From Actinomycetota bacterium (GTDB taxonomy: Bacteria; Actinomycetota; Acidimicrobiia; Acidimicrobiales; Ilumatobacteraceae), in contig JAPLAA010000008.1 in the NCBI GenBank assembly GCA_026393475.1, forward strand, positions 37,689 through 101,688: 64,000 bases of DNA, written 5' to 3'. The notes beneath the pieces were generated by a model, which saw only the letters and a program-made list of their open reading frames with translations, was not told the DNA's origin and ran no database searches. How positions within the stretch are numbered: position 1 is the stretch's first letter; every line of letters begins with the position of its first letter. A program made the translations under genes and the position numbers. Shown piece after piece: positions 1 through 64,000 of this stretch.

Positions 1-290
1 CTCTGGAACGTCATCGCCACGTCGCGGCCGCGAGGATCGATGTCGTTGACGGCGACGCCGTCGATCAGCACGTCCCCCGTGGTGGGCGGCTCGATCCCGG
101 CGATCAGGCGGAGCAGGGTGCTCTTCCCGCACCCCGACGGCCCGATGAGCACGAAGAACTCACCGTCGGCGAGATGCAGGTCGGTCCGCGCGACCGCCAC
201 GACGTCGCTGCCGTCGGACGCGCCGGTGCCGGTATCGCGCCGCTCTGCGCGGTGGACCTTGCTCACCCCTCGCAGCTCGACCGTCGACAT
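1..290 (-). CDS. ABC transporter ATP-binding protein, N-terminal part (cut by window edge)
   Basis: Not in the ORF track because the gene runs off the left edge; read from the reverse complement. The 96 visible codons start at an ATG preceded by GGAGG and encode an ABC ATPase with Walker [10 protein letters not shown] (residues 50-58) and the beginning of the Q-loop (VAMTFQ). The GRDVAMTFQ sequence after Walker A resembles the MalK/UgpC/MsmK group that energises sugar and glycerol-phosphate importers; this is inference because signature, Walker B and the C-terminal regulatory domain lie outside the window. An insert of about 10 residues ([13 protein letters not shown]) sits before the Walker A strand. 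Confidence 0.85.
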
Positions 291-377
291 CAGCACCTCC
301 GGCCGTCCGATCGCCGCCGACCCGACGCGGTCGATGGCGGTGCAGCCGTGAGCGTACGCCCCGCAGCACCTCGACGA

Positions 378-434
378 TCACGGCACCCTGATCACCGTGC
401 CTGATCACCGTGCCTGATCACCGCACCCTGGTCA
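378..434. repeat. Tandem 13-14 nt repeat carrying repeated minus-strand stop codons
   Basis: GATCACCG-containing units recur with TCA (minus-strand TGA) at 378, 392, 405, 418 and 432. The copy at 432-434 is the stop codon of the M24 peptidase gene. Spacings of 13 and 14 nt put the stops in all three minus-strand frames. No other gene is visible between 291 and 431. Confidence 0.7.
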
Positions 435-1649
435 CCGCAACAGCCGCTCCTCGAACGGGTAGTGGTTCATGACCTCCACCCCCGTCTCGGTGATCAGCAG
501 CTGGTCCTCGAGCTTCACGCCCTGACCGCTCTCCGACGAACCGATGTAGCTCTCCACGCAGAAGACCATGCCCGGCTCGAACGCGTCGTCGAGCGGGTAC
601 GGCTGCCCCTCGACGTGGAACGGGAGGTTCGGGTACTCACCGATCATGCCGAGCCCGTGGCCGACGCAGTAGTAGCGACTCGACCGGTGCTCCTCGGGCA
701 CCGGCCACGCGTTGCGAGCCACCTGCTCGAACGACACGCCCGGCCCGATCAGCGACACGTTGTGACGCAGCTGTTCGTGCGCGCGCCGGTACAGCTCGCG
801 TTGCTCCGGGCGCCCGGGCCCGCCGCCGGCGAGGAAGGTCCGCGAGAAGTCGACCGAGCAACTCTCGAACGCGATCGCGTCGGTGTCGAGACACACCAGG
901 TCGCCGTCGTCGATCACCCGCGTGCCGCACTCCTGGAAGTACGGGTACGTGTTCGGGCCGCTCTCGAGCAGGCGGGTGGAGACGAGTTCGCCGTGCCCTG
1001 CGACGAGTGCACCGATGAAGTGGCTCCACAGCTCGTTCTCGGTCATGCCGGGGCGCAGGGCCGTCTCCATCTGCCGCACCGCACCCACCGTGCGACGCAT
1101 CGCCTCGCGCATGTACGCGATCTCCAACGGCAGCTTCACCCGCCTCGCCCGGCTCATGAGCGCGTCGGCATCGGTGATGCGGAAGCCCGCAGTGCGGAGC
1201 GCGTCGACGGCGACGAACGGGAAGCTGTCGACGGCGAGCGTGTCGACAGCGCCGAGGTGATCGCGCACGAGCGAGGCCACCTCGCTCGCCATCGCCGCTG
1301 CCTCGCCGGCGAGGAAGCCGTTGGCGCTGACATGGCTGAGGCCGTGCGCCGTGCGCACCTCGTCGATCGTCGGCAGACCGGCCGCCAGATGCTCGCCGCC
1401 GAGGTAGTCGAACAGGATCACCGGACCGTCGGCGAGCACCAGCAGATAGCGCGCCGGGACGCAGAGGTTGAACACCGTCATGTTGGTCGCGCCGGTGATG
1501 TATCGGACGTTGAACGGGTCGCGCACCAGCATCACGGGGACACCGAGCGCCACCATCGTGCGCCGGGTGTTCGCCAACCGCTGCAGGTAGAGGTCGTGCC
1601 TCACGGCCGTGCTGTCGAGATCGAGGCCGGGTGGGAAGTCGAGCGTCAT
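432..1649 (-). CDS. M24 family metallopeptidase (Xaa-Pro peptidase/creatinase-like)
   Basis: The 405-residue protein has a creatinase-type N-terminal domain (about 15-165) and a pita-bread catalytic domain. The five expected metal ligands of M24 enzymes can be assigned: D257 in CLDTD, D267 in VDFSRTF, H331 in VGHGLGM, E366 in VFCVESY and E381 in KLEDQ, so the enzyme is probably active. Likely roles are proline-specific aminopeptidase or a creatinase/ectoine-hydrolase-like amidohydrolase; the sequence does not decide between them. It reads towards the ABC ATPase fragment, which might be its transporter partner. A TAGCTT hexamer lies 7 nt before the ATG. The stop codon is within a tandem repeat. 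Confidence 0.85.
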   Translation of the reverse strand: MTLDFPPGLDLDSTAVRHDLYLQRLANTRRTMVALGVPVMLVRDPFNVRYITGATNMTVFNLCVPARYLLVLADGPVILFDYLGGEHLAAGLPTIDEVRTAHGLSHVSANGFLAGEAAAMASEVASLVRDHLGAVDTLAVDSFPFVAVDALRTAGFRITDADALMSRARRVKLPLEIAYMREAMRRTVGAVRQMETALRPGMTENELWSHFIGALVAGHGELVSTRLLESGPNTYPYFQECGTRVIDDGDLVCLDTDAIAFESCSVDFSRTFLAGGGPGRPEQRELYRRAHEQLRHNVSLIGPGVSFEQVARNAWPVPEEHRSSRYYCVGHGLGMIGEYPNLPFHVEGQPYPLDDAFEPGMVFCVESYIGSSESGQGVKLEDQLLITETGVEVMNHYPFEERLLR

Positions 1650-1656
1650 GCATCGG

Positions 1657-1662
1657 AAGCTA
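1657..1662 (-). promoter_or_regulatory. -10 hexamer TAGCTT, leaderless-type, M24 gene
   Basis: On the minus strand TAGCTT is followed by 7 nt and then the ATG at 1649, the spacing expected if transcription starts at or next to the start codon. Confidence 0.5.
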
Positions 1663-1743
1663 GCCAGCCCGTGCTCGAGTCACCGGCTGATCGAGTTGAA
1701 CCGGCCTGCTCGAAGCCCGAGCCTCATCTGCTGAGCAGGCCTC

Positions 1744-1749
1744 TATCTT
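1744..1749 (+). promoter_or_regulatory. -10 hexamer TATCTT, leaderless-type
   Basis: TATCTT sits 7 nt before the ATG at 1757 and no Shine-Dalgarno sequence is present, so the transcript probably begins at the start codon. Confidence 0.5.
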
Positions 1750-1756
1750 CCTGTCG

Positions 1757-2134
1757 ATGAACGATCTCATCGAGGACGACCCCGCGCGACTCGCGGTGTA
1801 CGGGACGCTCGCTCCCGGTCGACCCAATCACGGGCAACTCGAACACCTCGCGGGCCGGTGGTTCTCCGGTTCGGTCCGCGGCCGGCTCCACGAGGCCGGG
1901 TGGGGCGCAGATCTCGGGTTCCCCGGACTCGTCCTCGATGACACGGGAGACGTCATCGAGGTCCAGATCCTCGAATCGGACCACCTCAGGACCGAGTGGC
2001 CTCGACTCGACGAGTTCGAGGGACCCGGCTACCGGCGGGTCGTGGTGAGTGCCAACACCGCTGGTGGCTCGGTGTCCGCCTACATCTACGTACTCGCCGA
2101 CGGAGGGGAACTCAGCCCCGCTTCAGATCGGTGA
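1757..2134 (+). CDS. Gamma-glutamylcyclotransferase (AIG2/GGCT) family protein
   Basis: The 125-residue protein has the family signature VYGTLAPGRPNH near the N terminus (14-25), which forms the product-binding loop in GGCT folds, and the acidic motif LDEFEGPGYRR (84-94) holding the usual catalytic glutamate. Members cyclise gamma-glutamyl amines to 5-oxoproline or act on related substrates; the substrate here is unknown. The 3' end overlaps the convergent HicB-like gene by 23 nt. Start chosen at the ATG 7 nt after TATCTT. Length is normal for the family. Confidence 0.8.
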   Translation: MNDLIEDDPARLAVYGTLAPGRPNHGQLEHLAGRWFSGSVRGRLHEAGWGADLGFPGLVLDDTGDVIEVQILESDHLRTEWPRLDEFEGPGYRRVVVSANTAGGSVSAYIYVLADGGELSPASDR

Positions 2135-2327
2135 CGATGCCCTGACCGGCCGACGAATCCTCGAGGTACGGCGCCGTGGCCTCGGCCAGGTTGCGCAACG
2201 CCTCCGCCTGCGTCTCGCCCTCCGACGTCGTACCCGTCTCGGGGTTCAAGGCGCTGAAACCCCCCTCGGGCGCGGCCCACAGGACGGCTGTCAGTTCGAC
2301 GGCGTCTTCGGGGGCGGGCATGGGCAC
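2112..2327 (-). CDS. HicB-like protein, orphan (no HicA beside it)
   Basis: This 71-residue protein contains EGGFSALNPETGTTSEGETQ followed by EALRNLAEA, the pattern of the partial RNase-H-like fold of HicB antitoxins and stand-alone HicB-like proteins. No HicA toxin-like ORF lies on either side, so an antitoxin role is doubtful. There is no room for the DNA-binding domain of full-length HicB. The C terminus (QGIVTDLKRG) is nearly identical to the end of the YbaK fragment 0.7 kb away. The start could be GTG at 2327 or the internal ATG at 2321. Confidence 0.6.
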   Translation of the reverse strand: MPMPAPEDAVELTAVLWAAPEGGFSALNPETGTTSEGETQAEALRNLAEATAPYLEDSSAGQGIVTDLKRG

Positions 2328-2362
2328 ATCTCATCGCCCAACACCTTCGATCGCAAGGTTCG

Positions 2363-2368
2363 TAGGAT
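2363..2368 (+). promoter_or_regulatory. -10 hexamer TAGGAT, leaderless-type
   Basis: TAGGAT followed by exactly 6 nt and then the GTG at 2375 fixes the start of the GNAT gene. Confidence 0.55.
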
Positions 2369-2374
2369 CCGCCG

Positions 2375-2842
2375 GTGATCACCGTCGAACCCGCCACGAA
2401 CCATGACATCGCCAGGCTCGTCGAGCTCGAAGCACGGCTGTTCCGTGAGGACGCCGGCCGATACGAACGGTTCGCCGACGTCACGTGGCCAGGTCGAGAA
2501 GGCCACGAGGACTTCGTCCAGTTGCTCGGCAACCCGTCGGCACTCGTGCTTCGCGCGAGGACCGACCGGGCGACCGTCGGGTTCGCGGTCGGGTATCTCC
2601 AACACTCGTCACCGACCAGGCTGCCCGTCATGTACGGCGTGCTGCGCAGCCTCTACGTCGAGCCGTCGCACCGGAACGCAGGGGTCGGAAGCCAGCTCAT
2701 CGCGGCGTTCATCGAGTGGGCGAGGGCGAACGGCTGCGCGGAGGCCCACGTCGAGAGCTACGCCGCCAACGACGGCGCGCAGCGGTTCTACGCCCGCCAC
2801 GGATTCGAAGCCGTGAGCGTGTCGAGAGCGCTCACGCTCTAG
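2375..2842 (+). CDS. GNAT family N-acetyltransferase
   Basis: A 155-residue single-domain GNAT protein. The central strand LRSLYVEPSHRNAGVGSQL carries the acetyl-CoA pyrophosphate-binding pattern RNAGVGS, and the C-terminal NDGAQRFYARHGFE is the usual motif B region that packs against acetyl-CoA. Substrate cannot be inferred. The final codons form a hairpin with 8-bp arms (CGTGAGCG/CGCTCACG) just before the TAG stop. That TAG overlaps, as CTAG, the stop of the YbaK remnant on the other strand. Confidence 0.85.
   Translation: MITVEPATNHDIARLVELEARLFREDAGRYERFADVTWPGREGHEDFVQLLGNPSALVLRARTDRATVGFAVGYLQHSSPTRLPVMYGVLRSLYVEPSHRNAGVGSQLIAAFIEWARANGCAEAHVESYAANDGAQRFYARHGFEAVSVSRALTL
2812..2837. 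terminator. Hairpin at the 3' end of the GNAT gene
   Basis: CGTGAGCG and CGCTCACG form an 8-bp stem with a 9-nt loop within the last codons. The first seven arm bases match those of the 39-nt palindromes at 41.4 and 44.2 kb. No T-tract follows. Confidence 0.35.
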
Positions 2843-3018
2843 CTGCGCTTCAGATCGGTGACGATGCCTTGGCTCGCCTCGACGAGTTTGTGGGGTTCGA
2901 TGCCGAACACGTCGTGCCATGTGCCGGCGGCCGCCCACACTTCGGGGTACTGCAGCAGGTCGCGGTCGATGAACACGCGCAGCGGGGTCCTGTGCCCGAA
3001 CGGCGGCACGCCACCGCT
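2839..3018 (-). pseudogene. Truncated 3' copy of the YbaK/EbsC deacylase gene
   Basis: About 58 codons on the minus strand are nearly identical to the C-terminal third of the intact YbaK gene at 4205-4684 (GGVPPFGHRTPLRVFIDRD through EASQGIVTDLKRS, then TAG). Similarity ends abruptly upstream of the GGVPPFG codons and no start codon or ribosome-binding site is associated, so this is a partial duplication remnant. It sits immediately downstream of the alpha/beta hydrolase gene, as if a segment containing hydrolase plus ybaK had once been duplicated or recombined. Confidence 0.8.
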
Positions 3019-3038
3019 GTGATGTGAACTTCGTCGGC

Positions 3039-4151
3039 TCAGTCACCCCGGATGCGAGAGAACCACTCCTGCACGAGCGGAACTGCGTGGTACACCACCG
3101 AGCCGTGGTCGAACTCGCCGACGGCGACCGTCTCGACGTTCCCACCGCGTCGGCGCATCTCCTCGGCACCGAGCAGGGCGTCATCGGGACTGACGTCGAC
3201 GTCGGCGTCTCCGTAGAACAGACGAAGCGGAGCGCGAGGTGCCCACCCGACCGCTTCGTTCTCCTCCAACGCACCTCGGAACCACGAGTTGCCGCCTGCG
3301 AGGTAGTCGTCCACCCACCCCTCACGGAACATCGGGCGCGGGGTCGGAGGGAGCCGGCTCGCGATCTCGTCTCCCGAGTGCAGACCGTCGAAGAGCTCGT
3401 CGACCAACGTGGCCGCGTCGTCGGAGAGCAGCGACTCGAGGGGTCGGCCGTAGGCGCGGGCGTAGGAGTGCGCGACATACGCGAGGTACGTGCTGTGGCT
3501 CGGCGCTCGCCCCTCCAACGCCCACGGAAGTGTGACGTTGGCGAGGTCGAGAGGCGGTGCGATGCTCGCCACGGCCAGCACCTCTGCCTCGTCGATCGGA
3601 GCGGCCTCGAGTGCCCGCTGGAGGACCGCCACTCCGTGCGCCCCCTGCGAATAGCCCACCAACATCAACCGAGGGCTCCAGTCGATGCCCTCACGTTCGC
3701 AGTAGGACGCCACGGCGCGAACGAAATCGGTCGCCGCATCGACGGTGGACACCGTGTGCATGTACGGGTGATACGTGTCCGACGTGCCGAGACCGATGTA
3801 GTCGGGCGCAAGCAAGAGGTGGCCGCTGCCGGCGAAGACTGCGGAGACCAGAAGGCCCACGAGACCACCGGCCGACGGAGCTTCGGATCGTGTCGGATTG
3901 GTGCCGTTCAACCACATCACCGACGTGCGCGCCTGGTGGCGCCGCGGGATGCCGAGGAGCCCGGTCGCCAACTGCGGCTGCCCACCGAACTCGGTCCAGT
4001 ACGTGACCCGGTGGAGCACGACGCCGTGATGTACCGGGAACCGCCGCGGGATGCGGGCCACTCGTTGGGCGACCCGCAGCTTCAACGCCGAGTGGGCCCC
4101 CAGCCGCTCGACCGACACCAGAACCCCTCGTGCACGTTCGTCGGTCGTCAC
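3039..4151 (-). CDS. Alpha/beta hydrolase, secretory-lipase-like
   Basis: The ORF track extends this gene to 4433, but the first 90 or so residues there are a shadow of ybaK. I place the start at GTG 4151, which lies exactly 6 nt after a TACGGT hexamer, giving 370 residues. The nucleophile elbow is GYSQGAHG; the acid is probably in LRLFYGDADVDVSPDDA and the histidine in GEFDHGSV, the order of the Ser-Asp-His triad. The layout (LVGYSQGAHGV, IASRLPP-type lid) resembles the LIP/secretory triacylglycerol lipase family, but no clear signal peptide is visible. Possible substrates are esters or lipids. Confidence 0.75.
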   Translation of the reverse strand: MTTDERARGVLVSVERLGAHSALKLRVAQRVARIPRRFPVHHGVVLHRVTYWTEFGGQPQLATGLLGIPRRHQARTSVMWLNGTNPTRSEAPSAGGLVGLLVSAVFAGSGHLLLAPDYIGLGTSDTYHPYMHTVSTVDAATDFVRAVASYCEREGIDWSPRLMLVGYSQGAHGVAVLQRALEAAPIDEAEVLAVASIAPPLDLANVTLPWALEGRAPSHSTYLAYVAHSYARAYGRPLESLLSDDAATLVDELFDGLHSGDEIASRLPPTPRPMFREGWVDDYLAGGNSWFRGALEENEAVGWAPRAPLRLFYGDADVDVSPDDALLGAEEMRRRGGNVETVAVGEFDHGSVVYHAVPLVQEWFSRIRGD

Positions 4152-4157
4152 GACCCA

Positions 4158-4163
4158 ACCGTA
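4158..4163 (-). promoter_or_regulatory. -10 hexamer TACGGT, leaderless-type, hydrolase gene
   Basis: TACGGT on the minus strand, 6 nt before GTG 4151. It supports the shortened start of the hydrolase gene. Confidence 0.5.
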
Positions 4164-4204
4164 GTGAATGGCGCGAGGCCTGGGCTCCGCCGACCGGCGG
4201 CGGG

Positions 4205-4684
4205 TCAGGCCTTTCTGAGCTCGGTGACGATGCCCTGGCTGGCCTCGACGAGTTTGTGGGGCTCGATGCCGAACACGTCGTGCCAGGTGCCGGCCGCGGC
4301 CCACACCTCGGGGTACTGCAACAGGTCGGGGTCGATGAACACGCGCAGCGGGGTCTTGTGGCCGAACGGCGGCACGCCACCGATCGGGTAGCCGGTGGTC
4401 TCGCGGACGATGTCGGCATCGACGCGGGCGCACTTCGTGCCGCCGGCGGCTGCGGCGAGCTTGCGCTCGTCGAGTTGGTTCGACCCGCTCACGTAGGCGA
4501 GCACGATCTCACCGTCGACACCGAAGATGAGGCTCTTCACGATCTGGCCGACGTCGACCCCGATCGCCGCGGCCGCGTCGGCGGCGGTCTTGGCTCCCTC
4601 GGCGTATCGCCTCGGTTCGATCGAGAGCCCGAGCGCCTCGGCGGCGCTGACGACCTTGACGACGTTGGGGTGCAGATCCGTCAC
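4205..4684 (-). CDS. YbaK/EbsC family aminoacyl-tRNA deacylase
   Basis: The 159-residue protein matches the YbaK/EbsC fold that hydrolyses misacylated tRNA (typically Cys-tRNAPro) in trans. It has the conserved early segment QIVKSLIFGVDGEIVLAYV, whose lysine is essential in characterised members, then ATVDADIVRETTGYPIGGVPPFGHKTPLRVFID-type sequence around the GG-V-PPFG substrate loop. Length is normal. GTG start at 4684; a TAGGTT hexamer lies 8 nt upstream. A truncated copy of its 3' third is at 2839-3018. Confidence 0.88.
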   Translation of the reverse strand: MTDLHPNVVKVVSAAEALGLSIEPRRYAEGAKTAADAAAAIGVDVGQIVKSLIFGVDGEIVLAYVSGSNQLDERKLAAAAGGTKCARVDADIVRETTGYPIGGVPPFGHKTPLRVFIDPDLLQYPEVWAAAGTWHDVFGIEPHKLVEASQGIVTELRKA

Positions 4685-4764
4685 GACGTCCGAACCTATC
4701 GGGAGCTCCGAACGCGGCGCACGCTCCGGCGACGCATCCGGCCTCCAGACATGACACGTTCGCG

Positions 4765-4793
4765 TTGCGACACCGGAAATCCGCCTCTAGTCT
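4765..4793 (+). promoter_or_regulatory. Sigma-70-type promoter for the riboswitch-controlled ATPase gene
   Basis: TTGCGA (4765-4770), a 17-nt spacer and TAGTCT (4788-4793) match the housekeeping consensus with ideal spacing. The predicted transcription start near 4800 coincides with the first base of the riboswitch P1 stem. Confidence 0.65.
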
Positions 4794-4799
4794 TGCCGA

Positions 4800-4922
4800 C
4801 GAAGGGGAGTATCCCTCAGCACCGTGATCGTCAGTACGGCGTCCGGGTCTCACGACTCGAACACCCGGGCACGGTGGTTCGCCGAGCGCAACGAAGCGCC
4901 GGTCGAGCGGGAGAGACCTTCG
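4800..4922 (+). ncRNA. yybP-ykoY-like Mn2+ riboswitch
   Basis: The leader opens with CGAAGGGGAGTA and closes with GAGAGACCTTCG. CGAAGG (4800-4805) pairs perfectly with CCTTCG (4917-4922) as the P1 helix, and the flanking GGGGAGUA and GAGACC sequences are the most conserved parts of the yybP-ykoY family. An internal CAACGAAGCG also resembles the second conserved loop of the metal-binding junction. Characterised members sense Mn2+ and control Mn exporters, including P-type ATPases. The ORF track start for the next gene (4824) falls inside this RNA, so it is wrong. A covariance-model search would settle the call. Confidence 0.75.
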
Positions 4923-4967
4923 GTATCGACACTCGAACGAGCACGACCGAAGGACAACCCACACGTG

Positions 4968-7778
4968 ATGACCCTGCCCTCTTCCGGCGCATCCGGAGCT
5001 CAGCTCCCCACCGACGCGCACCGCCACGACGGCTCCACCGTCGCCGAGCACCTCGGCGTCCAGCCCGATCGCGGGCTCGACGCGGCCGAAGTGCAGCGAC
5101 GGACCGAGCAGTACGGTGCCAACGTCCTCGCCGAAGCGGCTCGTACCCCGGCGTGGCGGCGCCTCGTCGCCCAGTTCACCGACCTGCTGATCCTCATCCT
5201 GATCGGCGCCGCGCTCGTCGCCTTCGCGGTCTCCGGTGAGCTGAAGACCCCGCTCGTGGTGCTCGTCGTGGTGGTGTTCAACGCGATCATCGGGTTCATC
5301 CAGGAGAACCGAGCCGAGAAGTCGCTCGAGGCGCTGAAGAAGATGTTGGTCATCCAGACGAGGGTGCGCCGCAACGGCGAGCTCGTGAACCTGCCGGCCG
5401 GCGAGTTGCTCCCGGGCGACATCGTGATGATCGAGGCGGGCGACCGTGTGCCGGCCGACGGTCGGTTGGTCTTCGCCAACAGCCTCGAGATCGAAGAGGC
5501 CGCACTCACCGGTGAGAGCCAGCCCTCCACGAAGGGCATCGAATCGATCGACCGCGACAGCGTTCCGCTCGGCGACCGCAAGAACATGGTCTACATGAAC
5601 ACCACGGTCACCCGCGGCCGTGGCGAGTACGTGGTCACCGCGACCGGCATGGCCACCGAGATCGGCCGCATCGCCGGCCTGCTGCGGGCCACCGAGACCG
5701 AGAAGACCCCGCTGCAGAAGCAGCTCGACGGTCTGGCACACAGCCTCGCCAAGCTCGCCGCGGCGATCGTGATCGCCGTGTTCGTGATCGGGCTCATCCG
5801 CGGCGAGAGCGCCAGCGACCTGCTGCTCACCGCCGTCGCCCTCGCCGTCGCCTCCATCCCGGAGGGCTTGCCCGCCGTCACCGCCGTCACCCTCGCCCTC
5901 GGCGTGTCGAAGATGGCCAAGCAGAACGCGATCGTGAAGCGGCTCGCCTCCGTCGAGACGCTCGGTTGCACCAGCGTGATCTGCAGCGACAAGACCGGCA
6001 CCCTCACGCTCAACCAGATGACCGCGGTCGAGCTGATCACTCAGCTGCGCCGTCACGAGGTGACCGGCGACGGTTACGCACCGGTCGGGACGATCGTCCA
6101 TCTCGACGGCGACGAGCCCGTCGCCCTCGATGCCGCCCTGCTCCCGATGGCGCTGTGCACCGACGCGGCGATCCGCAAGGTCGACGACCGTTGGGATCTC
6201 GTGGGCGACCCCACCGAGGGCGCGCTCGTCGTGCTCGCCGCCAAGGGTGGCCTCGTCATCGACGATGTCCGTGCCAACCACCCCCGCATCGCCGAGGTGC
6301 CGTTCGACTCCGCCAACAAGTTCATGGCGACCGCGCACCAGCTCGTCGACGGCAACGGGCGCCGCCAGGTCACCCTGTACGTGAAGGGTGCGCCCGACGT
6401 GCTGCTCGCCCGTTCGTCGCACGTCATCGGCACGGACGGCTCGGCCGAGCCGGTCGCCGGCCATCTCGACACCCTCCGCGACCACAACGATCGCCTCGCC
6501 TCGGCCGGCCTGCGCGTCCTCGCGGTCGCACAGCGCGAGTTCTCGGTGGACGACTGGACCGAGTTCACCGCCACCGGCGGCGAGCCGATCGAGCTCGTCC
6601 GCGACCTCACCCTCATCGCCCTCGCCGGCATCGTCGACCCGCCTCGCTCGGAGGCCAGGGTCGCGATCGCCGAGGCGCACGCCGCCGGCATCTCCGTCAA
6701 GATGATCACCGGCGATCACGCCTCCACCGCAGCGGCCATCGGCCGCGAGCTCGGCCTCACCGGCGAGGCGGTGACCGGCAACGACCTCGACCAGATGGAC
6801 GACCACGAGCTCGCCGAGCGGATCGACGACATCACCGTGTTCGCCCGCGTCGCCCCCGAGCACAAGATCCGGCTCGTGGCGGCGCTGCAGCGCAAGGGCA
6901 ACGTCGTCGCCATGACCGGCGACGGTGTGAACGACGCCCCGGCGCTCAAGAAGGCCGACATGGGCATCGCGATGGGCATCACCGGTACCGAGGTCACCAA
7001 GGAAGCCGCGACCATGGTGCTCGCCGACGACAACTTCGCCACGATCGTCAAGGCGGTCAAGCAGGGTCGCACGATCTACGACAACATCGTGAAGTTCGTG
7101 CGCTTCCAGCTGAGCACCACCCTCGGCTTCGCAGCGCTGTTCCTGCTGGCCGCCATCTTCGACATCGCGAGTGGCAAGCCGTTCACGGCGATCGCGATCC
7201 TGTGGGTGAACATCATCATGGACGGCCCGCCGGCCATGGCACTCGGTCTCGACCGGGCGGGCTCGGACGTGATGGCCCGCAAGCCCCGCCCGCTCACCGA
7301 GCGGATCCTCACCCGGAGCCGCTGGACCGCAGTCGCCTTCGCCGCCACCGTGATGGCGCTCGGCACGCTCGCCGTGCTGGCGCTCGCTCCCGGTGTGGAG
7401 GCCGAGGCCGGCACCGCCACCGTGGCCGGGACCATGGCGTTCAACACCTTCGTGCTGTTCCAGTTCTTCAACATCCTCAACGCCCGCAGCGATCGGCAGT
7501 CCGTCTTCACCCGGTTCACGTTCACCAACGGACCGCTGTGGCTCTCGCTCGCTGTCGTCGCACTCCTCCAGGTCGGCGTCACCCACGTCGGGTTCATGCA
7601 GTCGCTGTTCGACACCATGTCGATCTCGGCGACCCAGTGGCTCGTGTGCATCGCCGTCGCCTCCTCGGTGCTCTGGCTCGAGGAGCTGCGCAAGCTCGTC
7701 GTGCGCCGGCGTTACCCGCTCGACGGCTCCGCTGCCGACTCCCTCTCCCCCGACTCCCACCTGGAGGTCCCCGCATGA
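4968..7778 (+). CDS. P-type cation-transporting ATPase, Ca2+/Mn2+ (P2A) type
   Basis: Start chosen at ATG 4968 (or the adjoining GTG 4965), with GAAGGA 13 nt upstream, giving about 936 residues. All catalytic landmarks are present: N-terminal cation-ATPase domain, actuator TGES, the PEGLPA motif in a membrane helix, phosphorylation site CSDKTGTLTLNQ (D341), TGDH and hinge GDGVNDAPALKKADMGIAMG (D652), then a C-terminal membrane bundle with VNIIMDGPPAMALGLDR. These features place it with SERCA/PMR1-like pumps. The upstream Mn2+ riboswitch suggests Mn2+ efflux rather than Ca2+ transport. Its stop overlaps the next gene by ATGA. Confidence 0.92.
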   Translation: MTLPSSGASGAQLPTDAHRHDGSTVAEHLGVQPDRGLDAAEVQRRTEQYGANVLAEAARTPAWRRLVAQFTDLLILILIGAALVAFAVSGELKTPLVVLVVVVFNAIIGFIQENRAEKSLEALKKMLVIQTRVRRNGELVNLPAGELLPGDIVMIEAGDRVPADGRLVFANSLEIEEAALTGESQPSTKGIESIDRDSVPLGDRKNMVYMNTTVTRGRGEYVVTATGMATEIGRIAGLLRATETEKTPLQKQLDGLAHSLAKLAAAIVIAVFVIGLIRGESASDLLLTAVALAVASIPEGLPAVTAVTLALGVSKMAKQNAIVKRLASVETLGCTSVICSDKTGTLTLNQMTAVELITQLRRHEVTGDGYAPVGTIVHLDGDEPVALDAALLPMALCTDAAIRKVDDRWDLVGDPTEGALVVLAAKGGLVIDDVRANHPRIAEVPFDSANKFMATAHQLVDGNGRRQVTLYVKGAPDVLLARSSHVIGTDGSAEPVAGHLDTLRDHNDRLASAGLRVLAVAQREFSVDDWTEFTATGGEPIELVRDLTLIALAGIVDPPRSEARVAIAEAHAAGISVKMITGDHASTAAAIGRELGLTGEAVTGNDLDQMDDHELAERIDDITVFARVAPEHKIRLVAALQRKGNVVAMTGDGVNDAPALKKADMGIAMGITGTEVTKEAATMVLADDNFATIVKAVKQGRTIYDNIVKFVRFQLSTTLGFAALFLLAAIFDIASGKPFTAIAILWVNIIMDGPPAMALGLDRAGSDVMARKPRPLTERILTRSRWTAVAFAATVMALGTLAVLALAPGVEAEAGTATVAGTMAFNTFVLFQFFNILNARSDRQSVFTRFTFTNGPLWLSLAVVALLQVGVTHVGFMQSLFDTMSISATQWLVCIAVASSVLWLEELRKLVVRRRYPLDGSAADSLSPDSHLEVPA

Positions 7779-8140
7779 AGTGCCCCATCGACACCACCGT
7801 CGATCTCGTGATGACCGATCGGCAGGGCATCGAGATCGACTACTGCCCCACCTGCCGCGGCGTCTGGCTCGACCGCGGTGAGCTCGACAAGCTGATCGAG
7901 CGATCCGCTGCCGTGCTCCCGCAGCCGGCCCCCCAACCGGTCGTCCAGCCCGCACCTGCGGCCGCCCCGCTGCCCGCAGCCGACTACCGACCCGACCAGC
8001 GGCCCGACCCCCGCTCCGACGATCGCCGGCCGCGATGGGACGACGACGACGATGACGACGATCGTGCCAAGTACCGCGACGGCTACGGCTACAAGAAGAA
8101 GAAGCGCTCCTCGATCCTCGGCGAGATCTTCGACTTCTGA
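7775..8140 (+). CDS. TFIIB-type zinc-ribbon protein
   Basis: The start overlaps the ATPase stop (ATGA), with GGAGG upstream, giving 121 residues; the 724-residue ORF in the track is a frame shadow joined to it. MKCPIDT and YCPTCRGVWLDRGELDKL form the CxxC-type zinc ribbon of the zf-TFIIB family, found mostly in small bacterial proteins of unknown role. A Pro/Ala-rich linker, a run of eight aspartates, a lysine cluster (KKKKR) and the acidic/aromatic tail EIFDF follow. Translational coupling to the ATPase suggests a role in metal homeostasis, though the Asp-rich stretch could simply be disordered. Confidence 0.8.
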   Translation: MKCPIDTTVDLVMTDRQGIEIDYCPTCRGVWLDRGELDKLIERSAAVLPQPAPQPVVQPAPAAAPLPAADYRPDQRPDPRSDDRRPRWDDDDDDDDRAKYRDGYGYKKKKRSSILGEIFDF

Positions 8141-8147
8141 CCGGTCT

Positions 8148-8183
8148 CCGGCGCCCGGGAGGTCCTCCCCGACCGGGCGCCGG
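8148..8183 (+). terminator. Strong GC hairpin after the zinc-ribbon gene
   Basis: CCGGCGCCCGG and CCGGGCGCCGG form a perfect 11-bp stem with a 14-nt loop, 8 nt after the stop codon. No U-tract follows, as is common in high-GC actinobacteria. Confidence 0.6.
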
Positions 8184-8184
8184 C

Positions 8185-8232
8185 TCACACGAACTGTTCA
8201 CACGAACTGTTCACCATCGTCCGACGGTGAAC
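8185..8232 (+). promoter_or_regulatory. Direct repeat and palindrome upstream of the HtpX gene
   Basis: Two copies of TCACACGAACTGT (8185-8210) run into an inverted repeat GTTCACC(8209-8215)/GGTGAAC(8226-8232), whose arms extend to 11 bp with one mismatch. The site lies 27 nt before the htpX start, a position suited to an operator; the binding protein is unknown. Confidence 0.4.
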
Positions 8233-8258
8233 ACACCTCCCGAAAGGAACCTGTCCCC

Positions 8259-9119
8259 ATGTTCAAGAACACGATGAAGACCGGGGTGCTGCTCGCATCG
8301 CTCGGCGGCCTCATCGTGGCCGTGGCCACCATGTTGGGCGGCCGAGGTGGCGCCACGATCGGCCTCGTCCTGGCGTTCGTCATGGTCGGCGGCTCGTACT
8401 GGTTCAGCGACAAGCTCGCCCTGAAGTCCGCCCGCGCCCGGGTGATCACCGAAGCCGACCATCCCGAGTTCTACGGCATGGTGCGCTCCCTCGCCGAGCG
8501 CGCCAACCTGCCGATGCCGACGGTGGCGATCGCGCCCAGCGATCAGCCCAACGCGTTCGCCACCGGCCGAGGCCCGAAGAAGGCCGTGGTCTGCGCGACC
8601 GAGGGCCTGCTCACCTCGATGCCCCGTGCCGAGGTCGAGGCCGTGATGGCGCACGAGCTCATGCACGTGAAGCACCGCGACATCCTCATCGGCTCCGTCG
8701 CCGCCGCCATCGCCACCGCGATCAGCTACGTCGCCCAGATGGCGATGTTCGCTTCGATGTTCGGCGGCAACAGCAACGACGAGGACCGTCCCAACCCGAT
8801 CGCCGTCATGGCCATGGCGCTCCTCGCGCCCATGGCGGCGGGCCTCATCCAGATGGCCGTCTCCCGCTCGCGTGAGTTCGAGGCCGACCGTGGTGCCGCC
8901 GAGCTGCTCGGTTCGGGGCGGGAACTGGCGAACGCGCTCGAACGGATCGAGCAGCTGGCCGTCCGGCGGCCGATGGCGGTCGCGCCGGCCCAGGCGCAGA
9001 TGTACATCCACAACCCGCTGGCCGAGGCCCACGGCGGCAAGAACGCCGCCACCATGGCCCGCCTCTTCTCGACCCACCCGGCCACCGAGGAGCGCATCCG
9101 CCGCCTCCGCGGCATGTGA
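8259..9119 (+). CDS. htpX: HtpX-like M48 family membrane metalloprotease
   Basis: The start is ATG 8259, with AAAGGA 10 nt upstream; the track start at 8052 reads through the previous gene. The 286-residue protein begins with two membrane helices (about 6-26 and 29-50), then the zinc motif HELMH (132-136), another hydrophobic pair (about 148-200) and the third ligand in SREFEADR. This is the organisation of HtpX, a membrane-protein quality-control protease active in envelope stress. It is a separate unit downstream of the metal-related genes, with its own upstream palindrome. Confidence 0.88.
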   Translation: MFKNTMKTGVLLASLGGLIVAVATMLGGRGGATIGLVLAFVMVGGSYWFSDKLALKSARARVITEADHPEFYGMVRSLAERANLPMPTVAIAPSDQPNAFATGRGPKKAVVCATEGLLTSMPRAEVEAVMAHELMHVKHRDILIGSVAAAIATAISYVAQMAMFASMFGGNSNDEDRPNPIAVMAMALLAPMAAGLIQMAVSRSREFEADRGAAELLGSGRELANALERIEQLAVRRPMAVAPAQAQMYIHNPLAEAHGGKNAATMARLFSTHPATEERIRRLRGM

Positions 9120-9245
9120 GGTCCCGTTCGGTCGGCCCCACGCCGATCGGACGGAACACCCGGTTCGCACCGCCCACGGCAACGTCGCCGTCGGGCGGTG
9201 CGGCGCGTTTCGGGGCCGATCCGCGAGCGGATCGGTTCCGCTTCC

Positions 9246-9300
9246 GATCAGTTCAGGATCAGTTCAGGATCAGTTCAGGATCAGTTCAGGATCAGTTCAG
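9246..9300. repeat. Five perfect 11-nt tandem repeats (GATCAGTTCAG)
   Basis: Five exact units occupy 9246-9300 between htpX and sufC. On the minus strand each unit holds TGA twice, so the array gives stops in all frames just after sufC, whose own stop is at 9308-9310. The rest of the 9120-9245 gap shows no gene. Confidence 0.85.
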
Positions 9301-9307
9301 GAGCGGA

Positions 9308-10105
9308 TCAGATCGCGAACAGGTCGTCGAGCGAGCCCGGGGCCGAGGCCTCGGGCTCGTCCGCGATGGCGTAGGCCGCGTAGCCGTCACGCTCGAGCTG
9401 GTCGGCCAGCTCGGGACCCCCGGTCGCGACGATACGGCCCTTGACGAGAATGTGGATCACGTCGGCACGCAGCGCTTCGAGCAGCCGGTTGTAGTGGGTG
9501 ATCACGAGCGCCCCGAGACGCTGGCCCTGCGGGCCGTCGTCGTTCGTGAGCGCCTCGACGCGACGGGCGCAGTCGCGCAACGCATCGATGTCGAGGCCGG
9601 AGTCGAGCTCGTCGAGGATCGCGATCCGCGGCTGGAGCACCGCCAGCTGCAGCGTCTCGTTGCGCTTCTTCTCGCCACCGGACAGGTCGACGTTGAGCGC
9701 ACGGTGCAGCAGCTCGGGGGCGAAGCCGATACGGGCCGCCTCGGCCTCGAGGAGCTCGTCGAGGCCGTCGGTGGAGCGGCCGCGGGCGATGAGCGCCTGT
9801 TCCATCACATGGTCGAGCGACACGCCCGGCACCTCGCTCGGGTACTGCATCACGAGGTGCAGGCCGGCCTGGGCGCGCTGCCACGCGGGCAGCGCGAGCA
9901 TGTCGACGCCGTCGAGGGTGACCGAGCCGCCGAGCACCTCGTAGCCGGGCTTGCCCATCACGACCGCCGAGAGCGTGCTCTTGCCGGCGCCGTTCGGGCC
10001 CATCACCACGTGGACCTCGCCGCTCGAGATGGTGAGGTTCACCCCGTGGAGGATCTGCTTGCCCGCGACCGAGGCGCGGAGGTCGGTGATCTGCAGCGTG
10101 CTCAT
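9308..10105 (-). CDS. sufC: Fe-S cluster assembly ATPase SufC
   Basis: The true start is ATG 10105, giving 265 residues; the 386-residue track ORF joins the gene to a shadow of the Rieske gene. Walker A is GPNGAGKST, the signature is LSGGEKKRNE (the KK/R form typical of SufC) and Walker B is AILDELDSGLDID. SufC powers the SufBCD scaffold that builds Fe-S clusters. GGAGGAG lies upstream, and the Rieske gene ends 2 nt before it. It is the last gene of the Suf region and ends beside an 11-nt repeat array. Confidence 0.93.
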   Translation of the reverse strand: MSTLQITDLRASVAGKQILHGVNLTISSGEVHVVMGPNGAGKSTLSAVVMGKPGYEVLGGSVTLDGVDMLALPAWQRAQAGLHLVMQYPSEVPGVSLDHVMEQALIARGRSTDGLDELLEAEAARIGFAPELLHRALNVDLSGGEKKRNETLQLAVLQPRIAILDELDSGLDIDALRDCARRVEALTNDDGPQGQRLGALVITHYNRLLEALRADVIHILVKGRIVATGGPELADQLERDGYAAYAIADEPEASAPGSLDDLFAI

Positions 10106-10106
10106 C

Positions 10107-10505
10107 TCAGGAAGCTCCTCCGGGCGTGTTGGCGGCCGTGTTGGCGGCCTCATCGGCCTCGATGTCGACGACCACGTCGCCGTCGACGTTGCGCACGACG
10201 AACACCGGCACCGGTTGGGTGGCCGGGAAGGTCTGCGGTTCGCCCGTCTCGAGGCTGAACGCGCTGCCGTGCTTCCAGCACTCGATCTCTCGCGAGTCGC
10301 ACAGGATCTCGCCCTCACTGAGCGAGACGTCGGCATGGCTGCACGTGTCGCCGATCGCGTACAGGTCGTCGCCGATGCGCACGACGGCGACCGGACGACC
10401 GCCGACGACGAAGCGCTGGGCCGTGTTCGGCGCGATGTCGTCGAAGCGGCACACGACCGTGCCGACACTGCCGGAGCTGCCGGAGCTGCCCGAGGCGCCG
10501 CTCAT
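10107..10505 (-). CDS. Rieske [2Fe-2S] protein (non-haem iron oxygenase ferredoxin-like)
   Basis: The start ATG overlaps the sufD stop (ATGA), giving 132 residues. A low-complexity N terminus (SGASGSSGSSGS) precedes one Rieske domain with ligands C-x-H (TCSHADVSL) and C-x2-H (IECWKHG). The domain is the NirD/BphF ferredoxin type. A Rieske protein between sufD and sufC is a common actinobacterial arrangement, and a role as electron donor during cluster assembly is inferred. Coupled translation with SufD suggests equimolar need. Confidence 0.88.
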   Translation of the reverse strand: MSGASGSSGSSGSVGTVVCRFDDIAPNTAQRFVVGGRPVAVVRIGDDLYAIGDTCSHADVSLSEGEILCDSREIECWKHGSAFSLETGEPQTFPATQPVPVFVVRNVDGDVVVDIEADEAANTAANTPGGAS

Positions 10506-11647
10506 GACGACTTCCGCTGGAGCTTGGCGCTGACCAGCTCGCGCAGCTGCGCGGCGAGCGGGCCCACGGGGAGCTGTTCGAGCACCTCGTCGAAGAACCC
10601 GAGCACCACCAGGCGCTCGGCGATCTCGGGCGGGATGCCACGACTCTCGAGGTAGAAGCGCTGCTCCTCGTCGATCGGTCCGACCGTGCTGGCGTGGCTG
10701 CACTTCACGTCGTTGGTCTCGATGTCGAGGTTCGGCACGCTCTCGGCCCAGGCGCCCGAGCTGAGCGTGAGGTTGCGGTTGGTCTGGAACGCCTGCGAGC
10801 CCTTGGCGTCGTGGCGGATCTTGATCAACCCCGTGTACACGCTCTTGGCGTGGTCCTGCACGGCCCCCTTGAACAGCAGGTCGCTGTGCGTCTTCGGCGC
10901 GGCGTGGTCCTGCAGGGTGCGGAAGTCGTGCATCTGGTTGGCGTCGGCGTAGTACAGCGCGATCTGACGGGTGCTCGCGCCCTGGCCGGTGACCCGGGCC
11001 TCGGTGCGCACACGGGCGTAGTCGCCGCCGAGAGCCACCGTGGCGAGCAACGTGTTCGAGTCGCGGGCGCCGAACGCCTGCTGGTGCGCGAGGTGCCAGG
11101 TGGACGACCCGAGCATGTTCACACCCAGGTACTTCAGACGTCCCGCTGCCGCGACGTCGACCTCGAGTCGGGGGACGCACAGGGCGACGAGACCGTCGGG
11201 CGAGACGAACTGCTCGACCACGGTGATCTCGCTGTCCTCGGCGGCGTCGATGATGAGTCGCGGGAACACTGCGACGCCTGCGGCGTCGAGACGGTGGGTG
11301 ATCACGACCGGCTGCTCGATCGCTCGGCCACGCGGGACCGAGACGACCACCGCGTCCATGAAGGCCCGGTTCAGCTCGTGGAAGAGGTCGACCGCGTCGG
11401 CGTCGTCGGCACGATCGCCGAGCTCGGCGCCCTGCACCACGTGCACGCCGTCGGGGGCGTCGACCGTGGTGATCGCACGGCCCGGGGTGAACGCCGAGAG
11501 GTCGAGCTCACCGATGCGGCTGTAGCGCCACACCTCCTCCTCGGCGGAGGGGAAGGCGGCGGCAGCAGCGCGCTCGGCAGCGGCGATGCGGCGATCGAGA
11601 TCGGGAGGTGCGGACGCGCGAACGGCGTCGGGGGAGAACGCAGGCAC
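10502..11647 (-). CDS. sufD: Fe-S cluster assembly protein SufD
   Basis: The 381-residue protein shows the SufBD beta-helix core ending with the conserved SKVGPIDEEQ-like segment (STVGPIDEEQRFYLESRGIP) and the C-terminal FFDEVLEQLP region typical of SufD. It pairs with SufB in the SufBC2D scaffold. GTG start at 11647 lies exactly 6 nt after a TAGTAT hexamer, so sufD probably has its own leaderless transcript besides any readthrough from sufB. It overlaps the downstream Rieske gene by 4 nt. Confidence 0.9.
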   Translation of the reverse strand: MPAFSPDAVRASAPPDLDRRIAAAERAAAAAFPSAEEEVWRYSRIGELDLSAFTPGRAITTVDAPDGVHVVQGAELGDRADDADAVDLFHELNRAFMDAVVVSVPRGRAIEQPVVITHRLDAAGVAVFPRLIIDAAEDSEITVVEQFVSPDGLVALCVPRLEVDVAAAGRLKYLGVNMLGSSTWHLAHQQAFGARDSNTLLATVALGGDYARVRTEARVTGQGASTRQIALYYADANQMHDFRTLQDHAAPKTHSDLLFKGAVQDHAKSVYTGLIKIRHDAKGSQAFQTNRNLTLSSGAWAESVPNLDIETNDVKCSHASTVGPIDEEQRFYLESRGIPPEIAERLVVLGFFDEVLEQLPVGPLAAQLRELVSAKLQRKSS

Positions 11648-11653
11648 GGGGAA

Positions 11654-11659
11654 ATACTA
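11654..11659 (-). promoter_or_regulatory. -10 hexamer TAGTAT, leaderless-type, sufD
   Basis: TAGTAT, 6 nt and GTG 11647. The site lies inside an imperfect inverted repeat with GGGGAA/TTCCCC ends (about 11648-11685), a candidate operator. Confidence 0.6.
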
Positions 11660-11719
11660 CTGTCTGGATAGGAGAAATTCCCCAGTCCTCCACCTCGGCG
11701 AGGTGCGATCTCCGACCGC

Positions 11720-11763
11720 GGATCAGTCGCGGATCAGTCGCGGATCAGTCGCGGATCAGTCGC
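11720..11763. repeat. Four 11-nt tandem repeats (GGATCAGTCGC) holding a stop codon
   Basis: Four exact units. The gene-proximal unit contains the TGA stop (11756-11758) of the four-Cys protein gene, and the others repeat TGA every 11 nt, covering all minus-strand frames. Confidence 0.85.
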
Positions 11764-12103
11764 GACGGCGGAAGAAGCGCTTCAGGCCCTTGCGCTGGGC
11801 GGCCAACCGCTCGGCCTCGAGCTCGGCCCGCACCTGGGCGCCGATCGCGTTGAGATGGTCCTCGGCCTCGTCCAACACTGCCGCGGCCGTGCCGTCGTCG
11901 AGGCCGGGCGGCTCCACGGGCGTCTTCGGCGGCACCACGGTGCCGTAGGTCCAGCCGGCATCCATGCGCCGCTCGTACTTCGGACAGTTGTCCGGGCAGC
12001 GCCACGGCGCATCCGGGGCCAGGTCGAGGTTGCACTTCCGGACGGTGTCACCGTTCGGGTACGTGCGGCTCTCGTAGTTCTTGCACTCCTGGCGCATCGG
12101 CAT
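11756..12103 (-). CDS. Conserved small protein with four cysteines, in the Suf region
   Basis: I do not recognise a named family. The 115-residue protein has four cysteines in its first half (ECKNYE, RKCNLD, RCPDNCPKYE) spaced like a metal or Fe-S site, a linker rich in Pro and Gly, and a C-terminal helix ending in basic residues (RKGLKRFFRRRD) that may bind nucleic acid or membrane. Its place between sufD and the metallo-hydrolase gene suggests a link to iron-sulfur biogenesis or sensing. A CAGACT hexamer lies 6 nt before the ATG. Confidence 0.75.
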   Translation of the reverse strand: MPMRQECKNYESRTYPNGDTVRKCNLDLAPDAPWRCPDNCPKYERRMDAGWTYGTVVPPKTPVEPPGLDDGTAAAVLDEAEDHLNAIGAQVRAELEAERLAAQRKGLKRFFRRRD

Positions 12104-12157
12104 CCGCCAAGTCTGCCAAGCGGACCGGGCTCGCGCAGGTCAGAGTTCGGTGAGAAC

Positions 12158-12188
12158 CCGTTCGCCCACATCGGGCTGGGGCGAACGG
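12158..12188 (-). terminator. Hairpin after the metallo-hydrolase gene
   Basis: CCGTTCGCCC and GGGCGAACGG form a perfect 10-bp stem with an 11-nt loop, 6 nt past the stop codon at 12195 on the minus strand. It probably separates this gene from the four-Cys protein gene. Confidence 0.6.
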
Positions 12189-12194
12189 CCGGGG

Positions 12195-12821
12195 TCAGAC
12201 GCCGAGCTCGGCGGCGCGGGCCAGCACGCGCTCGCGCTCGGCACCGATCGTCGTCGAGTCGCCGTGGCCGGTGTGCACGACCGTCTCGTCGGGCAGCCGC
12301 AGCAGGGTGTCGCGGATGCTGCGCAGGATCGTCGGCTCGTCGCTGTAGCTGCGACCGGTGGCACCGGGCCCGCCGCAGAACAGCGTGTCGCCGCTGAACA
12401 GCACACCCGATGCGACGTCGTGGAAGCAGCAGCAACCGGGCGAGTGGCCGGGGGTGTGCAGCACGCCGAGCTCGTGGCCGCCCACGCCGATGACCGCACC
12501 GGGCTCGAGGTCGCGATCGGGCGACTGCCCCGGCCACACGACGTCCCACAGCATGCGGTCGGACGGGTGCAGCACGATCGGGGCATCGACCGCGTCGCGC
12601 AGCGGCACCGCCGCGTTGATGTGGTCGTTGTGGCCGTGGGTGAGCACGATCGAACGCACCCGGCGTCCGTTGACCGCCGCGGTGATCGCGGCCGCATCGT
12701 GGGCTGCGTCGAACACGATCACCTCGCGGTCGTCACCCACCAACCAGATGTTGTTGGTGACCTGCCATTCGCCCCCGTCGAGGGCGAAGATTCCGTCCGT
12801 CGTGACCAGCTCGATCGTCAT
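12195..12821 (-). CDS. MBL-fold metallo-hydrolase (glyoxalase II-like)
   Basis: The 208-residue protein has the metallo-beta-lactamase motif THGHNDH (a THxHxDH variant), then the histidine in LHTPGHSPG, the aspartate in LFSGDTLF and the final histidine in VVHTGHGDST, so both metal sites look complete. The compact, single-domain form resembles glyoxalase II and persulfide dioxygenase relatives. Sitting between sufB and sufD, it might act in sulfur or thiol chemistry, but this is inference. A TAGCGT hexamer 7 nt before the ATG suggests a separate promoter. Confidence 0.85.
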   Translation of the reverse strand: MTIELVTTDGIFALDGGEWQVTNNIWLVGDDREVIVFDAAHDAAAITAAVNGRRVRSIVLTHGHNDHINAAVPLRDAVDAPIVLHPSDRMLWDVVWPGQSPDRDLEPGAVIGVGGHELGVLHTPGHSPGCCCFHDVASGVLFSGDTLFCGGPGATGRSYSDEPTILRSIRDTLLRLPDETVVHTGHGDSTTIGAERERVLARAAELGV

Positions 12822-12828
12822 GCGCGTG

Positions 12829-12834
12829 ACGCTA
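12829..12834 (-). promoter_or_regulatory. -10 hexamer TAGCGT, leaderless-type
   Basis: TAGCGT, 7 nt, then ATG 12821 of the metallo-hydrolase gene on the minus strand. Confidence 0.5.
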
Positions 12835-12857
12835 CCGGGCGACGGCTCAGGAGGCGA

Positions 12858-14258
12858 TCAGCCGACGCTGCCTTCCATCTGCAGCTCGATCAGACGGCTC
12901 CACTCGACGGCGTACTCCATCGGCAGGGTGCGGGTGATCGGCTCGATGAAGCCGTTGACGACCATGCTCATCGCCTGCTCCTGGCTGAGGCCGCGGCTCA
13001 TGAGGTAGAAGAGCTGCTCGTCGGCGATCTTCGACACGGTGGCCTCGTGGCCGATCTGCGCGTCGCGCTCGCCCACCTCCATGTACGGCAGGGTGCGGCT
13101 CTCGCTCTGCTCGTCGAGGATGAGGGCGTCGCACTGCACATGGCTCTTGCAGCCGTATGCACCTTCGTCGACGCGCACCAGGCCGCGGTAGGTGGTGATG
13201 CCACCGTCCTTGCTGATGCTCTTCGAGACGATCTTCGAGGTGGTCTCGGGTGCGGCGTGCACCATCTTGGCGCCGGCGTCCTGGTGCTGGCCGGGGCCCG
13301 CATAGGCGACCGACAGCACCTCGCCCGTGGCCTTCGGGCCGACGAGGTACACCGACGGGTACTTCATGGTGAGCTTCGAGCCGATGTTGCCGTCGATCCA
13401 CTCCATGTGACCGCACTCCTCGACCCGGGCACGCTTGGTGACGAGGTTGTACACGTTCGGCGACCAGTTCTGGATCGTGGTGTAGGTGACGCGAGCATGC
13501 GGCTTGACGACGATCTCGACGACCGCCGAGTGCAGCGAGTCGTTGGTGTACACGGGGGCCGAGCACCCTTCGATGTAGTGCACCTGCGAGCCCTCGTCGG
13601 CGATGATGAGCGTGCGCTCGAACTGGCCGGCGTTCTCGCTGTTGATGCGGAAGTACGCCTGCAGCGGCATCTCGCACTCGACGCCCGGCGGGACGTAGAT
13701 GAACGAGCCACCGCTCCACACGGCGGTGTTCAGCGCGGCGAACTTGTTGTCACCCGCGGGGATGACCGAACCGAAGTACTGCTTCACGAGTTCGGGGTAC
13801 TCGCGCAGCGCCGTGTCCATGTCGCAGAACAGGATCCCCTGCGCCTCGAGGTCTTCACGGTTGCGGTGGAACACCACTTCGCTCTCGTACTGCGCCGTGA
13901 CGCCGGCGAGGTACTTGCGCTCGGCCTCGGGGATGCCGAGCTTCTCGTACGTGGCCTTCATCTGCTCGGGCAGGTCGTCCCACTCGCTGACCTGATCGGT
14001 CGCCGGCTTCAGGTAGTAGAAGATGTCCTGGAAGTCGATGTCGGGCATGTTGGTGGCGAACCACGGTGCCATCGGCTTGCGGTCGAACATGCGCAGGCTG
14101 CGCTGGCGCTGCGCCGTCATCCACTTCGGCTCGCCCTTCCACCACGAGATCTGATCGACGACGTCGGGGTTCAGGCCCTTCTTCGGCGTGAACGCGTACT
14201 CGACGTCGTCACTCCATCCGAGGTTGTACTTGCTGAGGTCGAGGTCGAACGAGGTCAC
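12858..14258 (-). CDS. sufB: Fe-S cluster assembly protein SufB
   Basis: At 466 residues this is full-length SufB. Recognisable segments are the N-terminal [66 protein letters not shown] (containing the conserved Cys used in cluster assembly), and the terminal [20 protein letters not shown]. SufB is the scaffold subunit on which SufC and SufD act. The start is a GTG with AGGGAG upstream, so unlike most neighbours this gene has a leader. It heads the Suf region and is divergent from the gene at 14413. Confidence 0.95.
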
Positions 14259-14310
14259 GAGTTGCTCCCTGGGTGTCCGGGTGTGCGAGCGGGGGTGTTC
14301 GCGGTCGGTG

Positions 14311-14344
14311 CCGAATTAGCACTACGGCCATAGTAACAATTCGG
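14311..14344. promoter_or_regulatory. Inverted repeat in the sufB upstream region
   Basis: CCGAATT (14311-14317) and AATTCGG (14338-14344) are perfect 7-bp arms separated by 20 nt in the divergent gap. It is AT-rich against a GC-rich background. A regulator of Fe-S biogenesis (SufR- or Rrf2-type) would be a natural ligand; none is encoded here. Confidence 0.4.
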
Positions 14345-14400
14345 ACGGCCGCGTCCACCCCGGACCTCGAAGCGCACGGCACCGGCCGTCCGATCCGCCA

Positions 14401-14406
14401 TAGCCT
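14401..14406 (+). promoter_or_regulatory. -10 hexamer TAGCCT, leaderless-type
   Basis: TAGCCT, 6 nt, then GTG 14413. This favours GTG 14413 over the GTG at 14407 used in the track. Confidence 0.5.
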
Positions 14407-14412
14407 GTGGCC

Positions 14413-15186
14413 GTGGACCTCGACCGGGACGCCGTCGATCGCGTGCTCCGACGCGCGAGCGAGATGACCGCAGCGCATCCGGGCGTCCCCGGGTCGACGG
14501 GCCGGATGAGCGAGCAGGTGCTGCTCGAGGCCGCCGACGAGGCCGGCCTCGATCTCGACGCCGTGCGGATCTCCCTCGCGATCGAGCGGCTGGGACCGAT
14601 GCCGCCGCCCGTTCGGCTCGACCGCACGGTCGGCCCGCGGCGAGTGGCGGTCGAGCGGATCATGGCGCTCGACGTCGACACGTTGCTCGGCCGCCTCGAC
14701 GACCACCTGCAACGCCGCCACGGGATGCGGCGCGCCCGCAGTGCCGGCGATCGTGGCGAGTGGCGCAAGCGCACCGACGCGATGGCGACCGTGCAGCGAC
14801 TGGCGCGCACCGGGTCGGTCTCGGTCCATCTCCGCAAACTCGGCGGGATCGAGGCGCGCACCAGCGTGGTCGAACCGGGCCGCACCCTCGTCCGGCTCGT
14901 GGCCGACCGCACCCCGCAACGCGCCGAAGCGGTCGCCGGGGCGACGGCGGTCGGCGGCTTCGGTCTCGTCGCGACCGGTGTGATCGCCGTGATCACGACC
15001 CCGGTGGTCGTCGCCGCGGCGCCGGTCGCGCTCGGTGCCGGGTACGCGACCGCGCTCATGGGCCGCAGTCGACACGCCGGCCTCGTCGACGACCTGGAAG
15101 GTCTGCTCGACGATGTCGAGCGCGGCACGCGACCGGTGTCGCTCAGCGACGACGTCCGCCGCGTGCTGCGTCAGCTCAGGTCCTGA
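14413..15186 (+). CDS. Hypothetical protein with C-terminal membrane hairpin
   Basis: I do not recognise the family. The 257-residue protein has a soluble, Arg-rich N-terminal two-thirds beginning with a helical segment (DRDAVDRVLRRASEMTA) that resembles small regulatory helical domains. A hydrophobic stretch of about 45 residues (AVAGATAVGGFGLVATGV... to GAGYATALM) could form two membrane helices. A short charged tail ends the protein. It is divergent from sufB and convergent with the molybdopterin oxidoreductase gene. Nothing in the context assigns a role. Confidence 0.7.
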   Translation: MDLDRDAVDRVLRRASEMTAAHPGVPGSTGRMSEQVLLEAADEAGLDLDAVRISLAIERLGPMPPPVRLDRTVGPRRVAVERIMALDVDTLLGRLDDHLQRRHGMRRARSAGDRGEWRKRTDAMATVQRLARTGSVSVHLRKLGGIEARTSVVEPGRTLVRLVADRTPQRAEAVAGATAVGGFGLVATGVIAVITTPVVVAAAPVALGAGYATALMGRSRHAGLVDDLEGLLDDVERGTRPVSLSDDVRRVLRQLRS

Positions 15187-15201
15187 CGAGCACCATCGAG
15201 T

Positions 15202-15245
15202 GGGCGACCCTCGAGTGACCGTCGGGCGACCGTCGGGCGACCGTC
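15202..15245. repeat. Four 11-nt tandem repeats (GGGCGACCGTC)
   Basis: Units at 15202, 15213, 15224 and 15235 (two exact, two with substitutions) fill the convergent gap. The oxidoreductase stop (15250-15252) lies 5 nt beyond the last unit. Confidence 0.75.
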
Positions 15246-15249
15246 GAGG

Positions 15250-17574
15250 TCAGGAGACCGGTTCGAGGCGGGCCGGCACGCTCTTGTGCCACGGTGTCCC
15301 CGCGATCGGGTCGCGGAGCCGGTTGTCGGTGAGCTCGTTCGGCGCCACGCCGGTGCGGTGCAGACCACCTGCCTCGTCCTGGTCGAGCCCGAGACCGTTC
15401 GGCAGCGAGATGTGCCCCGGTTGCATGCCGTCGTACACCTCGACCACCACCTCTGCCGCGCCACGGGTCGTGACCACCCGAACCGTGCCACCGGTGATCA
15501 CGCCGAGCGCCTCGGCGTCGGCGGGGCTCAGCCGCAGCGCACCCTCGGCGTCACGCTTGCGCCAGCCCGCATCGCGGATGATCGTGTTCGCGGTGAACGA
15601 ACGGCGCTCGCCGGCCGACAGCACGAACGGGAACTCGTCCGTGGCGATGGGCGCATCGTCGGGCAGCGCCGCCAACTCGTCGAGCAGCTCCGGGAGCGCG
15701 AGTTGGATGCGCTGGTCGGCCGTCTGCACGCGCGGCCACACGGCGTCCCACTCGTCGTTGGTGAAGGTGACGCCGTGGTGGCCGGCGAGGATCGCGTCGA
15801 ACAGCGCCTCGCCGAGTTCGAGCCCCTCGCCGGTGAACCCGGCGCCACGCACCGACGTCTCGTAGCCGAGGGCGCACCGGTGAGCGGCGCCCCACAACAG
15901 CGCCGCGGACGCCGCACCGTCGGGGAGCGTGGGCCCGAGCGTGCGGTACAGCACCACGGGCGCCATCGCACCGAGCCGGGGATCGGCCGACGTCGCCTCG
16001 AAGAACGCCGTGGCGAACTCGGCGCGACCGCGCTCGGCCGCGGCGCGCAGCGGCGCGAGCTGCTCGGAGGTGATGGCCCCCAGCGCCTCGCACAGACGAG
16101 CGTGGATCTCGGGCTCGGGCAGCACGCCGTCCGGCGCCGGCAGCACCGGCTTGCGGAGGTGGAAGACGTTGTGCGGGAAGTCGAAGTTGAAGAACGTGGC
16201 CTCCCACTTCTCGTACTGCGTCGGTGCGGGCAGCACGTAGTCCGCGAGCCGGGCGGTCTCGGTCATCGCCACGTCGATCACCACCACCAGTTCGAGCGAC
16301 TCGAGCGACTCGCGCATGCGGCCGCTGTCGGCCAACGAATGGGCGGGGTTGCCGCTCTCGACGAGCATCGCCCGGTAGCGGCGCGGGTGGTCGGTGAGGA
16401 TCTCGTCGGGCACCACGTTGCACGGCACCAGACCACTGATGATCTTGGCGCCCACCACGGGCGACACGTTCTCGGGCGTGCCCGCCGGCTTGGGCCCACC
16501 CGCACGGATCAGGCTGACGAGCGAGGTGCCCATGTACTGGCCACCGGGGATCGCGAAGTTGCCCGTGAGGATCCACAGCAGCTTCTCGAGCCAGCTGTTC
16601 ATCGTGCTGTGCCGGTTCATCTGGATGCCCAGGTCCTCGAACACCGCCACGCTCGCCGCACCGGCGATCCGGCGGGCCGCGCTGCGGAGCAGTTCGGCAT
16701 CGACACCGCACCGCGCCGCGTAGGCGTCGACGTCGATCGACGAGAACGCCTCGGCGATCTGCTCGAAGCCGGTGGTGTGCTCGTCGACCCACGACCGCTT
16801 CACGAGGCGTTCCTGCACCAGCACCGCGACCATCGCCGCCAGACAGAACGCGTCGGTGCCCGGCTTCACGGCGAGGTGGAACTCGGCCAGTTCGGCGGTC
16901 TCGCTCCGCTTGGGGTCGATCACGATCATCGCCCGCGCCGGATCGTTGGCGATCTCCTTGAGCAGGGTGCGCGCGCGGGGCAGGCCGTGGCTCTGCCACG
17001 GGTTCTTGCCGACGAACACCGCCACCTCGGTGTGCTCGAAGTCGGCGCGCACCCCGCCGCCGAACATCTTGCCGTTCACCCAGAACTCGCCGGTCTTCTC
17101 CTGCGAGAGCGCGTTCGCCTTGTAGCGGGCGCCGAGTGCGCGCAGCGTGGCGCCGCTGTAGCCGCCGCCGAGGTGGTTCCCCTGCCCGCCGCCGCCGTAG
17201 TAGAAGATCGACTCGCCACCGTGGGCGTCGCGGACCGCGGCGAAGCGTGCGGCCACCTCGCTGATCGCGGTGTCCCAGTCGATCTCCTCGAACGTGCCGT
17301 CGGCACGGCGGCGCAGCGGCGACGTGAGCCGCGGCTGGTGCTGGTAATGGTCGAGGCGGAGCGCCTTCTCGCACGTGTAGCCCTGCGACGCGGGGTGGGC
17401 CTTGTCGCCGCGGATGCGCTCGAACCGGGTGCCGGTGTCACCGCCGAGCCGGATCTCGATCCCGCAGTTGCACTCGCACAGGATGCACGCCGTGGGGTGC
17501 CACTCGACGGTGGCGGCCGCCGCCGCCGGGGACGCCTGGGAGTCGGGGCGGTGCTGGCTCGTCTCGTCGCTCAT
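15250..17574 (-). CDS. Molybdopterin-dependent oxidoreductase (formate dehydrogenase/nitrate reductase family)
   Basis: The start is set at ATG 17574 because TACCAT lies exactly 6 nt upstream, giving 774 residues. The N terminus has a [4Fe-4S] site (C30, C33, C37 and C68 in ACILCECNCG and GYTCEKA), followed by the DMSO-reductase-type molybdopterin domain and a C-terminal guanine-dinucleotide-binding barrel (HISLPNGLG, DPIAGTPWHKSVPARL). No Sec or in-frame UGA occurs. The cytoplasmic-type N terminus (no Tat signal) and single-subunit locus suggest a soluble oxidoreductase using a separate ferredoxin. The substrate is not evident. An HxlR gene lies directly upstream. Confidence 0.88.
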   Translation of the reverse strand: MSDETSQHRPDSQASPAAAAATVEWHPTACILCECNCGIEIRLGGDTGTRFERIRGDKAHPASQGYTCEKALRLDHYQHQPRLTSPLRRRADGTFEEIDWDTAISEVAARFAAVRDAHGGESIFYYGGGGQGNHLGGGYSGATLRALGARYKANALSQEKTGEFWVNGKMFGGGVRADFEHTEVAVFVGKNPWQSHGLPRARTLLKEIANDPARAMIVIDPKRSETAELAEFHLAVKPGTDAFCLAAMVAVLVQERLVKRSWVDEHTTGFEQIAEAFSSIDVDAYAARCGVDAELLRSAARRIAGAASVAVFEDLGIQMNRHSTMNSWLEKLLWILTGNFAIPGGQYMGTSLVSLIRAGGPKPAGTPENVSPVVGAKIISGLVPCNVVPDEILTDHPRRYRAMLVESGNPAHSLADSGRMRESLESLELVVVIDVAMTETARLADYVLPAPTQYEKWEATFFNFDFPHNVFHLRKPVLPAPDGVLPEPEIHARLCEALGAITSEQLAPLRAAAERGRAEFATAFFEATSADPRLGAMAPVVLYRTLGPTLPDGAASAALLWGAAHRCALGYETSVRGAGFTGEGLELGEALFDAILAGHHGVTFTNDEWDAVWPRVQTADQRIQLALPELLDELAALPDDAPIATDEFPFVLSAGERRSFTANTIIRDAGWRKRDAEGALRLSPADAEALGVITGGTVRVVTTRGAAEVVVEVYDGMQPGHISLPNGLGLDQDEAGGLHRTGVAPNELTDNRLRDPIAGTPWHKSVPARLEPVS

Positions 17575-17580
17575 GGAGCG

Positions 17581-17586
17581 ATGGTA
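17581..17586 (-). promoter_or_regulatory. -10 hexamer TACCAT, leaderless-type, oxidoreductase gene
   Basis: TACCAT, 6 nt, ATG 17574. The palindrome at 17591-17615 directly abuts the upstream side, the position of a repressor site over the promoter. Confidence 0.55.
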
Positions 17587-17590
17587 GACC

Positions 17591-17615
17591 ACTCCGTTTC
17601 ATCACGCAACGGAGT
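17591..17615. promoter_or_regulatory. Probable HxlR operator (ACTCCGTT-N9-AACGGAGT)
   Basis: Perfect 8-bp arms with a 9-nt spacer lie just upstream of the oxidoreductase -10. A 15-nt segment of this site (TCCGTTTCATCACGC) recurs exactly across the start codon of the adjacent HxlR gene (18128-18142), suggesting that the regulator binds both places. Confidence 0.6.
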
Positions 17616-17663
17616 ATGGCAGGAGTGCCGCCGGAGTGTGGTCTGGAAGTGGTCGGGTAGTGG

Positions 17664-18137
17664 TCAGGTGGCGGGCAGGTCGCCGCCGGCCCGAGTCCAG
17701 CCGGGACCGCCGGTCGCCTTCACCGAACGCAGTTCGAGGGCGCCACCACAGTGATCGCACACGACCGTCGGCGTGGCCACGTGCCCGCAGGAGTGCACCA
17801 GATCGATCGGCTTGCCGAGCGGGGCCGCCCACTTGTCGCCCCACGCCATCAGCGCCGCGACGACGGGGAAGAGATCGCGCCCTTTGTCGGTGAGGCGGTA
17901 CTCGAACCGCTCGGGATGGTCCTGGTACTTGACCCGGTCGACGATGCCGTGCTCGACGAGCGTGCCGAGCCGGTCGCTCAGGATGTTGCGGGCGATCCCG
18001 AGGTCTCCCTGGATCGCCTCGAACCGACGCTGGCCGAACATGAGGTTGCGAACGACGAGCAACGTCCACCACTCGCCGACGACGTCGAGCGTCTGCGCGA
18101 CCGAGCAGTTCAGGTGCGCCACGCTGGTCCGTTTCAT
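17664..18137 (-). CDS. HxlR family transcriptional regulator
   Basis: Start at ATG 18137, giving 157 residues; the 246-residue track ORF extends through the ferredoxin shadow. The winged-helix core has the family pattern NCSVAQTLDVVGEWWTLLVVRNLMFGQRRFEAIQGDLGIARNIL and KGRDLFPVVAALMAWGDKW. A C-terminal extension holds HSCGHVATPTVVCDHCGG, with Cys and His residues that may bind a metal, an addition seen in some HxlR proteins. It probably controls the molybdopterin oxidoreductase downstream and itself. A TAGCCT hexamer is 7 nt before the ATG. Confidence 0.85.
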   Translation of the reverse strand: MKRTSVAHLNCSVAQTLDVVGEWWTLLVVRNLMFGQRRFEAIQGDLGIARNILSDRLGTLVEHGIVDRVKYQDHPERFEYRLTDKGRDLFPVVAALMAWGDKWAAPLGKPIDLVHSCGHVATPTVVCDHCGGALELRSVKATGGPGWTRAGGDLPAT

Positions 18138-18142
18138 CACGC
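18128..18142. promoter_or_regulatory. Second copy of the 15-nt HxlR-site sequence
   Basis: TCCGTTTCATCACGC, identical to 17593-17607, here spanning the hxlR-type gene's start codon. Binding would block a leaderless transcript from the TAGCCT hexamer at 18145-18150. Confidence 0.45.
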
Positions 18143-18144
18143 TC

Positions 18145-18150
18145 AGGCTA
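18145..18150 (-). promoter_or_regulatory. -10 hexamer TAGCCT, leaderless-type, HxlR gene
   Basis: TAGCCT, 7 nt, ATG 18137 on the minus strand. Confidence 0.5.
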
Positions 18151-18187
18151 CCGCGGCGGCTCGGTCGGACGAGCGTCCGCGCACGGA

Positions 18188-18448
18188 CTACGCCGCGTCG
18201 GCCTCGCCCGCCCGCCCCATCTCGATGAAGATGCACTCGCCGGGACACGCGAGCGCGGCATCGATCACCGACTGCTCGGCTCGCGCCGGCACCCAGGCCA
18301 GGCTGCCCGAGCCACCCGGGTCGTTGAGCGGCGAGCCCTCCTCGGCCACGTACGCGATGCCGTCCTCGAGCTGGACGAACACGTCGGGCGCATGGTCGAG
18401 GCACAGACCGTCACCCGTACACAGGTCCTGATCGATCCATACGCGCAC
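18188..18448 (-). CDS. Small ferredoxin ([3Fe-4S] type)
   Basis: GTG start, 86 residues. Three cysteines are in ferredoxin positions: LCTGDGLCLDHAP supplies the first and third of the classic CxxCxxC set, with Gly at the middle position, and ACPGECI supplies the last. Loss of the middle Cys is typical of [3Fe-4S] ferredoxins that serve cytochromes P450 and similar oxygenases. The C terminus is acidic. It lies upstream of the HxlR and oxidoreductase genes on the same strand and may donate or accept electrons for the oxidoreductase. Confidence 0.82.
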   Translation of the reverse strand: MRVWIDQDLCTGDGLCLDHAPDVFVQLEDGIAYVAEEGSPLNDPGGSGSLAWVPARAEQSVIDAALACPGECIFIEMGRAGEADAA

Positions 18449-18606
18449 AGGCGGCGACAGTACCCAAGCCCGACCGCGAACTCGCCCCGGAACGACAAGC
18501 GACACACACACCGCCACGGGAGCCGCGCCGGGCGGACCTCGACCGGACTCCCACCCGCATCCTCGCTCGGGTCCGACCTCGGGGCGCACGTCGCAGCGCA
18601 CCTCGT

Positions 18607-18612
18607 TAGCCT
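18607..18612 (+). promoter_or_regulatory. -10 hexamer TAGCCT, leaderless-type, peptidase gene
   Basis: TAGCCT, 6 nt, GTG 18619. The preceding divergent gap (18449-18606) shows no gene. Confidence 0.5.
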
Positions 18613-18618
18613 CGGAGC

Positions 18619-20739
18619 GTGCCCGACGCCGTGCCGACCCCCGCCGAATCCTCCCCCGTCTTCCCCGTCTCCCCCGACGCCTCGTCCGACGCCTCGTCCA
18701 TTGGGCCCGCCGCGGCCGTGCCGCCGGTCGCGAAGCAGGTGCCGCACATCTGGCACCGCATCACGGGTGACGTCGCCGATCCCTGGGCCTGGCTGCGCGA
18801 CCGGGACGATCCCGACACCGTCGCGTACCTCGCCGCGGAGAACGACTACGCGCAGCAGTGGCTCGCCCCGCACGAGGCGCTCGTGCAGACGGTGTTCGAG
18901 GAGATCAAGTCCCGGGTGCAGGAGACCGACACCGCCGTCCCCGTCCGCAAGGGCGAGTGGTGGTACACCGCCCGGACGGTCGAAGGCCTCGACTACGCCA
19001 TCCACTGCCGAGGCGCGAGCCGCGACACCGCTGAGTCACAGGTGCTGATCGACGAGAACATCGAGGCGGCCGGCCACGACTACTTCTCGTTGGGCCTGCT
19101 CGAGATGTCGGTCGACCACTCGACCGCGGCATGGAGCTGCGACGTCGACGGCAGCGAGATGTACACGCTGCGCTTCCGCGACCTCGCCATCGGTGCCGAC
19201 CTGCCCGACGTGCTGGAGGGCACCTCGGCGTGGGGCGGCTCGGCCTGGTCGAGCGACGGCACGCAGTTCTTCTACATGCTGCCCGACGACCAGATGCGGC
19301 CGTTCCAGGTGTGGCGCCACACGCTCGGCACCCCGCAGTCCGACGACGTGCTCGTCCTCCACGAACCCGACGAGCGTTTCTACCTCGGCATCGACCTCAG
19401 CCGCAGCGAGCGCTGGATCGTGTTCGAGGCAGCCAGCAAGACGTCCTCCGAGGCGTGGCTGCTGCCCGCCGACCGGCCGACGGACGCACCCGTCAGCGTG
19501 CGTCCGCGCACCGAGGGGCTCGAGTACTCCCTCGACCACTGGGGCGACCGGTTCGTGGTCCTCACCAACCTCGAGGCCGAGGACTTCCGCGTGATGAGCG
19601 CGCCCGAGGACGCGCCGGCCGACTGGAGCGAGCTGCTCCCTCACGTCCCGGGTCAGCGGATCGTCGGCATCGAGCCGTTCGCCGATCACCTCGCGGTACA
19701 CGAGTGGTCGCAGGCCCAGCAGCGGGTGCGCATCCTGCGCCGCGACGGCGCCATCGAGGCGCTCGACCTCGGCAGCGAACCGCACGAACTCGAGCTCGAC
19801 GCGAATCCCGAGTGGCACGCGACCACCCTGCGGTACGGCTACCAGTCGTTCACCACGCCGGCGTCGGTGTACGAGCTCGACCTCACCACGGGCGAGCGCA
19901 CCCTGCTGAAGCAGACCCCCACCCCGAACGTCGACCTCACCGCGTACGAAGCGAGTCGCGAATGGGCCACCGCGCCCGACGGCACGCTCGTGCCGGTCGA
20001 CATCGTGCGCCGTCGTGGCACCGCGCCCGACGGCACCGCCCCGTGTCTGGTGTACGGGTACGGCAGTTATGAGGCCTCGATGCCGCCGTGGTTCAGCGTC
20101 GGCCGCATCTCGATGCTCGACCGCGGGTGGACCTGGGCCCTCGTGCACCCGCGCGGTGGCGGCGAGCTCGGTCGCCGCTGGTACACCGACGGCAAGCTGC
20201 TCGCCAAACGAAACACCTTCACCGACACCATCGCCTGCGTCGAGCACGTCCGCGACCTCGGCTGGGCCCACCCCGACCGCATCACCCTGCGCGGTGGCAG
20301 CGCCGGCGGTCTGCTCGTGGGCGCGTGCATGACGCTGCGACCCGACCTGTTCAACGCGGTGGTCGCCGAGGTGCCCTTCGTCGACGTCGTCACCACCATG
20401 AGCGACCCGACGCTGCCACTCACGATCACGGAGTGGGAGGAGTGGGGCGACCCGCGCGACGAGCCCTTCGCGTCGTACATGCTCGGCTACTCGCCGTACG
20501 ACAACGTCGTCGGGCGCGACTATCCCGCGCTGCTGATCACCGCCGGCCTCAACGACCCACGGGTCAGCTACCACGAGCCGGCGAAGTGGTGCGCCAAGCT
20601 CCGCGCCGTGCGTACCGACACGGCTCCGCAACTGCTGCGCACCGAGATGGGCGCCGGACACGGCGGCCCGAGCGGGCGGTACGAACGGTGGCGCGACGAG
20701 GCGATCGTGATCACCTTCGCCTTCGCCGTCACGGCCTGA
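18619..20739 (+). CDS. ptrB: S9 family peptidase, oligopeptidase B-like
   Basis: The 706-residue protein consists of an N-terminal beta-propeller and a C-terminal alpha/beta hydrolase domain. Key residues are the nucleophile in LRGGSAGGLL, the Asp in TAGLNDPRVSYHEP and the His in MGAGHGGPSGRYE. The block RGWTWALVHPRGGGELGRRWY is characteristic of prolyl oligopeptidase/oligopeptidase B. Such enzymes cleave short peptides, in oligopeptidase B after basic residues. There is no signal peptide, so it should be cytoplasmic. The first 35 residues are Ser/Pro/Ala-rich and poorly conserved in type. Confidence 0.92.
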   Translation: MPDAVPTPAESSPVFPVSPDASSDASSIGPAAAVPPVAKQVPHIWHRITGDVADPWAWLRDRDDPDTVAYLAAENDYAQQWLAPHEALVQTVFEEIKSRVQETDTAVPVRKGEWWYTARTVEGLDYAIHCRGASRDTAESQVLIDENIEAAGHDYFSLGLLEMSVDHSTAAWSCDVDGSEMYTLRFRDLAIGADLPDVLEGTSAWGGSAWSSDGTQFFYMLPDDQMRPFQVWRHTLGTPQSDDVLVLHEPDERFYLGIDLSRSERWIVFEAASKTSSEAWLLPADRPTDAPVSVRPRTEGLEYSLDHWGDRFVVLTNLEAEDFRVMSAPEDAPADWSELLPHVPGQRIVGIEPFADHLAVHEWSQAQQRVRILRRDGAIEALDLGSEPHELELDANPEWHATTLRYGYQSFTTPASVYELDLTTGERTLLKQTPTPNVDLTAYEASREWATAPDGTLVPVDIVRRRGTAPDGTAPCLVYGYGSYEASMPPWFSVGRISMLDRGWTWALVHPRGGGELGRRWYTDGKLLAKRNTFTDTIACVEHVRDLGWAHPDRITLRGGSAGGLLVGACMTLRPDLFNAVVAEVPFVDVVTTMSDPTLPLTITEWEEWGDPRDEPFASYMLGYSPYDNVVGRDYPALLITAGLNDPRVSYHEPAKWCAKLRAVRTDTAPQLLRTEMGAGHGGPSGRYERWRDEAIVITFAFAVTA

Positions 20740-20744
20740 TCCTC

Positions 20745-20854
20745 GTCACCCAACCGCGACGTCACCCGACCGCGACGTCACCCGACCGCGACGTCACCCG
20801 ACCGCGACGTCACCCGACCGCGACGTCACCCGACCGCGACGTCACCCGAACAGG
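20745..20854. repeat. Seven-copy 16-nt tandem repeat (GTCACCCGACCGCGAC)
   Basis: Six full units (20745-20840) plus a partial seventh fill the convergent gap. Each unit carries TCA, a minus-strand TGA; the last one (20842-20844) is the stop codon of the MauE-like gene. With a 16-nt period the stops run through all three frames. Confidence 0.9.
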
Positions 20855-21225
20855 GCGGCGAGGACGGCGAGGGCAGCGAACCCGGCGTTGCGAGCGACGT
20901 GCCTGCCGCCGAGCGGCGCCGTGCTCCACGCCCCGAAGCACGCGCACTGGGGATGACGGCCGCGACGGAGCTGTACGACGATCGCCGCCGTGAACCCGAT
21001 CAGCGTGACGAGTGCGGCGATCGCTGCCCAAGGCGAACCCAACCCCGCGACCAGCAGCGCACCGACGGTCATCTCCCACCACGGCACCACGAGCGCCACG
21101 GGACGAGGAGCACCGAGTTCGGCTGCCTGCACCGGCCATTCGCGACCGCGTGCGACCTTGCTCGCGCCGGCGACGACGAACACGATGCCGAGCGCCATCT
21201 CGGCGATGAATCCCAGCACGTCCAT
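20842..21225 (-). CDS. MauE/DoxX-like membrane protein
   Basis: A 127-residue protein with four hydrophobic segments (about 3-22, 44-66, 68-85 and 108-126). The sequence RHPQCACFGAWS matches the cytoplasmic-side Cys motif (CxCFG) of the MauE family, involved in methylamine dehydrogenase maturation and related disulfide-exchange systems. Distant DoxX-type quinone-linked proteins are an alternative. No MauD-like partner is adjacent. The MBL hydrolase gene is upstream on the same strand with a 34-nt gap. Confidence 0.75.
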   Translation of the reverse strand: MDVLGFIAEMALGIVFVVAGASKVARGREWPVQAAELGAPRPVALVVPWWEMTVGALLVAGLGSPWAAIAALVTLIGFTAAIVVQLRRGRHPQCACFGAWSTAPLGGRHVARNAGFAALAVLAALFG

Positions 21226-21259
21226 CGGCCATCGATCCCGGCGACCCGTCGACCCGACG

Positions 21260-22123
21260 TCAGTCGAGCCGGACGGTGAGACCCTCGCGGGCAGCGAGGA
21301 CCTCGACGCCCATCAGCGAGCCCGCCGTCGACGCACAATCGCGGATCGCGTCGATCGCGTCGTCGTGACGCGTGGGGTCGTGGTGGAACAGCGCCAGCCG
21401 CTTCGCCCCGGCCTCGTGCGCGAACCAGACGGCATAGTCGACCGTGCAGTGACCCCAGTTGAACTTCATCTCGAACTCGTCCTGCGTGTACTGCGAGTCG
21501 TGGATGAGCAGGTCGACACCGCGAGCGAGTTCGAGCGCACCGTCGCTGGCGCGCATCGATCCGTCGTAGGGCTGCTGGTGGTCGCTCAGGTAGGCGACGC
21601 TGATGCCGTTCCATTCGATGCGGTACCCGAGCGTGTTACCGACGTGCGGCACGAGCCTCGCCGTGACGTGCACGGGGCCGAGGTCGAACTCCTCATCGGC
21701 GACGTCGTGGAAGCGGAAGTCGCCCGGGAACTGCGAGACGCTGATCGGGAACAGCGGCGGATGGATCGTCGACTCGAAGACCTCGGCCACCGAGCGGCCG
21801 TCCTCCTGCACGGGCGCATACACGTCGAACTGGGCGCCGGGCTTCAACATCGGCGTGAAGAACGGCAACCCCTGCGTGTGATCCCAGTGCAGATGGGTGA
21901 GCAGACAGGCCCCGCGGAAACTGCCGTCCTGCGGCTGCGTGGCCCCGAAGTACCTGAGGCCGGTGCCGAGGTCGAACACGATGGGGTCTGCGCCGGGGAT
22001 CGCCACGGAGACGCACGACGTGTTGCCGCCGTACCGTGCGATGTCATCGCCATGGCACGGGGTGGAACCCCGCACGCCGTGGAACGTGACCTCGACCCCT
22101 CGTTGACCCCCGATGAGCCTCAC
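21260..22123 (-). CDS. MBL-fold metallo-hydrolase, phosphodiesterase-like
   Basis: The protein starts with VTFHGVRGSTPCHGDDIARYGGNTSCV, a hallmark of the PhnP/cAMP-phosphodiesterase-type branch of the metallo-beta-lactamase superfamily. Further ligands are in LLTHLHWDHTQGLPFF, YLSDHQQ, LIHDSQYT and the late FHHDP. These features support a soluble phosphodiesterase or nuclease-like hydrolase, substrate unknown. I prefer GTG 22123 (287 residues) over 22147 because it is closer to the conserved domain; neither start has a convincing ribosome-binding site. Confidence 0.82.
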   Translation of the reverse strand: MRLIGGQRGVEVTFHGVRGSTPCHGDDIARYGGNTSCVSVAIPGADPIVFDLGTGLRYFGATQPQDGSFRGACLLTHLHWDHTQGLPFFTPMLKPGAQFDVYAPVQEDGRSVAEVFESTIHPPLFPISVSQFPGDFRFHDVADEEFDLGPVHVTARLVPHVGNTLGYRIEWNGISVAYLSDHQQPYDGSMRASDGALELARGVDLLIHDSQYTQDEFEMKFNWGHCTVDYAVWFAHEAGAKRLALFHHDPTRHDDAIDAIRDCASTAGSLMGVEVLAAREGLTVRLD

Positions 22124-22208
22124 GATAGGACCAGTGGCACCCGTCACTCAACAACGGAGCACACGGCGGGGTGGTGACGTGCGTCGCAGGGTGCGGGTCG
22201 GCGCTCGC

Positions 22209-22214
22209 TACGGT
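22209..22214 (+). promoter_or_regulatory. -10 hexamer TACGGT, leaderless-type
   Basis: TACGGT, 6 nt, ATG 22221. It is the probable promoter of the three-gene unit ending with the selenoprotein. Confidence 0.55.
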
Positions 22215-22220
22215 TCGCTC

Positions 22221-23099
22221 ATGTCGTCATCGATCGAGACCCGCCAGGCCACCGTCAACGACGTGGACTTCACGTACCTCGCCTGCGGCGACGAGGGACC
22301 GCTCGCCCTCTGCCTGCACGGCTTCCCCGACAGCGCCCACTCGTGGCGACACCTGCTGCCCGAACTCGCCGCTGCCGGATACCGCGCGGTGGCGCCGTTC
22401 CAGCGCGGCTACGCGCCGACGGCGGTGCCCGCCGACGGCCGCTACCAGACCGGGGTGCTGTCGCTCGATGCGATCGGGTTCCACGAGCTGCTCGGCAACG
22501 GCGAGCCGGGGGTGATCATCGGCCACGACTGGGGTGCGCCGGCGACCCACGGTGCCGCGGTGCACGAACCCGATCGATGGCGCACGGTCGTCAGCATGGC
22601 GGTACCCCCCGGCGCAGCGATCGCCATGGCCTTCCTCACGAACTTCGATCAGCTCAAGCGCAGCTGGTACATGTTCTTCTTCCAGCACCCACTGGCGGAC
22701 ATGGTCGTTCCCGCCAACGACCTCGCGTTCATCGACCGGATCTGGCAGGACTGGTCACCCGGCCACGACGGCGCGGTCGACGCCGCCCACGTGAAGGACT
22801 GCCTGCGCGACCCGGCACACCTCGCGGCAGCGCTCGGCTACTACCGGGCATCGCTCGGCGACGGCTACAAGGACCCTGCGCTCGATGCGATCCAGGCCGC
22901 TGCCCAGGCGGTGCCCACGCAGCCGATGCTCTATCTCCACGGCGCCGACGACGGCTGCATCGGTGTCGAGGTCGCCGAGAGCGCACGGGCGATGGTCACC
23001 CCCAACGTCACGATCGAGATCGTCGAAGGCGCCGGCCACTTCCTGCAGCTCGAACGTCCCGACGTCGTCAACGCCCGAGTGATCGAGTTCCTCGCATGA
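22221..23099 (+). CDS. Alpha/beta hydrolase, epoxide hydrolase/haloalkane dehalogenase type
   Basis: Start ATG 22221 gives 292 residues (the 328-residue track ORF starts too early). The oxyanion motif is CLHGFPDSAHSW, the nucleophile elbow IIGHDWGAPA has Asp instead of Ser, and the base His is in EGAGHFLQLERPD. An Asp nucleophile is the mark of epoxide hydrolases and haloalkane dehalogenases, which form a covalent ester with the substrate. It overlaps the thioredoxin-domain gene (ATGA) and so is translationally linked to the selenoprotein locus. Confidence 0.85.
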   Translation: MSSSIETRQATVNDVDFTYLACGDEGPLALCLHGFPDSAHSWRHLLPELAAAGYRAVAPFQRGYAPTAVPADGRYQTGVLSLDAIGFHELLGNGEPGVIIGHDWGAPATHGAAVHEPDRWRTVVSMAVPPGAAIAMAFLTNFDQLKRSWYMFFFQHPLADMVVPANDLAFIDRIWQDWSPGHDGAVDAAHVKDCLRDPAHLAAALGYYRASLGDGYKDPALDAIQAAAQAVPTQPMLYLHGADDGCIGVEVAESARAMVTPNVTIEIVEGAGHFLQLERPDVVNARVIEFLA

Positions 23100-24547
23100 G
23101 CACCTCGCCCGGACCCATCGCCCCCGGTCGACCGGTCCTGCCCGACGGCCTCGTCGTGATCGTGAAGGAGGAATGCGAGACCTGCCGGATGGTGGCGCCG
23201 CTGCTCGCCCGGTTCGAGTGCACCGTCTACACCCAGGACGACCCGACGTTCCCGCACTCGGTCTCGCCCGTGTACGACGAAGACCTCTCGGTCAGCTGGC
23301 ATCACGACATCGAGACCGTCCCCACCGTGATCAAGGTGATGAACGGGATCGAGATCGATCGCACCGTCGGCTGGTCGCGAGCCGAGTGGCAGCGGATCAC
23401 CGGCATCGAGCACCTCGGCGACGACCTGCCCGTGATGCGACCCGGGTGCGGCTCGAAGAGCGTCGACCCCGACCTGGTCGACTCGTTGCGCGCCCGGTTC
23501 GACGGCCACGCGCTGAAGGCGCGACGCATCGAACTCGCCGACCTCGACGACGAGATGGAGTCGATGTTCGACCGAGGGTTCACCGACGGTCTGCCCGTCG
23601 TGCCGCCCACCGAGGAGCGGGTGCTGCGGATGCTCACCGGCACAACGCGCGCGCCCGACGAGGTCGTCACCATCGTGCCGCCCGACCTCGTCGAGGTGAC
23701 GGTCGAGAAGATCGCGATCAACGCCGTGATGGCGGGCTGCAAGCCCGAGTACCTGCCGTGGGTGATCGCCGCACTCGAGGCGATCTGCACCGACGAGTTC
23801 AACATCCACGGCGTCCTCGCGACGACGATGCCCGTCGGCCCCGTGATCGTGTGCAACGGGCCGGGCACGAAGGCGATCGGGATGAACGCCGCCGGCAACG
23901 CCCTCGGCCAGGGCAATCGGGCCAATCTCACCATCGGCCGCGCCGTCCAACTCGTGGTGCGCAACGTCGGCGGCGGACGCCCCGGCGAGGTCGACCGGGC
24001 CACCCACGGCAACCCCGGCAAGATCAGCTTCTGCTTCGCCGAACTCGAGGACGGTTCGCCGTTCACGCCGCTCGCCACCAGCCTCGGTGCACCGGCCGGA
24101 GCGAACGCCGTCACCGTGTTCGCCGGCGAGGGACCGAGGTGCATCGTCGACCAGCTCGCCCGCGATCCGGAGAGCCTCGCGAACTCGTTCGCCTCGTGCC
24201 TCCGCACGCTGCACAACCCGAAGCTCGTCCTCGGCTTCGACGTCGTCCTCGTCGTCGGACCCGAGCACGCACGCGTCTTCGCCGAAGCCGGATGGGATCG
24301 CGAACGGTTGCTCGACGAGCTCCACGCCCGCCTGCAGCTCGCCGGTGCCGACATCGTCCGCGGCGCGCACGGCATCGCCGAGGGCGTGCCGACGCATCTC
24401 CGCGACGCCACCCTGCCGAAGTTCCGTCAGGGCGGCATCCTGATCGTCCACGCCGGCGGTGGTGCCGGTCTGTTCTCGGCGATGATCGGCGGCTGGGCCA
24501 ACGGCGACATCGGCTCCAAGCCGGTCACCCGCCTGGTCGGGAACTAG
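23096..24547 (+). CDS. Thioredoxin-domain protein fused to a large conserved domain; partner of UGSC protein
   Basis: ATGA overlap with the hydrolase gene; 483 residues. Residues 18-110 form a thioredoxin-like domain with the redox motif C27-E-T-C30 (EECETCRMV) and a cis-proline-like ETVPTVIK (about 73-80). The remaining 340 residues (DRGFTDGLPVVPPTEERVLRML through GGGAGLFSAMIGG) are a domain I cannot name; they are hydrophobic in places but not clearly membrane-spanning. The gene is followed after 9 nt by the UGSC selenoprotein gene, so the CxxC domain may reduce its selenenylsulfide. Its TAG stop overlaps the next gene's -10 hexamer. Confidence 0.7.
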   Translation: MSTSPGPIAPGRPVLPDGLVVIVKEECETCRMVAPLLARFECTVYTQDDPTFPHSVSPVYDEDLSVSWHHDIETVPTVIKVMNGIEIDRTVGWSRAEWQRITGIEHLGDDLPVMRPGCGSKSVDPDLVDSLRARFDGHALKARRIELADLDDEMESMFDRGFTDGLPVVPPTEERVLRMLTGTTRAPDEVVTIVPPDLVEVTVEKIAINAVMAGCKPEYLPWVIAALEAICTDEFNIHGVLATTMPVGPVIVCNGPGTKAIGMNAAGNALGQGNRANLTIGRAVQLVVRNVGGGRPGEVDRATHGNPGKISFCFAELEDGSPFTPLATSLGAPAGANAVTVFAGEGPRCIVDQLARDPESLANSFASCLRTLHNPKLVLGFDVVLVVGPEHARVFAEAGWDRERLLDELHARLQLAGADIVRGAHGIAEGVPTHLRDATLPKFRQGGILIVHAGGGAGLFSAMIGGWANGDIGSKPVTRLVGN

Positions 24548-24550
24548 GGT
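24545..24550 (+). promoter_or_regulatory. -10 hexamer TAGGGT made from the upstream stop codon
   Basis: TAGGGT starts with the TAG stop of the preceding gene and is followed by 6 nt and ATG 24557, so the selenoprotein gene can have its own leaderless transcript. The same arrangement is at 47148. Confidence 0.5.
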
Positions 24551-24556
24551 CGCGCC

Positions 24557-25075
24557 ATGAGCAAGCTGCTCCTCGATCCCACCAGCGAACGTCGCGTCAG
24601 CGAGCGCACCCGGCTCACCCGGCCCGCGTCGCTCCACGACCAGGTGATCGGACTGCTCGACATCTCCAAACCGCGCGGCGACGTGTTCCTCGACCGGCTC
24701 GAACAGCGCCTCGTCGAGGCCGGCGCCACGGTGAAGCGGTACAAGAAGCCGACCTTCACCAAGCCGGCCCCGGTCGATCTGCGCCAAGAGATCGCCACCC
24801 ACTGCACGTTGGTGATCGAGGCGCTCGCCGATTGAGGCAGTTGCACGTCGTGCAGTGTGCACGACATCGTGGATCTGGAGAGCCGAGGCATTCCGGGCGT
24901 GTTCGTCGCGTCCGCCGAATTCGTGACGGCAGCCATCGCCCAGAGCGCATCGCTCGGGTTCCCGTCGGTCGCGCGTGTCTTCACGCCGCACCCCATCCAG
25001 GACCGCACCGACGACGAGATGCGCGCCTACGCCGACGCTGCCTTCGACGAGATCCTGCAGCAGATCATCGGCTGA
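24557..25075 (+). CDS. UGSC-family selenoprotein (in-frame UGA = selenocysteine 93)
   Basis: The track shows two pieces (24557-24835 and 24857-25075), but they are one 172-residue reading frame interrupted only by TGA at 24833. Read as Sec, the junction is ALAD-U-GSCTSCSVHDIVDLESRGIPGVFV, exactly the U-G-S-C motif that names the UGSC (seleno)protein family known from marine metagenomes. Family similarity continues unbroken after the UGA (ASAEFVTAA, FTPHPIQDRTDDE). Cys96 and Cys99 could form a selenenylsulfide with Sec93. Function is unknown; a redox role with the thioredoxin-domain neighbour is inferred. A SECIS-like hairpin begins 11 nt after the UGA. Confidence 0.88.
24836..24865 (+). promoter_or_regulatory. 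Candidate bacterial SECIS element of the UGSC gene
   Basis: GTCGTGCA (24847-24854) and TGCACGAC (24858-24865) form a perfect 8-bp stem capped by GUG. It starts 11 nt after the UGA, matching the place of the minimal SECIS in E. coli fdhF, and has G as the first loop base. Confidence 0.65.
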
Positions 25076-25112
25076 CCCGCGGCTGACCCTCGGTCCGCGT
25101 GACCGCCCTCCA

Positions 25113-25139
25113 GGCCGGTCAGGCCGGTCAGGCCGGTCA
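25113..25139. repeat. Three 9-nt tandem repeats (GGCCGGTCA) containing the mutY stop
   Basis: Three exact units, each with TCA; the proximal one is the stop codon of the MutY gene. The 9-nt period keeps the repeated stops in frame, unlike the 11-nt arrays. Confidence 0.8.
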
Positions 25140-26072
25140 GGGCAGTCGATAGCCCGTGTCGGTGCCGACGAGCAGTCCTTCGGCGACGAGCGCATCGGCC
25201 AGACGCCGCGCCTGCACCTCGTCGCGGCCGGCGACCGCCGCCAGATCCGTCGATCGCACGACCCCGGCGCCGGCAGCGCGCAGCAGTGCGCCACGGGCCT
25301 GGCGGTCGCTGCCGTCGAAGCGGGCCTGCGCCACGCTCACCCCGGCCGAACCGATGGCGGGGTCGACCGCGTCGCTCCCCTGCCAGGTGCACCAGGCACG
25401 GACGGGGCACACCTCGCATGCCGGTGCCGGCCGGCAGACGATGGCGCCCAACTCCATGATCGACTGGTTCCACGCCCACGACTCGCCTCGAGGTGCGTGC
25501 CGGTCGGCGATCGCCTGCACCTCGCGCGCTCGCAGGGTGCGTCCGGCGACGCGCGCGTAGATGCGAGCGATGTTGGTGTCGACGGCCGCGGCATCGATCT
25601 CGTACGCGAACGCGAGGACCGCCCGGGCTGTGTACGGGCCGACACCGGGCAACGCGAGCAGGTCGACGAGGGTGTCGGGGAACCCACCGCGTTCGCCGAC
25701 GGCGGTCGCGGCGGCATGCAGGTTGCGCGCCCGCCGCGGATAGCCGAGGCCCTGCCAGAGTCGGAGCACGTCGCCGAGCGAGGACGCAGCGCACGCCTGC
25801 GGTGTCGGGAACGCCTCGAGGAACGCGAGGTACTTGGGGATCACCCGCGGCACCTGCGTCTGCTGCAACATCACCTCGCTGACGAGGATCGCCCACGGAT
25901 CGCGTGTACGCCGCCACGGGAGATCCCGCAGGCGCGGCTCGCCCCAGGCGAGCACGGCCTCCGCGAACGCAGCGTCGGCAGGGGCCGGATCGACCGATGT
26001 CGGCTGCGTCAGTCCCAGACCTCGACGCCGTCGTACGGGCGCTTGCGGTCGGGGGCGAACTCGCGCTTCCAC
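25137..26072 (-). CDS. mutY: A/G-specific adenine glycosylase MutY
   Basis: The DNA-repair glycosylase removes A opposite 8-oxoG. Visible motifs are RDLPWRRTRDPWAILVSEVMLQQTQV, the helix-hairpin-helix LPGVGPYTARAVLAFAYEIDAAAVDTN with the catalytic Asp, and the [4Fe-4S] loop C-x6-C-x2-C-x5-C (CRPAPACEVCPVRAWC). The C terminus is a short helical region rather than the full MutT-like domain, as in short MutY forms. The start is uncertain: 26072 overlaps the MaoC gene by 64 nt and adds an Arg-rich N terminus, while GTG 25955 would leave almost no N-terminal helix. Confidence 0.88.
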   Translation of the reverse strand: MEARVRPRPQAPVRRRRGLGLTQPTSVDPAPADAAFAEAVLAWGEPRLRDLPWRRTRDPWAILVSEVMLQQTQVPRVIPKYLAFLEAFPTPQACAASSLGDVLRLWQGLGYPRRARNLHAAATAVGERGGFPDTLVDLLALPGVGPYTARAVLAFAYEIDAAAVDTNIARIYARVAGRTLRAREVQAIADRHAPRGESWAWNQSIMELGAIVCRPAPACEVCPVRAWCTWQGSDAVDPAIGSAGVSVAQARFDGSDRQARGALLRAAGAGVVRSTDLAAVAGRDEVQARRLADALVAEGLLVGTDTGYRLP

Positions 26073-26521
26073 ACCATCACCCGGCGCCGGAAGTAGCAGA
26101 CCTCCTTGCCGTCCTGGTTGAAGCCCTTGCTCTCCACCAGGACGGTGCCACGGTCGTGCTTGCTCTTCGACTCCGTCACCTCGAGCACACGGGTCTCGGC
26201 GTGGATCGTGTCACCGTGGAACGTCGGGAACTTGTGCTGCAGCGTCTCGACCTCGAGGTTGGCGATGGCGGCACCGCTCACGTCGGGCACGCTCATCCCG
26301 AGCACCAACGAGTAGACGAGGTTGCCCACCACGACGTTGCGACCCTGCACGCTCTCGCTCGCGAACCAGTCGTTGGTGTGCAGCGGGTGATGGTTCATCG
26401 TGATCATGCAGAACAGATGATCGTCGTACTCGGTGATGGTCTTGCCCGGCCAGTGGCGGTAGACGTCGCCGGGGACGAAGTCTTCGAGATACCGGCCGAA
26501 GGGGCGCTCGTGAACGGTCAT
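26009..26521 (-). CDS. MaoC-like hot-dog hydratase (possible mesaconyl-CoA hydratase)
   Basis: Start ATG 26521 (a TAACGT hexamer is 8 nt upstream), 170 residues. The early block FEDF-like LEDFVPGDVYRHWPGKTITEYDDHLFCMITMNHHPLHTNDWFA contains the D-x4-H hydratase residues of single hot-dog MaoC proteins. Such proteins hydrate enoyl-CoA or act in the ethylmalonyl-CoA pathway as mesaconyl-CoA hydratase. Mcd- and Mcl1-like genes elsewhere in the window make the second option attractive, but they are not adjacent. The 3' end overlaps MutY's possible N terminus. Confidence 0.78.
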   Translation of the reverse strand: MTVHERPFGRYLEDFVPGDVYRHWPGKTITEYDDHLFCMITMNHHPLHTNDWFASESVQGRNVVVGNLVYSLVLGMSVPDVSGAAIANLEVETLQHKFPTFHGDTIHAETRVLEVTESKSKHDRGTVLVESKGFNQDGKEVCYFRRRVMVWKREFAPDRKRPYDGVEVWD

Positions 26522-26532
26522 GGCCAACGACG

Positions 26533-27837
26533 TTAGCGGTCGGACTTCGGACGGTCCTTTTCCAGCCAGTCGTCGTCGAGACGCGGGGGCCGAGGTTCCG
26601 GCTGGTCACCCGAGCGCTGCTGCGGCGGCCGCACCATCGAACCGGTGCTCGGATCACCCGGGTGCCGCGGCCGACTGCCGAACCGCGCGGCGAAGTCCAA
26701 CGCGCTCTCGGGGTTGCTCGATTGTTCGGCAGCGATGTCGCGCAGGCGTTGGAGCCGCTCGCGCCGATGGATGCTCCACGGGCCGACGCGCAAGGTGGCG
26801 TAGAGCACACCGCCCAGCACGATCGGGAAGAACAGTTGTGCGAGACGCCAGGCAGCGACGCCGAGGAGCACGGCGTCGGCGGGCGCGCCGAAGCCGATGA
26901 GCGCCGACGACAGCGCGACGTCGATGACCCCGAGGCCGCCCGGCATGATCGGGACGACGGCGAGCACGTTCGCGAGGCCGAACGCCACGAGCAGCGCGTC
27001 GATGTCGGTCCGTAGACCGAAGGCGTAGAGGAACACCCACAATGCCGCCGCATCGAGCAACCAGTTGGCCGTCGCCCACCCGATCGTGCGACCGAGCAAC
27101 TGGCGGTCGGAGGCCAGGTCCTCGAGCCGGGTGGCGACATGCTTGACGCCGGCGGCCGCACGGTTCTCATCGAGCCGGAGGCGGCGAGCGATCCAACGGA
27201 AGACCCGTTCGGCCCTGCCCTGGCCTTCGAGGAGGCCGAACACGAGCGCAGCGATGAACCCCATGATGAGCACGCCCGCGATGGCGGCAGAGGCGTACCC
27301 GCCGTTCACGCCGCGGATCGGGATCGACACGATCAGGGCGATCCAGAACAGCACGTTCAGCACGACGGCCGAGCCGAGGCCGGCCGTCGCCAGCGCGAAC
27401 CCCGCGTCGGGGCCGGGCACCCCGGACAGGGTCATGAGGCGGTACCCGAGCGCCGAACCCGCCGCGCTCCCGCCGGGCACGATGCTCGACAACGCCTTGG
27501 TGCTCATCTGGATGCGGAACAGCCGCCACGTACTCACGAGGTGTCCGGCGTCGCCCAGCGCTGCCTTGGTGAGCAAGGAATACGAGAGCAGCGCAGCGAT
27601 CTCGAGGCCGAACCCGACCACGATGAAGGCCGGATTGAGCCGGTCGAACTCGCCGGCCGCCTTGCGCACCTCGGGCACGACGGTGACGACGGCGAAGTAC
27701 ACGACGCCGACGAAGGCCAGCACCTTCAGCGGGAAGCGGAACCGGCGGAAGCGGCCCGGCCGCGGCGGACCACCCGTGTCGTCGAGGCTGACGCGCGGGA
27801 GTTCCCCTGTCGCGGTCACATCGAACGGTTCGTGCAC
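26533..27837 (-). CDS. Lysylphosphatidylglycerol synthase transmembrane-type protein (UPF0104/YbhN)
   Basis: The 434-residue integral membrane protein has about eight hydrophobic helices between residues 35 and 350, with the family motifs FKVLAFVGVVYFAVV, SIVPGGSAAGSALGYRLMTLSGVP and FGLANVLAVVPIMPGGLGVIDVAL (the two PGG loops conserved in the flippase half of LPG synthases). No catalytic LPG-synthase domain follows; instead there is a polar Pro/Arg-rich cytoplasmic tail of about 70 residues. Relatives move or modify lipids. GTG start, with a TAACAA hexamer 6 nt upstream. Confidence 0.82.
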   Translation of the reverse strand: MHEPFDVTATGELPRVSLDDTGGPPRPGRFRRFRFPLKVLAFVGVVYFAVVTVVPEVRKAAGEFDRLNPAFIVVGFGLEIAALLSYSLLTKAALGDAGHLVSTWRLFRIQMSTKALSSIVPGGSAAGSALGYRLMTLSGVPGPDAGFALATAGLGSAVVLNVLFWIALIVSIPIRGVNGGYASAAIAGVLIMGFIAALVFGLLEGQGRAERVFRWIARRLRLDENRAAAGVKHVATRLEDLASDRQLLGRTIGWATANWLLDAAALWVFLYAFGLRTDIDALLVAFGLANVLAVVPIMPGGLGVIDVALSSALIGFGAPADAVLLGVAAWRLAQLFFPIVLGGVLYATLRVGPWSIHRRERLQRLRDIAAEQSSNPESALDFAARFGSRPRHPGDPSTGSMVRPPQQRSGDQPEPRPPRLDDDWLEKDRPKSDR

Positions 27838-27919
27838 CCCTCTTTGTTAGCCGATCGCACGGTGTCGTGCCGACCACCCGGCGTCGGCGCGCGGCTCGAA
27901 CGGGCGCAGCGCCGCCCTG

Positions 27920-27941
27920 TCGATCGGTCGTCGATCAGTCG
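27920..27941. repeat. Two 11-nt repeats (TCGATCRGTCG) at the serine hydrolase stop
   Basis: TCGATCGGTCG followed by TCGATCAGTCG. The TCA in the second unit (27935-27937) is the stop codon of the serine hydrolase gene. The rest of the 27838-27919 gap holds nothing recognisable. Confidence 0.6.
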
Positions 27942-28936
27942 TCGAATGCCTCGACGACGGCCCGCAGCGCGGCGCGCACGATCGCCCGATCGTCGGCGGG
28001 CACCTTGCCCAGGTGCACCACGACGAGGTCGCGGTCGGGCACCACGAGCGTGTACTGACCCTCGTAGCCGTGACACGCGAGCGCACCGGGGAACTCCGGC
28101 CACAACCACCACTGCCGTCCGTACCCGAAGCCGCCCTCGTCGTCGAACGCGATCTGCGTGCGGGCGACGTCACGCCATCCTTCCGGCAGGATCCGCTCGT
28201 CGCCGACCATGCCGTCGTCGAGGTAGAGCTGGCCGAACCGGGCGAAGTCGCGGGCGGTGGCGTACACGTACGACGAGCCGACGAACGTGCCGGCGGTGTC
28301 GAACTTGGGGATCGCGCTCGCCATGCCCGTGGGGTGGAACAGGCGGTCGCGGAGGAACGACTCCATCGCCTCGCCCGTGCCGCCGATCGCATCGGTGACG
28401 ATCCGCGACACGATGTTCGTCGTCCCGCTCGCGTAGTTCCACACCGTGCCGGGCGTGTGCAGCAGCGGCAGCCCGGCCGCGTAGGCGGCCATGTCGTCCT
28501 TGCCGTCGCCGTACAGCATCTCGAGGCAGTGGCTGACGCTGTCGTCGACGTAGTCCTCGACGAACTCGAGCCCCGAACGCATCTCGAGCAGGTCGAGCAA
28601 CGTGATCGATTCCTTCTCGGTGCCGCGCCACGCCGGCACCGGTGCCGGCGCATCGAGGCGCAGGAGCCCGTCGCCGATCGCGATGCCGACCGCCGCCTGG
28701 GTGATGCTCTTCGCCATGCTCCACGAGATCAGCGTCGAGTCGGGCGTGACCGGCCCGCCGGGGCCGAAGAGCGTGTCGGGTTGGTGCCCGTAGCGCTCGT
28801 ACACCACCTCGCCGTGGCGCTGCACCACGAGCGCCAGCGTGATCCCGTGCGCAGCGCCCTCGGCGAACAGTTCGTCGCCGATCGCTCCGACGGCGGCGGG
28901 CGCTGCGGGTGATGGCGGTGAGGGCTCCGTCGACAT
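27935..28936 (-). CDS. Serine hydrolase, class C beta-lactamase/esterase family
   Basis: A 333-residue protein of the beta-lactamase-related fold. The nucleophile tetrad S-x-x-K is in SWSMAKSITQ, the Tyr motif is probably YASGTTN (Y-x-S form), and the C-terminal box is around GYEGQYTLVVPD. The fold includes penicillin-binding proteins, esterases and 6-aminohexanoate-dimer hydrolase; the last type (EFVEDYVDDS, YASGTTNIVSR) resembles this sequence most. No signal peptide is evident, so a cytoplasmic esterase or amide hydrolase is more likely than a lactamase. Confidence 0.85.
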   Translation of the reverse strand: MSTEPSPPSPAAPAAVGAIGDELFAEGAAHGITLALVVQRHGEVVYERYGHQPDTLFGPGGPVTPDSTLISWSMAKSITQAAVGIAIGDGLLRLDAPAPVPAWRGTEKESITLLDLLEMRSGLEFVEDYVDDSVSHCLEMLYGDGKDDMAAYAAGLPLLHTPGTVWNYASGTTNIVSRIVTDAIGGTGEAMESFLRDRLFHPTGMASAIPKFDTAGTFVGSSYVYATARDFARFGQLYLDDGMVGDERILPEGWRDVARTQIAFDDEGGFGYGRQWWLWPEFPGALACHGYEGQYTLVVPDRDLVVVHLGKVPADDRAIVRAALRAVVEAFDD

Positions 28937-28943
28937 GTTCGTG

Positions 28944-28949
28944 AACGTA
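28944..28949 (-). promoter_or_regulatory. -10 hexamer TACGTT, leaderless-type, serine hydrolase gene
   Basis: TACGTT, 7 nt, ATG 28936 on the minus strand. On the plus strand CAGACT lies 6 nt before the divergent GTG 28981. Confidence 0.45.
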
Positions 28950-28980
28950 CACCGCCCGGGACGCGCGCCAGACTGAGCCC

Positions 28981-29814
28981 GTGGAGCATCCCGAGCAGCG
29001 GCCCGCCGATCGACCCCTCGACGTCGCGACCGCGCTCGGCACGTATCTCGAGATCGTCGACTCCTGCGCTCCCGGCCTCGTCGAAGGCCTCTACGTGGTC
29101 GGATCGTTCGCGCTCGACGACTGGCGACCCGGACACAGCGACATCGACATCGTCGCGGTGACGGCGGAACCGGCGACCGACGAGGACGCGGCCAATCTCG
29201 TCACGGCCCATGCCCTCCTCGCGGAGCACCAGCCGCGTCCGTTCATCGACGGGCCGTACCTCGCGTGGGGCGACCTGATCACCCCGCCGATGTCGCTGCA
29301 CCGTCCCTGGAGTCTCGATGGTCGGCTGCACCACGACGGCGACTGCTTCGAGCTGAACCCGGTCAGCTGGTACGTCCTCGCCAGCCACGGCGTCACCGTT
29401 CGCGGACCGTCGGTCGAGAGGCTCGGCATCTACGTCGACGTCGACGCCCGGGTGCGTTTCGTGGTCGACAACCTCGCCTCGTACTGGGCACCGCTCGCCG
29501 ACGACGTGCACAAGGCGTGCAACGCCGACCCGACCCGCGCCTTCGACCCGGACAGCTTCGAGTGGTGCGCGCTCGGCGCGCTCCGACTGCACCACACCGC
29601 ATTCCGTGGCGGTGTGGTCTCCAAGCGGGGCGCCGGCGAGTACGGCCTCGAGGTGGCACCCGAGCGATACGGCGAGGTGCTCCGCGAGGCGATGGCGGTG
29701 CGCGCCGGGACGTCGAGGCTCACCTCGGTCGGCACCGAATGGATGCACGTCGCGGCCGACCTGATCCAGTGGTGCACCCGCTCGGTGGCTGCCGCGGCGG
29801 CGCCCGGCATCTAG
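28981..29814 (+). CDS. AadA-like nucleotidyltransferase domain protein
   Basis: The 277-residue protein has the polymerase-beta-type nucleotidyltransferase core VVGSFALDDWRPGHSDIDIVAVT (GS-x10-D-x-D), followed by a helical C-terminal domain with EWCALGALRLHHTAF. This resembles aminoglycoside 3''-adenylyltransferases and the related DUF4111 proteins. It may adenylylate an antibiotic or an unknown small molecule; resistance cannot be claimed from sequence alone. GTG start. Its TAG stop overlaps the TAG stop of the convergent histidine kinase as CTAG. Confidence 0.8.
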   Translation: MEHPEQRPADRPLDVATALGTYLEIVDSCAPGLVEGLYVVGSFALDDWRPGHSDIDIVAVTAEPATDEDAANLVTAHALLAEHQPRPFIDGPYLAWGDLITPPMSLHRPWSLDGRLHHDGDCFELNPVSWYVLASHGVTVRGPSVERLGIYVDVDARVRFVVDNLASYWAPLADDVHKACNADPTRAFDPDSFEWCALGALRLHHTAFRGGVVSKRGAGEYGLEVAPERYGEVLREAMAVRAGTSRLTSVGTEWMHVAADLIQWCTRSVAAAAAPGI

Positions 29815-31220
29815 GTGTGCGGCGTCGGCCGCTCGTCGGGGGATCTGAAGATCGCCGAGGCGATCGTGCCGCCACCGTCGCGAGCGCTCAGCTCGACGGA
29901 TCCGCCCGTTGCCTCCACCAGCCGTTGCACGATCGCGAGGCCCAGACCCGAGCCGCCGCTCCGGGCATCGGGCGCCCGCCAGAAGCGGTCGAAGGCGTGG
30001 GCCCGCTGCTCGTCGGTCATCCCCGGGCCGCGATCGAGGACACGCACGGCGACGCCACCGCCGGCACGGTGCACCACCACCTCGAGCGCCGAACCCGGCG
30101 GTGCGACCCGGAGCGCGTTGTCGAGGAAGTTGTCGATCACCTGCTCGGCCGCCTCCGGCGCGGTGAGCACCCGTGCCGCCGGGATCGACGAACAGGTCAC
30201 GCGGACACCGGACTCCTCCGCGAGGGGCTGCCACATCTCGACACGCTCACGGGCGACGACCGCGAGATCGACGACCACCGGTTCCACCGTGCGACCTTCG
30301 GTGCGAGCGAGCATGAGGAGTTGGTCGACCAGGTGCTGGAGTCGTTCGGTCTCGGCGCTCGCCGCCTCGATCCGCAACTTGGCCTCCTCGGGATGGTCGT
30401 CGACGGCATCCGCGGCCTGCTCGAGCCGCACCCGGAGCGCGGTGAGCGGGGTGCGGAGCTGATGCGACGCATCGCCGGCGAACGATCGCTGGGCCGCCAG
30501 CAGCGACGACAGCCGGGCCGACATCGTGTTGAACGAGCGCGCCAACGAGCGCACCTCGGGCGGCCCTTCGTCGTCCGGCGCGCGCACGCCGTCCTCACCG
30601 GTCGCGAGACGCTCGGTGGCGAGGCGGAGCCGCCGGAGCGGACGGGTGACGGTGTTGGCGAGCGCCCACGCGGCGACGAGCGCCATCAGGACGGAGATGA
30701 CCGCCACCACGAGCAGACCGCGCACGCGCCGTTCGACCCGTTCGTCCACGACCGATGCCGGATAGGTGAGCCGGACGACGCCCTCGACGTCGTTGCCCGA
30801 CAGCACGGGCACCGAGACGAACAGCAACTCGGTGCCGAGGGTGCGCGACGGTCGTCGGCCCCTCTGCGGCGTGCCCGCCGCGGCCGCGGCGATCTCGGGA
30901 CGCGTGGAGTAGTCGGCTCCGGCGGCGGCCTCCTCGTCGGAGATCACCATCGCGATGCCGAGGTGGTCGGTGACGATCACCCGCGCGCCCGTCGAGGTGC
31001 GGTACTCGTCGACGAGCGCCTGCAGCGCCGGGTTGGCGCGGGCGGTGCCCAGTTCGAGTGCCTCCTCCGACCTGCCCGCGATCACGAACGCGTCGCGCTC
31101 GAGGCCCGTGATGATCCGATCGCGCTCGACCCTGCGGAGGTGTCCGGCGAGCGGGAGGTCGTGGGCCAGCAGCACGGCCACCGTGATGCCGACCAGGACG
31201 GCGACCAGGCGCCACCTCAT
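29811..31220 (-). CDS. Sensor histidine kinase (HAMP, HisKA, HATPase_c)
   Basis: Start at ATG 31220 (469 residues); the track adds a stretch overlapping the regulator gene. The order is TM1 (about 3-25), an extracytoplasmic region of about 125 residues, TM2 (about 150-172), HAMP, the phosphoacceptor QRSFAGDASHQLRTPLTALR, the N-box DNFLDNALRVAPPGS, and G-boxes DRGPGMTDEQRAHAFDRFWR and GSGLGLAIVQRL. It is a complete kinase of the BaeS/CpxA-like class. The regulator gene lies 10 nt upstream, so the two form an operon. The sensed signal is unknown. Confidence 0.93.
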   Translation of the reverse strand: MRWRLVAVLVGITVAVLLAHDLPLAGHLRRVERDRIITGLERDAFVIAGRSEEALELGTARANPALQALVDEYRTSTGARVIVTDHLGIAMVISDEEAAAGADYSTRPEIAAAAAGTPQRGRRPSRTLGTELLFVSVPVLSGNDVEGVVRLTYPASVVDERVERRVRGLLVVAVISVLMALVAAWALANTVTRPLRRLRLATERLATGEDGVRAPDDEGPPEVRSLARSFNTMSARLSSLLAAQRSFAGDASHQLRTPLTALRVRLEQAADAVDDHPEEAKLRIEAASAETERLQHLVDQLLMLARTEGRTVEPVVVDLAVVARERVEMWQPLAEESGVRVTCSSIPAARVLTAPEAAEQVIDNFLDNALRVAPPGSALEVVVHRAGGGVAVRVLDRGPGMTDEQRAHAFDRFWRAPDARSGGSGLGLAIVQRLVEATGGSVELSARDGGGTIASAIFRSPDERPTPHT

Positions 31221-31230
31221 GGCGCGACGG

Positions 31231-31959
31231 TCATGCGGGGACCTCGAGCCGGAAGCCGACACCGCGGACCGCCTCGATCCACCGATGGTCGCCGAGTTTC
31301 TTGCGCAGGGCGGCGACGTGGGCGTCGACGGTCTTGGTCGGCCCGTACCAGTGGGCGTCCCACACGTTCTCGAGGATCTCGGTCCGCGTCGAGACCGCCC
31401 CGGGATCGCGGGCGAGGTGGGCCAGCAGGTCGAACTCCTTCGCCGTCAGCTGGATCTCCACGCCGGACACGAACACCCGCCGGGTGCGCCGGTCGATCTC
31501 CAGCGGTCCGATCTGCTGACCGGTGGGCGCGGCGGAGCCATCGGGCCCGCTCGGCTGCTCCCCCGCGTCGGCCCCACTGGCCGCGTCGGGGACCCCGTCG
31601 AGCTCGACCCGGCGCGCCAGCGCACGGATGCGGGCCACCAACTCGCGGAAGCTGAACGGCTTGGTGACGTAGTCGTCGGCACCCAGCTCGAGACCGAGCA
31701 CGCGGTCGAACTCGTCGGACCGGGCGGTCAGCATGATGATCGGCACTCGGCTGCGGCCGCGCAGCACACGGCACACGTCGCGACCATCCATGTCGGGCAA
31801 CCCCAGGTCGAGCAGCACGACATCGGGGGTCTCGGCCGCCTCCAACTCGATCGCCGCGACGCCGGTGGCGGCACGGATCACGGCGTACCCGGCGTCGGTG
31901 AGACCGTCGACGAGCGACACCGCGATCGAGTTGTCGTCCTCGACGAGCAGGATCTTCAC
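31231..31959 (-). CDS. OmpR/PhoB family response regulator
   Basis: GTG start at 31959 (242 residues), with a CAGAAT hexamer 6 nt upstream. The receiver domain has the acidic pair LLVEDDN, phosphorylation site LLDLGLPDMDG (D51) and the Lys in VTKPFSF. An unusually long linker (about 30 residues of Gly, Ala, Pro and Asp) leads to a winged-helix DNA-binding domain with LTAKEFDLLAHLARDPGAVSTRTEILENVW and KTVDAHVAALRKKLGDHRWIEAVRGVGFRL. Its partner kinase is immediately downstream. It probably binds the six 11-bp direct repeats in the divergent gap. Confidence 0.95.
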   Translation of the reverse strand: MKILLVEDDNSIAVSLVDGLTDAGYAVIRAATGVAAIELEAAETPDVVLLDLGLPDMDGRDVCRVLRGRSRVPIIMLTARSDEFDRVLGLELGADDYVTKPFSFRELVARIRALARRVELDGVPDAASGADAGEQPSGPDGSAAPTGQQIGPLEIDRRTRRVFVSGVEIQLTAKEFDLLAHLARDPGAVSTRTEILENVWDAHWYGPTKTVDAHVAALRKKLGDHRWIEAVRGVGFRLEVPA

Positions 31960-32007
31960 GGCTGCATTCTGCCCGTCACGGCTGCCGCCACGCTGGTCGC
32001 CGCCGCG

Positions 32008-32073
32008 TCTTGCACCAGCCTTGCACCAGTCTCGACCCAGTCTCGCCCCAGTCTCGGACGTTTCTTGGACGTT
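32008..32073. promoter_or_regulatory. Six 11-bp direct repeats, probable response-regulator binding array
   Basis: Units TCTTGCACCAG, CCTTGCACCAG, TCTCGACCCAG, TCTCGCCCCAG, TCTCGGACGTT and TCTTGGACGTT are contiguous between the regulator gene and the divergent gene at 32116. OmpR/PhoB proteins bind as dimers to 11-bp direct repeats, so this fits autoregulation and control of the neighbour. Confidence 0.6.
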
Positions 32074-32102
32074 CCCGGCACCGGCGGCGGACGTCCGATC
32101 CC

Positions 32103-32108
32103 TAACGT
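32103..32108 (+). promoter_or_regulatory. -10 hexamer TAACGT, leaderless-type
   Basis: TAACGT, 7 nt, GTG 32116. The direct repeats at 32008-32073 end 30 nt upstream, overlapping where the -35 would be contacted. Confidence 0.5.
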
Positions 32109-32115
32109 GGCACGG

Positions 32116-32631
32116 GTGAAGACCCGGACCGCGACGCTCCTGTCGATCGCGGGCGTGCTCGCGGCGAGCTCGGTGGCCGCGATCGTGAACGCCCAGGTGC
32201 TCGACACGTCCGACGACTCGCGCACCCCGGTGCCGGTCGCGGTGACCACCACGATCGCCGTCGCCGACACCGGCGGCGCACCGGAGTCGTCCGTCGCGGT
32301 CGGCACGGACGTCTCGGCCGCTCCCACCGTCTCGATCGACCCGCTCGCGACGACGAGCATCCAGCCGCCTGCGGCCGCCGACCCCTCGGTCCCTGCCGGC
32401 AGCGCGCCGCTCGACCCCTCGCCGATCGCACCGCTCGCCACGACCGCCTCGGGTCAGACCGAATCGCCGGCCACCGGACCTGGCGCACCGGCGACCACCG
32501 GCGCACCGGCGACCACCGGCACCACCGGCACCACTGCGGCGACGGCCACGCTCCCTTCGGGCACGGCGGGCGGCAGCGACGACGATTCGCACGACGATTC
32601 GAGCGACGACCGCAGCGACGACGACGACTGA
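32116..32631 (+). CDS. Exported low-complexity protein with Asp/Ser-rich tail, divergent from two-component genes
   Basis: Not a known family. GTG start gives 171 residues; the longer track ORF is in frame but spans the regulator gene. An N-terminal hydrophobic stretch (TLLSIAGVLAASSVAAIVNA, about 6-25) looks like a signal peptide or anchor. The rest is Thr/Ala/Pro-rich with repeats (GAPATTG twice, TTGTTGTT-type), ending in a strongly acidic SDDDSHDDSSDDRSDDDD tail that could bind cations. The gene shares a control region with the response regulator, so it may be its regulated target. PepSY-containing neighbours of similar kinases often have such acidic linkers, but no PepSY is present. Confidence 0.65.
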   Translation: MKTRTATLLSIAGVLAASSVAAIVNAQVLDTSDDSRTPVPVAVTTTIAVADTGGAPESSVAVGTDVSAAPTVSIDPLATTSIQPPAAADPSVPAGSAPLDPSPIAPLATTASGQTESPATGPGAPATTGAPATTGTTGTTAATATLPSGTAGGSDDDSHDDSSDDRSDDDD

Positions 32632-32663
32632 GCGACGACTGAACGACGACTGAACGACGACCG
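32621..32663. repeat. 11-nt tandem repeats (CGACGACTGAA) repeating a plus-strand stop
   Basis: TGA occurs at 32629 (the actual stop of the acidic protein), 32640 and 32651 within near-identical 11-nt units, giving stop codons in all three plus-strand frames. Confidence 0.85.
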
Positions 32664-32688
32664 ACTCGCCCTGCGTGGGCGCAGCAGG

Positions 32689-32721
32689 TCAGCAGTGGAT
32701 CAGCAGTGGATCAGCGAGGGG
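32689..32721. repeat. 11-nt tandem repeats (TCAGCAGTGGA) repeating a minus-strand stop
   Basis: TCA occurs at 32689, 32700 and 32711; the last is the stop codon of the LOG gene. The first two units are exact and the third is degenerate. All three minus-strand frames are closed. Confidence 0.8.
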
Positions 32722-33355
32722 TCACCGGACCCGGCGTGATCGGCACCTGGCCGGTGTCGCGATCGATCCATTTGTTCGGGGTCTCGGGCGCGGGCGCCAG
32801 GGCCAGCGCGAGCGCCTCGTCGATCGTGTGTGCACGCTGCGCCAGCATCCGGTGCGACCGGCGGACGAACCCGGCGTCGACGGCGTGATCCATCCAGTCG
32901 AACAGCGAGCTCCAGTACCGCTCGACATCGAGCATCACGACCGGCTTGCGCACCAGACCGAGCTGGTTCCACGTGAGCTGCTCGAACACCTCCTCGACGG
33001 TCCCGAAGCCACCCGGCAGGGCGATGAACCCGTCGCTCAGCTGTTCGAAACGCGCCTTGCGCTGGTGCATGTCGGGCACGACCTCGAGCGCGGACAACCC
33101 TCGGTGCGCCACTTCGGCCGACACCAGCTGATCGGTGATCACGCCGATCACCTCGCCACCCGCCGCCAGCGCAGCGTCGGCGACGACGCCCATCAACCCC
33201 ACGTGACCGCCGCCGTAGACGAGCGTGATGCCGCGGCGGGCCATCGCCTCGCCCAGCGCCTGGGCTGCATCGCGGAACGCGGGGGCCGCCCCGGCGTTGG
33301 AGCCGCAGTAGACGCACAAGCGCGCCGGACGAACAGAGGTCCCGGACATCGACAT
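32711..33355 (-). CDS. LOG family protein (nucleotide 5'-monophosphate phosphoribohydrolase)
   Basis: A 214-residue Rossmann-fold protein with the LOG signature PGGFGTVEEVFE and the upstream GGGHVGLMG. Characterised members release free bases from (cytokinin) nucleoside 5'-monophosphates, and other bacterial members act on AMP and similar nucleotides. The early VYCGSNAGAAPAF block is typical of the TIGR00730 group. Start ATG 33355; a second in-frame ATG follows two codons later. It is divergent from the acyl-CoA dehydrogenase gene. Confidence 0.9.
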   Translation of the reverse strand: MSMSGTSVRPARLCVYCGSNAGAAPAFRDAAQALGEAMARRGITLVYGGGHVGLMGVVADAALAAGGEVIGVITDQLVSAEVAHRGLSALEVVPDMHQRKARFEQLSDGFIALPGGFGTVEEVFEQLTWNQLGLVRKPVVMLDVERYWSSLFDWMDHAVDAGFVRRSHRMLAQRAHTIDEALALALAPAPETPNKWIDRDTGQVPITPGPVTPR

Positions 33356-33446
33356 CCGACCAGCCTGGCACAGCTCGATGTGACTGTTGCAACGGCTTCG
33401 GGGCGGAGGAGGCCCTCAGCAGGGGTGATCACTACAGTTTCGACCC

Positions 33447-35060
33447 GTGACTGCACCTGATCTCCACGCCGCTGCCGATGTCATCGAACTCGCCCAGGGG
33501 GTCGTGGGCAAGGCGATCCGCCACCTCGCCGCCAACGGTGGTCCCGACCGGCACCAGACCCTCGCCTACGACCTCGCCCACGCCGCGGCACAGGTCGAGA
33601 CGGCCCGGTCGCTGCTCGACTACGGCGGCAAGGGTGAGGTCGAGGCCAAGATCACCTGTGCCTTCACGGCCGACATGGTGCACGACCTGATCTCGCGGCT
33701 CGCCGGCCGGGAAGCGCTGTGGGGACTCGAGGTCGCGCCGCTCACGGACGCACACACGTTCCTCGCCGCGTACCGCGACCCCGCGTTCATCGCGTCGCTC
33801 GCGAACACCGCAGGTCCCCGCCACCTCGACAGCGAGTTCGAGATGGTGCAGGACACCTTCCGCTCGTTCGCCGACAACGAGATCAAGCCCCGGGCCGAGC
33901 ACGTCCACCGGTACAACGAGGACGTGCCCGAGGAGATCATCGCCGGCCTGGCCGAGATGGGCGTGTTCGGACTCAGCGTGCCTGCCGAGTACGGCGGGTA
34001 CAGCGAGGGCGGCGACGGCGAGTACATCGGCATGGTCGTCGCCACCGAAGAGCTGAGCCGCGGCTCGCTCGGCATCGGCGGCTCGCTCATCACCCGCCCG
34101 GAGATCCTCACCCGCGCACTCGTGCACGGCGGCACCGAGGAGCAGAAGCAGCAGTGGCTGCCGAAGCTCGCGACCGCCGAGGTGATGGCGGCCGTCGCCG
34201 TCACCGAGCCCGACTACGGCAGCGACGTCGCCGGGCTGAAGGTCACCGCCACACGGGCGACCGGCCCGGGCGGCGCCGAGGGCTGGGTCATCAACGGGGT
34301 CAAGACCTGGTGCACCTTCGGCGGTCGCGCCGACGTGTTGATGCTCCTCGCCCGCACCGATCCCGATCGGTCGAAGACCCACCGCGGCCTGAGCATGTTC
34401 ATCGTGCCCAAGCCCCGCGGCACCGGCCACGGCTTCGAGTTCACCCAGGACGCCGACGGCGCCTTCGCCGGCGGCAAGCTCGAGGGTCGGGCGATCGACA
34501 CCATCGGCTACCGCGGCATGCACAGCTACGAGATCGCACTCGACAACTGGTGGGTCCCCGCCGAGAACCTGATCGGCGGCGACGCCGGACTCGGCAAGGG
34601 CTTCTACTACCAGATGCAGGGATTCGAGAACGGCCGGTTGCAGACCGCGGCGCGCGCCGTCTGGGTGATGCAGGCCGCGTACGAGGCCGCGCTCGACTAC
34701 GCCCAGAACCGCACCGTGTTCGGATCGTCGATCATCGACTACGAACTCACCCAGGTGAAGCTCGGCCGCATGGCCGTGCTCATCCAGGCGGGCCGCCAGT
34801 TCTCGTACTCCGTCGCCCGGCTGATGGCCAAGGGCGAGGGAGCCATGGAGGCCAGCATGGTCAAGGCATACGTCTGCAAGGCCGCCGAATGGGTGGCCCG
34901 TGAAGCGATGCAGATCCACGGTGGGTTCGGCTATGCCGAGGAGTACTCGGTGAGCCGGTTGTACGTCGACGCCCGCGTGCTCAGCATCTTCGAGGGTGCC
35001 GACGAGACCCTGTGTCTCAAGGTGATCGCCCGCCGGCTCTGCGACACCGCGAACGCCTGA
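33447..35060 (+). CDS. Acyl-CoA dehydrogenase, (2S)-methylsuccinyl-CoA dehydrogenase-like
   Basis: The 537-residue protein is longer than ordinary acyl-CoA dehydrogenases because of about 130 N-terminal residues (helical, HQTLAYDLAHAAAQVETAR). The core follows, with AVAVTEPDYGSDVAGLK, QIHGGFGYAEEYSVSRLYVDARVLSIFEGADET and the flavin-binding regions. The N-terminal extension and total length match Mcd of the ethylmalonyl-CoA pathway, which oxidises methylsuccinyl-CoA to mesaconyl-CoA. Mcl1- and Mcl2-like genes within 8 kb support that reading. GTG start, with TACAGT 8 nt upstream. Confidence 0.8.
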   Translation: MTAPDLHAAADVIELAQGVVGKAIRHLAANGGPDRHQTLAYDLAHAAAQVETARSLLDYGGKGEVEAKITCAFTADMVHDLISRLAGREALWGLEVAPLTDAHTFLAAYRDPAFIASLANTAGPRHLDSEFEMVQDTFRSFADNEIKPRAEHVHRYNEDVPEEIIAGLAEMGVFGLSVPAEYGGYSEGGDGEYIGMVVATEELSRGSLGIGGSLITRPEILTRALVHGGTEEQKQQWLPKLATAEVMAAVAVTEPDYGSDVAGLKVTATRATGPGGAEGWVINGVKTWCTFGGRADVLMLLARTDPDRSKTHRGLSMFIVPKPRGTGHGFEFTQDADGAFAGGKLEGRAIDTIGYRGMHSYEIALDNWWVPAENLIGGDAGLGKGFYYQMQGFENGRLQTAARAVWVMQAAYEAALDYAQNRTVFGSSIIDYELTQVKLGRMAVLIQAGRQFSYSVARLMAKGEGAMEASMVKAYVCKAAEWVAREAMQIHGGFGYAEEYSVSRLYVDARVLSIFEGADETLCLKVIARRLCDTANA

Positions 35061-35087
35061 CGCTGGGTTCCTCGCCCGGTCCGGTCC

Positions 35088-36329
35088 TCAGGGCAACGAG
35101 CGCAGCCCGTCCGCCCGCCAGAGCGCGGTCAACACGCAGCAGAGTCCCAGCAGACCGAACACGCTCAGGGCCTCCTGCGCGCCGATCACCGAGGCGAGCA
35201 GCGCCGCGGCCAGACCCCCGAGCGGGAGGAGGCCGGCGCTCACCATGGAGTTCAACGCCATCACCCGACCCATCCGATCCGGTGGCGTGAGTTCCTGGAT
35301 CAGCGCCTGGTTGAGGTTCATGTACATGCCACCGGTGAGCCCCCAGAGCAGCAGCAGCATCTCGAGCGCGAAGAACGACGGAGCGAACCCCTGCAGCACC
35401 TGATCGGTCGTGCCGACCACCATGAAGCACATGAAGACCAGCCCCCGACGGCGGATGCGCGACCGGTAGCGCATCAGCAGCAACGAGGTGGTGACCATGC
35501 CGACGCCCATCAGGGCGAACAGCCGGGCCGCCTCTGCTGCGTCACGGCCGAACTCGTCGCGAGCGATGCGTGGCAGCAGGGTGAACGCGCTCCCGCCCAT
35601 GAGGCCACCGCCCACCGCCAGCAGGAGGAACAGGGCCCGCAGGACGTCGTGGTGCCAGACGAAACGGAGCGCTTCGGCGATCTCGACCCGCAGGTGACGT
35701 CGTACGGCGACGGGCGGGTGCGGCGGCGGATGGATCTGCGTCGCCGCGGCGAACCCGAGCAGGAAACATGCGGCCTGCACCGCGAACGCCCAACCGACAC
35801 CGAACGACTCGATGACGTTGCCGACGAGCAGCGGTCCGACGATCATGGCCACGTTCGCCCCGATCGTCATCAGCACGACCGCCTGCATCACACGTTCGGT
35901 CCCCACCAGCGCCGGCACCAGCGACGAGCGCACGGGCATCGCGAAGGCCACGACCGTGCCGAACGCGGCGGCGAGGACGACCGCCAGGGCGAGCGTGATC
36001 ACCCCCGTCCACACGAGCACCGCGCCGACACCGACCACGACCGTGCCGCTGGTCTGGGTGATCAGCATCATCCGACGCCGATCGTGGCGGTCGGCGAGAG
36101 CGCCGGCGGTGAGCACGAAGGCACAGACGGGCGCGCCGAGCGCGAACACGATCAACCCGCTCGCCCACGTCGGCGAGCCGAGGGTGTCCTCGACGAGCCA
36201 CAGGAACGTGAATCGATCAGCCGAGACGATCAGGGCCAGAGAGACCGCGTTGACCCACAGGTACCAGAACCCCGTCCCGGCGAGCGACGTCGCGGCACGA
36301 GACGGCACGGCCGTCAGCTGGTCCCCCAT
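35088..36329 (-). CDS. MFS transporter (MFS_3/enterobactin-exporter-like)
   Basis: Start at ATG 36329, 7 nt after TACCGT, giving 413 residues and about 12 hydrophobic helices; the track's 437-residue version adds a non-homologous N terminus. The loop ADRHDRRRMMLITQ after helix 2 is the classic MFS motif A region, and a second basic loop (RYRSRIRRRG) precedes the C-terminal half. The pattern is typical of the MFS_3 (EntS-like) group of drug or siderophore exporters. The substrate is unknown and no biosynthetic genes are adjacent. It converges on the acyl-CoA dehydrogenase gene. Confidence 0.85.
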   Translation of the reverse strand: MGDQLTAVPSRAATSLAGTGFWYLWVNAVSLALIVSADRFTFLWLVEDTLGSPTWASGLIVFALGAPVCAFVLTAGALADRHDRRRMMLITQTSGTVVVGVGAVLVWTGVITLALAVVLAAAFGTVVAFAMPVRSSLVPALVGTERVMQAVVLMTIGANVAMIVGPLLVGNVIESFGVGWAFAVQAACFLLGFAAATQIHPPPHPPVAVRRHLRVEIAEALRFVWHHDVLRALFLLLAVGGGLMGGSAFTLLPRIARDEFGRDAAEAARLFALMGVGMVTTSLLLMRYRSRIRRRGLVFMCFMVVGTTDQVLQGFAPSFFALEMLLLLWGLTGGMYMNLNQALIQELTPPDRMGRVMALNSMVSAGLLPLGGLAAALLASVIGAQEALSVFGLLGLCCVLTALWRADGLRSLP

Positions 36330-36336
36330 GGCGGGA

Positions 36337-36342
36337 ACGGTA
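36337..36342 (-). promoter_or_regulatory. -10 hexamer TACCGT, leaderless-type, MFS gene
   Basis: TACCGT, 7 nt, ATG 36329 on the minus strand. Confidence 0.5.
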
Positions 36343-36381
36343 CGGGACCCCTTGTCGTGGGGACGAGACGAACGCCGGGTG

Positions 36382-37941
36382 TCAGGCCGAACGCAAGGCA
36401 CCGGCTGCGCCGGTGTCGTCGGTGACGACCGGCACCGGCGTCATCGAGTCGTCGCCACCGCTCGGGTCGAGCGTGGTGACCGCTGCCATGCTCTCCGACG
36501 GGCTCGACCGGCGGAACAGGGTGCGCACCGCCTTCGACAGCACCTGCTCGATGGTGGCGACGAGGATGACCAGATCGAGGTTGAGCGACCAGTTGTCGAC
36601 GTAGAACAGATCGAGGCGCCGGTACGCACCGAAGTGCGGGTTGTCGCGGGCCTCGACCTGCCACAGGCCGGTGATGCCCGGGGGCATCTGCAAGCGGTCG
36701 AGCAGGCGATCGTCGAACTGGGCGACCTCGGACGGCAGCGCCGGCCGGGGGCCGACGATGCTCATGTCGCCGCGCAGCACGTTGAGCAACTGGGGCAGCT
36801 CGTCGAGCGAGGTGGCGCGGATGAACTGGCCGATGCGGGTGACCCGCGGATCGCTCTCGAGCTTGAAGAGCGGTCCGTGGCGTTCGTTGCCGCTGTGCGC
36901 CTTGAGCTCGGCGAGGCGGGCCTCGGCGTCGACGACCATCGACCGGAACTTCAACATGTGGAACAGTTCGCCGTTGAGGCCGACGCGCTTCTGGCGGAAC
37001 AGCACCGGTCCACCGTCGGTGAGCTTGATCCCGATCGCGATCGCGATCATCGGGATCGCGGCGAGCAGCAGCGTGAGAGAGGCGAGGACGATGTCGATCC
37101 ACCGCTTGACCAGCAGTTGCGGGCTGCCGGAGTCGGCCGGCTCGAGGTAGTAGAGCGACTGGTAGGCGACCGGGGTGGCCCGGAGCCGGCGGTGGCTCAT
37201 GCCGTGGAGGCCGTTCGAGACCTGGATGTGGATGCCCTCGTCCTCGAGCATCTGGATGAGCGGCGTGAGCTCGCGAGCCGGAAGGGCGCCCACCACGGTG
37301 ATGACGCCGCGGATGTCGTGGTCGTGCAGCAGGTCGATGATGTCGTCGGTGTGGCCCAGGTGCAGCGACGACAGCCCGTGGACCGCAGCCAGGGTGGGAT
37401 CGCCCACGACGCCGCGCACCCGGAAGCCGGCCTCGGGGTGTTCGCGCATCATCGCGACCAGGTCGGATGCATCGGCGTTCACGCCGATGACGATGACGTC
37501 ACGCAGGTGATGGCCCGAGGCACGAGCGGCGCTCAGCCAGGCTCGGTAGCCACCCCGGAACCACAGCAGCAGCACCACCAGCAGCAACGGGCCGGCGATC
37601 AGCCAGCGAGTCTGGATCTCCACGCTCATGGCCGCCAGCAACAGCGCCTGGACGATGCCGAGGACCACCGACGCACGCACGATGCGACGGATCTCCTCGG
37701 TGCGACTGGAGGCGACACGTGCCAGGTAGAGCCCCTGGAACTGGAACAGGGCCAGACCGCTCGCGACGAGGACGGCCTCGGTCAGGAGCCACTTCCAGAC
37801 CTCCATGCCCGCGGAGTACTTCCATACCTGTGCGGGCATCCATGCGATGACGAGGGCGATGCTGTCGAGCACCACCAGCCGCCGCCGGAGGTTGCGAACT
37901 TCGAGTTTCTTGGTGCGGTGGTGGATCACGAGGCCACTCAC
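36382..37941 (-). CDS. Polyprenyl-phosphate sugar-phosphate transferase (exopolysaccharide initiating enzyme)
   Basis: The 519-residue protein has four or five N-terminal membrane helices (about 20-130), a CoA-binding-like Rossmann domain (VIVIGVNADASDLV), another membrane helix (VLASLTLLLAAIPMIAIAIG) and the C-terminal bacterial sugar transferase domain with FRQKRVGLNGELFHMLKFRSM, DELPQLLNVLRGDMSIVGPRPALP and MPPGITGLWQVEARDN. Such WbaP/CpsE-type proteins put the first sugar phosphate onto undecaprenyl phosphate for capsule or O-polysaccharide. No other glycosylation genes are nearby. GTG start; TAAGAT, a possible -10, lies about 30 nt upstream. Confidence 0.92.
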   Translation of the reverse strand: MSGLVIHHRTKKLEVRNLRRRLVVLDSIALVIAWMPAQVWKYSAGMEVWKWLLTEAVLVASGLALFQFQGLYLARVASSRTEEIRRIVRASVVLGIVQALLLAAMSVEIQTRWLIAGPLLLVVLLLWFRGGYRAWLSAARASGHHLRDVIVIGVNADASDLVAMMREHPEAGFRVRGVVGDPTLAAVHGLSSLHLGHTDDIIDLLHDHDIRGVITVVGALPARELTPLIQMLEDEGIHIQVSNGLHGMSHRRLRATPVAYQSLYYLEPADSGSPQLLVKRWIDIVLASLTLLLAAIPMIAIAIGIKLTDGGPVLFRQKRVGLNGELFHMLKFRSMVVDAEARLAELKAHSGNERHGPLFKLESDPRVTRIGQFIRATSLDELPQLLNVLRGDMSIVGPRPALPSEVAQFDDRLLDRLQMPPGITGLWQVEARDNPHFGAYRRLDLFYVDNWSLNLDLVILVATIEQVLSKAVRTLFRRSSPSESMAAVTTLDPSGGDDSMTPVPVVTDDTGAAGALRSA

Positions 37942-38092
37942 TTTGCAGTTGTTTGAGGGGGGGTGTCGGCGATCTTACGACGGGGGTGTTCGCCACATCA
38001 GGCATTGGGTTTGACGGTTCGATGACGAAGTGGGTCGTTTTCTTGACCTCGGCTTGATGATCTCCCGACGAGTGGTCGAGCGGTCCCGGAGG

Positions 38093-38104
38093 GCGTGCGC
38101 ACGC
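38093..38104. other. Palindrome GCGTGCGCACGC in the 37942-38122 gap
   Basis: A perfect 12-bp palindrome, extendable with one mismatch. The 180-nt gap also has a run of eight Cs upstream of the sugar transferase gene and no coding signal. Confidence 0.3.
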
Positions 38105-38122
38105 TCTGACGTGAAGGAAGCT

Positions 38123-38728
38123 TCAGGTCGCTGCGCCGTGCACGGAGACGGCGTAGTCGCCTCCCGCAAACGGCGTGCGCTCCCACGTCGCCCACCGCTG
38201 CACGAGGGTGAGCCCCGCGGCGGTCGCCGCAGCGTCGTACTCGTCGAGGGTGAGCTCGCCGGCCACCCCGCGCAGCGAGAAGCCGGCCACGAGCAGGCCG
38301 TCCGGATCGAGGTGGGCGGCGCACGAGGCGACGACGGCGGGCCGATCCGCCGGGCGACAGAAGAGCATCACGTTGCCCGGCATCGCGACGACGTGGAACG
38401 TCCGCCCCAGGCGCATGGTCGCGAGATCGGCGTGCACCCACGTGACGCCCGGCGCCTTGCGGCGCGCGTACTGCAGGAGGTCGTCGTCGAGGTCGGCGCC
38501 GACGACGTCGATGCCGCGGCGGTGCAGTTCGACCGCCACCCGACCCGTGCCGCAGCCGGCGTCGAGCACGCTCCGGGGGTGCAGCGACGCCAGGCAGTCG
38601 GCTTCCCCGTGCGCGGTGTCGTGCGTGAAGCGGGCCTCGTACTCGGCGAGGTCGATCGCGGCGCGCCAACCGGCCCACTGCTCGCTCACGTGGGCGCCGG
38701 GCCGCGCCTGCTCCGATTCGTCGCCCAT
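38123..38728 (-). CDS. Class I SAM-dependent methyltransferase
   Basis: Start at ATG 38728 gives 201 residues; the track ORF (373 residues) is fused to a HAD shadow. Motif I is [20 protein letters not shown], followed by [15 protein letters not shown] (acidic loop for the SAM ribose) and a MPGNVMLF motif IV. Substrate is unknown. Its first codons lie just after the stop of the upstream HAD hydrolase gene, so the two are probably co-transcribed. Confidence 0.85.
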
Positions 38729-38730
38729 GC

Positions 38731-39420
38731 TCAGGGCTCGAGCATCGAGAGGAGCTCGCCGAGGGTGGCGATGCGATCGAAGTCGGCCTCTGGATGATCG
38801 TCGTACGGGTCGAGCAACACCGGGTGGAGCCCTGCCGCGCGGGCGCCGCCGACGTCCATCGTCACCGAATCGCCGACGTATGCGATGCGCTCGGGGGCGA
38901 CATCGGGGAAGTGTGCGAGCGCCGGCTCGAAGATCCGCGGATCGGGCTTGGCGATGCCCACGACATGGCTGTCGATCACGACTCGCACCGACGCGCCCGC
39001 GCCGCCGCCCACCTGGCACACCTCGCTGCGGCGGAGCACCTCCTCGATCTGTCCGCTGGCGTTCGACACGACGCCCATCGGCACACCGGCGGACGCGAGG
39101 CCGCGCAGCGCGTCGACGCTCTCCGGGATCGGCCAGCGCCACAGATGGGCGTTGCGCGTGTGCTCGAGCACGAGCGCTGCGGTCTCCACGTCGTGATCGG
39201 CGACGCCGACGGCGCGCACGTAGGCGCCGTTGTACTCGCCCCACACGCCCTCGCTGCTCCCGGCCGTGCTCTTCGCTGCCATCGCCGCGTAGTGCGCCCG
39301 ACGGTGGGCCGCGACGGACGGATCGCCGCCGTAGTACGCGAGCAGCGGGCCGAGCACGTGGGGATCGGGCAGCACCAGGATCCCGCCCGCGTCGAACAGG
39401 ATTGCATCGAATCGGGACAC
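38731..39420 (-). CDS. HAD-IA family hydrolase
   Basis: Start at GTG 39420 with AGGAG 4 nt upstream, giving 229 residues (the 598-residue track version is an artefact). HAD motif I appears as ILFDAGGIL, in which the second Asp of DxD is Gly, motif II as VVSNAS, and motifs III/IV as [10 protein letters not shown] and [17 protein letters not shown]. Substitution of the second motif I Asp may lower phosphatase activity or alter the reaction. The gene is divergent from Mcl1 with only 21 nt between start codons. Confidence 0.85.
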
Positions 39421-39441
39421 GGCTCCTACCCTTGCAGATCG

Positions 39442-40503
39442 ATGCGCAGCCCCCGTGACTTCTTCAAGCCGCTCGCCGTCGGAGCCCCCGAGCCGGTCCG
39501 CGAGATCCCCTTCCGCCCGAGCCGGGTGATCCACTTCTTCCCGCCGCAGAACGAGAAGCTGGTGTCGAAGCTGCCGGAGATCATCCCGACGGTCGACATC
39601 CTCCTCGGCAACCTCGAGGACGCCATCCCGATGGCCGACAAGGAGGCCGCTCGCGCCGGACTCGTCAACGTGGCCCGCACGGTCGACATGGGCACCACGC
39701 AGCTGTGGACCCGCGTCAACAGCCTCGATTCCCCGTGGGGTCTCGACGACCTCACCACGCTGGTCACCGAGGTCGGCGACAAGCTCGACGTCGTGATGAT
39801 CCCGAAGGTCGAGGGACCCGAGGACATCCACTACGTCGACCGGCTGCTCGCCCAGCTCGAGGCGAAGGCGAAGCTGCAGCGGCCGATCCTCGTGCACGCG
39901 ATCCTCGAGACCGCCCGTGGTGTCGCCAACATCGAGGAGATCTGTGCCGCGTCGCCGCGCATGCAGGGCCTCTCGCTCGGTCCGGCCGACCTCGCGGCCA
40001 ATCGCCGCATGAAGACCACCCGCGTGGGTGGCGGCCATCCCGACTACGTCGTGCGCGTCGACCCGCCGGCCGGCGACGACGGCCCGCAGTACACCGCACC
40101 TCGAGCCACCTTCCAGCAGGACCTGTGGCACTACACGATCGCCCGCATGGTCGACGCCTGCGTCACGTTCGGGCTGCTGCCGTTCTACGGCCCGTTCGGC
40201 GACATCAAGGACACCGTCGCCTGCGAGGACCAGTTCCGCAACGCCTACCTGCTCGGCTGCGTCGGCGCGTGGAGCCTGCACCCGGCGCAGGTGGAGATCG
40301 CGAAGCGCGTCTTCAGCCCGCGTCCCGAGGACGTACGCCAGGCCCAGCGCGTCATCGATGCGATGGGCGACGGCACCGGGGCGATCATGCTCGACGGGAA
40401 GATGGAGGACGACGCCTCGGTGAAGCAGTGCCACGTGGTGGTCGAGCTCGCCCGTCAGCTCGCCGCCCGCGATCCCGAGCTCGCCGCCTCGTACGGCTTC
40501 TGA
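39442..40503 (+). CDS. Malyl-CoA/beta-methylmalyl-CoA lyase (Mcl1-like)
   Basis: Start at ATG 39442 gives 353 residues, the length of Mcl1. Family features are the N terminus [36 protein letters not shown], the acidic metal site in [21 protein letters not shown] and the second glutamate in [15 protein letters not shown]. CitE-like lyases of this type cleave malyl-CoA to acetyl-CoA and glyoxylate and methylmalyl-CoA to propionyl-CoA and glyoxylate. Its relatives act late in the ethylmalonyl-CoA pathway. The Mcl2-like gene follows after 41 nt. TACCCT lies 9 nt upstream. Confidence 0.85.
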
Positions 40504-40544
40504 ACACTCCCTCCTCTGCCCTCCCACACACTCCGGAGCACCCC

Positions 40545-41414
40545 ATGAGCGACCTGCGTCCCCGCCGATCCGTGCTGTACATGCCCGCTGCCAACGAGCG
40601 GGCGCTCGAGAAGGCGAAGACGATCGCGGCCGACGCGATCATCTTCGACCTCGAGGACGCCGTCGCTCCCGATGCCAAGGAGTCGGCCCGACCGAACGCG
40701 GTCGCCGCTGCGTCGTCGGGCGAGTACGGCAACCGTGAGCTCACGATCCGCTGCAACGGCCTCGACACGCCGTGGGGCGCCGACGACCTGCGCGCCGCCG
40801 CCGGCAGCGGTGCCTCCGCCGTCGTGGTGCCCAAGGTCGGTTCGGTCGCCTACCTCGACGAGATCTCGGCGATCCTCGACGGCGCTGGTGCGCCCGAGTC
40901 GCTGACGATCTGGGCGATGATCGAGACGCCGACCGCGATCTTCGACGTGCGCGCCATCGCCGCCCATCCCCGGGTGGCCGTGCTCGTGATGGGCACCAAC
41001 GACCTCGCCCGCGAGATCCGGTCGCGTCTCGGCGCCGCCGATCGGCATCCGCTGGTGCCGCACCTCGCGACCGCGCTGCTGGCTGCCCGCGAGGCCGGCA
41101 AGGTCATCCTCGACGGCGTCTACAACGACGTGAAGGACCTCGACGGCTTCCGCACCGAGTGCGTGCAGGGCATGGAGCTGGGCTTCGACGGCAAGACGCT
41201 CATCCACCCCGGCCAGGTCGACATCACCAACGAGGTGTGGGCGCCCACCGAGGCCGAGGTCGAGCACGCCCGCAAGGTGATCGCCGCGTTCGACGAGGGC
41301 CTGCGCGAAGGCAAGGGTGTCGTCACCGTCGACGGACGGATGATCGAGAACCTGCACGTGGCCAACGCCCAGCGCGTGATCGCCGTCGCCGACGCCATCG
41401 CCGCCCTCGGCTGA
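40545..41414 (+). CDS. CitE-like protein, (3S)-malyl-CoA thioesterase-like (Mcl2)
   Basis: Start ATG 40545 with GGAG upstream, 289 residues. RRSVLYMPAANERALEKAKTIAADAIIFDLEDAV is the CitE/HpcH-type opening, with the Mg2+-binding glutamate region in AMIETPTAIFDVRAI and GKTLIHPGQVDITNEVW. Proteins of this size next to Mcl1 are often (3S)-malyl-CoA thioesterases, which complete malate formation. A true lyase activity cannot be excluded. Its stop lies 6 nt before a REP-like palindrome. Confidence 0.82.
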   Translation: MSDLRPRRSVLYMPAANERALEKAKTIAADAIIFDLEDAVAPDAKESARPNAVAAASSGEYGNRELTIRCNGLDTPWGADDLRAAAGSGASAVVVPKVGSVAYLDEISAILDGAGAPESLTIWAMIETPTAIFDVRAIAAHPRVAVLVMGTNDLAREIRSRLGAADRHPLVPHLATALLAAREAGKVILDGVYNDVKDLDGFRTECVQGMELGFDGKTLIHPGQVDITNEVWAPTEAEVEHARKVIAAFDEGLREGKGVVTVDGRMIENLHVANAQRVIAVADAIAALG

Positions 41415-41420
41415 TCCTTC

Positions 41421-41459
41421 CGTGAGCCAGACGCCGCGTCTGGCGGCGTTTCGCTCACG
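41421..41459. repeat. REP-like 39-nt palindrome, copy A
   Basis: Arms CGTGAGC (41421-41427) and GCTCACG (41453-41459) enclose an inner 7-bp stem (ACGCCGC/GCGGCGT) with a 5-nt loop. The MATE gene's stop codon (41455-41457) lies within the right arm. Two more 39-nt copies are at 44241 and 44293. Confidence 0.75.
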
Positions 41460-42780
41460 AAGCGGTCGGCGCGGGTGACCGTTCCCAGGGGCGCGACTCC
41501 CAACGACGCCAGTTCACGACGGCGCGCATCGTCATCCAGGTGAACTGGGCGCCCCAGAGGCCGGCGAGACCCAGGCGCGGCCAGACCAGCGTGGCGATCG
41601 CGAGCGGCGCGAAGCCGAGCAGGTTGATCACGGCCTGACGGCCGAGCCAGCGCTCGTCGTGCGCACCGATGAGCGCACCGTCGAACGCGAACGCGATCGC
41701 GCCGGGGAACTGCATGACGGCCAGGATCAGCAGACCCATCGTCAGCCGCTCGTGCACGGCCGGGTCGCCCGAGAACACGTGCGGCAGGAACGGGCTCGCA
41801 GCCGCGAGCACGACGGCCAGCAGACCGGCGCACCACAGCGACAGACGGTTGCTGGTGCGGCCGACGAGCAGCGCGGTCGCCGTGTCATGACTGCCGAGCG
41901 CCCCGGCGACCAGCGACTGCGCCGGGATCGCCAGCGCGTCGAGCACGAGCGCGAGGAACATGAACAGCTGTGTGAGCACCTGGTGCGCCGCCAGCGTCGG
42001 CGTGTCGACCCGTGCCGCCACCGCGGTCGCGGTGTTCCACACCGCGAACATCGCCAGGGAGCGCACCGCGAAGTGCACGCCGCTGCGCAGCATCCGGACC
42101 ATCCGATCGAGGCTCGCCCGACCCTGCGTGGTGTGCGGGAGGAGCAGACGGCGAAACGCGAGCGCCGCTCCGATCTGCACCATCACGGTGCTGGCCGCGG
42201 AGCCCGCGACACCCCAGTCGAGGCCGAAGACGAACACGAGCTCGAACACGACGTTGAAGCTGTTGGCCACGAGCACGATCACGAGCGGCCGGCGCAGGTC
42301 GTTCAGGCCGCGCATCACCCCGTGACCGACATACGCGGTGAGCACCGCCGGCAGTCCGATCGTGCTGATGCGGAGGTACGTGGTCGCGTGCTCGAGCACC
42401 GCTCCCCTGCCGCCCAGCAACCAGCACAGCGGCTCGGCCAGTGCCGCCACCGCGGCGCCCATCAACGTGCCGACGATCAGCGCGAGCCGCAGCGCCGAGG
42501 CGGCGGTGTCGTGCGCGTCGCGGACCCGATCGGCGCCATGGGCGAAGGCCACGTCGGGCGTGACGCCGTACTCGAGCGCCGCGGCGAGCGAGATGGCGGT
42601 GAGCAGGATCGTGGACGCGATCGCCACACCGGCGAGTTGGTCGGTGCCGAGCTGGCCGACGATCGCGGTGTCGACGAGCACGTACAGCGGCTCGATCGCC
42701 AGCGTGCCGAGCGCTGGAATCGCCAGCCGGATGATCCGCCGATCGAGGCTGCGATCACGACCTCCCGACCCGACGAACAC
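41455..42780 (-). CDS. MATE family efflux transporter
   Basis: The 441-residue protein has about 12 hydrophobic helices and the MATE-type opening LAIPALGTLAIEPLYVLVDTAIVGQLGTDQLAGVAIA, plus LRISTIGLPAVLTAYVGHGVMRGLNDLRRPL. This places it near DinF-like members, which extrude cationic or bile-salt compounds using Na+ or H+. GTG start at 42780 following a GGAGG sequence. It converges on the Mcl2 gene, and the gap is occupied by the REP-like palindrome. Confidence 0.9.
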   Translation of the reverse strand: MFVGSGGRDRSLDRRIIRLAIPALGTLAIEPLYVLVDTAIVGQLGTDQLAGVAIASTILLTAISLAAALEYGVTPDVAFAHGADRVRDAHDTAASALRLALIVGTLMGAAVAALAEPLCWLLGGRGAVLEHATTYLRISTIGLPAVLTAYVGHGVMRGLNDLRRPLVIVLVANSFNVVFELVFVFGLDWGVAGSAASTVMVQIGAALAFRRLLLPHTTQGRASLDRMVRMLRSGVHFAVRSLAMFAVWNTATAVAARVDTPTLAAHQVLTQLFMFLALVLDALAIPAQSLVAGALGSHDTATALLVGRTSNRLSLWCAGLLAVVLAAASPFLPHVFSGDPAVHERLTMGLLILAVMQFPGAIAFAFDGALIGAHDERWLGRQAVINLLGFAPLAIATLVWPRLGLAGLWGAQFTWMTMRAVVNWRRWESRPWERSPAPTAS

Positions 42781-42944
42781 CTCCGGAGGCTACGCGAGCG
42801 ACACGCCGCATCGCTCTGGTCACGCCGCGCGGCCGCGGGAACAGGCGAGGTCCGACGGCGCTCGCCCAGGCGCAGCGGGCGGCGGATCGAGAACCACCCT
42901 CGTGGGGCGCTCCAGCGCGACGTCGGATCTGCCGATGCACCTGT

Positions 42945-43232
42945 GTGGAACCAGCGATCGATCCGCCCGAGGCCGATGTGCCGGCCGTCGCTCCTCCGGC
43001 GTGGTACCCGGATCCGAGCCACCCGGCCGTGCTGCGCTACTGGGACGGTGAGGCCTGGACGACGTACACGAGGCCCGACGTCGACGAGGCAGGGCCACCT
43101 CCTGCGAAGCGTCCGGTGTGGGAAACCGTGGCGATCGTCGTGGCCGTGACGCTCGGAGCGATCGGGCTCATCGGGCTGGTGTTCATCCTGATGATCGTGA
43201 ATGCGTTGAACAACTGGGGCGAGAACAAGTGA
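42945..43232 (+). CDS. DUF2510 single-pass membrane protein
   Basis: GTG start, 95 residues. APPAWYPDPSHPAVLRYWDGEAWTTYTRP is a DUF2510 motif, a short actinobacterial module usually found with membrane segments. One hydrophobic helix follows (VWETVAIVVAVTLGAIGLIGLVFILMIVNAL). Its function is unknown. The stop overlaps the UbiA start as GTGA. The 160-nt gap upstream (42781-42944) shows no other gene. Confidence 0.8.
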   Translation: MEPAIDPPEADVPAVAPPAWYPDPSHPAVLRYWDGEAWTTYTRPDVDEAGPPPAKRPVWETVAIVVAVTLGAIGLIGLVFILMIVNALNNWGENK

Positions 43233-44245
43233 ACCGGTCGATGCTCCTCACCGCGGTCCGCGACCTCGTGCGGCCGGCGTTCGTGTTCCTGGTGCTCACG
43301 GTGGGCTCGATCGGCATCGCCCGAGCCGACGCGTCGGGCACCGTCGACGAGTTCGCCGTGATCGCCTCCGTCGCCGCGTGGGCGATCGCCGCAGCGGCCG
43401 TCAACGACCTGGCCGACCGCCGGATCGATCGGGTCAACCTCGGGCACCGACCCGGGCGCTCGTTGGCGACGGGACGCCTCACGCCCGAGATCGTCGTCGC
43501 TGTCGCGGCCACGGCAGCGGTCACGTCCCTCGTGTGCGCCGCACTCGCATCGTGGCCCACTGCTGCCGTCATGGCTGTCGGCATGGTGCTGGCCGCCCTG
43601 TACTCGGCGCCGGGTCTGGGCATGAGCGGTCGCGGTCTGGCGACCTCGGTGCTGCTGCCGCTCGTGTACGTCGCGGTGCCGTACGCGGCCGGACGTCTGT
43701 CGGCCGGCTGGTCGGTCGATGCGGTCGACGCGCTGCTCGTCGGCGGGCTGTACGTCTCGTTCGTCGGGCGACTGATGTTGAAGGACTTCCGCGACGAGCA
43801 CGGCGACCGCCTGTTCGGCAAGCGCACGTTCCTCGTGCGGCACGGACGCGCCACCACGTGCGCGGTGAGCGGCGTGCTCTGGTGGGTCGGCGCCCTGCTG
43901 CTCGTGATCCCGCGCGACTCGTTCACCATCGCCGCCCAGTGGGCGATGTTCGGGACGATCGTGGTGCTGCAGCTCCGGCGGATCTCCGTCGACGAGCGCG
44001 GGGTCGACGACGTGTACTGGGTGGCGATCGTGGCGATCTGCGGACGGGCGACGTTGGTGAGCCTGTTGATCGACGCGGTGACGGAGATGCGGGGGACACC
44101 GTGGTGGGCCTGGTGGCTGGCCCAGGGCATCGTGACGGCCTCGACGCTGCACGCGGTGCATCGCTGGACGAACGCCTGCGCCACCAACCCGGCACGCGAC
44201 GCCGCCCGGGCGCCGCTGCCGACCACCGCACCCCTTCCTACGTGA
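43229..44245 (+). CDS. UbiA family prenyltransferase
   Basis: The 338-residue protein has about nine membrane helices and the first Asp-rich motif as AVNDLADRRIDRVNLGHRPGRSLATG (N-D-x2-D-x3-D). The second acidic motif is probably LMLKDFRDEHGD. UbiA proteins attach polyprenyl chains to acceptors in quinone, haem or lipid biosynthesis. The acceptor is unknown here. It is coupled to the DUF2510 gene by overlapping start and stop. Its own stop (44243-44245) lies inside the left arm of REP copy B. Confidence 0.82.
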   Translation: MNRSMLLTAVRDLVRPAFVFLVLTVGSIGIARADASGTVDEFAVIASVAAWAIAAAAVNDLADRRIDRVNLGHRPGRSLATGRLTPEIVVAVAATAAVTSLVCAALASWPTAAVMAVGMVLAALYSAPGLGMSGRGLATSVLLPLVYVAVPYAAGRLSAGWSVDAVDALLVGGLYVSFVGRLMLKDFRDEHGDRLFGKRTFLVRHGRATTCAVSGVLWWVGALLLVIPRDSFTIAAQWAMFGTIVVLQLRRISVDERGVDDVYWVAIVAICGRATLVSLLIDAVTEMRGTPWWAWWLAQGIVTASTLHAVHRWTNACATNPARDAARAPLPTTAPLPT

Positions 44246-44279
44246 GCGAGATGCGCCGCATGTGCGCACTCGGCTCACG
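44241..44279. repeat. REP-like 39-nt palindrome, copy B
   Basis: CGTGAGC (44241-44247) and GCTCACG (44273-44279) arms match copy A exactly. The inner stem is weaker (TGCGC/GCGCA). The UbiA stop codon is formed within the left arm. Confidence 0.7.
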
Positions 44280-44292
44280 AAACAGGTTCGTT

Positions 44293-44331
44293 CGTGAGCG
44301 AAACGCCGCGTGACGCGGCGTTTGGCTCACG
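44293..44331. repeat. REP-like 39-nt palindrome, copy C
   Basis: CGTGAGC and GCTCACG arms enclose an 8-bp inner stem (ACGCCGCG/CGCGGCGT) with a TGA loop, the most stable of the three. It lies 13 nt after copy B and 7 nt from the dienelactone hydrolase stop. Confidence 0.75.
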
Positions 44332-44338
44332 GACCTCG

Positions 44339-45010
44339 TCAGAGGGTGTCGCGGAAGAGGGCGACGGTGCGGTCGAACGCGGTCGCCGACGCCGCGGCGT
44401 CGTAGACCTCGGGACGGGCGTCGTTGAAGAACGCGTGATCGGCGCCGGCGTGCACGTGCATCGTGGCGTCCTTGCCGAGCTCGCGCAGCTGGGTCTCGAG
44501 CGCCTGTGCGGCTTCGGGGCTGGCCCAGCCGTCGAGCTCGGCGTACTCGCCGACGACCTTCGCGGTGAGCGCCGACCAGTCGGGCTGCACCGACGCCCAC
44601 GGGATCGCGCCGTAGTACGGAGCTGCCGCGGCGATGGCGTCGGGACGCTGCGTGGCGAGCACGAGGGCCAGGCCGCCACCCATGCAGTAGCCCACGACGC
44701 CGACCTTGTCGCGGCCGGTCTTCTGCTGGAGCAGGGCCACGGCACCGGAGAGGTCCTTGGCGGCGTTCTCGAGGTTGAGCGCCATCATCAGCTTGCCGGC
44801 GCCGTCGGGCTCGGTGCTCGACTCGCCGTGGTACAGATCGGGTGCCAGCGCGGTGAAGCCCGCCGCCGCGAAGCGATCGGCCACGTCCTTGATGTGCGGC
44901 ACGAGGCCCCACCACTCCTGGATCACGATCACGCCGGGGCCGGTGCCGTCGCCGGCGAGATACCCGTCGCACGTGTGGCCGTTGGAAGGAAACGTCGTCA
45001 TCTCACCCAT
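44339..45010 (-). CDS. Dienelactone hydrolase family protein
   Basis: Start at ATG 45010 (223 residues), 7 nt after TAGCGT; the 752-residue track ORF is an artefact. The nucleophile elbow VGYCMGGGLA has Cys as in carboxymethylenebutenolidase, with VIQEWWGLVPHIKDVADRFAAAG containing the characteristic E-WWG block, Asp in VVGEYAELDGWAS and His in HAGADHAFFND. Relatives hydrolyse dienelactones in aromatic degradation or related esters. No aromatic ring-cleavage genes are nearby, so the substrate is open. Confidence 0.9.
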   Translation of the reverse strand: MGEMTTFPSNGHTCDGYLAGDGTGPGVIVIQEWWGLVPHIKDVADRFAAAGFTALAPDLYHGESSTEPDGAGKLMMALNLENAAKDLSGAVALLQQKTGRDKVGVVGYCMGGGLALVLATQRPDAIAAAAPYYGAIPWASVQPDWSALTAKVVGEYAELDGWASPEAAQALETQLRELGKDATMHVHAGADHAFFNDARPEVYDAAASATAFDRTVALFRDTL

Positions 45011-45017
45011 GGCGCGC

Positions 45018-45023
45018 ACGCTA
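45018..45023 (-). promoter_or_regulatory. -10 hexamer TAGCGT, leaderless-type, hydrolase gene
   Basis: TAGCGT, 7 nt, ATG 45010 on the minus strand. Confidence 0.5.
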
Positions 45024-45082
45024 CCGCGACGGTACGGACCACGGCGTCGTGGGACGAGCGGTGACCGCTCGATGAACACTTT

Positions 45083-45108
45083 GTACAGGCACAGAACCCA
45101 CTCTGTAC
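45083..45108. promoter_or_regulatory. Inverted repeat GTACAG-N14-CTGTAC in a divergent gap
   Basis: The 6-bp arms (45083-45088 and 45103-45108) lie 18 nt upstream of the aminotransferase -10 hexamer, over its -35 region. It is a plausible operator; the regulator is unknown. Confidence 0.4.
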
Positions 45109-45126
45109 GCCACCTGGTGTAGCGAA

Positions 45127-45132
45127 TACGAT
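45127..45132 (+). promoter_or_regulatory. -10 hexamer TACGAT, leaderless-type, aminotransferase gene
   Basis: TACGAT, 7 nt, ATG 45140. Confidence 0.5.
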
Positions 45133-45139
45133 TGGGCGC

Positions 45140-46513
45140 ATGAGCCTGGAGACCCACCCCGAGAACGCCTTCGCCAACGACCGAGCCCATGTCTTCCACT
45201 CGTGGAGCGCACAGGCATCGCTCAACCCGCTGGTGATCGAAGGCGGCCAGGGCAGCTGGATCTGGGATCAGAACGGCAAGAAGTACCTCGACTTCTCGAG
45301 CCAGCTCGTGAACGTCAACATCGGCCACCAGCACCCCAAGCTCGTCGCCGGCATCCAGGAGTACGCGGGCAAGCTGTGCACGATCGCCCCGTTCCACGCG
45401 AACGACGCCCGCAGCGAGGCCGCCAGGCTCATCGTCGAGGCAGCGAACGGCGGCGAGGGCAACGACAAGGGTCATGGCATGTCGATGGTGTTCTTCACCA
45501 ACGGCGGCGCCGAGGGCAACGAGAACGCGATCCGCATGGCCCGCCTGCACACCGGTCGGCACAAGATCCTCACCACCTACCGCAGCTACCACGGTGGCAC
45601 CGCAGCCGCGATCCAGATGACGGGCGATCCCCGCCGTTGGCCGAGCGAGCCGAGCACGCCGGGCATCATCAAGTTCTGGGGCCCGTACCCGTACCGCAGC
45701 GCCTTCCACAGCACCACCGAGGCCGAGGAGGGCCAGCGTTCGCTGCAGCACCTCGCCGACACGCTGATGGTCGAGGGCCCGCACACCGTGGCCGCGATCG
45801 TGCTCGAGACCGTCGTGGGCACCAACGGCATCCTCGTGCCGCCGCCCGGCTACCTCGCCGGCGTCCGCGAGCTCTGCGACCGTCACGGCATCCTGCTCGT
45901 CCTCGACGAGGTGATGGCCGGCTTCGCCCGCTGCGGCGAATGGTTCGCGTTCCACGCGTTCGACGTGCGGCCCGACCTGATCGTGTTCGCCAAGGGCGTC
46001 AACAGCGGCTACCTGCCCCTCGGCGGTGTGGTGCTCGGCCAGCACGTGGCCGCGTCGTTCATGGACAAGGCCTACCCCGGCGGCCTCACCTACTCGGGCC
46101 ACCCGCTGGCCTGCGCGTCGGCCGTCGCGAGCATCAACATCTTCAAGGAGGAGGGCATCGTCGAGCACTCGCGCATGCTCGGCACCGACGTCATCGGGCC
46201 CGAACTCGAGAAGCTCAAGGCGAAGCACCCCAGCATCGGCGACGTCCGCGGCCTGGGAACGTTCTGGGCGATCGAGCTCGTGAAGAACCGCGAGACCCGT
46301 GAGCAGCTGGTGCCGTTCAACGCCGCCGGTGCCGATGCCAAGCCGATGGTCGAACTGGGCAACGCGTGCAAGGCCGCCGGTCTGTGGCCGTTCACCCACT
46401 TCAACCGCCTCCACGTGGTGCCGCCCTGCAACACGCCGGTCGACGAGGTGCACCAGGGCCTCGCGATCATCGACGAGGCACTGAACATCGCCGACAGCTA
46501 CGTCACGGCCTGA
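45140..46513 (+). CDS. Class III PLP-dependent aminotransferase (omega-transaminase)
   Basis: The 457-residue protein has the PLP-fold type I class III signature LLVLDEVMAGFARCGEWFAFHAFDVRPDLIVFAKGVNSGYLPLGG with the PLP-binding Lys in FAKGVNSG, and the early YLDFSSQLVNVNIGHQHPKLV. Substrates of the group include beta-alanine, taurine and putrescine with pyruvate as acceptor. Because pyrimidine degradation genes are 10-15 kb away and lack a beta-alanine transaminase, this enzyme could supply that step. It is monocistronic or leads the GNAT gene. Confidence 0.9.
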   Translation: MSLETHPENAFANDRAHVFHSWSAQASLNPLVIEGGQGSWIWDQNGKKYLDFSSQLVNVNIGHQHPKLVAGIQEYAGKLCTIAPFHANDARSEAARLIVEAANGGEGNDKGHGMSMVFFTNGGAEGNENAIRMARLHTGRHKILTTYRSYHGGTAAAIQMTGDPRRWPSEPSTPGIIKFWGPYPYRSAFHSTTEAEEGQRSLQHLADTLMVEGPHTVAAIVLETVVGTNGILVPPPGYLAGVRELCDRHGILLVLDEVMAGFARCGEWFAFHAFDVRPDLIVFAKGVNSGYLPLGGVVLGQHVAASFMDKAYPGGLTYSGHPLACASAVASINIFKEEGIVEHSRMLGTDVIGPELEKLKAKHPSIGDVRGLGTFWAIELVKNRETREQLVPFNAAGADAKPMVELGNACKAAGLWPFTHFNRLHVVPPCNTPVDEVHQGLAIIDEALNIADSYVTA

Positions 46514-46544
46514 CCCGGATGGTCGGGGCCGCCATGGTCTCGCG

Positions 46545-47150
46545 ATGACCCACGTCCGGCTCGCGACCGACGCCGACCTCGACGCGGCCGCCGACACCCT
46601 CGCCCTCGCCCAGGTCGACTACGCGTGGGCCGAGTGGGCGTTCCCGTACCCCGACCGTCTCGACCGGTTGCGGCGGTCGTTCGCGCTCGACCTGCAGCTC
46701 GGGATGGCCTGGCACTCGGTGTGGGTCACCGACGACGTCGCGGCGGCGGCGATCTGGGTGCCGCCGGCAGATCGACGACAGCCCGCCGACGCGGCGCTCG
46801 TCGCCGACGTCCAGGCGGCCCAGGGCGCGCTGATCGACGTCGAGCGGATGCGGGTGAGCCACGAGCTGACGCACCCGTTCCAGCCGCTCGTGCCGAGCTG
46901 GTACCTCGGCACCGTCGGCACCCGTCCGGACCGGCGCGGCGAAGGGCTCGCGTCGGCGCTGTTGCAGCCGATCCTCGACGAGTGCGACCGCACCCGCACG
47001 CTCGCGTGGTTGGAGACCTCCAGCGACGACAACGTGCGCCTGTACGAACGGCTCGGCTTCGTCGAGGTGGTGCGCCTCCACACGCCCGACGAGGTCGGGC
47101 TCCCGCTGATCGTGATGGAGCGGCAGCCCGTCGCCGCGACTGCGGTCTAG
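46545..47150 (+). CDS. GNAT family N-acetyltransferase
   Basis: The 201-residue protein shows the acetyl-CoA motif YLGTVGTRPDRRGEGLASALLQP and the C-terminal NVRLYERLGFVEV. The N-terminal part begins VRLATDADLDAAADTLALA, typical of this fold, with an internal insert of about 40 residues. Substrate is unknown. Its TAG stop forms the first half of the -10 hexamer for the acyltransferase gene. Confidence 0.85.
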   Translation: MTHVRLATDADLDAAADTLALAQVDYAWAEWAFPYPDRLDRLRRSFALDLQLGMAWHSVWVTDDVAAAAIWVPPADRRQPADAALVADVQAAQGALIDVERMRVSHELTHPFQPLVPSWYLGTVGTRPDRRGEGLASALLQPILDECDRTRTLAWLETSSDDNVRLYERLGFVEVVRLHTPDEVGLPLIVMERQPVAATAV

Positions 47151-47153
47151 GGT
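47148..47153 (+). promoter_or_regulatory. -10 hexamer TAGGGT made from the upstream stop codon
   Basis: TAGGGT begins with the GNAT stop codon and precedes ATG 47160 by 6 nt, the same arrangement as at 24545. Confidence 0.5.
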
Positions 47154-47159
47154 CGGCGC

Positions 47160-47927
47160 ATGTCATCCGGCTGGCGTCATCCCGGTCGATCCGGCGCGAT
47201 CGTCTATGCCCTGCTCGCCGCGGTCGTCGGCTCGCTGATCGGCGTGTTCAGCCGGCTGCAGGTCGCCAAGCAGCGCAGCCGGTCGAAGGCAGCAGAGGCG
47301 TTGCCCGACGGCGCCATCATCGTGATCTCCAACCACACGAGCTACGCCGACGGCGTGCTGCTCGCGCTGGCGTGCCGGCGTCTCGGTCGTGAGCTCCGAC
47401 TGCTCGCGACGGCCGGCGTGTTCAAGGTGCCCGTGATCGGTTCGCTCGCCCGCAGGCTCGGCTTCATCCGCGTGCAGCGCGGGTCGAGCGAGGCGTCCGC
47501 GGCGCTCGACGAGGCGGCCACCGCGCTCGCCGCCGGTGAGGCCGTCGGCCTGTACCCGGAGGGACGACTCACCCGCGACCCGATGATGTGGCCCGAGCGG
47601 GCCAAGACCGGTGCCGTGCGGCTCGCGCTGCGGTCGGGCGCTCCGATCGTGCCGGTCGCGATGCTCGGCGCCCACGAGGTGGTGGGTCGGCGACGGCTCC
47701 TGCTCACGCTGGCTCGCAACGTGATCCGCCGGCCGAAGGTGACCACCAAGGTCGGCACGCCGATCGATGTTCGCGACCTGATGCGGATCGATGCCGCGAC
47801 CGAGCCGACGCCCGACGAGGTACGGATCGCAGCCGACCTCGTGATGGGCCGGTTGGTCGACCTCGTCGAGGACCTCCGCGGCGAGGTCGCGCCACATCCT
47901 CACGGCGCACCGCGTCTCGACAGCTGA
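47160..47927 (+). CDS. 1-acyl-sn-glycerol-3-phosphate acyltransferase (PlsC-like)
   Basis: The 255-residue protein has one N-terminal membrane anchor (GAIVYALLAAVVGSLIGVFSRL), the catalytic H-x4-D box in ISNHTSYADGVLLALA, and the glycerol-phosphate-binding block LYPEGRLTRD followed by IVPVAMLGAHEV. It probably adds the second acyl chain in phospholipid synthesis. The next gene begins 12 nt downstream. Confidence 0.9.
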   Translation: MSSGWRHPGRSGAIVYALLAAVVGSLIGVFSRLQVAKQRSRSKAAEALPDGAIIVISNHTSYADGVLLALACRRLGRELRLLATAGVFKVPVIGSLARRLGFIRVQRGSSEASAALDEAATALAAGEAVGLYPEGRLTRDPMMWPERAKTGAVRLALRSGAPIVPVAMLGAHEVVGRRRLLLTLARNVIRRPKVTTKVGTPIDVRDLMRIDAATEPTPDEVRIAADLVMGRLVDLVEDLRGEVAPHPHGAPRLDS

Positions 47928-47939
47928 CACAATCGAGCA

Positions 47940-48413
47940 ATGCTCCTCCCCGGCACGACGGCACCCGACTTCGACCTGCCCGATCAGCAGGGTGCCCGCA
48001 TCCGCCTCGCCGATCTCGGCGGCAGTTGGGTGCTGCTGTGGTGGTACCCCAAAGCCTCCACCCCAGGTTGAACCCTCCAGGGTCAGGGCCTGCGTGACAG
48101 CGCCCCCCGGTTCGCCGCCGCCGGCACGATCGTGCTCGGCGCCTCGTTCGACACCCCCGCCGAGAACCTCGCCTTCGCCACTGCGCAGGGCTTCACCTAC
48201 TCGCTGCTGAGCGACGTCGATCGCTCGGTCGGCGGCGCCTACGACGCGGTCCGCCGACCCGGCGAGCAGTACGAGCAGTTCCCTCGGCGCATCGCCTACC
48301 TCATCGATCCCGCGGGGATCGTCCGTGCGAGCTACGACGTGAGCGACGTCGCCGGATTCGCCGATCACGTCCTCGCCGACCTCGAGCGCCTGCAGACGGG
48401 CTCGCACACGTGA
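47940..48413 (+). CDS. Selenocysteine peroxiredoxin, BCP/PrxQ-like (in-frame UGA = Sec44)
   Basis: The track shows only the part after the UGA (48132-48413). From ATG 47940 the frame is MLLPGTTAPDFDLPDQQG...LWWYPKASTPG-UGA-TLQGQGLRDSAPRF, i.e. the invariant Cys of the peroxiredoxin motif (YPKAxTPGC) is replaced by UGA at 48069-48071. Downstream sequence continues the fold (VLGASFDTP, SLLSDVD, RRIAYLIDPAG) to 157 residues. The protein has no cysteine at all, so there is no resolving Cys; an external thiol must reduce the selenenic acid. Selenocysteine peroxiredoxins of this sort are known in marine bacteria. It overlaps the VIT1-like gene (GTGA). Confidence 0.9.
48072..48105 (+). promoter_or_regulatory. 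Candidate SECIS element of the selenoperoxiredoxin
   Basis: GGGCCTG (48086-48092) and CAGCGCCC (48098-48105) pair as 4+3 bp with one bulged C and a CGTGA loop, 14 nt after the UGA. A tighter hairpin (ACCC/GGGT) also follows the UGA directly. Neither fits the classic model perfectly. Confidence 0.4.
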
Positions 48414-49171
48414 GTCCCGGTCCGTTCGTCGATCCGATCGAACCGCGCGTCACCGACGACCGCAGCGATGCCGAGGAGCTGCAGCGACGGGTGGACAGCG
48501 CCAACCGAGGTGGCGCCCGTGCTGCCGTGCTGGGCGTGAACGACGGGCTCGTCACCAACGTGTGCCTCATCCTCGCGGTCGCCGGTGCCGACAGCTCCGC
48601 GAGCGCCGTCCGCATCGCAGGGTTCGCCAGCCTGGTGGCCGGCGCGTTCTCGATGGCCGCCGGCGAGTGGGTGAGCGTGCGGAGCCAGGTCGAGATCTAC
48701 GAGGGTCTGCTCGCCGAGCTGCGCCGGATGGTGCGCCGCAACCCGAAGCTGGTGCTCGACCGGATCACCGACAAGCTCGTCGACTCGGGCCTCGCCACCG
48801 ACACGGCCCAGCGCGCCGCGACGGAGTTGCCGCTCGACGAACACAAGTTCCTCGACTTCTCCGCCCGCCTCGTGTTCGGCCTCAACCCCGACGAGCTCGG
48901 ATCGCCCACCACGGCCGCGGTCAGCTCGCTCGGTCTGTTCGGCGTGGGCGCCGCGATCCCGCTGCTGCCGTGGTTCTTCGTCGACGGCACCACGGCCGTG
49001 GCGGTGAGCGTCGCGGCCACCGCTGCCGCGAGCGTCGCCGTCGGGGCGTGGGTGAGTCGTTCGGCGGAACGCCCCGTCGTGCGCGGCGCACTGCGCCAAC
49101 TCGTGATCGTGGTGGCGGCCTCGGCCGTCACCTACGGCATCGGCTCCCTCTTCGGCACCGCCATCGCCTGA
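48410..49171 (+). CDS. VIT1/CCC1 family iron/manganese transporter
   Basis: GTG start overlapping the selenoperoxiredoxin stop; 253 residues. Five hydrophobic segments are visible. The first region has AAVLGVNDGLVTNVCLILAVAGAD, the family N-terminal motif, and GFASLVAGAFSMAAGEWVSVRSQ provides the second-helix glutamate. The cytoplasmic loop between helices 2 and 3 is helical and charged, as in VIT1 proteins where it binds metals. These proteins move Fe2+ or Mn2+. Coupling with a peroxidase suggests joint protection from metal-dependent peroxide damage. Confidence 0.87.
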   Translation: MSPGPFVDPIEPRVTDDRSDAEELQRRVDSANRGGARAAVLGVNDGLVTNVCLILAVAGADSSASAVRIAGFASLVAGAFSMAAGEWVSVRSQVEIYEGLLAELRRMVRRNPKLVLDRITDKLVDSGLATDTAQRAATELPLDEHKFLDFSARLVFGLNPDELGSPTTAAVSSLGLFGVGAAIPLLPWFFVDGTTAVAVSVAATAAASVAVGAWVSRSAERPVVRGALRQLVIVVAASAVTYGIGSLFGTAIA

Positions 49172-49201
49172 GCCCACCGGGGGCCGCCTGGACGAGCGGG
49201 G

Positions 49202-49591
49202 TCAGCCCATCGCGGCTGGCGTCACCGCGGCGAGGAACCTGGCGAGGTCGTCGGCATCGAGCGAATCGACGTCGAAGGACTCGAACGGAGGAAGACCTCG
49301 GCGGGCGAGTTCGGTGTCGAGCAGCTCCGACCACAACCCCGACTGCGGCAACGAGGATGCACCGATCACGACCACCCGGTAGCCCTGCTTCGCGTAGTCG
49401 GCGAGGTCGTCGACGATGTACTCCATCGTGCTGGCGATCGTTCGGAGGGTGAACTCCGAGGGGGGTGGCACGATCATGCCGAACGTGGCCGCCTCCAACG
49501 CGCTGACCACGTCGTACTCGGCAGCGCCCTCGTTCACGATCGCGTCGGCCACGAGCGCGACCCGGTATCCGCGTGGGTCAGGGAAGAGCAT
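49202..49591 (-). CDS. Small protein associated with TudS-related gene
   Basis: Start ATG 49591, overlapping the end of the upstream TudS-like gene by 14 nt; 129 residues. I do not recognise a named family. The segment YRVALVADAIVNEGAAEYDVVSALEA parallels the N-terminal VAYVAHCLVNQNAKV of its neighbour, and YAKQGYRVVVIGASSLPQSG parallels YRRGYEVVVIGLDGSPSSG, so it looks like a shortened relative that has lost the cysteines. It may be a regulatory or structural partner of the desulfidase. Confidence 0.6.
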   Translation of the reverse strand: MLFPDPRGYRVALVADAIVNEGAAEYDVVSALEAATFGMIVPPPSEFTLRTIASTMEYIVDDLADYAKQGYRVVVIGASSLPQSGLWSELLDTELARRGLPPFESFDVDSLDADDLARFLAAVTPAAMG

Positions 49592-50261
49592 CGGGCACCT
49601 CGGCACGAAGGCCGCCGCCGGCGAGGAACTCGTCGAGCTCATCGAGGCACCGCGGCAGGTCGCGCGCCTCGTCCCAGTCGGTGGTGTCGAGCAACATCCC
49701 GCTCGCCCGCGGCCACGGCACGCCTCGAGCTTCGAGGCCGCGCTTGAGTTCCTCCATCCACACGCCCATGCCCTCGACGACCTCGTAGTCGCCGTCGTCG
49801 AACTGCGGTCGCCCGCCCCACGACCTCGCCTTGCCCGTGTAGCGCACCCCGCTCGAGGGGCTGCCGTCGAGGCCGATCACGACGACCTCGTAGCCCCGCC
49901 GATAGAACTCCGCCATCGGCTCGGCCATGTTCGCCGCGAGCGTGCTGCAGTGGCGTCGGTAGTTCGCCTTGTCGTACAGCTCTCGACCCTGCCACCACCG
50001 GTTCACCCCGGCGAACGCCATCTCGGGACACGGGAGCTGCTGGATCCGATACCCGTGCCTGCGCAGGCGCTCGACCACGCCGGGCACGGCGCCGGCCGCC
50101 CTGGCGAACTCCTGCACCTTCGCGTTCTGGTTCACCAGGCAGTGCGCCACGTAGGCCACCCGCCGCGTGGTCGACAACGTCACCGGCGTCACCGGCGTCA
50201 CCGGCGCGACCGGCGCCTCGACAAGCGGATCGGCAGTCGGATCGGCAGTCGGATCAGCCAT
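49578..50261 (-). CDS. TudS-related putative desulfidase (DUF523-like)
   Basis: The 227-residue protein begins with an unusual low-complexity tail (DPTADPTADP and PVTPVTPVTL repeats), then RRVAYVAHCLVNQNAKVQEF, QLPCPEMAF and RRHCSTLAAN. The three cysteines (HCLVN, PCPE, HCST) match the [4Fe-4S] ligands of DUF523/TudS-type enzymes, of which thiouracil desulfidase TudS removes sulfur from 2-thiouracil. Identity with that branch is by motif only. Its position in a pyrimidine degradation region makes a thio-pyrimidine substrate plausible. Confidence 0.6.
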   Translation of the reverse strand: MADPTADPTADPLVEAPVAPVTPVTPVTLSTTRRVAYVAHCLVNQNAKVQEFARAAGAVPGVVERLRRHGYRIQQLPCPEMAFAGVNRWWQGRELYDKANYRRHCSTLAANMAEPMAEFYRRGYEVVVIGLDGSPSSGVRYTGKARSWGGRPQFDDGDYEVVEGMGVWMEELKRGLEARGVPWPRASGMLLDTTDWDEARDLPRCLDELDEFLAGGGLRAEVPDALP

Positions 50262-50273
50262 CGTGGTCGCCCG

Positions 50274-50663
50274 TCAGCGGAAGTGGTTGATGCGGAAGAC
50301 GTTGCCGTCGGGATCGGCGAGCACCGACTGCCATGCGCCGTAGTAGGTCTCGTACGGATCATGGAGCAGACGAGCACCGTTGGCCACTGCTCGATCGGTG
50401 GCCGCTGTGACGGCCTCGTCGGACTCGAGTTCGAAGGTGAGGTACTGGCTCGTGCCCGTGGGGTTCGCCCACTCCTCGATGTGGAGCATCTCGTACACCA
50501 CCGGCGCGGAGAACCCGAGGGTGAGGCCGCTCACGTCGGCGCCACGGAAGATGTCCGAATGGAGCTCGACCACCTCGGGCAGATCGAACGTCGAGGAGTA
50601 GAACTCGAACAGCGCGACGAAGTCTTCGCTGATGTAGCTCGCGAGCGAGATCGAGACGGCCAT
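50274..50663 (-). CDS. VOC family (glyoxalase/dioxygenase superfamily) protein
   Basis: The 129-residue protein has two beta-alpha-beta-beta-beta repeats: MAVSISLASYISEDFVALFEFYSSTFDLPEV and the second half ending WQSVLADPDGNVFRINHFR, the typical end of the fold. Metal ligands may be Glu/His in the repeats, but the pattern is not clear enough to call an enzyme. The ATG overlaps the dioxygenase stop (TGATG). A function linked to that dioxygenase is likely. Confidence 0.8.
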   Translation of the reverse strand: MAVSISLASYISEDFVALFEFYSSTFDLPEVVELHSDIFRGADVSGLTLGFSAPVVYEMLHIEEWANPTGTSQYLTFELESDEAVTAATDRAVANGARLLHDPYETYYGAWQSVLADPDGNVFRINHFR

Positions 50664-51691
50664 CAGGAAGCCGTTCCCATCGAGGTCTGCTTCGTGAACT
50701 TGTTGTAGAGGTGGTCGCCGGAGCTGATCGGCTCGTACTTCGCGACGCCGTCGGCAGGCAGGCAGCTCGGCAGGCACTCGATCATCGCGTCGTAGTTCGG
50801 CTGGTGGAAGAGCACCAGCGAGATGCGGCGGGAATCGTGCGCGAGATCGCGAGGCGGATTGACCACGCGGTGCACGGTCGAGACCCATCGGTCGTTGGTC
50901 CATTCCGCCATCAGGTCGCCGATGTTGACGACGAGACCACCGGGGATCGACGGCACGTCGACCCACTCGCCGGCCTTGTTCATCACCTGCAGGCCGCCGG
51001 GCCGGCTCTCCTGACGGACGATGGTGAGGCTGCCGTAGTCGGAGTGCGCACCCGCCCGGAGCTGGCCCGGCAGCGGTTCCTCGACCTGGTCCGGGTAGTT
51101 CAGCACCCGGAACATCGAGATGTGCTTGTCGATCTTGTCCTCGAAGTAGTCGATGGGGAGATCGAGCCCGACGGCGAACATCCGCATGAGTTGACGGCTC
51201 AGCTCGCTCATGGTGAGGAAGTACTCGGTCCAGAGCTCCTGGAACCGCTCCGGGTGTGCCGGCCAGACGTTGGGGGCGAAGTGCGGCCCGGCGACGTCCA
51301 TCGAGTAGTAGGGCTCGTCCGGCGCGTTCGGCGGCCCCATGTCCATCTTCTCCTTCAGGTCCCCAGGGGCCGCTTCACCGAGCGAGTAGGAGAGCCCCTC
51401 CTTGCCGACGGCGGACCAGCCGCGGACCTGATCGGGAGACGGCTGCGACACCAGCGCCTTCTCCTCCTCGGGCAGGTCGAAGAATTCGCGGCTCACGTCG
51501 TAGACCGACTGGATGAAGTCGAGGTCGACGCCGTGACCGACGATCTGGAAGAAGCCGGTGTGCTCGCACGCGTGTGCGATCTCCCGGGCCACTCGTTCGA
51601 TGCCCTCGGGGGAACCCGACATGAACTCGGAAATGTCGATGACGGGGACGACGTCGCCCGCCGAGTTGGTGATGGATGCGCTGGTGTTCAT
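50663..51691 (-). CDS. 2-oxoglutarate/Fe(II) dioxygenase, isopenicillin N synthase family
   Basis: Start ATG 51691 with a strong GGAGGAAACC upstream; 342 residues. The N-terminal DIOX_N-type domain (VPVIDISEFMSG, HACEHTGFFQIVGHGVD) is followed by the double-stranded helix with GAHSDYGSLTIV (H-x-D), the distal His in STVHRVVNPP and the 2OG-binding Arg in DSRRISLVLF. This family includes thymine 7-hydroxylase and pyrimidine-nucleoside hydroxylases as well as antibiotic enzymes, so a pyrimidine substrate fits the locus. A strong hairpin separates it from the binding-protein gene. Confidence 0.9.
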   Translation of the reverse strand: MNTSASITNSAGDVVPVIDISEFMSGSPEGIERVAREIAHACEHTGFFQIVGHGVDLDFIQSVYDVSREFFDLPEEEKALVSQPSPDQVRGWSAVGKEGLSYSLGEAAPGDLKEKMDMGPPNAPDEPYYSMDVAGPHFAPNVWPAHPERFQELWTEYFLTMSELSRQLMRMFAVGLDLPIDYFEDKIDKHISMFRVLNYPDQVEEPLPGQLRAGAHSDYGSLTIVRQESRPGGLQVMNKAGEWVDVPSIPGGLVVNIGDLMAEWTNDRWVSTVHRVVNPPRDLAHDSRRISLVLFHQPNYDAMIECLPSCLPADGVAKYEPISSGDHLYNKFTKQTSMGTAS

Positions 51692-51822
51692 TCGGTTTCC
51701 TCCGTGATTCCTGCGGGCGATCGCTGCGGTGATCGAACCTGCAGCCACTGTTCGGGGCACGGCGATCGCGGCCGTACCGACGGCGGAGCGTCCGCTCCGT
51801 CGAAGCATGATCCGAACCGACA

Positions 51823-51858
51823 CGGTGGCGGCAGGGCCGTTGGGTCCTGCCGCCACCG
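51823..51858 (-). terminator. 13-bp hairpin between binding protein and dioxygenase genes
   Basis: CGGTGGCGGCAGG and CCTGCCGCCACCG form a perfect 13-bp stem with a 10-nt loop, 7 nt after the binding-protein stop. A second hairpin (CGGAGCG/CGCTCCG, 51784-51799) lies further on. It probably reduces transcription into the dioxygenase genes or stabilises the abundant binding-protein mRNA end. Confidence 0.65.
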
Positions 51859-51864
51859 GACCGA

Positions 51865-52974
51865 TCAGATGTCCTGGACCTTGTCCTTGTACTCGGTGAA
51901 GATGAACGGGTTCGCCGCCACGACTTCCTCGACGTTGTCGGCGGTGACGAGCAGCTGCTCGATCACGGTGCGGAACTCGACCGGCTTGCCGGCGAGTGCG
52001 TTGAGCACCGCGTTGGCGGCGATGAGGCCGGTCTGGGCCGAGCTGTAGTAGCGGGTCGCCGAGAGGTACGGCGTCCCGAACCAGGTGACCATCTCCTCGT
52101 CCGCATCGGAGGTGACGTGGAGGATGTTGTCCTTGCCCTCGTCCTTCAGCCACTGGCAGATGCCGTTGCTCATGGCGGCCGCGTAGTCGACGACCGCAAC
52201 GAGATCGGGGTTCGCCTGGAAGGCGGTCTGCACGACCTCGACGGCCTTGACCCGGTCGAAGAAACCCTGTTCACGGACGACGATCTCGATGCTCGAGCCG
52301 GCGAGCACCTCGTCGAGGCCCTCGTCGATGCGCTCCGAGAAGCCCTGGCCGATGACGCCCTGCACGACACAGATCTTGCCGCCATCGGGCAGCTGCTCGA
52401 GGAGGTAGCGGCCGATGATCCGGCCACCCTCGACCGAGTCGATCTCGGCCACACCGTTGAAGTACTGGTCGGCGTCGCTCGGACCCGGCCAGATGCAGTT
52501 GCCCACGGGCACGCCCTTGTCGAAGGCTGCCTTCGCGCCGGCGCCGGCGGACTCGGCCGTGTTCGGCTGGATGATCACGCCGACGGCGCCCTGGGCGAGG
52601 AAGTTCTCGATGTTGGCGAGCTCGGTCGCGGCGTCGTAGTTCGCCTGCACGACCGTGAGCTCGTACTCGGTGCCCTCGAGCGCCTTGTACACACCCGTGG
52701 CGACGCCACGCGTGTAGTCGTTGAGGCCGTTGAGCGTGAGGCCGATGAGGCCGCTCGTCGGACCGGCCGCCGTCGTGCCAGCGGGCGCTTCGGTGGCGGC
52801 GGGTGCCTCGGTGCCCGCGGGCGCTTCGGTGCCTGCGGGTGCCTCGGTGGTGGTCGACTCCTCCTCGTCGTCACCGCAGGCGGCGAGCAGGCCGCCGGTG
52901 ACGGCGACCCCACCGAGGATCGTCACACCCTGGAGGAAGCGGCGGCGGCTGAATGGATTCTCCGGAACGTTCAC
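51865..52974 (-). CDS. Sugar/nucleoside-type ABC substrate-binding lipoprotein (periplasmic-binding protein 4)
   Basis: GTG start with AGGAG upstream, 369 residues. The N terminus carries a twin-arginine-like SRRRFLQGV and a lipobox LLAACG (C33), followed by a (TEAPAG)n linker. The binding domain is of the RbsB class: GLIGLTLNGLNDYTRGVATG, GVIIQPNTAESAG and SDADEEMVTW. It should deliver a sugar-like ligand to the RbsA/RbsC-type partners. In this setting the ligand could be a nucleoside or base. The start overlaps the permease stop (GTGA). Confidence 0.9.
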   Translation of the reverse strand: MNVPENPFSRRRFLQGVTILGGVAVTGGLLAACGDDEEESTTTEAPAGTEAPAGTEAPAATEAPAGTTAAGPTSGLIGLTLNGLNDYTRGVATGVYKALEGTEYELTVVQANYDAATELANIENFLAQGAVGVIIQPNTAESAGAGAKAAFDKGVPVGNCIWPGPSDADQYFNGVAEIDSVEGGRIIGRYLLEQLPDGGKICVVQGVIGQGFSERIDEGLDEVLAGSSIEIVVREQGFFDRVKAVEVVQTAFQANPDLVAVVDYAAAMSNGICQWLKDEGKDNILHVTSDADEEMVTWFGTPYLSATRYYSSAQTGLIAANAVLNALAGKPVEFRTVIEQLLVTADNVEEVVAANPFIFTEYKDKVQDI

Positions 52975-54038
52975 GTGTTCTCCTGTCGTTGCTGGATTGC
53001 TGTGTTCTCCGCAGGCTGCACCGGCGCCGTTGCCGCTCCCCGCATGCTGAAGATCTGTGCCAAGGGGCCCCGCTGGCCCTTGTTGTCTCGGCGAAGGTCG
53101 CTGATCGCCGTGATCAACACGGCGACGATGAGGACGCCGCCGAAGACGAAATCGCTCCACGAATCGTTGATGTTCAGGAACGTGAGGGCCGCCTGGACGA
53201 CCCCGAGGACGAACACGCCGAGGAAGCTGCCGACCGGCGTACCACGGCCTCCGGCGAGCGTGGCGCCGCCGAGGACGACGGCGGCGATCGCACGGAGCTC
53301 GAGGCCGCCGCCCGATCGGGGGTCGCCCGAACCGATACGTGCCATGAGGATGAGGCCGGCGACCGCGACCAGGGTGCTGCTGATCACGTACACGAGGATC
53401 TTCGTGCGGGTGGTGGGCAGGCCGGCGAGATAGGACGCCTCCTCGGCCGACCCGAGCGCGTACACCTGCCGCCCGAACCTCGTGTAACGCATCACCACTG
53501 CGGCGACGATCAGCACGACGAAGAGGATGAAGATCGGTGTGCGCAGCCCGAGCACGTCGCCGGTGCGCAACCACTCGAACGAGTCTCGAACCGGCACGGG
53601 CGAGTTCTTGGCGCGGACCAGGGCGAGCGATTGGAACACGCTCAACCCGCCGAGGGTGAGGATGAACGGCGGGATCTTGAGTGCGGTGATCACCGCTCCC
53701 CAGATGAGTCCCACGAAGGCACCGACGAGCAGCACGATCAGGACCGCGAGGAACTCCGACCGCCCGTTCACCACCTGGGTCGCAGCGAGGACGGCGCAGT
53801 ACGCGGAGAACGTCCCGACCGAGAGGTCGAGCTGGCCGGCCGCGATCAGGAAGGTCTGCCCGATCGCGATGATCCCCAACACCGAGGTCTGCAACAGGAT
53901 GTTCTCCAGGTTGGCCCAGGCGACGAAGTTGTCCTTCTTGTACTCGGTGTAGAACGACAGCAGGACCACTGCCGACACGAGCGGGACGAACACCCGGACG
54001 AGCTCACCCCGGAACGCTCGCGGCAACCACTTCATCAC
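52971..54038 (-). CDS. RbsC-type ABC transporter permease
   Basis: The 355-residue protein (GTG 54038 or ATG 54035) has about nine hydrophobic helices and the BPD_transp_2 landmarks TSVLGIIAIGQTFLIAAGQLDLSVGTFSAY and GGATLAGGRGTPVGSFLGV. It forms the membrane channel of a CUT2-type importer with the flanking ATPase and binding protein. The overlaps with both neighbours (GTGA in each case) show tight translational coupling across the three genes. Confidence 0.92.
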   Translation of the reverse strand: MMKWLPRAFRGELVRVFVPLVSAVVLLSFYTEYKKDNFVAWANLENILLQTSVLGIIAIGQTFLIAAGQLDLSVGTFSAYCAVLAATQVVNGRSEFLAVLIVLLVGAFVGLIWGAVITALKIPPFILTLGGLSVFQSLALVRAKNSPVPVRDSFEWLRTGDVLGLRTPIFILFVVLIVAAVVMRYTRFGRQVYALGSAEEASYLAGLPTTRTKILVYVISSTLVAVAGLILMARIGSGDPRSGGGLELRAIAAVVLGGATLAGGRGTPVGSFLGVFVLGVVQAALTFLNINDSWSDFVFGGVLIVAVLITAISDLRRDNKGQRGPLAQIFSMRGAATAPVQPAENTAIQQRQENT

Positions 54039-55516
54039 GCACTCATCTCCATCTCGATCAATCGCTGCTCGGAGGCGAGCGCACCGGCCACCTCGCCGAC
54101 GATTCGGCCGTCTCGCATCACGAACACCCTGTCGGTCACGAGGCCGACCTCCTGGAAGTCAGTGGAGCACACGACGATCGCAGCGCCTTCATTCGCCAAT
54201 CGCCGCAGGGTTGCGTAGATCTCCATCTTCGACGGGATGTCGATGCCGGCGGTGGGTTCGTCGAACACGAGGACGGGAGTGCCGACCTCCATCCACCTGC
54301 CGATGATGACCTTCTGCTGATTGCCACCGGACAAGGTTCGAACGCCGCGGTCGGCGCTGTCGGACTTGACGTTGGCCGCCTTCATCAGCATCGTCGCGAC
54401 CTTGCGCTGACGTCGCGGCATCACCACGGGCGGGCCGGGCACCGCCAGGCGGCCGAGCAACAGGTTGTCCGCGATCGTCTTGTCGAGCAGCAGTCCGCGA
54501 CGCTTGCGGTCCGACGGCAGGAAGGCCACGGCACTCGCAGCACCGGTGCGTGACCGGAGACGTCTTCCGCCTCCCAGTACCACCGATCCCGACGACGGGC
54601 GCCTCGCTCCCACCAACAACGCTGCCAGCTCGGTGGTGCCGGAGCCGGTTCCGCCGGTGAACCCCACCACTTCGCCCGGGTAGATCTCGCAGCTCACGCC
54701 GCGCACACGGGTGCCAGCGTGGACGTCGACGAGCGAGATCGCCGGCCCGCCGTCGCGGTTGCAGCTGTCCGTGCGGTCGACCGTGTGGGACACCTCGCCG
54801 AACATCTCGTTGACGAGCTGGTCCGGGGTCAGGCCGGCGACGGCACCGTTGAACACCTGGCGACCGTCGCGCAACACCGTGACCGTGTCGGCAAGATGGA
54901 AGATCTCGTCGAGGTGGTGCGAGATGTACAGCACCGCGACGCCACGAGCGCGCAGCGCGTTGACCACGTCGAACAGGCGCTCGACCTCCACACGGCTGAG
55001 CGACGCGGTGGGCTCGTCCATGATGATCGCTCGCGCGCCGTAGTCGACGGCACGGGCGATCTCGATCAGCTGCCACTGGGCCACGGAGAGTCCGCGCACG
55101 CTGGATCGTGGATCGAGTTCGAGGCCGAGCACGGCGAGACGCTCCGATGCTTCCGACATCGTGCGACGCCACGACACCAACCCCGTTCCGGGAAGGCGGT
55201 CGAGCATGACGTTCTCGCCGACCGACAGGTCTCGGGCGATCTGACGCTCCTGGTAGATCACGCGGATCCCCAACGCCTGGAACGCCCGGCGGGAGGCGTT
55301 CGCGACGACCGATCCATCGACGCTGACGGTGCCGCTGTCGGCCTGGATCGCACCGCTCGCGATCTTGATGAGCGTCGACTTCCCGGCACCGTTCTCGCCG
55401 ACGAGGGCGTGGACCTCGCCCGGCATCAACCGCAGCGACACGTCGTCCAGCGCGCGGGCTCCCGGGTACGACTTGCTGATACCGCTCAGATCGAGTGCAG
55501 GAGCCTGGAGGTTCAT
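54035..55516 (-). CDS. RbsA-type ABC transporter ATP-binding protein (two ATPase domains)
   Basis: The 493-residue protein has two ABC domains. The first has Walker A GENGAGKST, signature LSVAQWQLIE and Walker B AIIMDEPTASLS. The second has a degenerate Walker A (FTGGTGSGTTELA), a good signature LSGGNQQKV and Walker B VLVFDEPTAGID. A degenerate second Walker A is typical of RbsA/MglA proteins of CUT2 transporters. It heads the transport operon. Confidence 0.92.
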   Translation of the reverse strand: MNLQAPALDLSGISKSYPGARALDDVSLRLMPGEVHALVGENGAGKSTLIKIASGAIQADSGTVSVDGSVVANASRRAFQALGIRVIYQERQIARDLSVGENVMLDRLPGTGLVSWRRTMSEASERLAVLGLELDPRSSVRGLSVAQWQLIEIARAVDYGARAIIMDEPTASLSRVEVERLFDVVNALRARGVAVLYISHHLDEIFHLADTVTVLRDGRQVFNGAVAGLTPDQLVNEMFGEVSHTVDRTDSCNRDGGPAISLVDVHAGTRVRGVSCEIYPGEVVGFTGGTGSGTTELAALLVGARRPSSGSVVLGGGRRLRSRTGAASAVAFLPSDRKRRGLLLDKTIADNLLLGRLAVPGPPVVMPRRQRKVATMLMKAANVKSDSADRGVRTLSGGNQQKVIIGRWMEVGTPVLVFDEPTAGIDIPSKMEIYATLRRLANEGAAIVVCSTDFQEVGLVTDRVFVMRDGRIVGEVAGALASEQRLIEMEMSA

Positions 55517-55586
55517 GGGGCGGGTCGACGATACGACAATGTGTGCGTCGGACGTGTGAACGCTCGGTGACGAGGACCGGCGTCCA

Positions 55587-56615
55587 TCAGTTCTTGGCCC
55601 GCACGTGGTCGGCGATGGCCGGCATGACCTTCTCGCCGTAGGCGGCGAGGGTGTGATCCTTGTCGTCGTGCTGGAGGTAGATCGAGAACTGGTCGACGCC
55701 GAGGTCCTTCAGTTGACGCATCCGCTCGATGTGCACCTCGGGCGGGCCGACGATGCAGAAGCGGTCGACGATCTCGTCGGGCACGAACGAGGTGTGGCTG
55801 TTGCCCGCCTGGCCGTGCTCGTTGTAGTCGTACCCCTGGCGGCCGGCGATGTAGTCGGTGAGCGCCTTCGGCACCGGTGCGTCGTCGCCGTAGCGGGAGA
55901 CGATGTCGGCGACGTGGTTGCCCACCATGCCACCGAACCACCGGCACTGCTCGCGGCCGTGGGCGAGCCCGGCCTCGGTGCCATCGGTGACGTAGGCGGG
56001 AGCGGCGATGCAGATCGTGATGTCGTCCGGGTTGCGGCCTGCGGCCTCGGCGGCCGAGCGCACCGCGCCGATCGTCCACTCGGCGATCGACAGGTCGGCG
56101 AGCTGGAGGATGAACCCGTCGCCCACCTCACCGGTGAGCGCGAGCGCCTTCGGTCCGTAGGCGGCGACCCACACCTCGAGCTCGCTCTTGGCGGCCCACG
56201 GCAGGCGCAGCTCGCTGCCCTTGTAGTCGACCGCACGACCGTTGCCGAGCTCGCGGATGACGTGGATGCTGTCGCGCAACGTCGCGAGCGTGGTGGGCGC
56301 TCCGTTGGTGACGCGCACGGCGGAGTCGCCACGGCCGATGCCGCACACGGTGCGGTTGCCGTACATCTCGTTGAGCGTGGCGTACACGCTCGCGGTGACG
56401 GTCCAGTCACGGGTGGCCGGGTTGGTGACCATCGGGCCGACCACCACGTTGCGCGTCTCGGCCAGGATCTGGCTGTAGATGACGTACGGCTCCTGCCACA
56501 GGATGTGGCTGTCGAAGGTCCACACGTAGGTGAACCCGTACGTCTCGGCCCGCTTGGCGAGATCGATCACGCGCGCCGACGGCGGCGTGGTCTGGAGGAC
56601 GACTCCGAAGTCCAT
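55587..56615 (-). CDS. LLM-class F420-dependent oxidoreductase
   Basis: The 342-residue protein begins MDFGVVLQTTPPSARVIDLAKRAETYGFTYVWTFDSHILWQEPY, the luciferase-like monooxygenase barrel opening, with VVVGPMVTNPATRDWTVTASVYATLNEMYGNRTVCGIGRGDSA as the family core. Members close to this use F420 rather than FMN, though the cofactor is not certain from sequence. It is sandwiched between the dehydrogenase and transporter genes. No PydA-type dihydropyrimidine dehydrogenase is present, so it might do the reductive or a related step. Confidence 0.85.
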   Translation of the reverse strand: MDFGVVLQTTPPSARVIDLAKRAETYGFTYVWTFDSHILWQEPYVIYSQILAETRNVVVGPMVTNPATRDWTVTASVYATLNEMYGNRTVCGIGRGDSAVRVTNGAPTTLATLRDSIHVIRELGNGRAVDYKGSELRLPWAAKSELEVWVAAYGPKALALTGEVGDGFILQLADLSIAEWTIGAVRSAAEAAGRNPDDITICIAAPAYVTDGTEAGLAHGREQCRWFGGMVGNHVADIVSRYGDDAPVPKALTDYIAGRQGYDYNEHGQAGNSHTSFVPDEIVDRFCIVGPPEVHIERMRQLKDLGVDQFSIYLQHDDKDHTLAAYGEKVMPAIADHVRAKN

Positions 56616-56632
56616 GTGCGTCGTGGCTCCTG

Positions 56633-58120
56633 TCAGCGGTTCTGCGGGAAGCCGAGGTCGACGGTCGACGTGCGCGGGTCGGGCCAGCGGCTGGTGACCA
56701 CCTTGGTACGGGTGAAGAAGTTGATGCCGTCGGGGCCGTACATGTGCTGATCGCCGAACAGCGACGCCTTCCAGCCGCCGAAGCTGTAGTAGCTGACCGG
56801 CACCGGGATCGGCACGTTGACGCCGACCATGCCGACCTGCACGTCGAACTCGAACTGGCGGGCGACGCCGCCGTCGCGGGTGAAGATCGCCGTGCCGTTG
56901 CCGTACAGGTTGTCGTTGATGAGCTGCAGGCCCTCGTCGTAGCTGCCGATGCGGGTGACCGTGAGCACGGGGCCGAAGATCTCGTCGTCGTAGCACTTCA
57001 TGCCGGGCTTGGCGTGGTCGATGAGGCTCGGGTTGAGGAAGAAGCCGCCGTTGTCGGGAGCGCCCTGACGGCCGTCGACGACCACCGTCGCACCTTCCTC
57101 CGCAGCGCCGGCGACGTAGCCGGCGACCTTGTCCCGGTGCTCGCCGGTGATGAGCGGGCCCATCTCGTTGCCGGGCTCGCTCGCGGGGCCGACCTTGATG
57201 TCGGGGATGCGCGCCTGGATCCGCTCGATGAGGGCATCGGCCACGGAGTCGACCGCGAGCACGACGCTGATCGCCATGCACCGCTCGCCGGCCGACCCGT
57301 ACGCCGCGCTGACCGCTGCGTCGGCGGCCATGTCGAGATCGGCGTCGGGCAGCACGAGCATGTGGTTCTTCGCACCGCCGAGCGCCTGCACGCGCTTGCC
57401 GTTCTTCGTGCCGGTCTCGTAGATGTACTTCGCGATCGGGGTCGACCCGACGAAGCTGACGGCGGCGATGTCGGGATGCGTGAGGATCGTGTCGACGGCC
57501 TCCTTGTCGCCGTTGACGACGTTGAAGCAGCCGTCGGGCAGACCCGCCTGCTTCAGCAGCTCGGCGAGGAACATCGACGCCGACGGGTCCTTCTCGCTCG
57601 GCTTCAGCACGAACGTGTTGCCGCAGGCGAGGGCGTTGGCGAACATCCACATCGGCACCATCGCCGGGAAGTTGAACGGCGTGATGCCGGCCACCACGCC
57701 GAGCGGCTGCTTGATCGAGTACACGTCGACGCCCGTCGACGCCTGCTCGCTGTAGCCGCCCTTCAGCAGGTTGGGCACGCCGCACGCGAACTCGACGTTC
57801 TCGAGGCCGCGGGCCACCTCGCCGAGCGCATCGCTGAGCACCTTGCCGTGCTCGGCCGACAACAGCGAGGCGATCTCCTTGCGGTTGGCGGAGATGAGCT
57901 CGCGCATGTTGAACATCACCTCGGCCCGGCGCGACAGGTTGGTGGCGCGCCAAGCGGGGAACGCCGCCTTGGCGACGGCGATGACCGCCGACACCTCGTC
58001 GGCCGAGGCGAGGTCGACCGACGCGGCCTGCTCACCCGTCGCCGGGTTCCAGACGACGCCCGAACGGCCCGACGTTCCTTCGACGACCTTGCCGTCGATC
58101 CAATGGCTGATGCGTTGCAT
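56633..58120 (-). CDS. mmsA: CoA-acylating methylmalonate-semialdehyde dehydrogenase
   Basis: The 495-residue aldehyde dehydrogenase has the MmsA-type N terminus RISHWIDGKVVEG, NFPAMVPMWMFANALACGNTFVLKPSE, FVGSTPIAKYIYETGTKNGKRVQALGGAKNHMLVLPDADLD and the catalytic Cys in SAGERCMAISVVLAV. MmsA lacks the usual general-base Glu and transfers the acyl group to CoA. It oxidises malonate or methylmalonate semialdehyde to acetyl- or propionyl-CoA, the last step of pyrimidine and valine degradation. AGGAG lies 10 nt before the ATG. Confidence 0.92.
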   Translation of the reverse strand: MQRISHWIDGKVVEGTSGRSGVVWNPATGEQAASVDLASADEVSAVIAVAKAAFPAWRATNLSRRAEVMFNMRELISANRKEIASLLSAEHGKVLSDALGEVARGLENVEFACGVPNLLKGGYSEQASTGVDVYSIKQPLGVVAGITPFNFPAMVPMWMFANALACGNTFVLKPSEKDPSASMFLAELLKQAGLPDGCFNVVNGDKEAVDTILTHPDIAAVSFVGSTPIAKYIYETGTKNGKRVQALGGAKNHMLVLPDADLDMAADAAVSAAYGSAGERCMAISVVLAVDSVADALIERIQARIPDIKVGPASEPGNEMGPLITGEHRDKVAGYVAGAAEEGATVVVDGRQGAPDNGGFFLNPSLIDHAKPGMKCYDDEIFGPVLTVTRIGSYDEGLQLINDNLYGNGTAIFTRDGGVARQFEFDVQVGMVGVNVPIPVPVSYYSFGGWKASLFGDQHMYGPDGINFFTRTKVVTSRWPDPRTSTVDLGFPQNR

Positions 58121-58160
58121 GTGAGTGCTCCTGTGCGCTCGAGTGGAAACCCGGGAGGGG

Positions 58161-58174
58161 ACGCCCCGGGGCGT
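58161..58174. other. Palindrome ACGCCCCGGGGCGT between dihydropyrimidinase and MmsA genes
   Basis: A perfect 14-bp palindrome in the 66-nt gap, which could fold into a short hairpin modulating readthrough on the minus strand. Confidence 0.35.
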
Positions 58175-58186
58175 GGTCCGGAGGGG

Positions 58187-59629
58187 TCAGACCAGGTACT
58201 GCGACAGCCCGCGACGGACGTACTGGCCGTGGCCCTTGCGTCCGAGGTAGGTGTCGTTCTGGACCACGACGGTGCCGCGGCTGAGCACGGTGTCGACCTT
58301 GCCGTCGATCACCCAGCCCTCCCAGGCGCTGTGGTCCATGTTCATGTGGTGCTTGTCGTTGATGCCGATCTTGGTCTTGGTGTTGGGATCCCACACCACG
58401 ACGTCGGCGTCGCTGCCGGGCGCGATGACGCCCTTCTTCGGGTACATGCCGAACATGCGCGCCGGCGTGGTGCAGCAGGTCTCGACCCAGCGCTCGAGGC
58501 TGAGCTCGCCGGCGACGACACCCTGGTAGATCAGCTCCATGCGATGCTCGACGCCGCCGATGCCGTTCGGGATCTTCGAGAAGTCGCCCAGGCCGAGCTC
58601 CTTCTGGTCCTTGAAGCAGAACGGGCAGTGGTCGGTGCTGACCACCGCGAGCTCGTTCATGCGCAGGCCCTTCCACAGGTCGCCCTGGTGGCCGTGGCCC
58701 ATCTGACCGATGTAGTGCGGGTCGTGGTCCTTCGAGCGCACCGGCGTGGAGCACACCCACTTCGACCCCTCGAAGCCGGGCTGGCCGAGGGTCTCCTCGA
58801 GGGTGAGCCACAGGTACTGCGGGCACGTCTCGGCGAAGACGTTGCGGCCGTGGTGGCGGGCGGCGGCGACCTCGTTGAGCGCGTCGCCGGCCGACATGTG
58901 GACGATGTACAGCGGCACGTTGCCGGCCACGTGGCTGAGCACGATCGCCCGGTGCGTGGCCTCGGCCTCGAGCGGCGAGGGCCGGGTGTAGCTGTGGTAG
59001 CGCGGGTCGGTCTCGCCGCGGGCGAGCGCCTGCTGCACGAGCACGTCGATCGCGATGCCGTTCTCGGCGTGCATCATGATGACCGCGCCGCAGTCGGCGG
59101 CGGTCTGCATCGCCTTCAGGATCTGGCCGTCGTCGCTGTAGAAGACGCCCGGGTAGGCCATGAACAGCTTGAAGCTGCTGATGCCCTCGTGCTCGGTGAG
59201 GTACCGCAGCGCCTTGAGCGACTCGTCGTCGACACCGCCGATGATCTGGTGGAAGGCGTAGTCGATGGCGCACTCGCCGTCGGCCTTGCGGTGCCACTCG
59301 GCCAGGCCGTCGAACACGTTCTCGCCGGCGCGCTGCACGGCCATGTCGACGATGGTGGTGACGCCACCCCACGCCGCCGCCCGGGTGCCGGTCTCGAACG
59401 TGTCGCTCGCGAACGTGCCGCCGAAGGGCAACTCCATGTGCGTGTGCACGTCGACGCCGCCGGGGATGACGTACTTGCCCGCCGCGTCGATGACGGTGTC
59501 CATGCCCTCGTCGGTGAAGTACCCGGTCGAGCCGAGCGCCGTGATCGTCTCACCGTCGATGAGCACGTCCTGCGCGATCACCCCGGTCGTCGAGATGACC
59601 TTGCCGTTCTTGATGAGCGTCCTTGCCAT
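58187..59629 (-). CDS. hydA: Dihydropyrimidinase/hydantoinase
   Basis: Start ATG 59629 with GAAGGGGAA upstream, 480 residues (the 531-residue track form extends through a repeat). Metal-site residues appear in GVDVHTHMELPFGG, the carbamylated Lys region SFKLFMAYPG, MHAENG, IVHMSAGDA and STDHCPFCFKD. The cyclic amidohydrolase opens dihydrouracil or dihydrothymine to N-carbamoyl-beta-amino acids. The next enzyme (beta-ureidopropionase) is encoded just upstream on the same strand. Confidence 0.93.
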   Translation of the reverse strand: MARTLIKNGKVISTTGVIAQDVLIDGETITALGSTGYFTDEGMDTVIDAAGKYVIPGGVDVHTHMELPFGGTFASDTFETGTRAAAWGGVTTIVDMAVQRAGENVFDGLAEWHRKADGECAIDYAFHQIIGGVDDESLKALRYLTEHEGISSFKLFMAYPGVFYSDDGQILKAMQTAADCGAVIMMHAENGIAIDVLVQQALARGETDPRYHSYTRPSPLEAEATHRAIVLSHVAGNVPLYIVHMSAGDALNEVAAARHHGRNVFAETCPQYLWLTLEETLGQPGFEGSKWVCSTPVRSKDHDPHYIGQMGHGHQGDLWKGLRMNELAVVSTDHCPFCFKDQKELGLGDFSKIPNGIGGVEHRMELIYQGVVAGELSLERWVETCCTTPARMFGMYPKKGVIAPGSDADVVVWDPNTKTKIGINDKHHMNMDHSAWEGWVIDGKVDTVLSRGTVVVQNDTYLGRKGHGQYVRRGLSQYLV

Positions 59630-59669
59630 GTGGGTTCCCCTTCCCTCGTTCCGTCTGTCCGTCGGTGTG

Positions 59670-59731
59670 TTCGTCGGTGTTCGTCGGTGTTCGTCGGTGG
59701 TTCGTCGGTGGTTCGTCGGTGTTCGTCGTGG
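59670..59731. repeat. TTCGTCGGTG repeats of 10 or 11 nt before the dihydropyrimidinase gene
   Basis: Five TTCGTCGGTG copies (starts 59670, 59680, 59690, 59701 and 59712) and a degenerate sixth occupy the 109-nt gap. The spacing alternates between 10 and 11 nt because some units carry one extra G. Confidence 0.75.
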
Positions 59732-59738
59732 CGTGTGA

Positions 59739-60599
59739 TCAGTGCTCGACGAGCTCGTCGTACGCGTCCGGACGACGGTCACGGTAGAACGCCCAGCGGT
59801 CGCGGACCTGCTTGATCTTGTCCATGTCGAGGTCGCGCACGATCAGCTCGGGCTGGTACGCGTCGCCGACCTCGCCGACGAACTTGCCCTCGGGATCGAC
59901 GAAGTAGCTCTGCCCGTAGAAGTCGTTCTCGCCGAGCGGCTCGATGCCCACCCGGTTGATCGCACCGACGTAGTAGATGTTGGCGACGGCCGATGCCGGC
60001 TGCTCGAGGCGCCACAGGTACTCGCTGAGCCCGCGGTGCGTGGCCGACGGGTTGAACACGATCTCCGCGCCGTTGAGGCCGAGCGCACGCCAGCCCTCGG
60101 GGAAGTGGCGGTCGTAGCAGATGTACACGCCGACCTTGCCGACGGCGGTGTCGAACACGGGATACCCGCCGGTGCCGGGCTTGAAGTAGAACTTCTCCCA
60201 GAACCCCTTGGTCTGCGGGATGTGCTGCTTGCGGTACTTGCCGAGGTAGCTGCCGTCGGCGTCGATCACCGCAGCGGTGTTGTAGTAGATGCCCGGCTGG
60301 ACGATCTCGTACATCGGCAGCACCATCACCATGCCGAGCTCCTTGGCGAGCGCCATGAACCGCTGGGTGGTGGGACCGTCGGGGATGTACTCGGTGTACT
60401 CGTAGTACTCGGTGTCCTGCACCTGGCAGAAGTACGGGCCGTAGAACAGCTCCTGGAAGCAGATGACCTGCGCACCCTGGGCAGCAGCCTCGCGGGCGTA
60501 CTGCTCGTGCTTGTCGATCATCTCGGCCTTCGTGCCCGGCCAATCGGTCTGCACCAGTGCCGCGCGAACGGTGCGGCCCCCCGTCGACGTGTCGCTCAT
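59739..60599 (-). CDS. Beta-ureidopropionase-like nitrilase superfamily hydrolase
   Basis: Start ATG 60599, 286 residues, 7 nt after TACGAT. The Glu-Lys-Cys triad is visible: Glu in ICFQELFYGPYF, Lys in LGKYRKQHIPQ and Cys in VYICYDRHFPEG. This pattern and length match N-carbamoyl-beta-alanine amidohydrolases of the nitrilase superfamily. It converts the ring-opened product to beta-alanine or beta-aminoisobutyrate, CO2 and ammonia. It is the first gene of the pyrimidine run, divergent from the MocR regulator. Confidence 0.9.
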   Translation of the reverse strand: MSDTSTGGRTVRAALVQTDWPGTKAEMIDKHEQYAREAAAQGAQVICFQELFYGPYFCQVQDTEYYEYTEYIPDGPTTQRFMALAKELGMVMVLPMYEIVQPGIYYNTAAVIDADGSYLGKYRKQHIPQTKGFWEKFYFKPGTGGYPVFDTAVGKVGVYICYDRHFPEGWRALGLNGAEIVFNPSATHRGLSEYLWRLEQPASAVANIYYVGAINRVGIEPLGENDFYGQSYFVDPEGKFVGEVGDAYQPELIVRDLDMDKIKQVRDRWAFYRDRRPDAYDELVEH

Positions 60600-60606
60600 G
60601 CGGCGG

Positions 60607-60612
60607 ATCGTA
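60607..60612 (-). promoter_or_regulatory. -10 hexamer TACGAT, leaderless-type, beta-ureidopropionase gene
   Basis: TACGAT, 7 nt, ATG 60599. The adjoining operator-like repeats begin at 60632, in the -35 zone of this promoter. Confidence 0.55.
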
Positions 60613-60631
60613 ATGTTCCACCCTGGTGCTG

Positions 60632-60657
60632 ACAATGGCGATATTGTGCCCGCACAA
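60632..60657. promoter_or_regulatory. Operator-like ACAAT/ATTGT and TTGTGC/GCACAA repeats
   Basis: ACAAT (60632-60636) and ATTGT (60643-60647) form one inverted repeat; TTGTGC-CC-GCACAA (60644-60657) is a perfect palindrome sharing the middle half-site. Three half-sites about 11 bp apart are a likely MocR binding site controlling both divergent promoters. Confidence 0.55.
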
Positions 60658-60699
60658 ACCGTTACACGCCGTTCACAGGGACCGGCGGGAAAGGCCCGA

Positions 60700-62052
60700 G
60701 TGGACCTCGCATCGGTGATCTCGAACGGCATCGACGATCGCAGCGCGAAGGGCATCGCCGCGGCCATCGGACGGCTGGTGTCCTCCGGCGAGCTGCAGCC
60801 CGGGAACCGGCTCCCCACGGTCCGCGAACTCTCGCGGGCCCTCGGCGTGTCGCCCACCACCGTCAGCGAGGCGTGGCAGACCCTGGCCCTCGTCGGGGCG
60901 ATCGACGCCCGCGGCCGACAGGGCACCTTCGTCCGACAGCCCACCGGACCGGGCTCGCCCCGCCGCTACCGCCGGGTCACCGAGGGGCCCGGCCACTTCG
61001 CGCTCGACCTCTCCACCGGCACCCCCGATCCGGCACTGCTGCCCGACCTCGGCCCGGTCATCGCCCGGGTGAGCGGCCAGGCGCTCACGTCCAGCTACCT
61101 CGACCAACCGGTGCTGCCCGCCCTCGACGAACGCCTGCGCGCCGGATGGCCGTTCCGCCCCGAAGAACTCACCGTGGTCGACGGCGCGATGGACGCGCTC
61201 GACCGGGTGGCGCAGGTGATCGTGAGGCTCGGCGACCGTGTCGTCGTCGAGCACCCTGCGTTCCCGCCGGTACTCGACCTGCTCGAGCAACTCGGCGCCG
61301 TCACGATCGGCGTCGACGTCGACGACGAGGGCATGGTGCCCGAACAGCTGGCCGCCGCGCTCGATCAGCGACCCGTCGCGGTGTTCTGCCAGCCGAGGGC
61401 CCACAACCCCACCGGCGTCACGATGAGCCGCCGCCGCGCCAAGGTGCTCGCCGATCTGCTGCAGCACCACGACGCCCGGCCGATCGTCGTCGAGGACGAC
61501 CACTCCGGCGACATCGCCAGCGGCAAGCTCGTCAGCTTCGGTCAGCGCCTGCCCGCCCGCACGGTCCACGTCCGCAGCTACTCCAAGAGCCACGGACCCG
61601 ACCTCCGACTCGCAGCGGTCGGGGGCGCGGGCGACGTGATCACTGCGGTCGCGAACCGGCGCCTGCTCGGCCCCGGGTGGAGCAGCCGCATCCTGCAGGC
61701 CGTGCTGCTCGAGATGCTCGACGACCCCGCCACGCTCGACGCGGTCGCGGCGGCCCGCGACGAGTACGCCGCCCGGCGCAGTGCGATCACCTCCGTGCTC
61801 GACACCCACGGCGTGCCCTTCACCGGCACCGACGGCATCAACCTGTGGATGCGCGTGCGCGACGAGCGCTCGGCACTGCTCACGCTCGCGGCCCAGGGCG
61901 TCGGCGCCGCGCCGGGCGAGCCGTTCCAGGTGCGCGACGACGACCCGCACATCCGCGTCACCGTCGGACTCGTGCCCACGACGGAACAACGGCTGGCCGG
62001 CCGCCTGGCCGAGGCTGCCAACCTGCAGCCCAACCGCTCCGGTCAGCGCTGA
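60700..62052 (+). CDS. MocR/GntR-type regulator with aminotransferase-like domain
   Basis: I take GTG 60700 (AAAGG upstream) rather than earlier starts, which fall in the operator; 450 residues. The N-terminal winged helix (GIAAAIGRLVSSGELQPGNRLPTVRELSRALGVSPTTVSEAWQTL) is of the GntR class. The rest is a PLP type I fold with FCQPRAHNPTGVTMS and the PLP-binding Lys in VRSYSKSHGPDLRLAAVGG. MocR proteins sense amino compounds by aldimine exchange. Beta-alanine or beta-aminoisobutyrate, products of the divergent genes, are natural candidates. Confidence 0.88.
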   Translation: MDLASVISNGIDDRSAKGIAAAIGRLVSSGELQPGNRLPTVRELSRALGVSPTTVSEAWQTLALVGAIDARGRQGTFVRQPTGPGSPRRYRRVTEGPGHFALDLSTGTPDPALLPDLGPVIARVSGQALTSSYLDQPVLPALDERLRAGWPFRPEELTVVDGAMDALDRVAQVIVRLGDRVVVEHPAFPPVLDLLEQLGAVTIGVDVDDEGMVPEQLAAALDQRPVAVFCQPRAHNPTGVTMSRRRAKVLADLLQHHDARPIVVEDDHSGDIASGKLVSFGQRLPARTVHVRSYSKSHGPDLRLAAVGGAGDVITAVANRRLLGPGWSSRILQAVLLEMLDDPATLDAVAAARDEYAARRSAITSVLDTHGVPFTGTDGINLWMRVRDERSALLTLAAQGVGAAPGEPFQVRDDDPHIRVTVGLVPTTEQRLAGRLAEAANLQPNRSGQR

Positions 62053-62071
62053 CCAGCGGGCCGACCGGCCC
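62041..62071. terminator. Palindrome and hairpin between convergent genes
   Basis: GGTCAGCGCTGACC (62041-62054) is a perfect palindrome that contains the MocR stop codon. GGGCC/GGCCC (62058-62071) follows with a 4-nt loop. Together they probably form a bidirectional terminator. Confidence 0.5.
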
Positions 62072-62074
62072 ACG

Positions 62075-62881
62075 TCACATCGGGGACGACTTCACCAGCT
62101 CGTGGGCCATGGCGCACTCGGCGTCGAGCACGCCCGGCTCGGTCGCGTCGGCCGGGCCGTCCGGACCGATCACGCTGCCGAACAGGGCGAGCGGCAGCGG
62201 TTCCGCGTCGGCATCCCAGGGCTCGCGCACGTCGGCGATCCGGGTCGACATCGTCGTGAACAGCGGCTCGGGCAGGCGTCGGCCGCGCCCGGCCACGAGC
62301 CAGGTGGGCACCTCGCTGCAATAGGCCACGCTCGCCAACGCCCGCGAGCCGGGGGACGCGAGGACCTCGCCCGCTCCGGCCGCCATCGCCTCCACCAGCA
62401 CGACGTCGGCTGCCACGGCTGCGGCAGCGATGCCGGCTGCCGGCACGACCTCGGCCTCGATGTCGGCCCGCTGGAGTCGGCGGACGAACGAGCTGCCCTC
62501 GTCGTCGGCGTCGACCGCGAGCACCCGGATGTCGCCTCGCCGCATCACGGCGTCACCGATGAGATCGGGCCACCCCACCACGCAGACGGTGGCGTCGTCG
62601 GGCAGGAGATCGAAGAGGTGGTCGGGCGTGCGGTCGTGCTCGACCTCGCTCGCGAGCTGGTGAGCCGCGTCGAACGGGCGCGCCGAGGTGAGCAACGACG
62701 AGCAGAACCACCACAGCGGGCCGCTGGTGGGATGGCGTTCGACGATCCGCCGGCAGGCGATCACCAGACCGGCCGGCTCGAACTGGAGACCGCGCAACGC
62801 GCCGGCGGTCTCGCGCACGAGCATCCGCTGGTCGCCACCCGACGCCCTGGCCACGTAGCGGAGACGTTCGATGGGATGCAC
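62075..62881 (-). CDS. Hypothetical protein, IF-2B/Rossmann-like
   Basis: GTG start, 6 nt after TAGGTT; 268 residues. The N-terminal half is helical (ERLRYVARASGGDQRMLVRETAGALRGL). The second half alternates hydrophobic strands with acidic turns (TVCVVGWPDLIGDAV, IRVLAVDADDEGSSFVRRL, DVVLVEAMAAGAGEVL, PTWLVAGRGRRLPEPL). The pattern recalls the C-terminal fold of eIF-2B/ribose-1,5-bisphosphate isomerase-like proteins, where DVVLVGAD-type strands are found, but the motifs are not strong. No context assigns it. Confidence 0.6.
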   Translation of the reverse strand: MHPIERLRYVARASGGDQRMLVRETAGALRGLQFEPAGLVIACRRIVERHPTSGPLWWFCSSLLTSARPFDAAHQLASEVEHDRTPDHLFDLLPDDATVCVVGWPDLIGDAVMRRGDIRVLAVDADDEGSSFVRRLQRADIEAEVVPAAGIAAAAVAADVVLVEAMAAGAGEVLASPGSRALASVAYCSEVPTWLVAGRGRRLPEPLFTTMSTRIADVREPWDADAEPLPLALFGSVIGPDGPADATEPGVLDAECAMAHELVKSSPM

Positions 62882-62887
62882 GCCGCG

Positions 62888-62893
62888 AACCTA
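62888..62893 (-). promoter_or_regulatory. -10 hexamer TAGGTT, leaderless-type
   Basis: TAGGTT, 6 nt, GTG 62881 on the minus strand. Confidence 0.45.
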
Positions 62894-62969
62894 GTGGCGA
62901 TCCCCCGCCGGTGCACCGCCGCGGTCGGGGTCCGAGTTCCAGCTGCGGGTCGGAGGACCCGCGGGCGGG

Positions 62970-63347
62970 TCATTCCACGACGAGGGTGAACACCACCTGT
63001 TCGGTGTCGTGGGTCTCGACCTCGAACTCGCCGGCCTCGTCGGCGACGAAGGTGATCGTGACGTCCGTGCCCTCGCTCTCGATGTCGTAGCCGTGCACGT
63101 GGAACTCGTGCTCCTCGGCGGCGGTGATGTGGAGCGACACGGTCGAGCCCTTGGCGACGGTCTGAGTGGTCGGCTCGGCGGCGTCAGCGTCGACGTCGAT
63201 CACGATCGCGTCCGCGGATGCGGATGCGGCGATCGTGCTGCCGGTCGAGTCGTGGTGATCGGCCGATTCGTCGTCCCCGCCGCACGCCGCGAGCAGGAGG
63301 ATGGGGAGGGCACCGAGTGCCAGGGCGCGACGAAGAACGAGGCTCAT
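62970..63347 (-). CDS. Cupredoxin-like lipoprotein
   Basis: Start ATG 63347, 125 residues. A lipoprotein signal (LGALPILLLAACGG, C22) is followed by an Asp/His-rich linker (DDESADHHDS). The mature part ends with VAKGSTVSLHITAAEEHEFHVHGYDIESEG and FEVETHDTEQVVFTLVVE, the beta-sandwich pattern of cupredoxin-like EfeO/COX2-type domains. The usual Cys ligand of blue copper proteins is absent, so any metal would be held by His. It may be a periplasmic metal-binding or electron-transfer-related protein. Confidence 0.72.
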   Translation of the reverse strand: MSLVLRRALALGALPILLLAACGGDDESADHHDSTGSTIAASASADAIVIDVDADAAEPTTQTVAKGSTVSLHITAAEEHEFHVHGYDIESEGTDVTITFVADEAGEFEVETHDTEQVVFTLVVE

Positions 63348-63423
63348 GGCAGTCAGGTCGTCGGTCGGGAGCATCCGGTTCCCGGCGACATGGTGCGAGT
63401 GCCACATGCCAGGCGGGTGGCAC

Positions 63424-63457
63424 CTGGGACTCGGACCGGCGGCTGGGACTCGGACCG
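63424..63457. repeat. 15-nt direct repeat CTGGGACTCGGACCG
   Basis: Two exact copies 19 nt apart (63424-63438 and 63443-63457) lie in the divergent gap between the lipoprotein and the gene at 63502. They could be regulatory sites or another drift repeat. Confidence 0.5.
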
Positions 63458-63488
63458 CATGAGCTGGGGGCGCGACCGGTCGGCTTGG

Positions 63489-63494
63489 TAGCTT
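63489..63494 (+). promoter_or_regulatory. -10 hexamer TAGCTT, leaderless-type
   Basis: TAGCTT, 7 nt, GTG 63502. Confidence 0.45.
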
Positions 63495-63501
63495 GTCGCC
63501 C

Positions 63502-63993
63502 GTGGCCATGAATCCTTCGCCCGACGTCGTCCTCACCTCGCTCGACGGTGACGCCCGCCCGCTCGAGGAGTGGCTCACCACGTTCCACCTCGCCAGCGTG
63601 ATCCTCGACCCGTTCACCAACGAGAGCGCCTGGATCCTGAAGACGGCGGTCCGCATCCTCGACGGCTTCCGCGGGTCCGACGCTCGGGTCAACTTCGTGC
63701 TCACCTGCACCCGCGCCGAGGCACGCGACTTCCTCGGACCGCTCACCGACGACTTCCTCGTCTACTGCGACGCCGACCGGTCCTTCGTGAAGTCCCTCGG
63801 CCTGGCCGAGCTGCCGGCGTTCGTGTTCCTCCGTACCGATGGCACCGTTCCGGCCGCCGCAGAGGGCTGGAACGCCGCCGAGTGGCGTGGCGTCGCCGAC
63901 GCGATCGCCGAGTCGTGCGCCTGGTCGCGGCCGAACATGCCGGTCGCCGGCGACCCCGGCCCGTTCCACGGCACGCCCGCGCTCGCGGGCTGA
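63502..63993 (+). CDS. Redoxin-like hypothetical protein
   Basis: GTG 63502 gives 163 residues. The order of elements resembles a thioredoxin fold: a LEEWLTTFHLASVILDP strand-helix region, LVYCDADRSFVKSLGLAELPAFVFLRTDG with the cis-Pro-like ELPAFVF loop, and a C-terminal helix WRGVADAIAESC. There is no CxxC motif at the usual place; Cys residues are scattered (VLTCTR, VYCDAD). It is probably a redox-inactive thioredoxin-like protein of the type often seen in actinobacteria. The last 7 nt of the window show nothing further. Confidence 0.65.
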   Translation: MAMNPSPDVVLTSLDGDARPLEEWLTTFHLASVILDPFTNESAWILKTAVRILDGFRGSDARVNFVLTCTRAEARDFLGPLTDDFLVYCDADRSFVKSLGLAELPAFVFLRTDGTVPAAAEGWNAAEWRGVADAIAESCAWSRPNMPVAGDPGPFHGTPALAG

Positions 63994-64000
63994 CCCGAAC

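Follow-up and report, generated by a model that had tools for sequence, protein, structure and literature searches.

What do six contiguous 11-bp direct repeats do between a two-component operon and a divergently transcribed gene for an exported protein, and how many of them does the regulator use? The question arises in a window of 64,000 nucleotides (the whole stretch analysed) from a member of the Ilumatobacteraceae whose genome is a 136-contig draft. A sequence-only reading had proposed that the repeats, placed in front of an OmpR-type regulator gene, hold three regulator dimers that would cooperatively switch both the two-component genes and the divergent gene. The locus is laid out as follows.

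29811 to 31220, minus strand: sensor histidine kinase (HK), with HAMP, HisKA and HATPase_c domains (Pfam)
31231 to 31959, minus strand: OmpR/PhoB-type response regulator (RR), receiver and winged helix (PF00072, 4e-27; PF00486, 1e-22)
32008 to 32073, plus-strand order: six 11-mers, TCTTGCACCAG, CCTTGCACCAG, TCTCGACCCAG, TCTCGCCCCAG, TCTCGGACGTT, TCTTGGACGTT
32116 to 32631, plus strand: divergent exported protein with an acidic C-terminal tail (translation and orthologue comparison)

The six units are present as described, with 43 of 55 identities at lag 11 against an expectation of 28% (binomial tail 2e-14). Over lags 9 to 13, the best self-match reached 0.56 in 20,000 shuffles, compared to 0.78 in the real array. 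The array is located in the promoter region common to the RR-HK operon and the divergent gene, and the regulator gene is of the OmpR type, as had been stated: the receiver and the C-terminal winged helix both exceed their Pfam cutoffs, which places the protein in the OmpR/PhoB family. None of the named subfamilies modelled in NCBIfam (CseB, CreB, MtrA, PhoB, PmrA and CopR) reached its curated cutoff, the best model being CseB with 205 bits against a cutoff of 350. Read on the RR strand, from far to near the RR, the units are AACGTCCAAGA, AACGTCCGAGA, CTGGGGCGAGA, CTGGGTCGAGA, CTGGTGCAAGG and CTGGTGCAAGA. They are of two kinds, four of the type CTGGnnCnAGn and two of the type AACGTCCnAGA, and only the latter kind is kept in relatives.

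To identify the part of the array that is conserved, we gathered relatives of the RR from 222 genomes of the family and a sample of the order, and inspected their upstream regions; a search of assembled contigs yielded distant relatives only (40-52% identity), which were left out of the box analysis. A two-unit box, TCCAAGA-N4-TCCAAGA on the RR strand, was present in 49 of the 60 distinct regions upstream of an RR, where a box was called from a match at 11 or more of 14 positions. In the window, this box consists of the last two of the six 11-mers in plus-strand order, the pair nearest to the divergent gene.

32052 to 32069, minus strand: box 1, the conserved candidate regulator site, TCCAAGA-aacg-TCCGAGA (TCTCGGA-cgtt-TCTTGGA when read towards the divergent gene), score 24.7

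Under a scoring model built without the genus of the window, box 1 is the sole position this good among the 709,366 scanned in this genome. Head-to-tail half-sites with 11-bp spacing, conserved together with the regulator gene in 49 of 60 regions, are what an operator of the OmpR/PhoB type looks like. The regions in which no box was called belong mostly to other families of the order, to second copies within one genome, or to a genome of the same genus as the window (G002), in which the stretch searched also held no relative of the divergent protein. Some more distant regions show a different repeat of 11 bp, such as TGGCAAAGCTT-TGGTAAGG in L022. Further box sites, at G000 C104 and C21 and at G001 C103, were considered as regulon members and rejected by their gene context, with tRNA-like sequence adjoining; at G000 C104 and G001 C103, an integrase ORF lies beside it. 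Repeats of the TCCAAGA type with 11-bp spacing are found beside tRNA-like sequence at L152 6925-6953, where there is an integrase ORF, at L155 4400-4428 and at L153 6326, and these are possibly integrase-related sites instead of regulator boxes.

The remaining four units were compared to the same box model.

32008 to 32025, minus strand: box 2, weaker, TGCAAGG-ctgg-TGCAAGA, the first two 11-mers in plus-strand order, score 13.7
32030 to 32051, no strand assigned: in-register spacer, the third and fourth 11-mers, CTGGGGCGAGA and CTGGGTCGAGA on the RR strand, score -3.4

Only 3 of the 709,366 positions score as high as box 2, and its units match 5 of 7 and 6 of 7 positions of the box core; such a second box is partly expected, since it arose inside a tandem array. 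Box 2 ends 48 nt before the RR start and falls in the 47-48 nt class, a distance at which the box is found in several other genera as well. The closest relative (L002), with an RR that is 91-92% identical, carries three units, namely the box and one copy of CTGGGGCGAGA. The distance from box 1 to the RR start is 92 nt in the window vs. 59 nt in L002, and the difference is exactly 33 bp, or three units. Four of the six units are lineage-specific, and L002 has one of these. We read the four extra units as a recent local tandem expansion.

These comparisons bear on the proposal that all six units are equivalent and that three cooperating dimers throw a sharp switch on both genes. Contiguity and register are as that proposal would have them, three good units stand in a row in G003, and sites of Escherichia coli ArcA contain up to five 11-bp repeats, with footprints that can span a repeat-less stretch (PMC3798270). 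Against this, the middle pair scores below zero under the box model, only two units make up the conserved box, and four of six are confined to the lineage, so that six equivalent half-sites and the count of three dimers are not supported; we consider this account unlikely. We therefore take the array to comprise one strong site and one weak site, with two spacer units that keep the phase lying between them, rather than three equal dimers. The repeats had also been expected to recur in close relatives that have both genes. Here the outcome is split: the relatives lack the six-unit array, and the two-unit core is the part that recurs. Likewise, the idea of an OmpR-type site common to the two-component genes and the divergent acidic exported protein survives for the two-unit box conserved with the RR family, not for the six-unit array. 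Cooperative switching is plausible.

Tandem repeats of this size are not peculiar to the locus. Further 11-bp tandem arrays with different units occur inside the window, extragenic and mostly beside stop codons at gene 3′ ends (9246-9302, 11717-11764, 15202-15246, 32621-32661 and 32689-32715), so period-11 arrays are not rare in this genome; at the same threshold, none was found in approximately 645 kb of assorted other bacteria. Arrays of 13, 14 and 16 bp are found elsewhere in the same genome as well, and at 20744-20849 of the window a 16-bp unit is repeated 6.6 times between two converging gene ends. A genome-wide excess of arrays of exactly 11 bp was considered and rejected, 13-bp arrays being equally common in the sample stretches of the genome compared outside the window. 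The tendency of the genome is to short arrays in general. Because period-11 arrays are not rare here, an 11-bp period alone is no proof of a regulator site, and the evidence lies in conservation. The four extra units might accordingly be a neutral tandem expansion, one among many short arrays, with box 1 alone functional. The several other extragenic arrays of 10-16 bp near stop codons, and the contrast with the assorted bacteria, speak for this; the resemblance of the two units nearest the RR to the box core, the position of box 2 at the standard 48-nt distance and the preserved phase to the RR promoter speak against it. On balance we regard neutral expansion as a serious but less probable possibility.

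Towards each of the two promoters, the geometry is given relative to a -10 or -10-like element.

32103 to 32108, plus strand: TAACGT, -10 element of the divergent gene; the gap to box 1 is exactly 33 nt
31966 to 31971, minus strand: CAGAAT, -10-like element of the RR operon, placed 6 nt ahead of its GTG start

On the divergent side, the gap between the box and a TANNNT element is 33 nt in 42 of 49 regions, 32 nt in 6 and 34 nt in 1, and all six 32-nt gaps come from one genus. The divergent promoter has the TANNNT -10 and no recognisable -35. A composite pattern consisting of the box, 32-34 nt and TANNNT matched in 10 of 61 genomes, once in each and always at the RR locus; the reversed pattern, used as a control, gave zero matches in the 61 genomes, and boxes with gaps of 24-31 nt to TANNNT gave a single match, away from any RR locus. 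These results also bear on whether some other regulator binds the box, its tie to this RR being positional only. We consider that very improbable, given that the box accompanies the RR orthologue throughout the family, that the composite pattern is confined to the vicinity of the RR, and that an 11-bp head-to-tail repeat suits recognition by the OmpR family.

On the RR side, NANAAT is conserved at positions -12 to -7 in the RR orthologues, and its location 6 nt ahead of the start codon suggests a leaderless transcript. Distances from the box to the RR -10 cluster at approximately 15, 27, 35, 47, 57.5 and 80, and the concentration of phase is highest for a period of 10.5-10.75 bp (R = 0.82, p near 8e-7 for 21 genus-level states, an approximate value because these states are related and not fully independent); for three outliers, at distances 15-16 and 27, the phase fit is loose or the -10 call uncertain. 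Duplication of 11-bp units, instead of selection, could account for part of the helical spacing; the shifts within genera, approximately 9.5, 10, 12 and 22 bp, nevertheless include values that are no multiple of 11 bp. Tentatively, and with somewhat less than even confidence, we suggest that across the family the box stays locked at 33 nt on the divergent side and that its distance to the RR promoter changes by whole helical turns, such that 11-bp duplication would act as a ratchet that retunes the RR promoter while leaving the divergent one undisturbed; the window would then capture this process shortly after a second box had been rebuilt at a standard distance.

The likely target of the switch can be approached through the genes downstream of the divergent promoter. 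In relatives, synteny links the RR-HK genes to those for an exported protein, for ApbE and for a membrane protein of MsrQ-like type (PF01794): in most relatives that were examined, the divergent gene comes first in an operon whose other members encode a further exported protein, ApbE and the MsrQ-like protein. Among the operon proteins, Pfam E-values were 3e-56 for ApbE and 2e-6 for Ferric_reduct, the latter at the cutoff. The genome of the window and its closest relative carry an operon with an intact copy of the exported protein on another contig (C130 in the window genome), with a box of its own that again lies 33 nt from a hexamer (TCTACT). Beyond the RR locus, two loci with a box 33 nt before a hexamer, ahead of similar exported-protein genes, were identified, one at G001 C16 / G000 C130 and one at G015 C16. 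ApbE and the PF01794 protein stand side by side in relatives and on contig C130, as in the MsrQ-like flavinylation clusters; among the exported proteins scanned, from part of the genomes, there was no Pfam match to an FMN-binding domain.

No Pfam family fits the exported proteins that were scanned. The divergent genes of most relatives, together with L156 6443-7234, encode an exported-protein family with a conserved core of approximately 70 aa and an Asp/His/Glu-rich tail, for which there is no Pfam family; the divergent proteins of the window and of L002 both lack this core. The second gene of the divergent operon (L236, L232, L237 and L240) encodes a conserved exported protein just before ApbE, often with an SG-containing tail end such as SGTTSASG or SGGS, and two members scanned had no Pfam match. 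This second protein could be a flavinylation substrate. ApbE/MsrQ-like clusters are known in Actinobacteria and have been linked to extracytosolic electron transfer (PMC8238504), and by that tie the switch probably controls extracytosolic flavin-based electron transfer.

Taken together, the sequence comparisons make it most likely that the system is an OmpR-family switch, autoregulated and serving an extracytosolic flavin/redox module. In the proposed mechanism, a phosphorylated RR dimer would bind box 1, centred at about -54.5 from the divergent transcription start, and would recruit RNA polymerase to the divergent promoter. Box 1, or the adjacent box 2 in this genome, would act on the leaderless RR-HK promoter from the same helix face. 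The tandem expansion would have shifted box 1 by exactly three 11-bp units from the RR promoter with helical phase unchanged, and would have re-created a weaker box at the standard distance. The target would be the exported acidic protein, which in relatives heads the operon with ApbE and the MsrQ-like, ferric-reductase-type membrane protein. The comparisons show that the box is conserved, with its spacing, helical phase and synteny, and that the composite promoter is specific to the locus; from these we infer binding by this RR, activation over repression, cooperativity and the physiological role. As a whole, the explanation of the array as the operator of the divergent promoter under the adjacent OmpR-family RR, with box 1, expanded units and a redox target, is one that we hold with good confidence.

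Among known systems, the closest parallel is E. coli ArcA, of the OmpR/PhoB family, with an 18-bp box of two direct repeats spaced 11 bp centre to centre; many of its sites have additional repeats in an 11- or 22-bp register, as the array of the window has, and weak sites can lie beyond a repeat-less stretch (PMC3798270). The sequence here is TCCAAGA, the six units exceed the two to five reported for ArcA (PMC3798270), and ArcA is a global regulator, whereas the composite promoter pattern here occurs only at the RR locus. The PmrA box, CTTAAT-N5-CCTAAG, likewise has head-to-tail half-sites with 11-bp spacing, one of which is bound much tighter (PMC3973317); CTTGGA here and CTTAAG in PmrA are similar in outline but differ in bases, and the match of the RR to the PmrA model is far below cutoff. 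Streptomyces CutRS resembles the present system as an actinobacterial two-component system that acts on exported-protein genes (PMC12802291); for CutR, the motif is TAWATAAA, with no 11-bp repeat reported and no box found at its own promoter (PMC12802291). The MsrQ-like flavinylation clusters of Actinobacteria (PMC8238504) share ApbE and the PF01794 membrane protein with the operon described here, but no FMN-binding-domain protein turned up in the Pfam-tested operon, which instead comes with uncharacterised exported proteins and a divergent two-component system. We found no description of this two-component system in the open-licence literature searched, and it appears to be an undescribed one, tied to genes for extracytosolic flavin transfer and to acidic exported proteins of an unnamed family. 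Elements of this kind are already known; the novelty lies in this member, in its two-sided geometry, which is conserved, and in the link to a flavin/redox operon. The 49 sequence versions of this divergent operator form a natural series, fixed on one side and varying by helical turns on the other.
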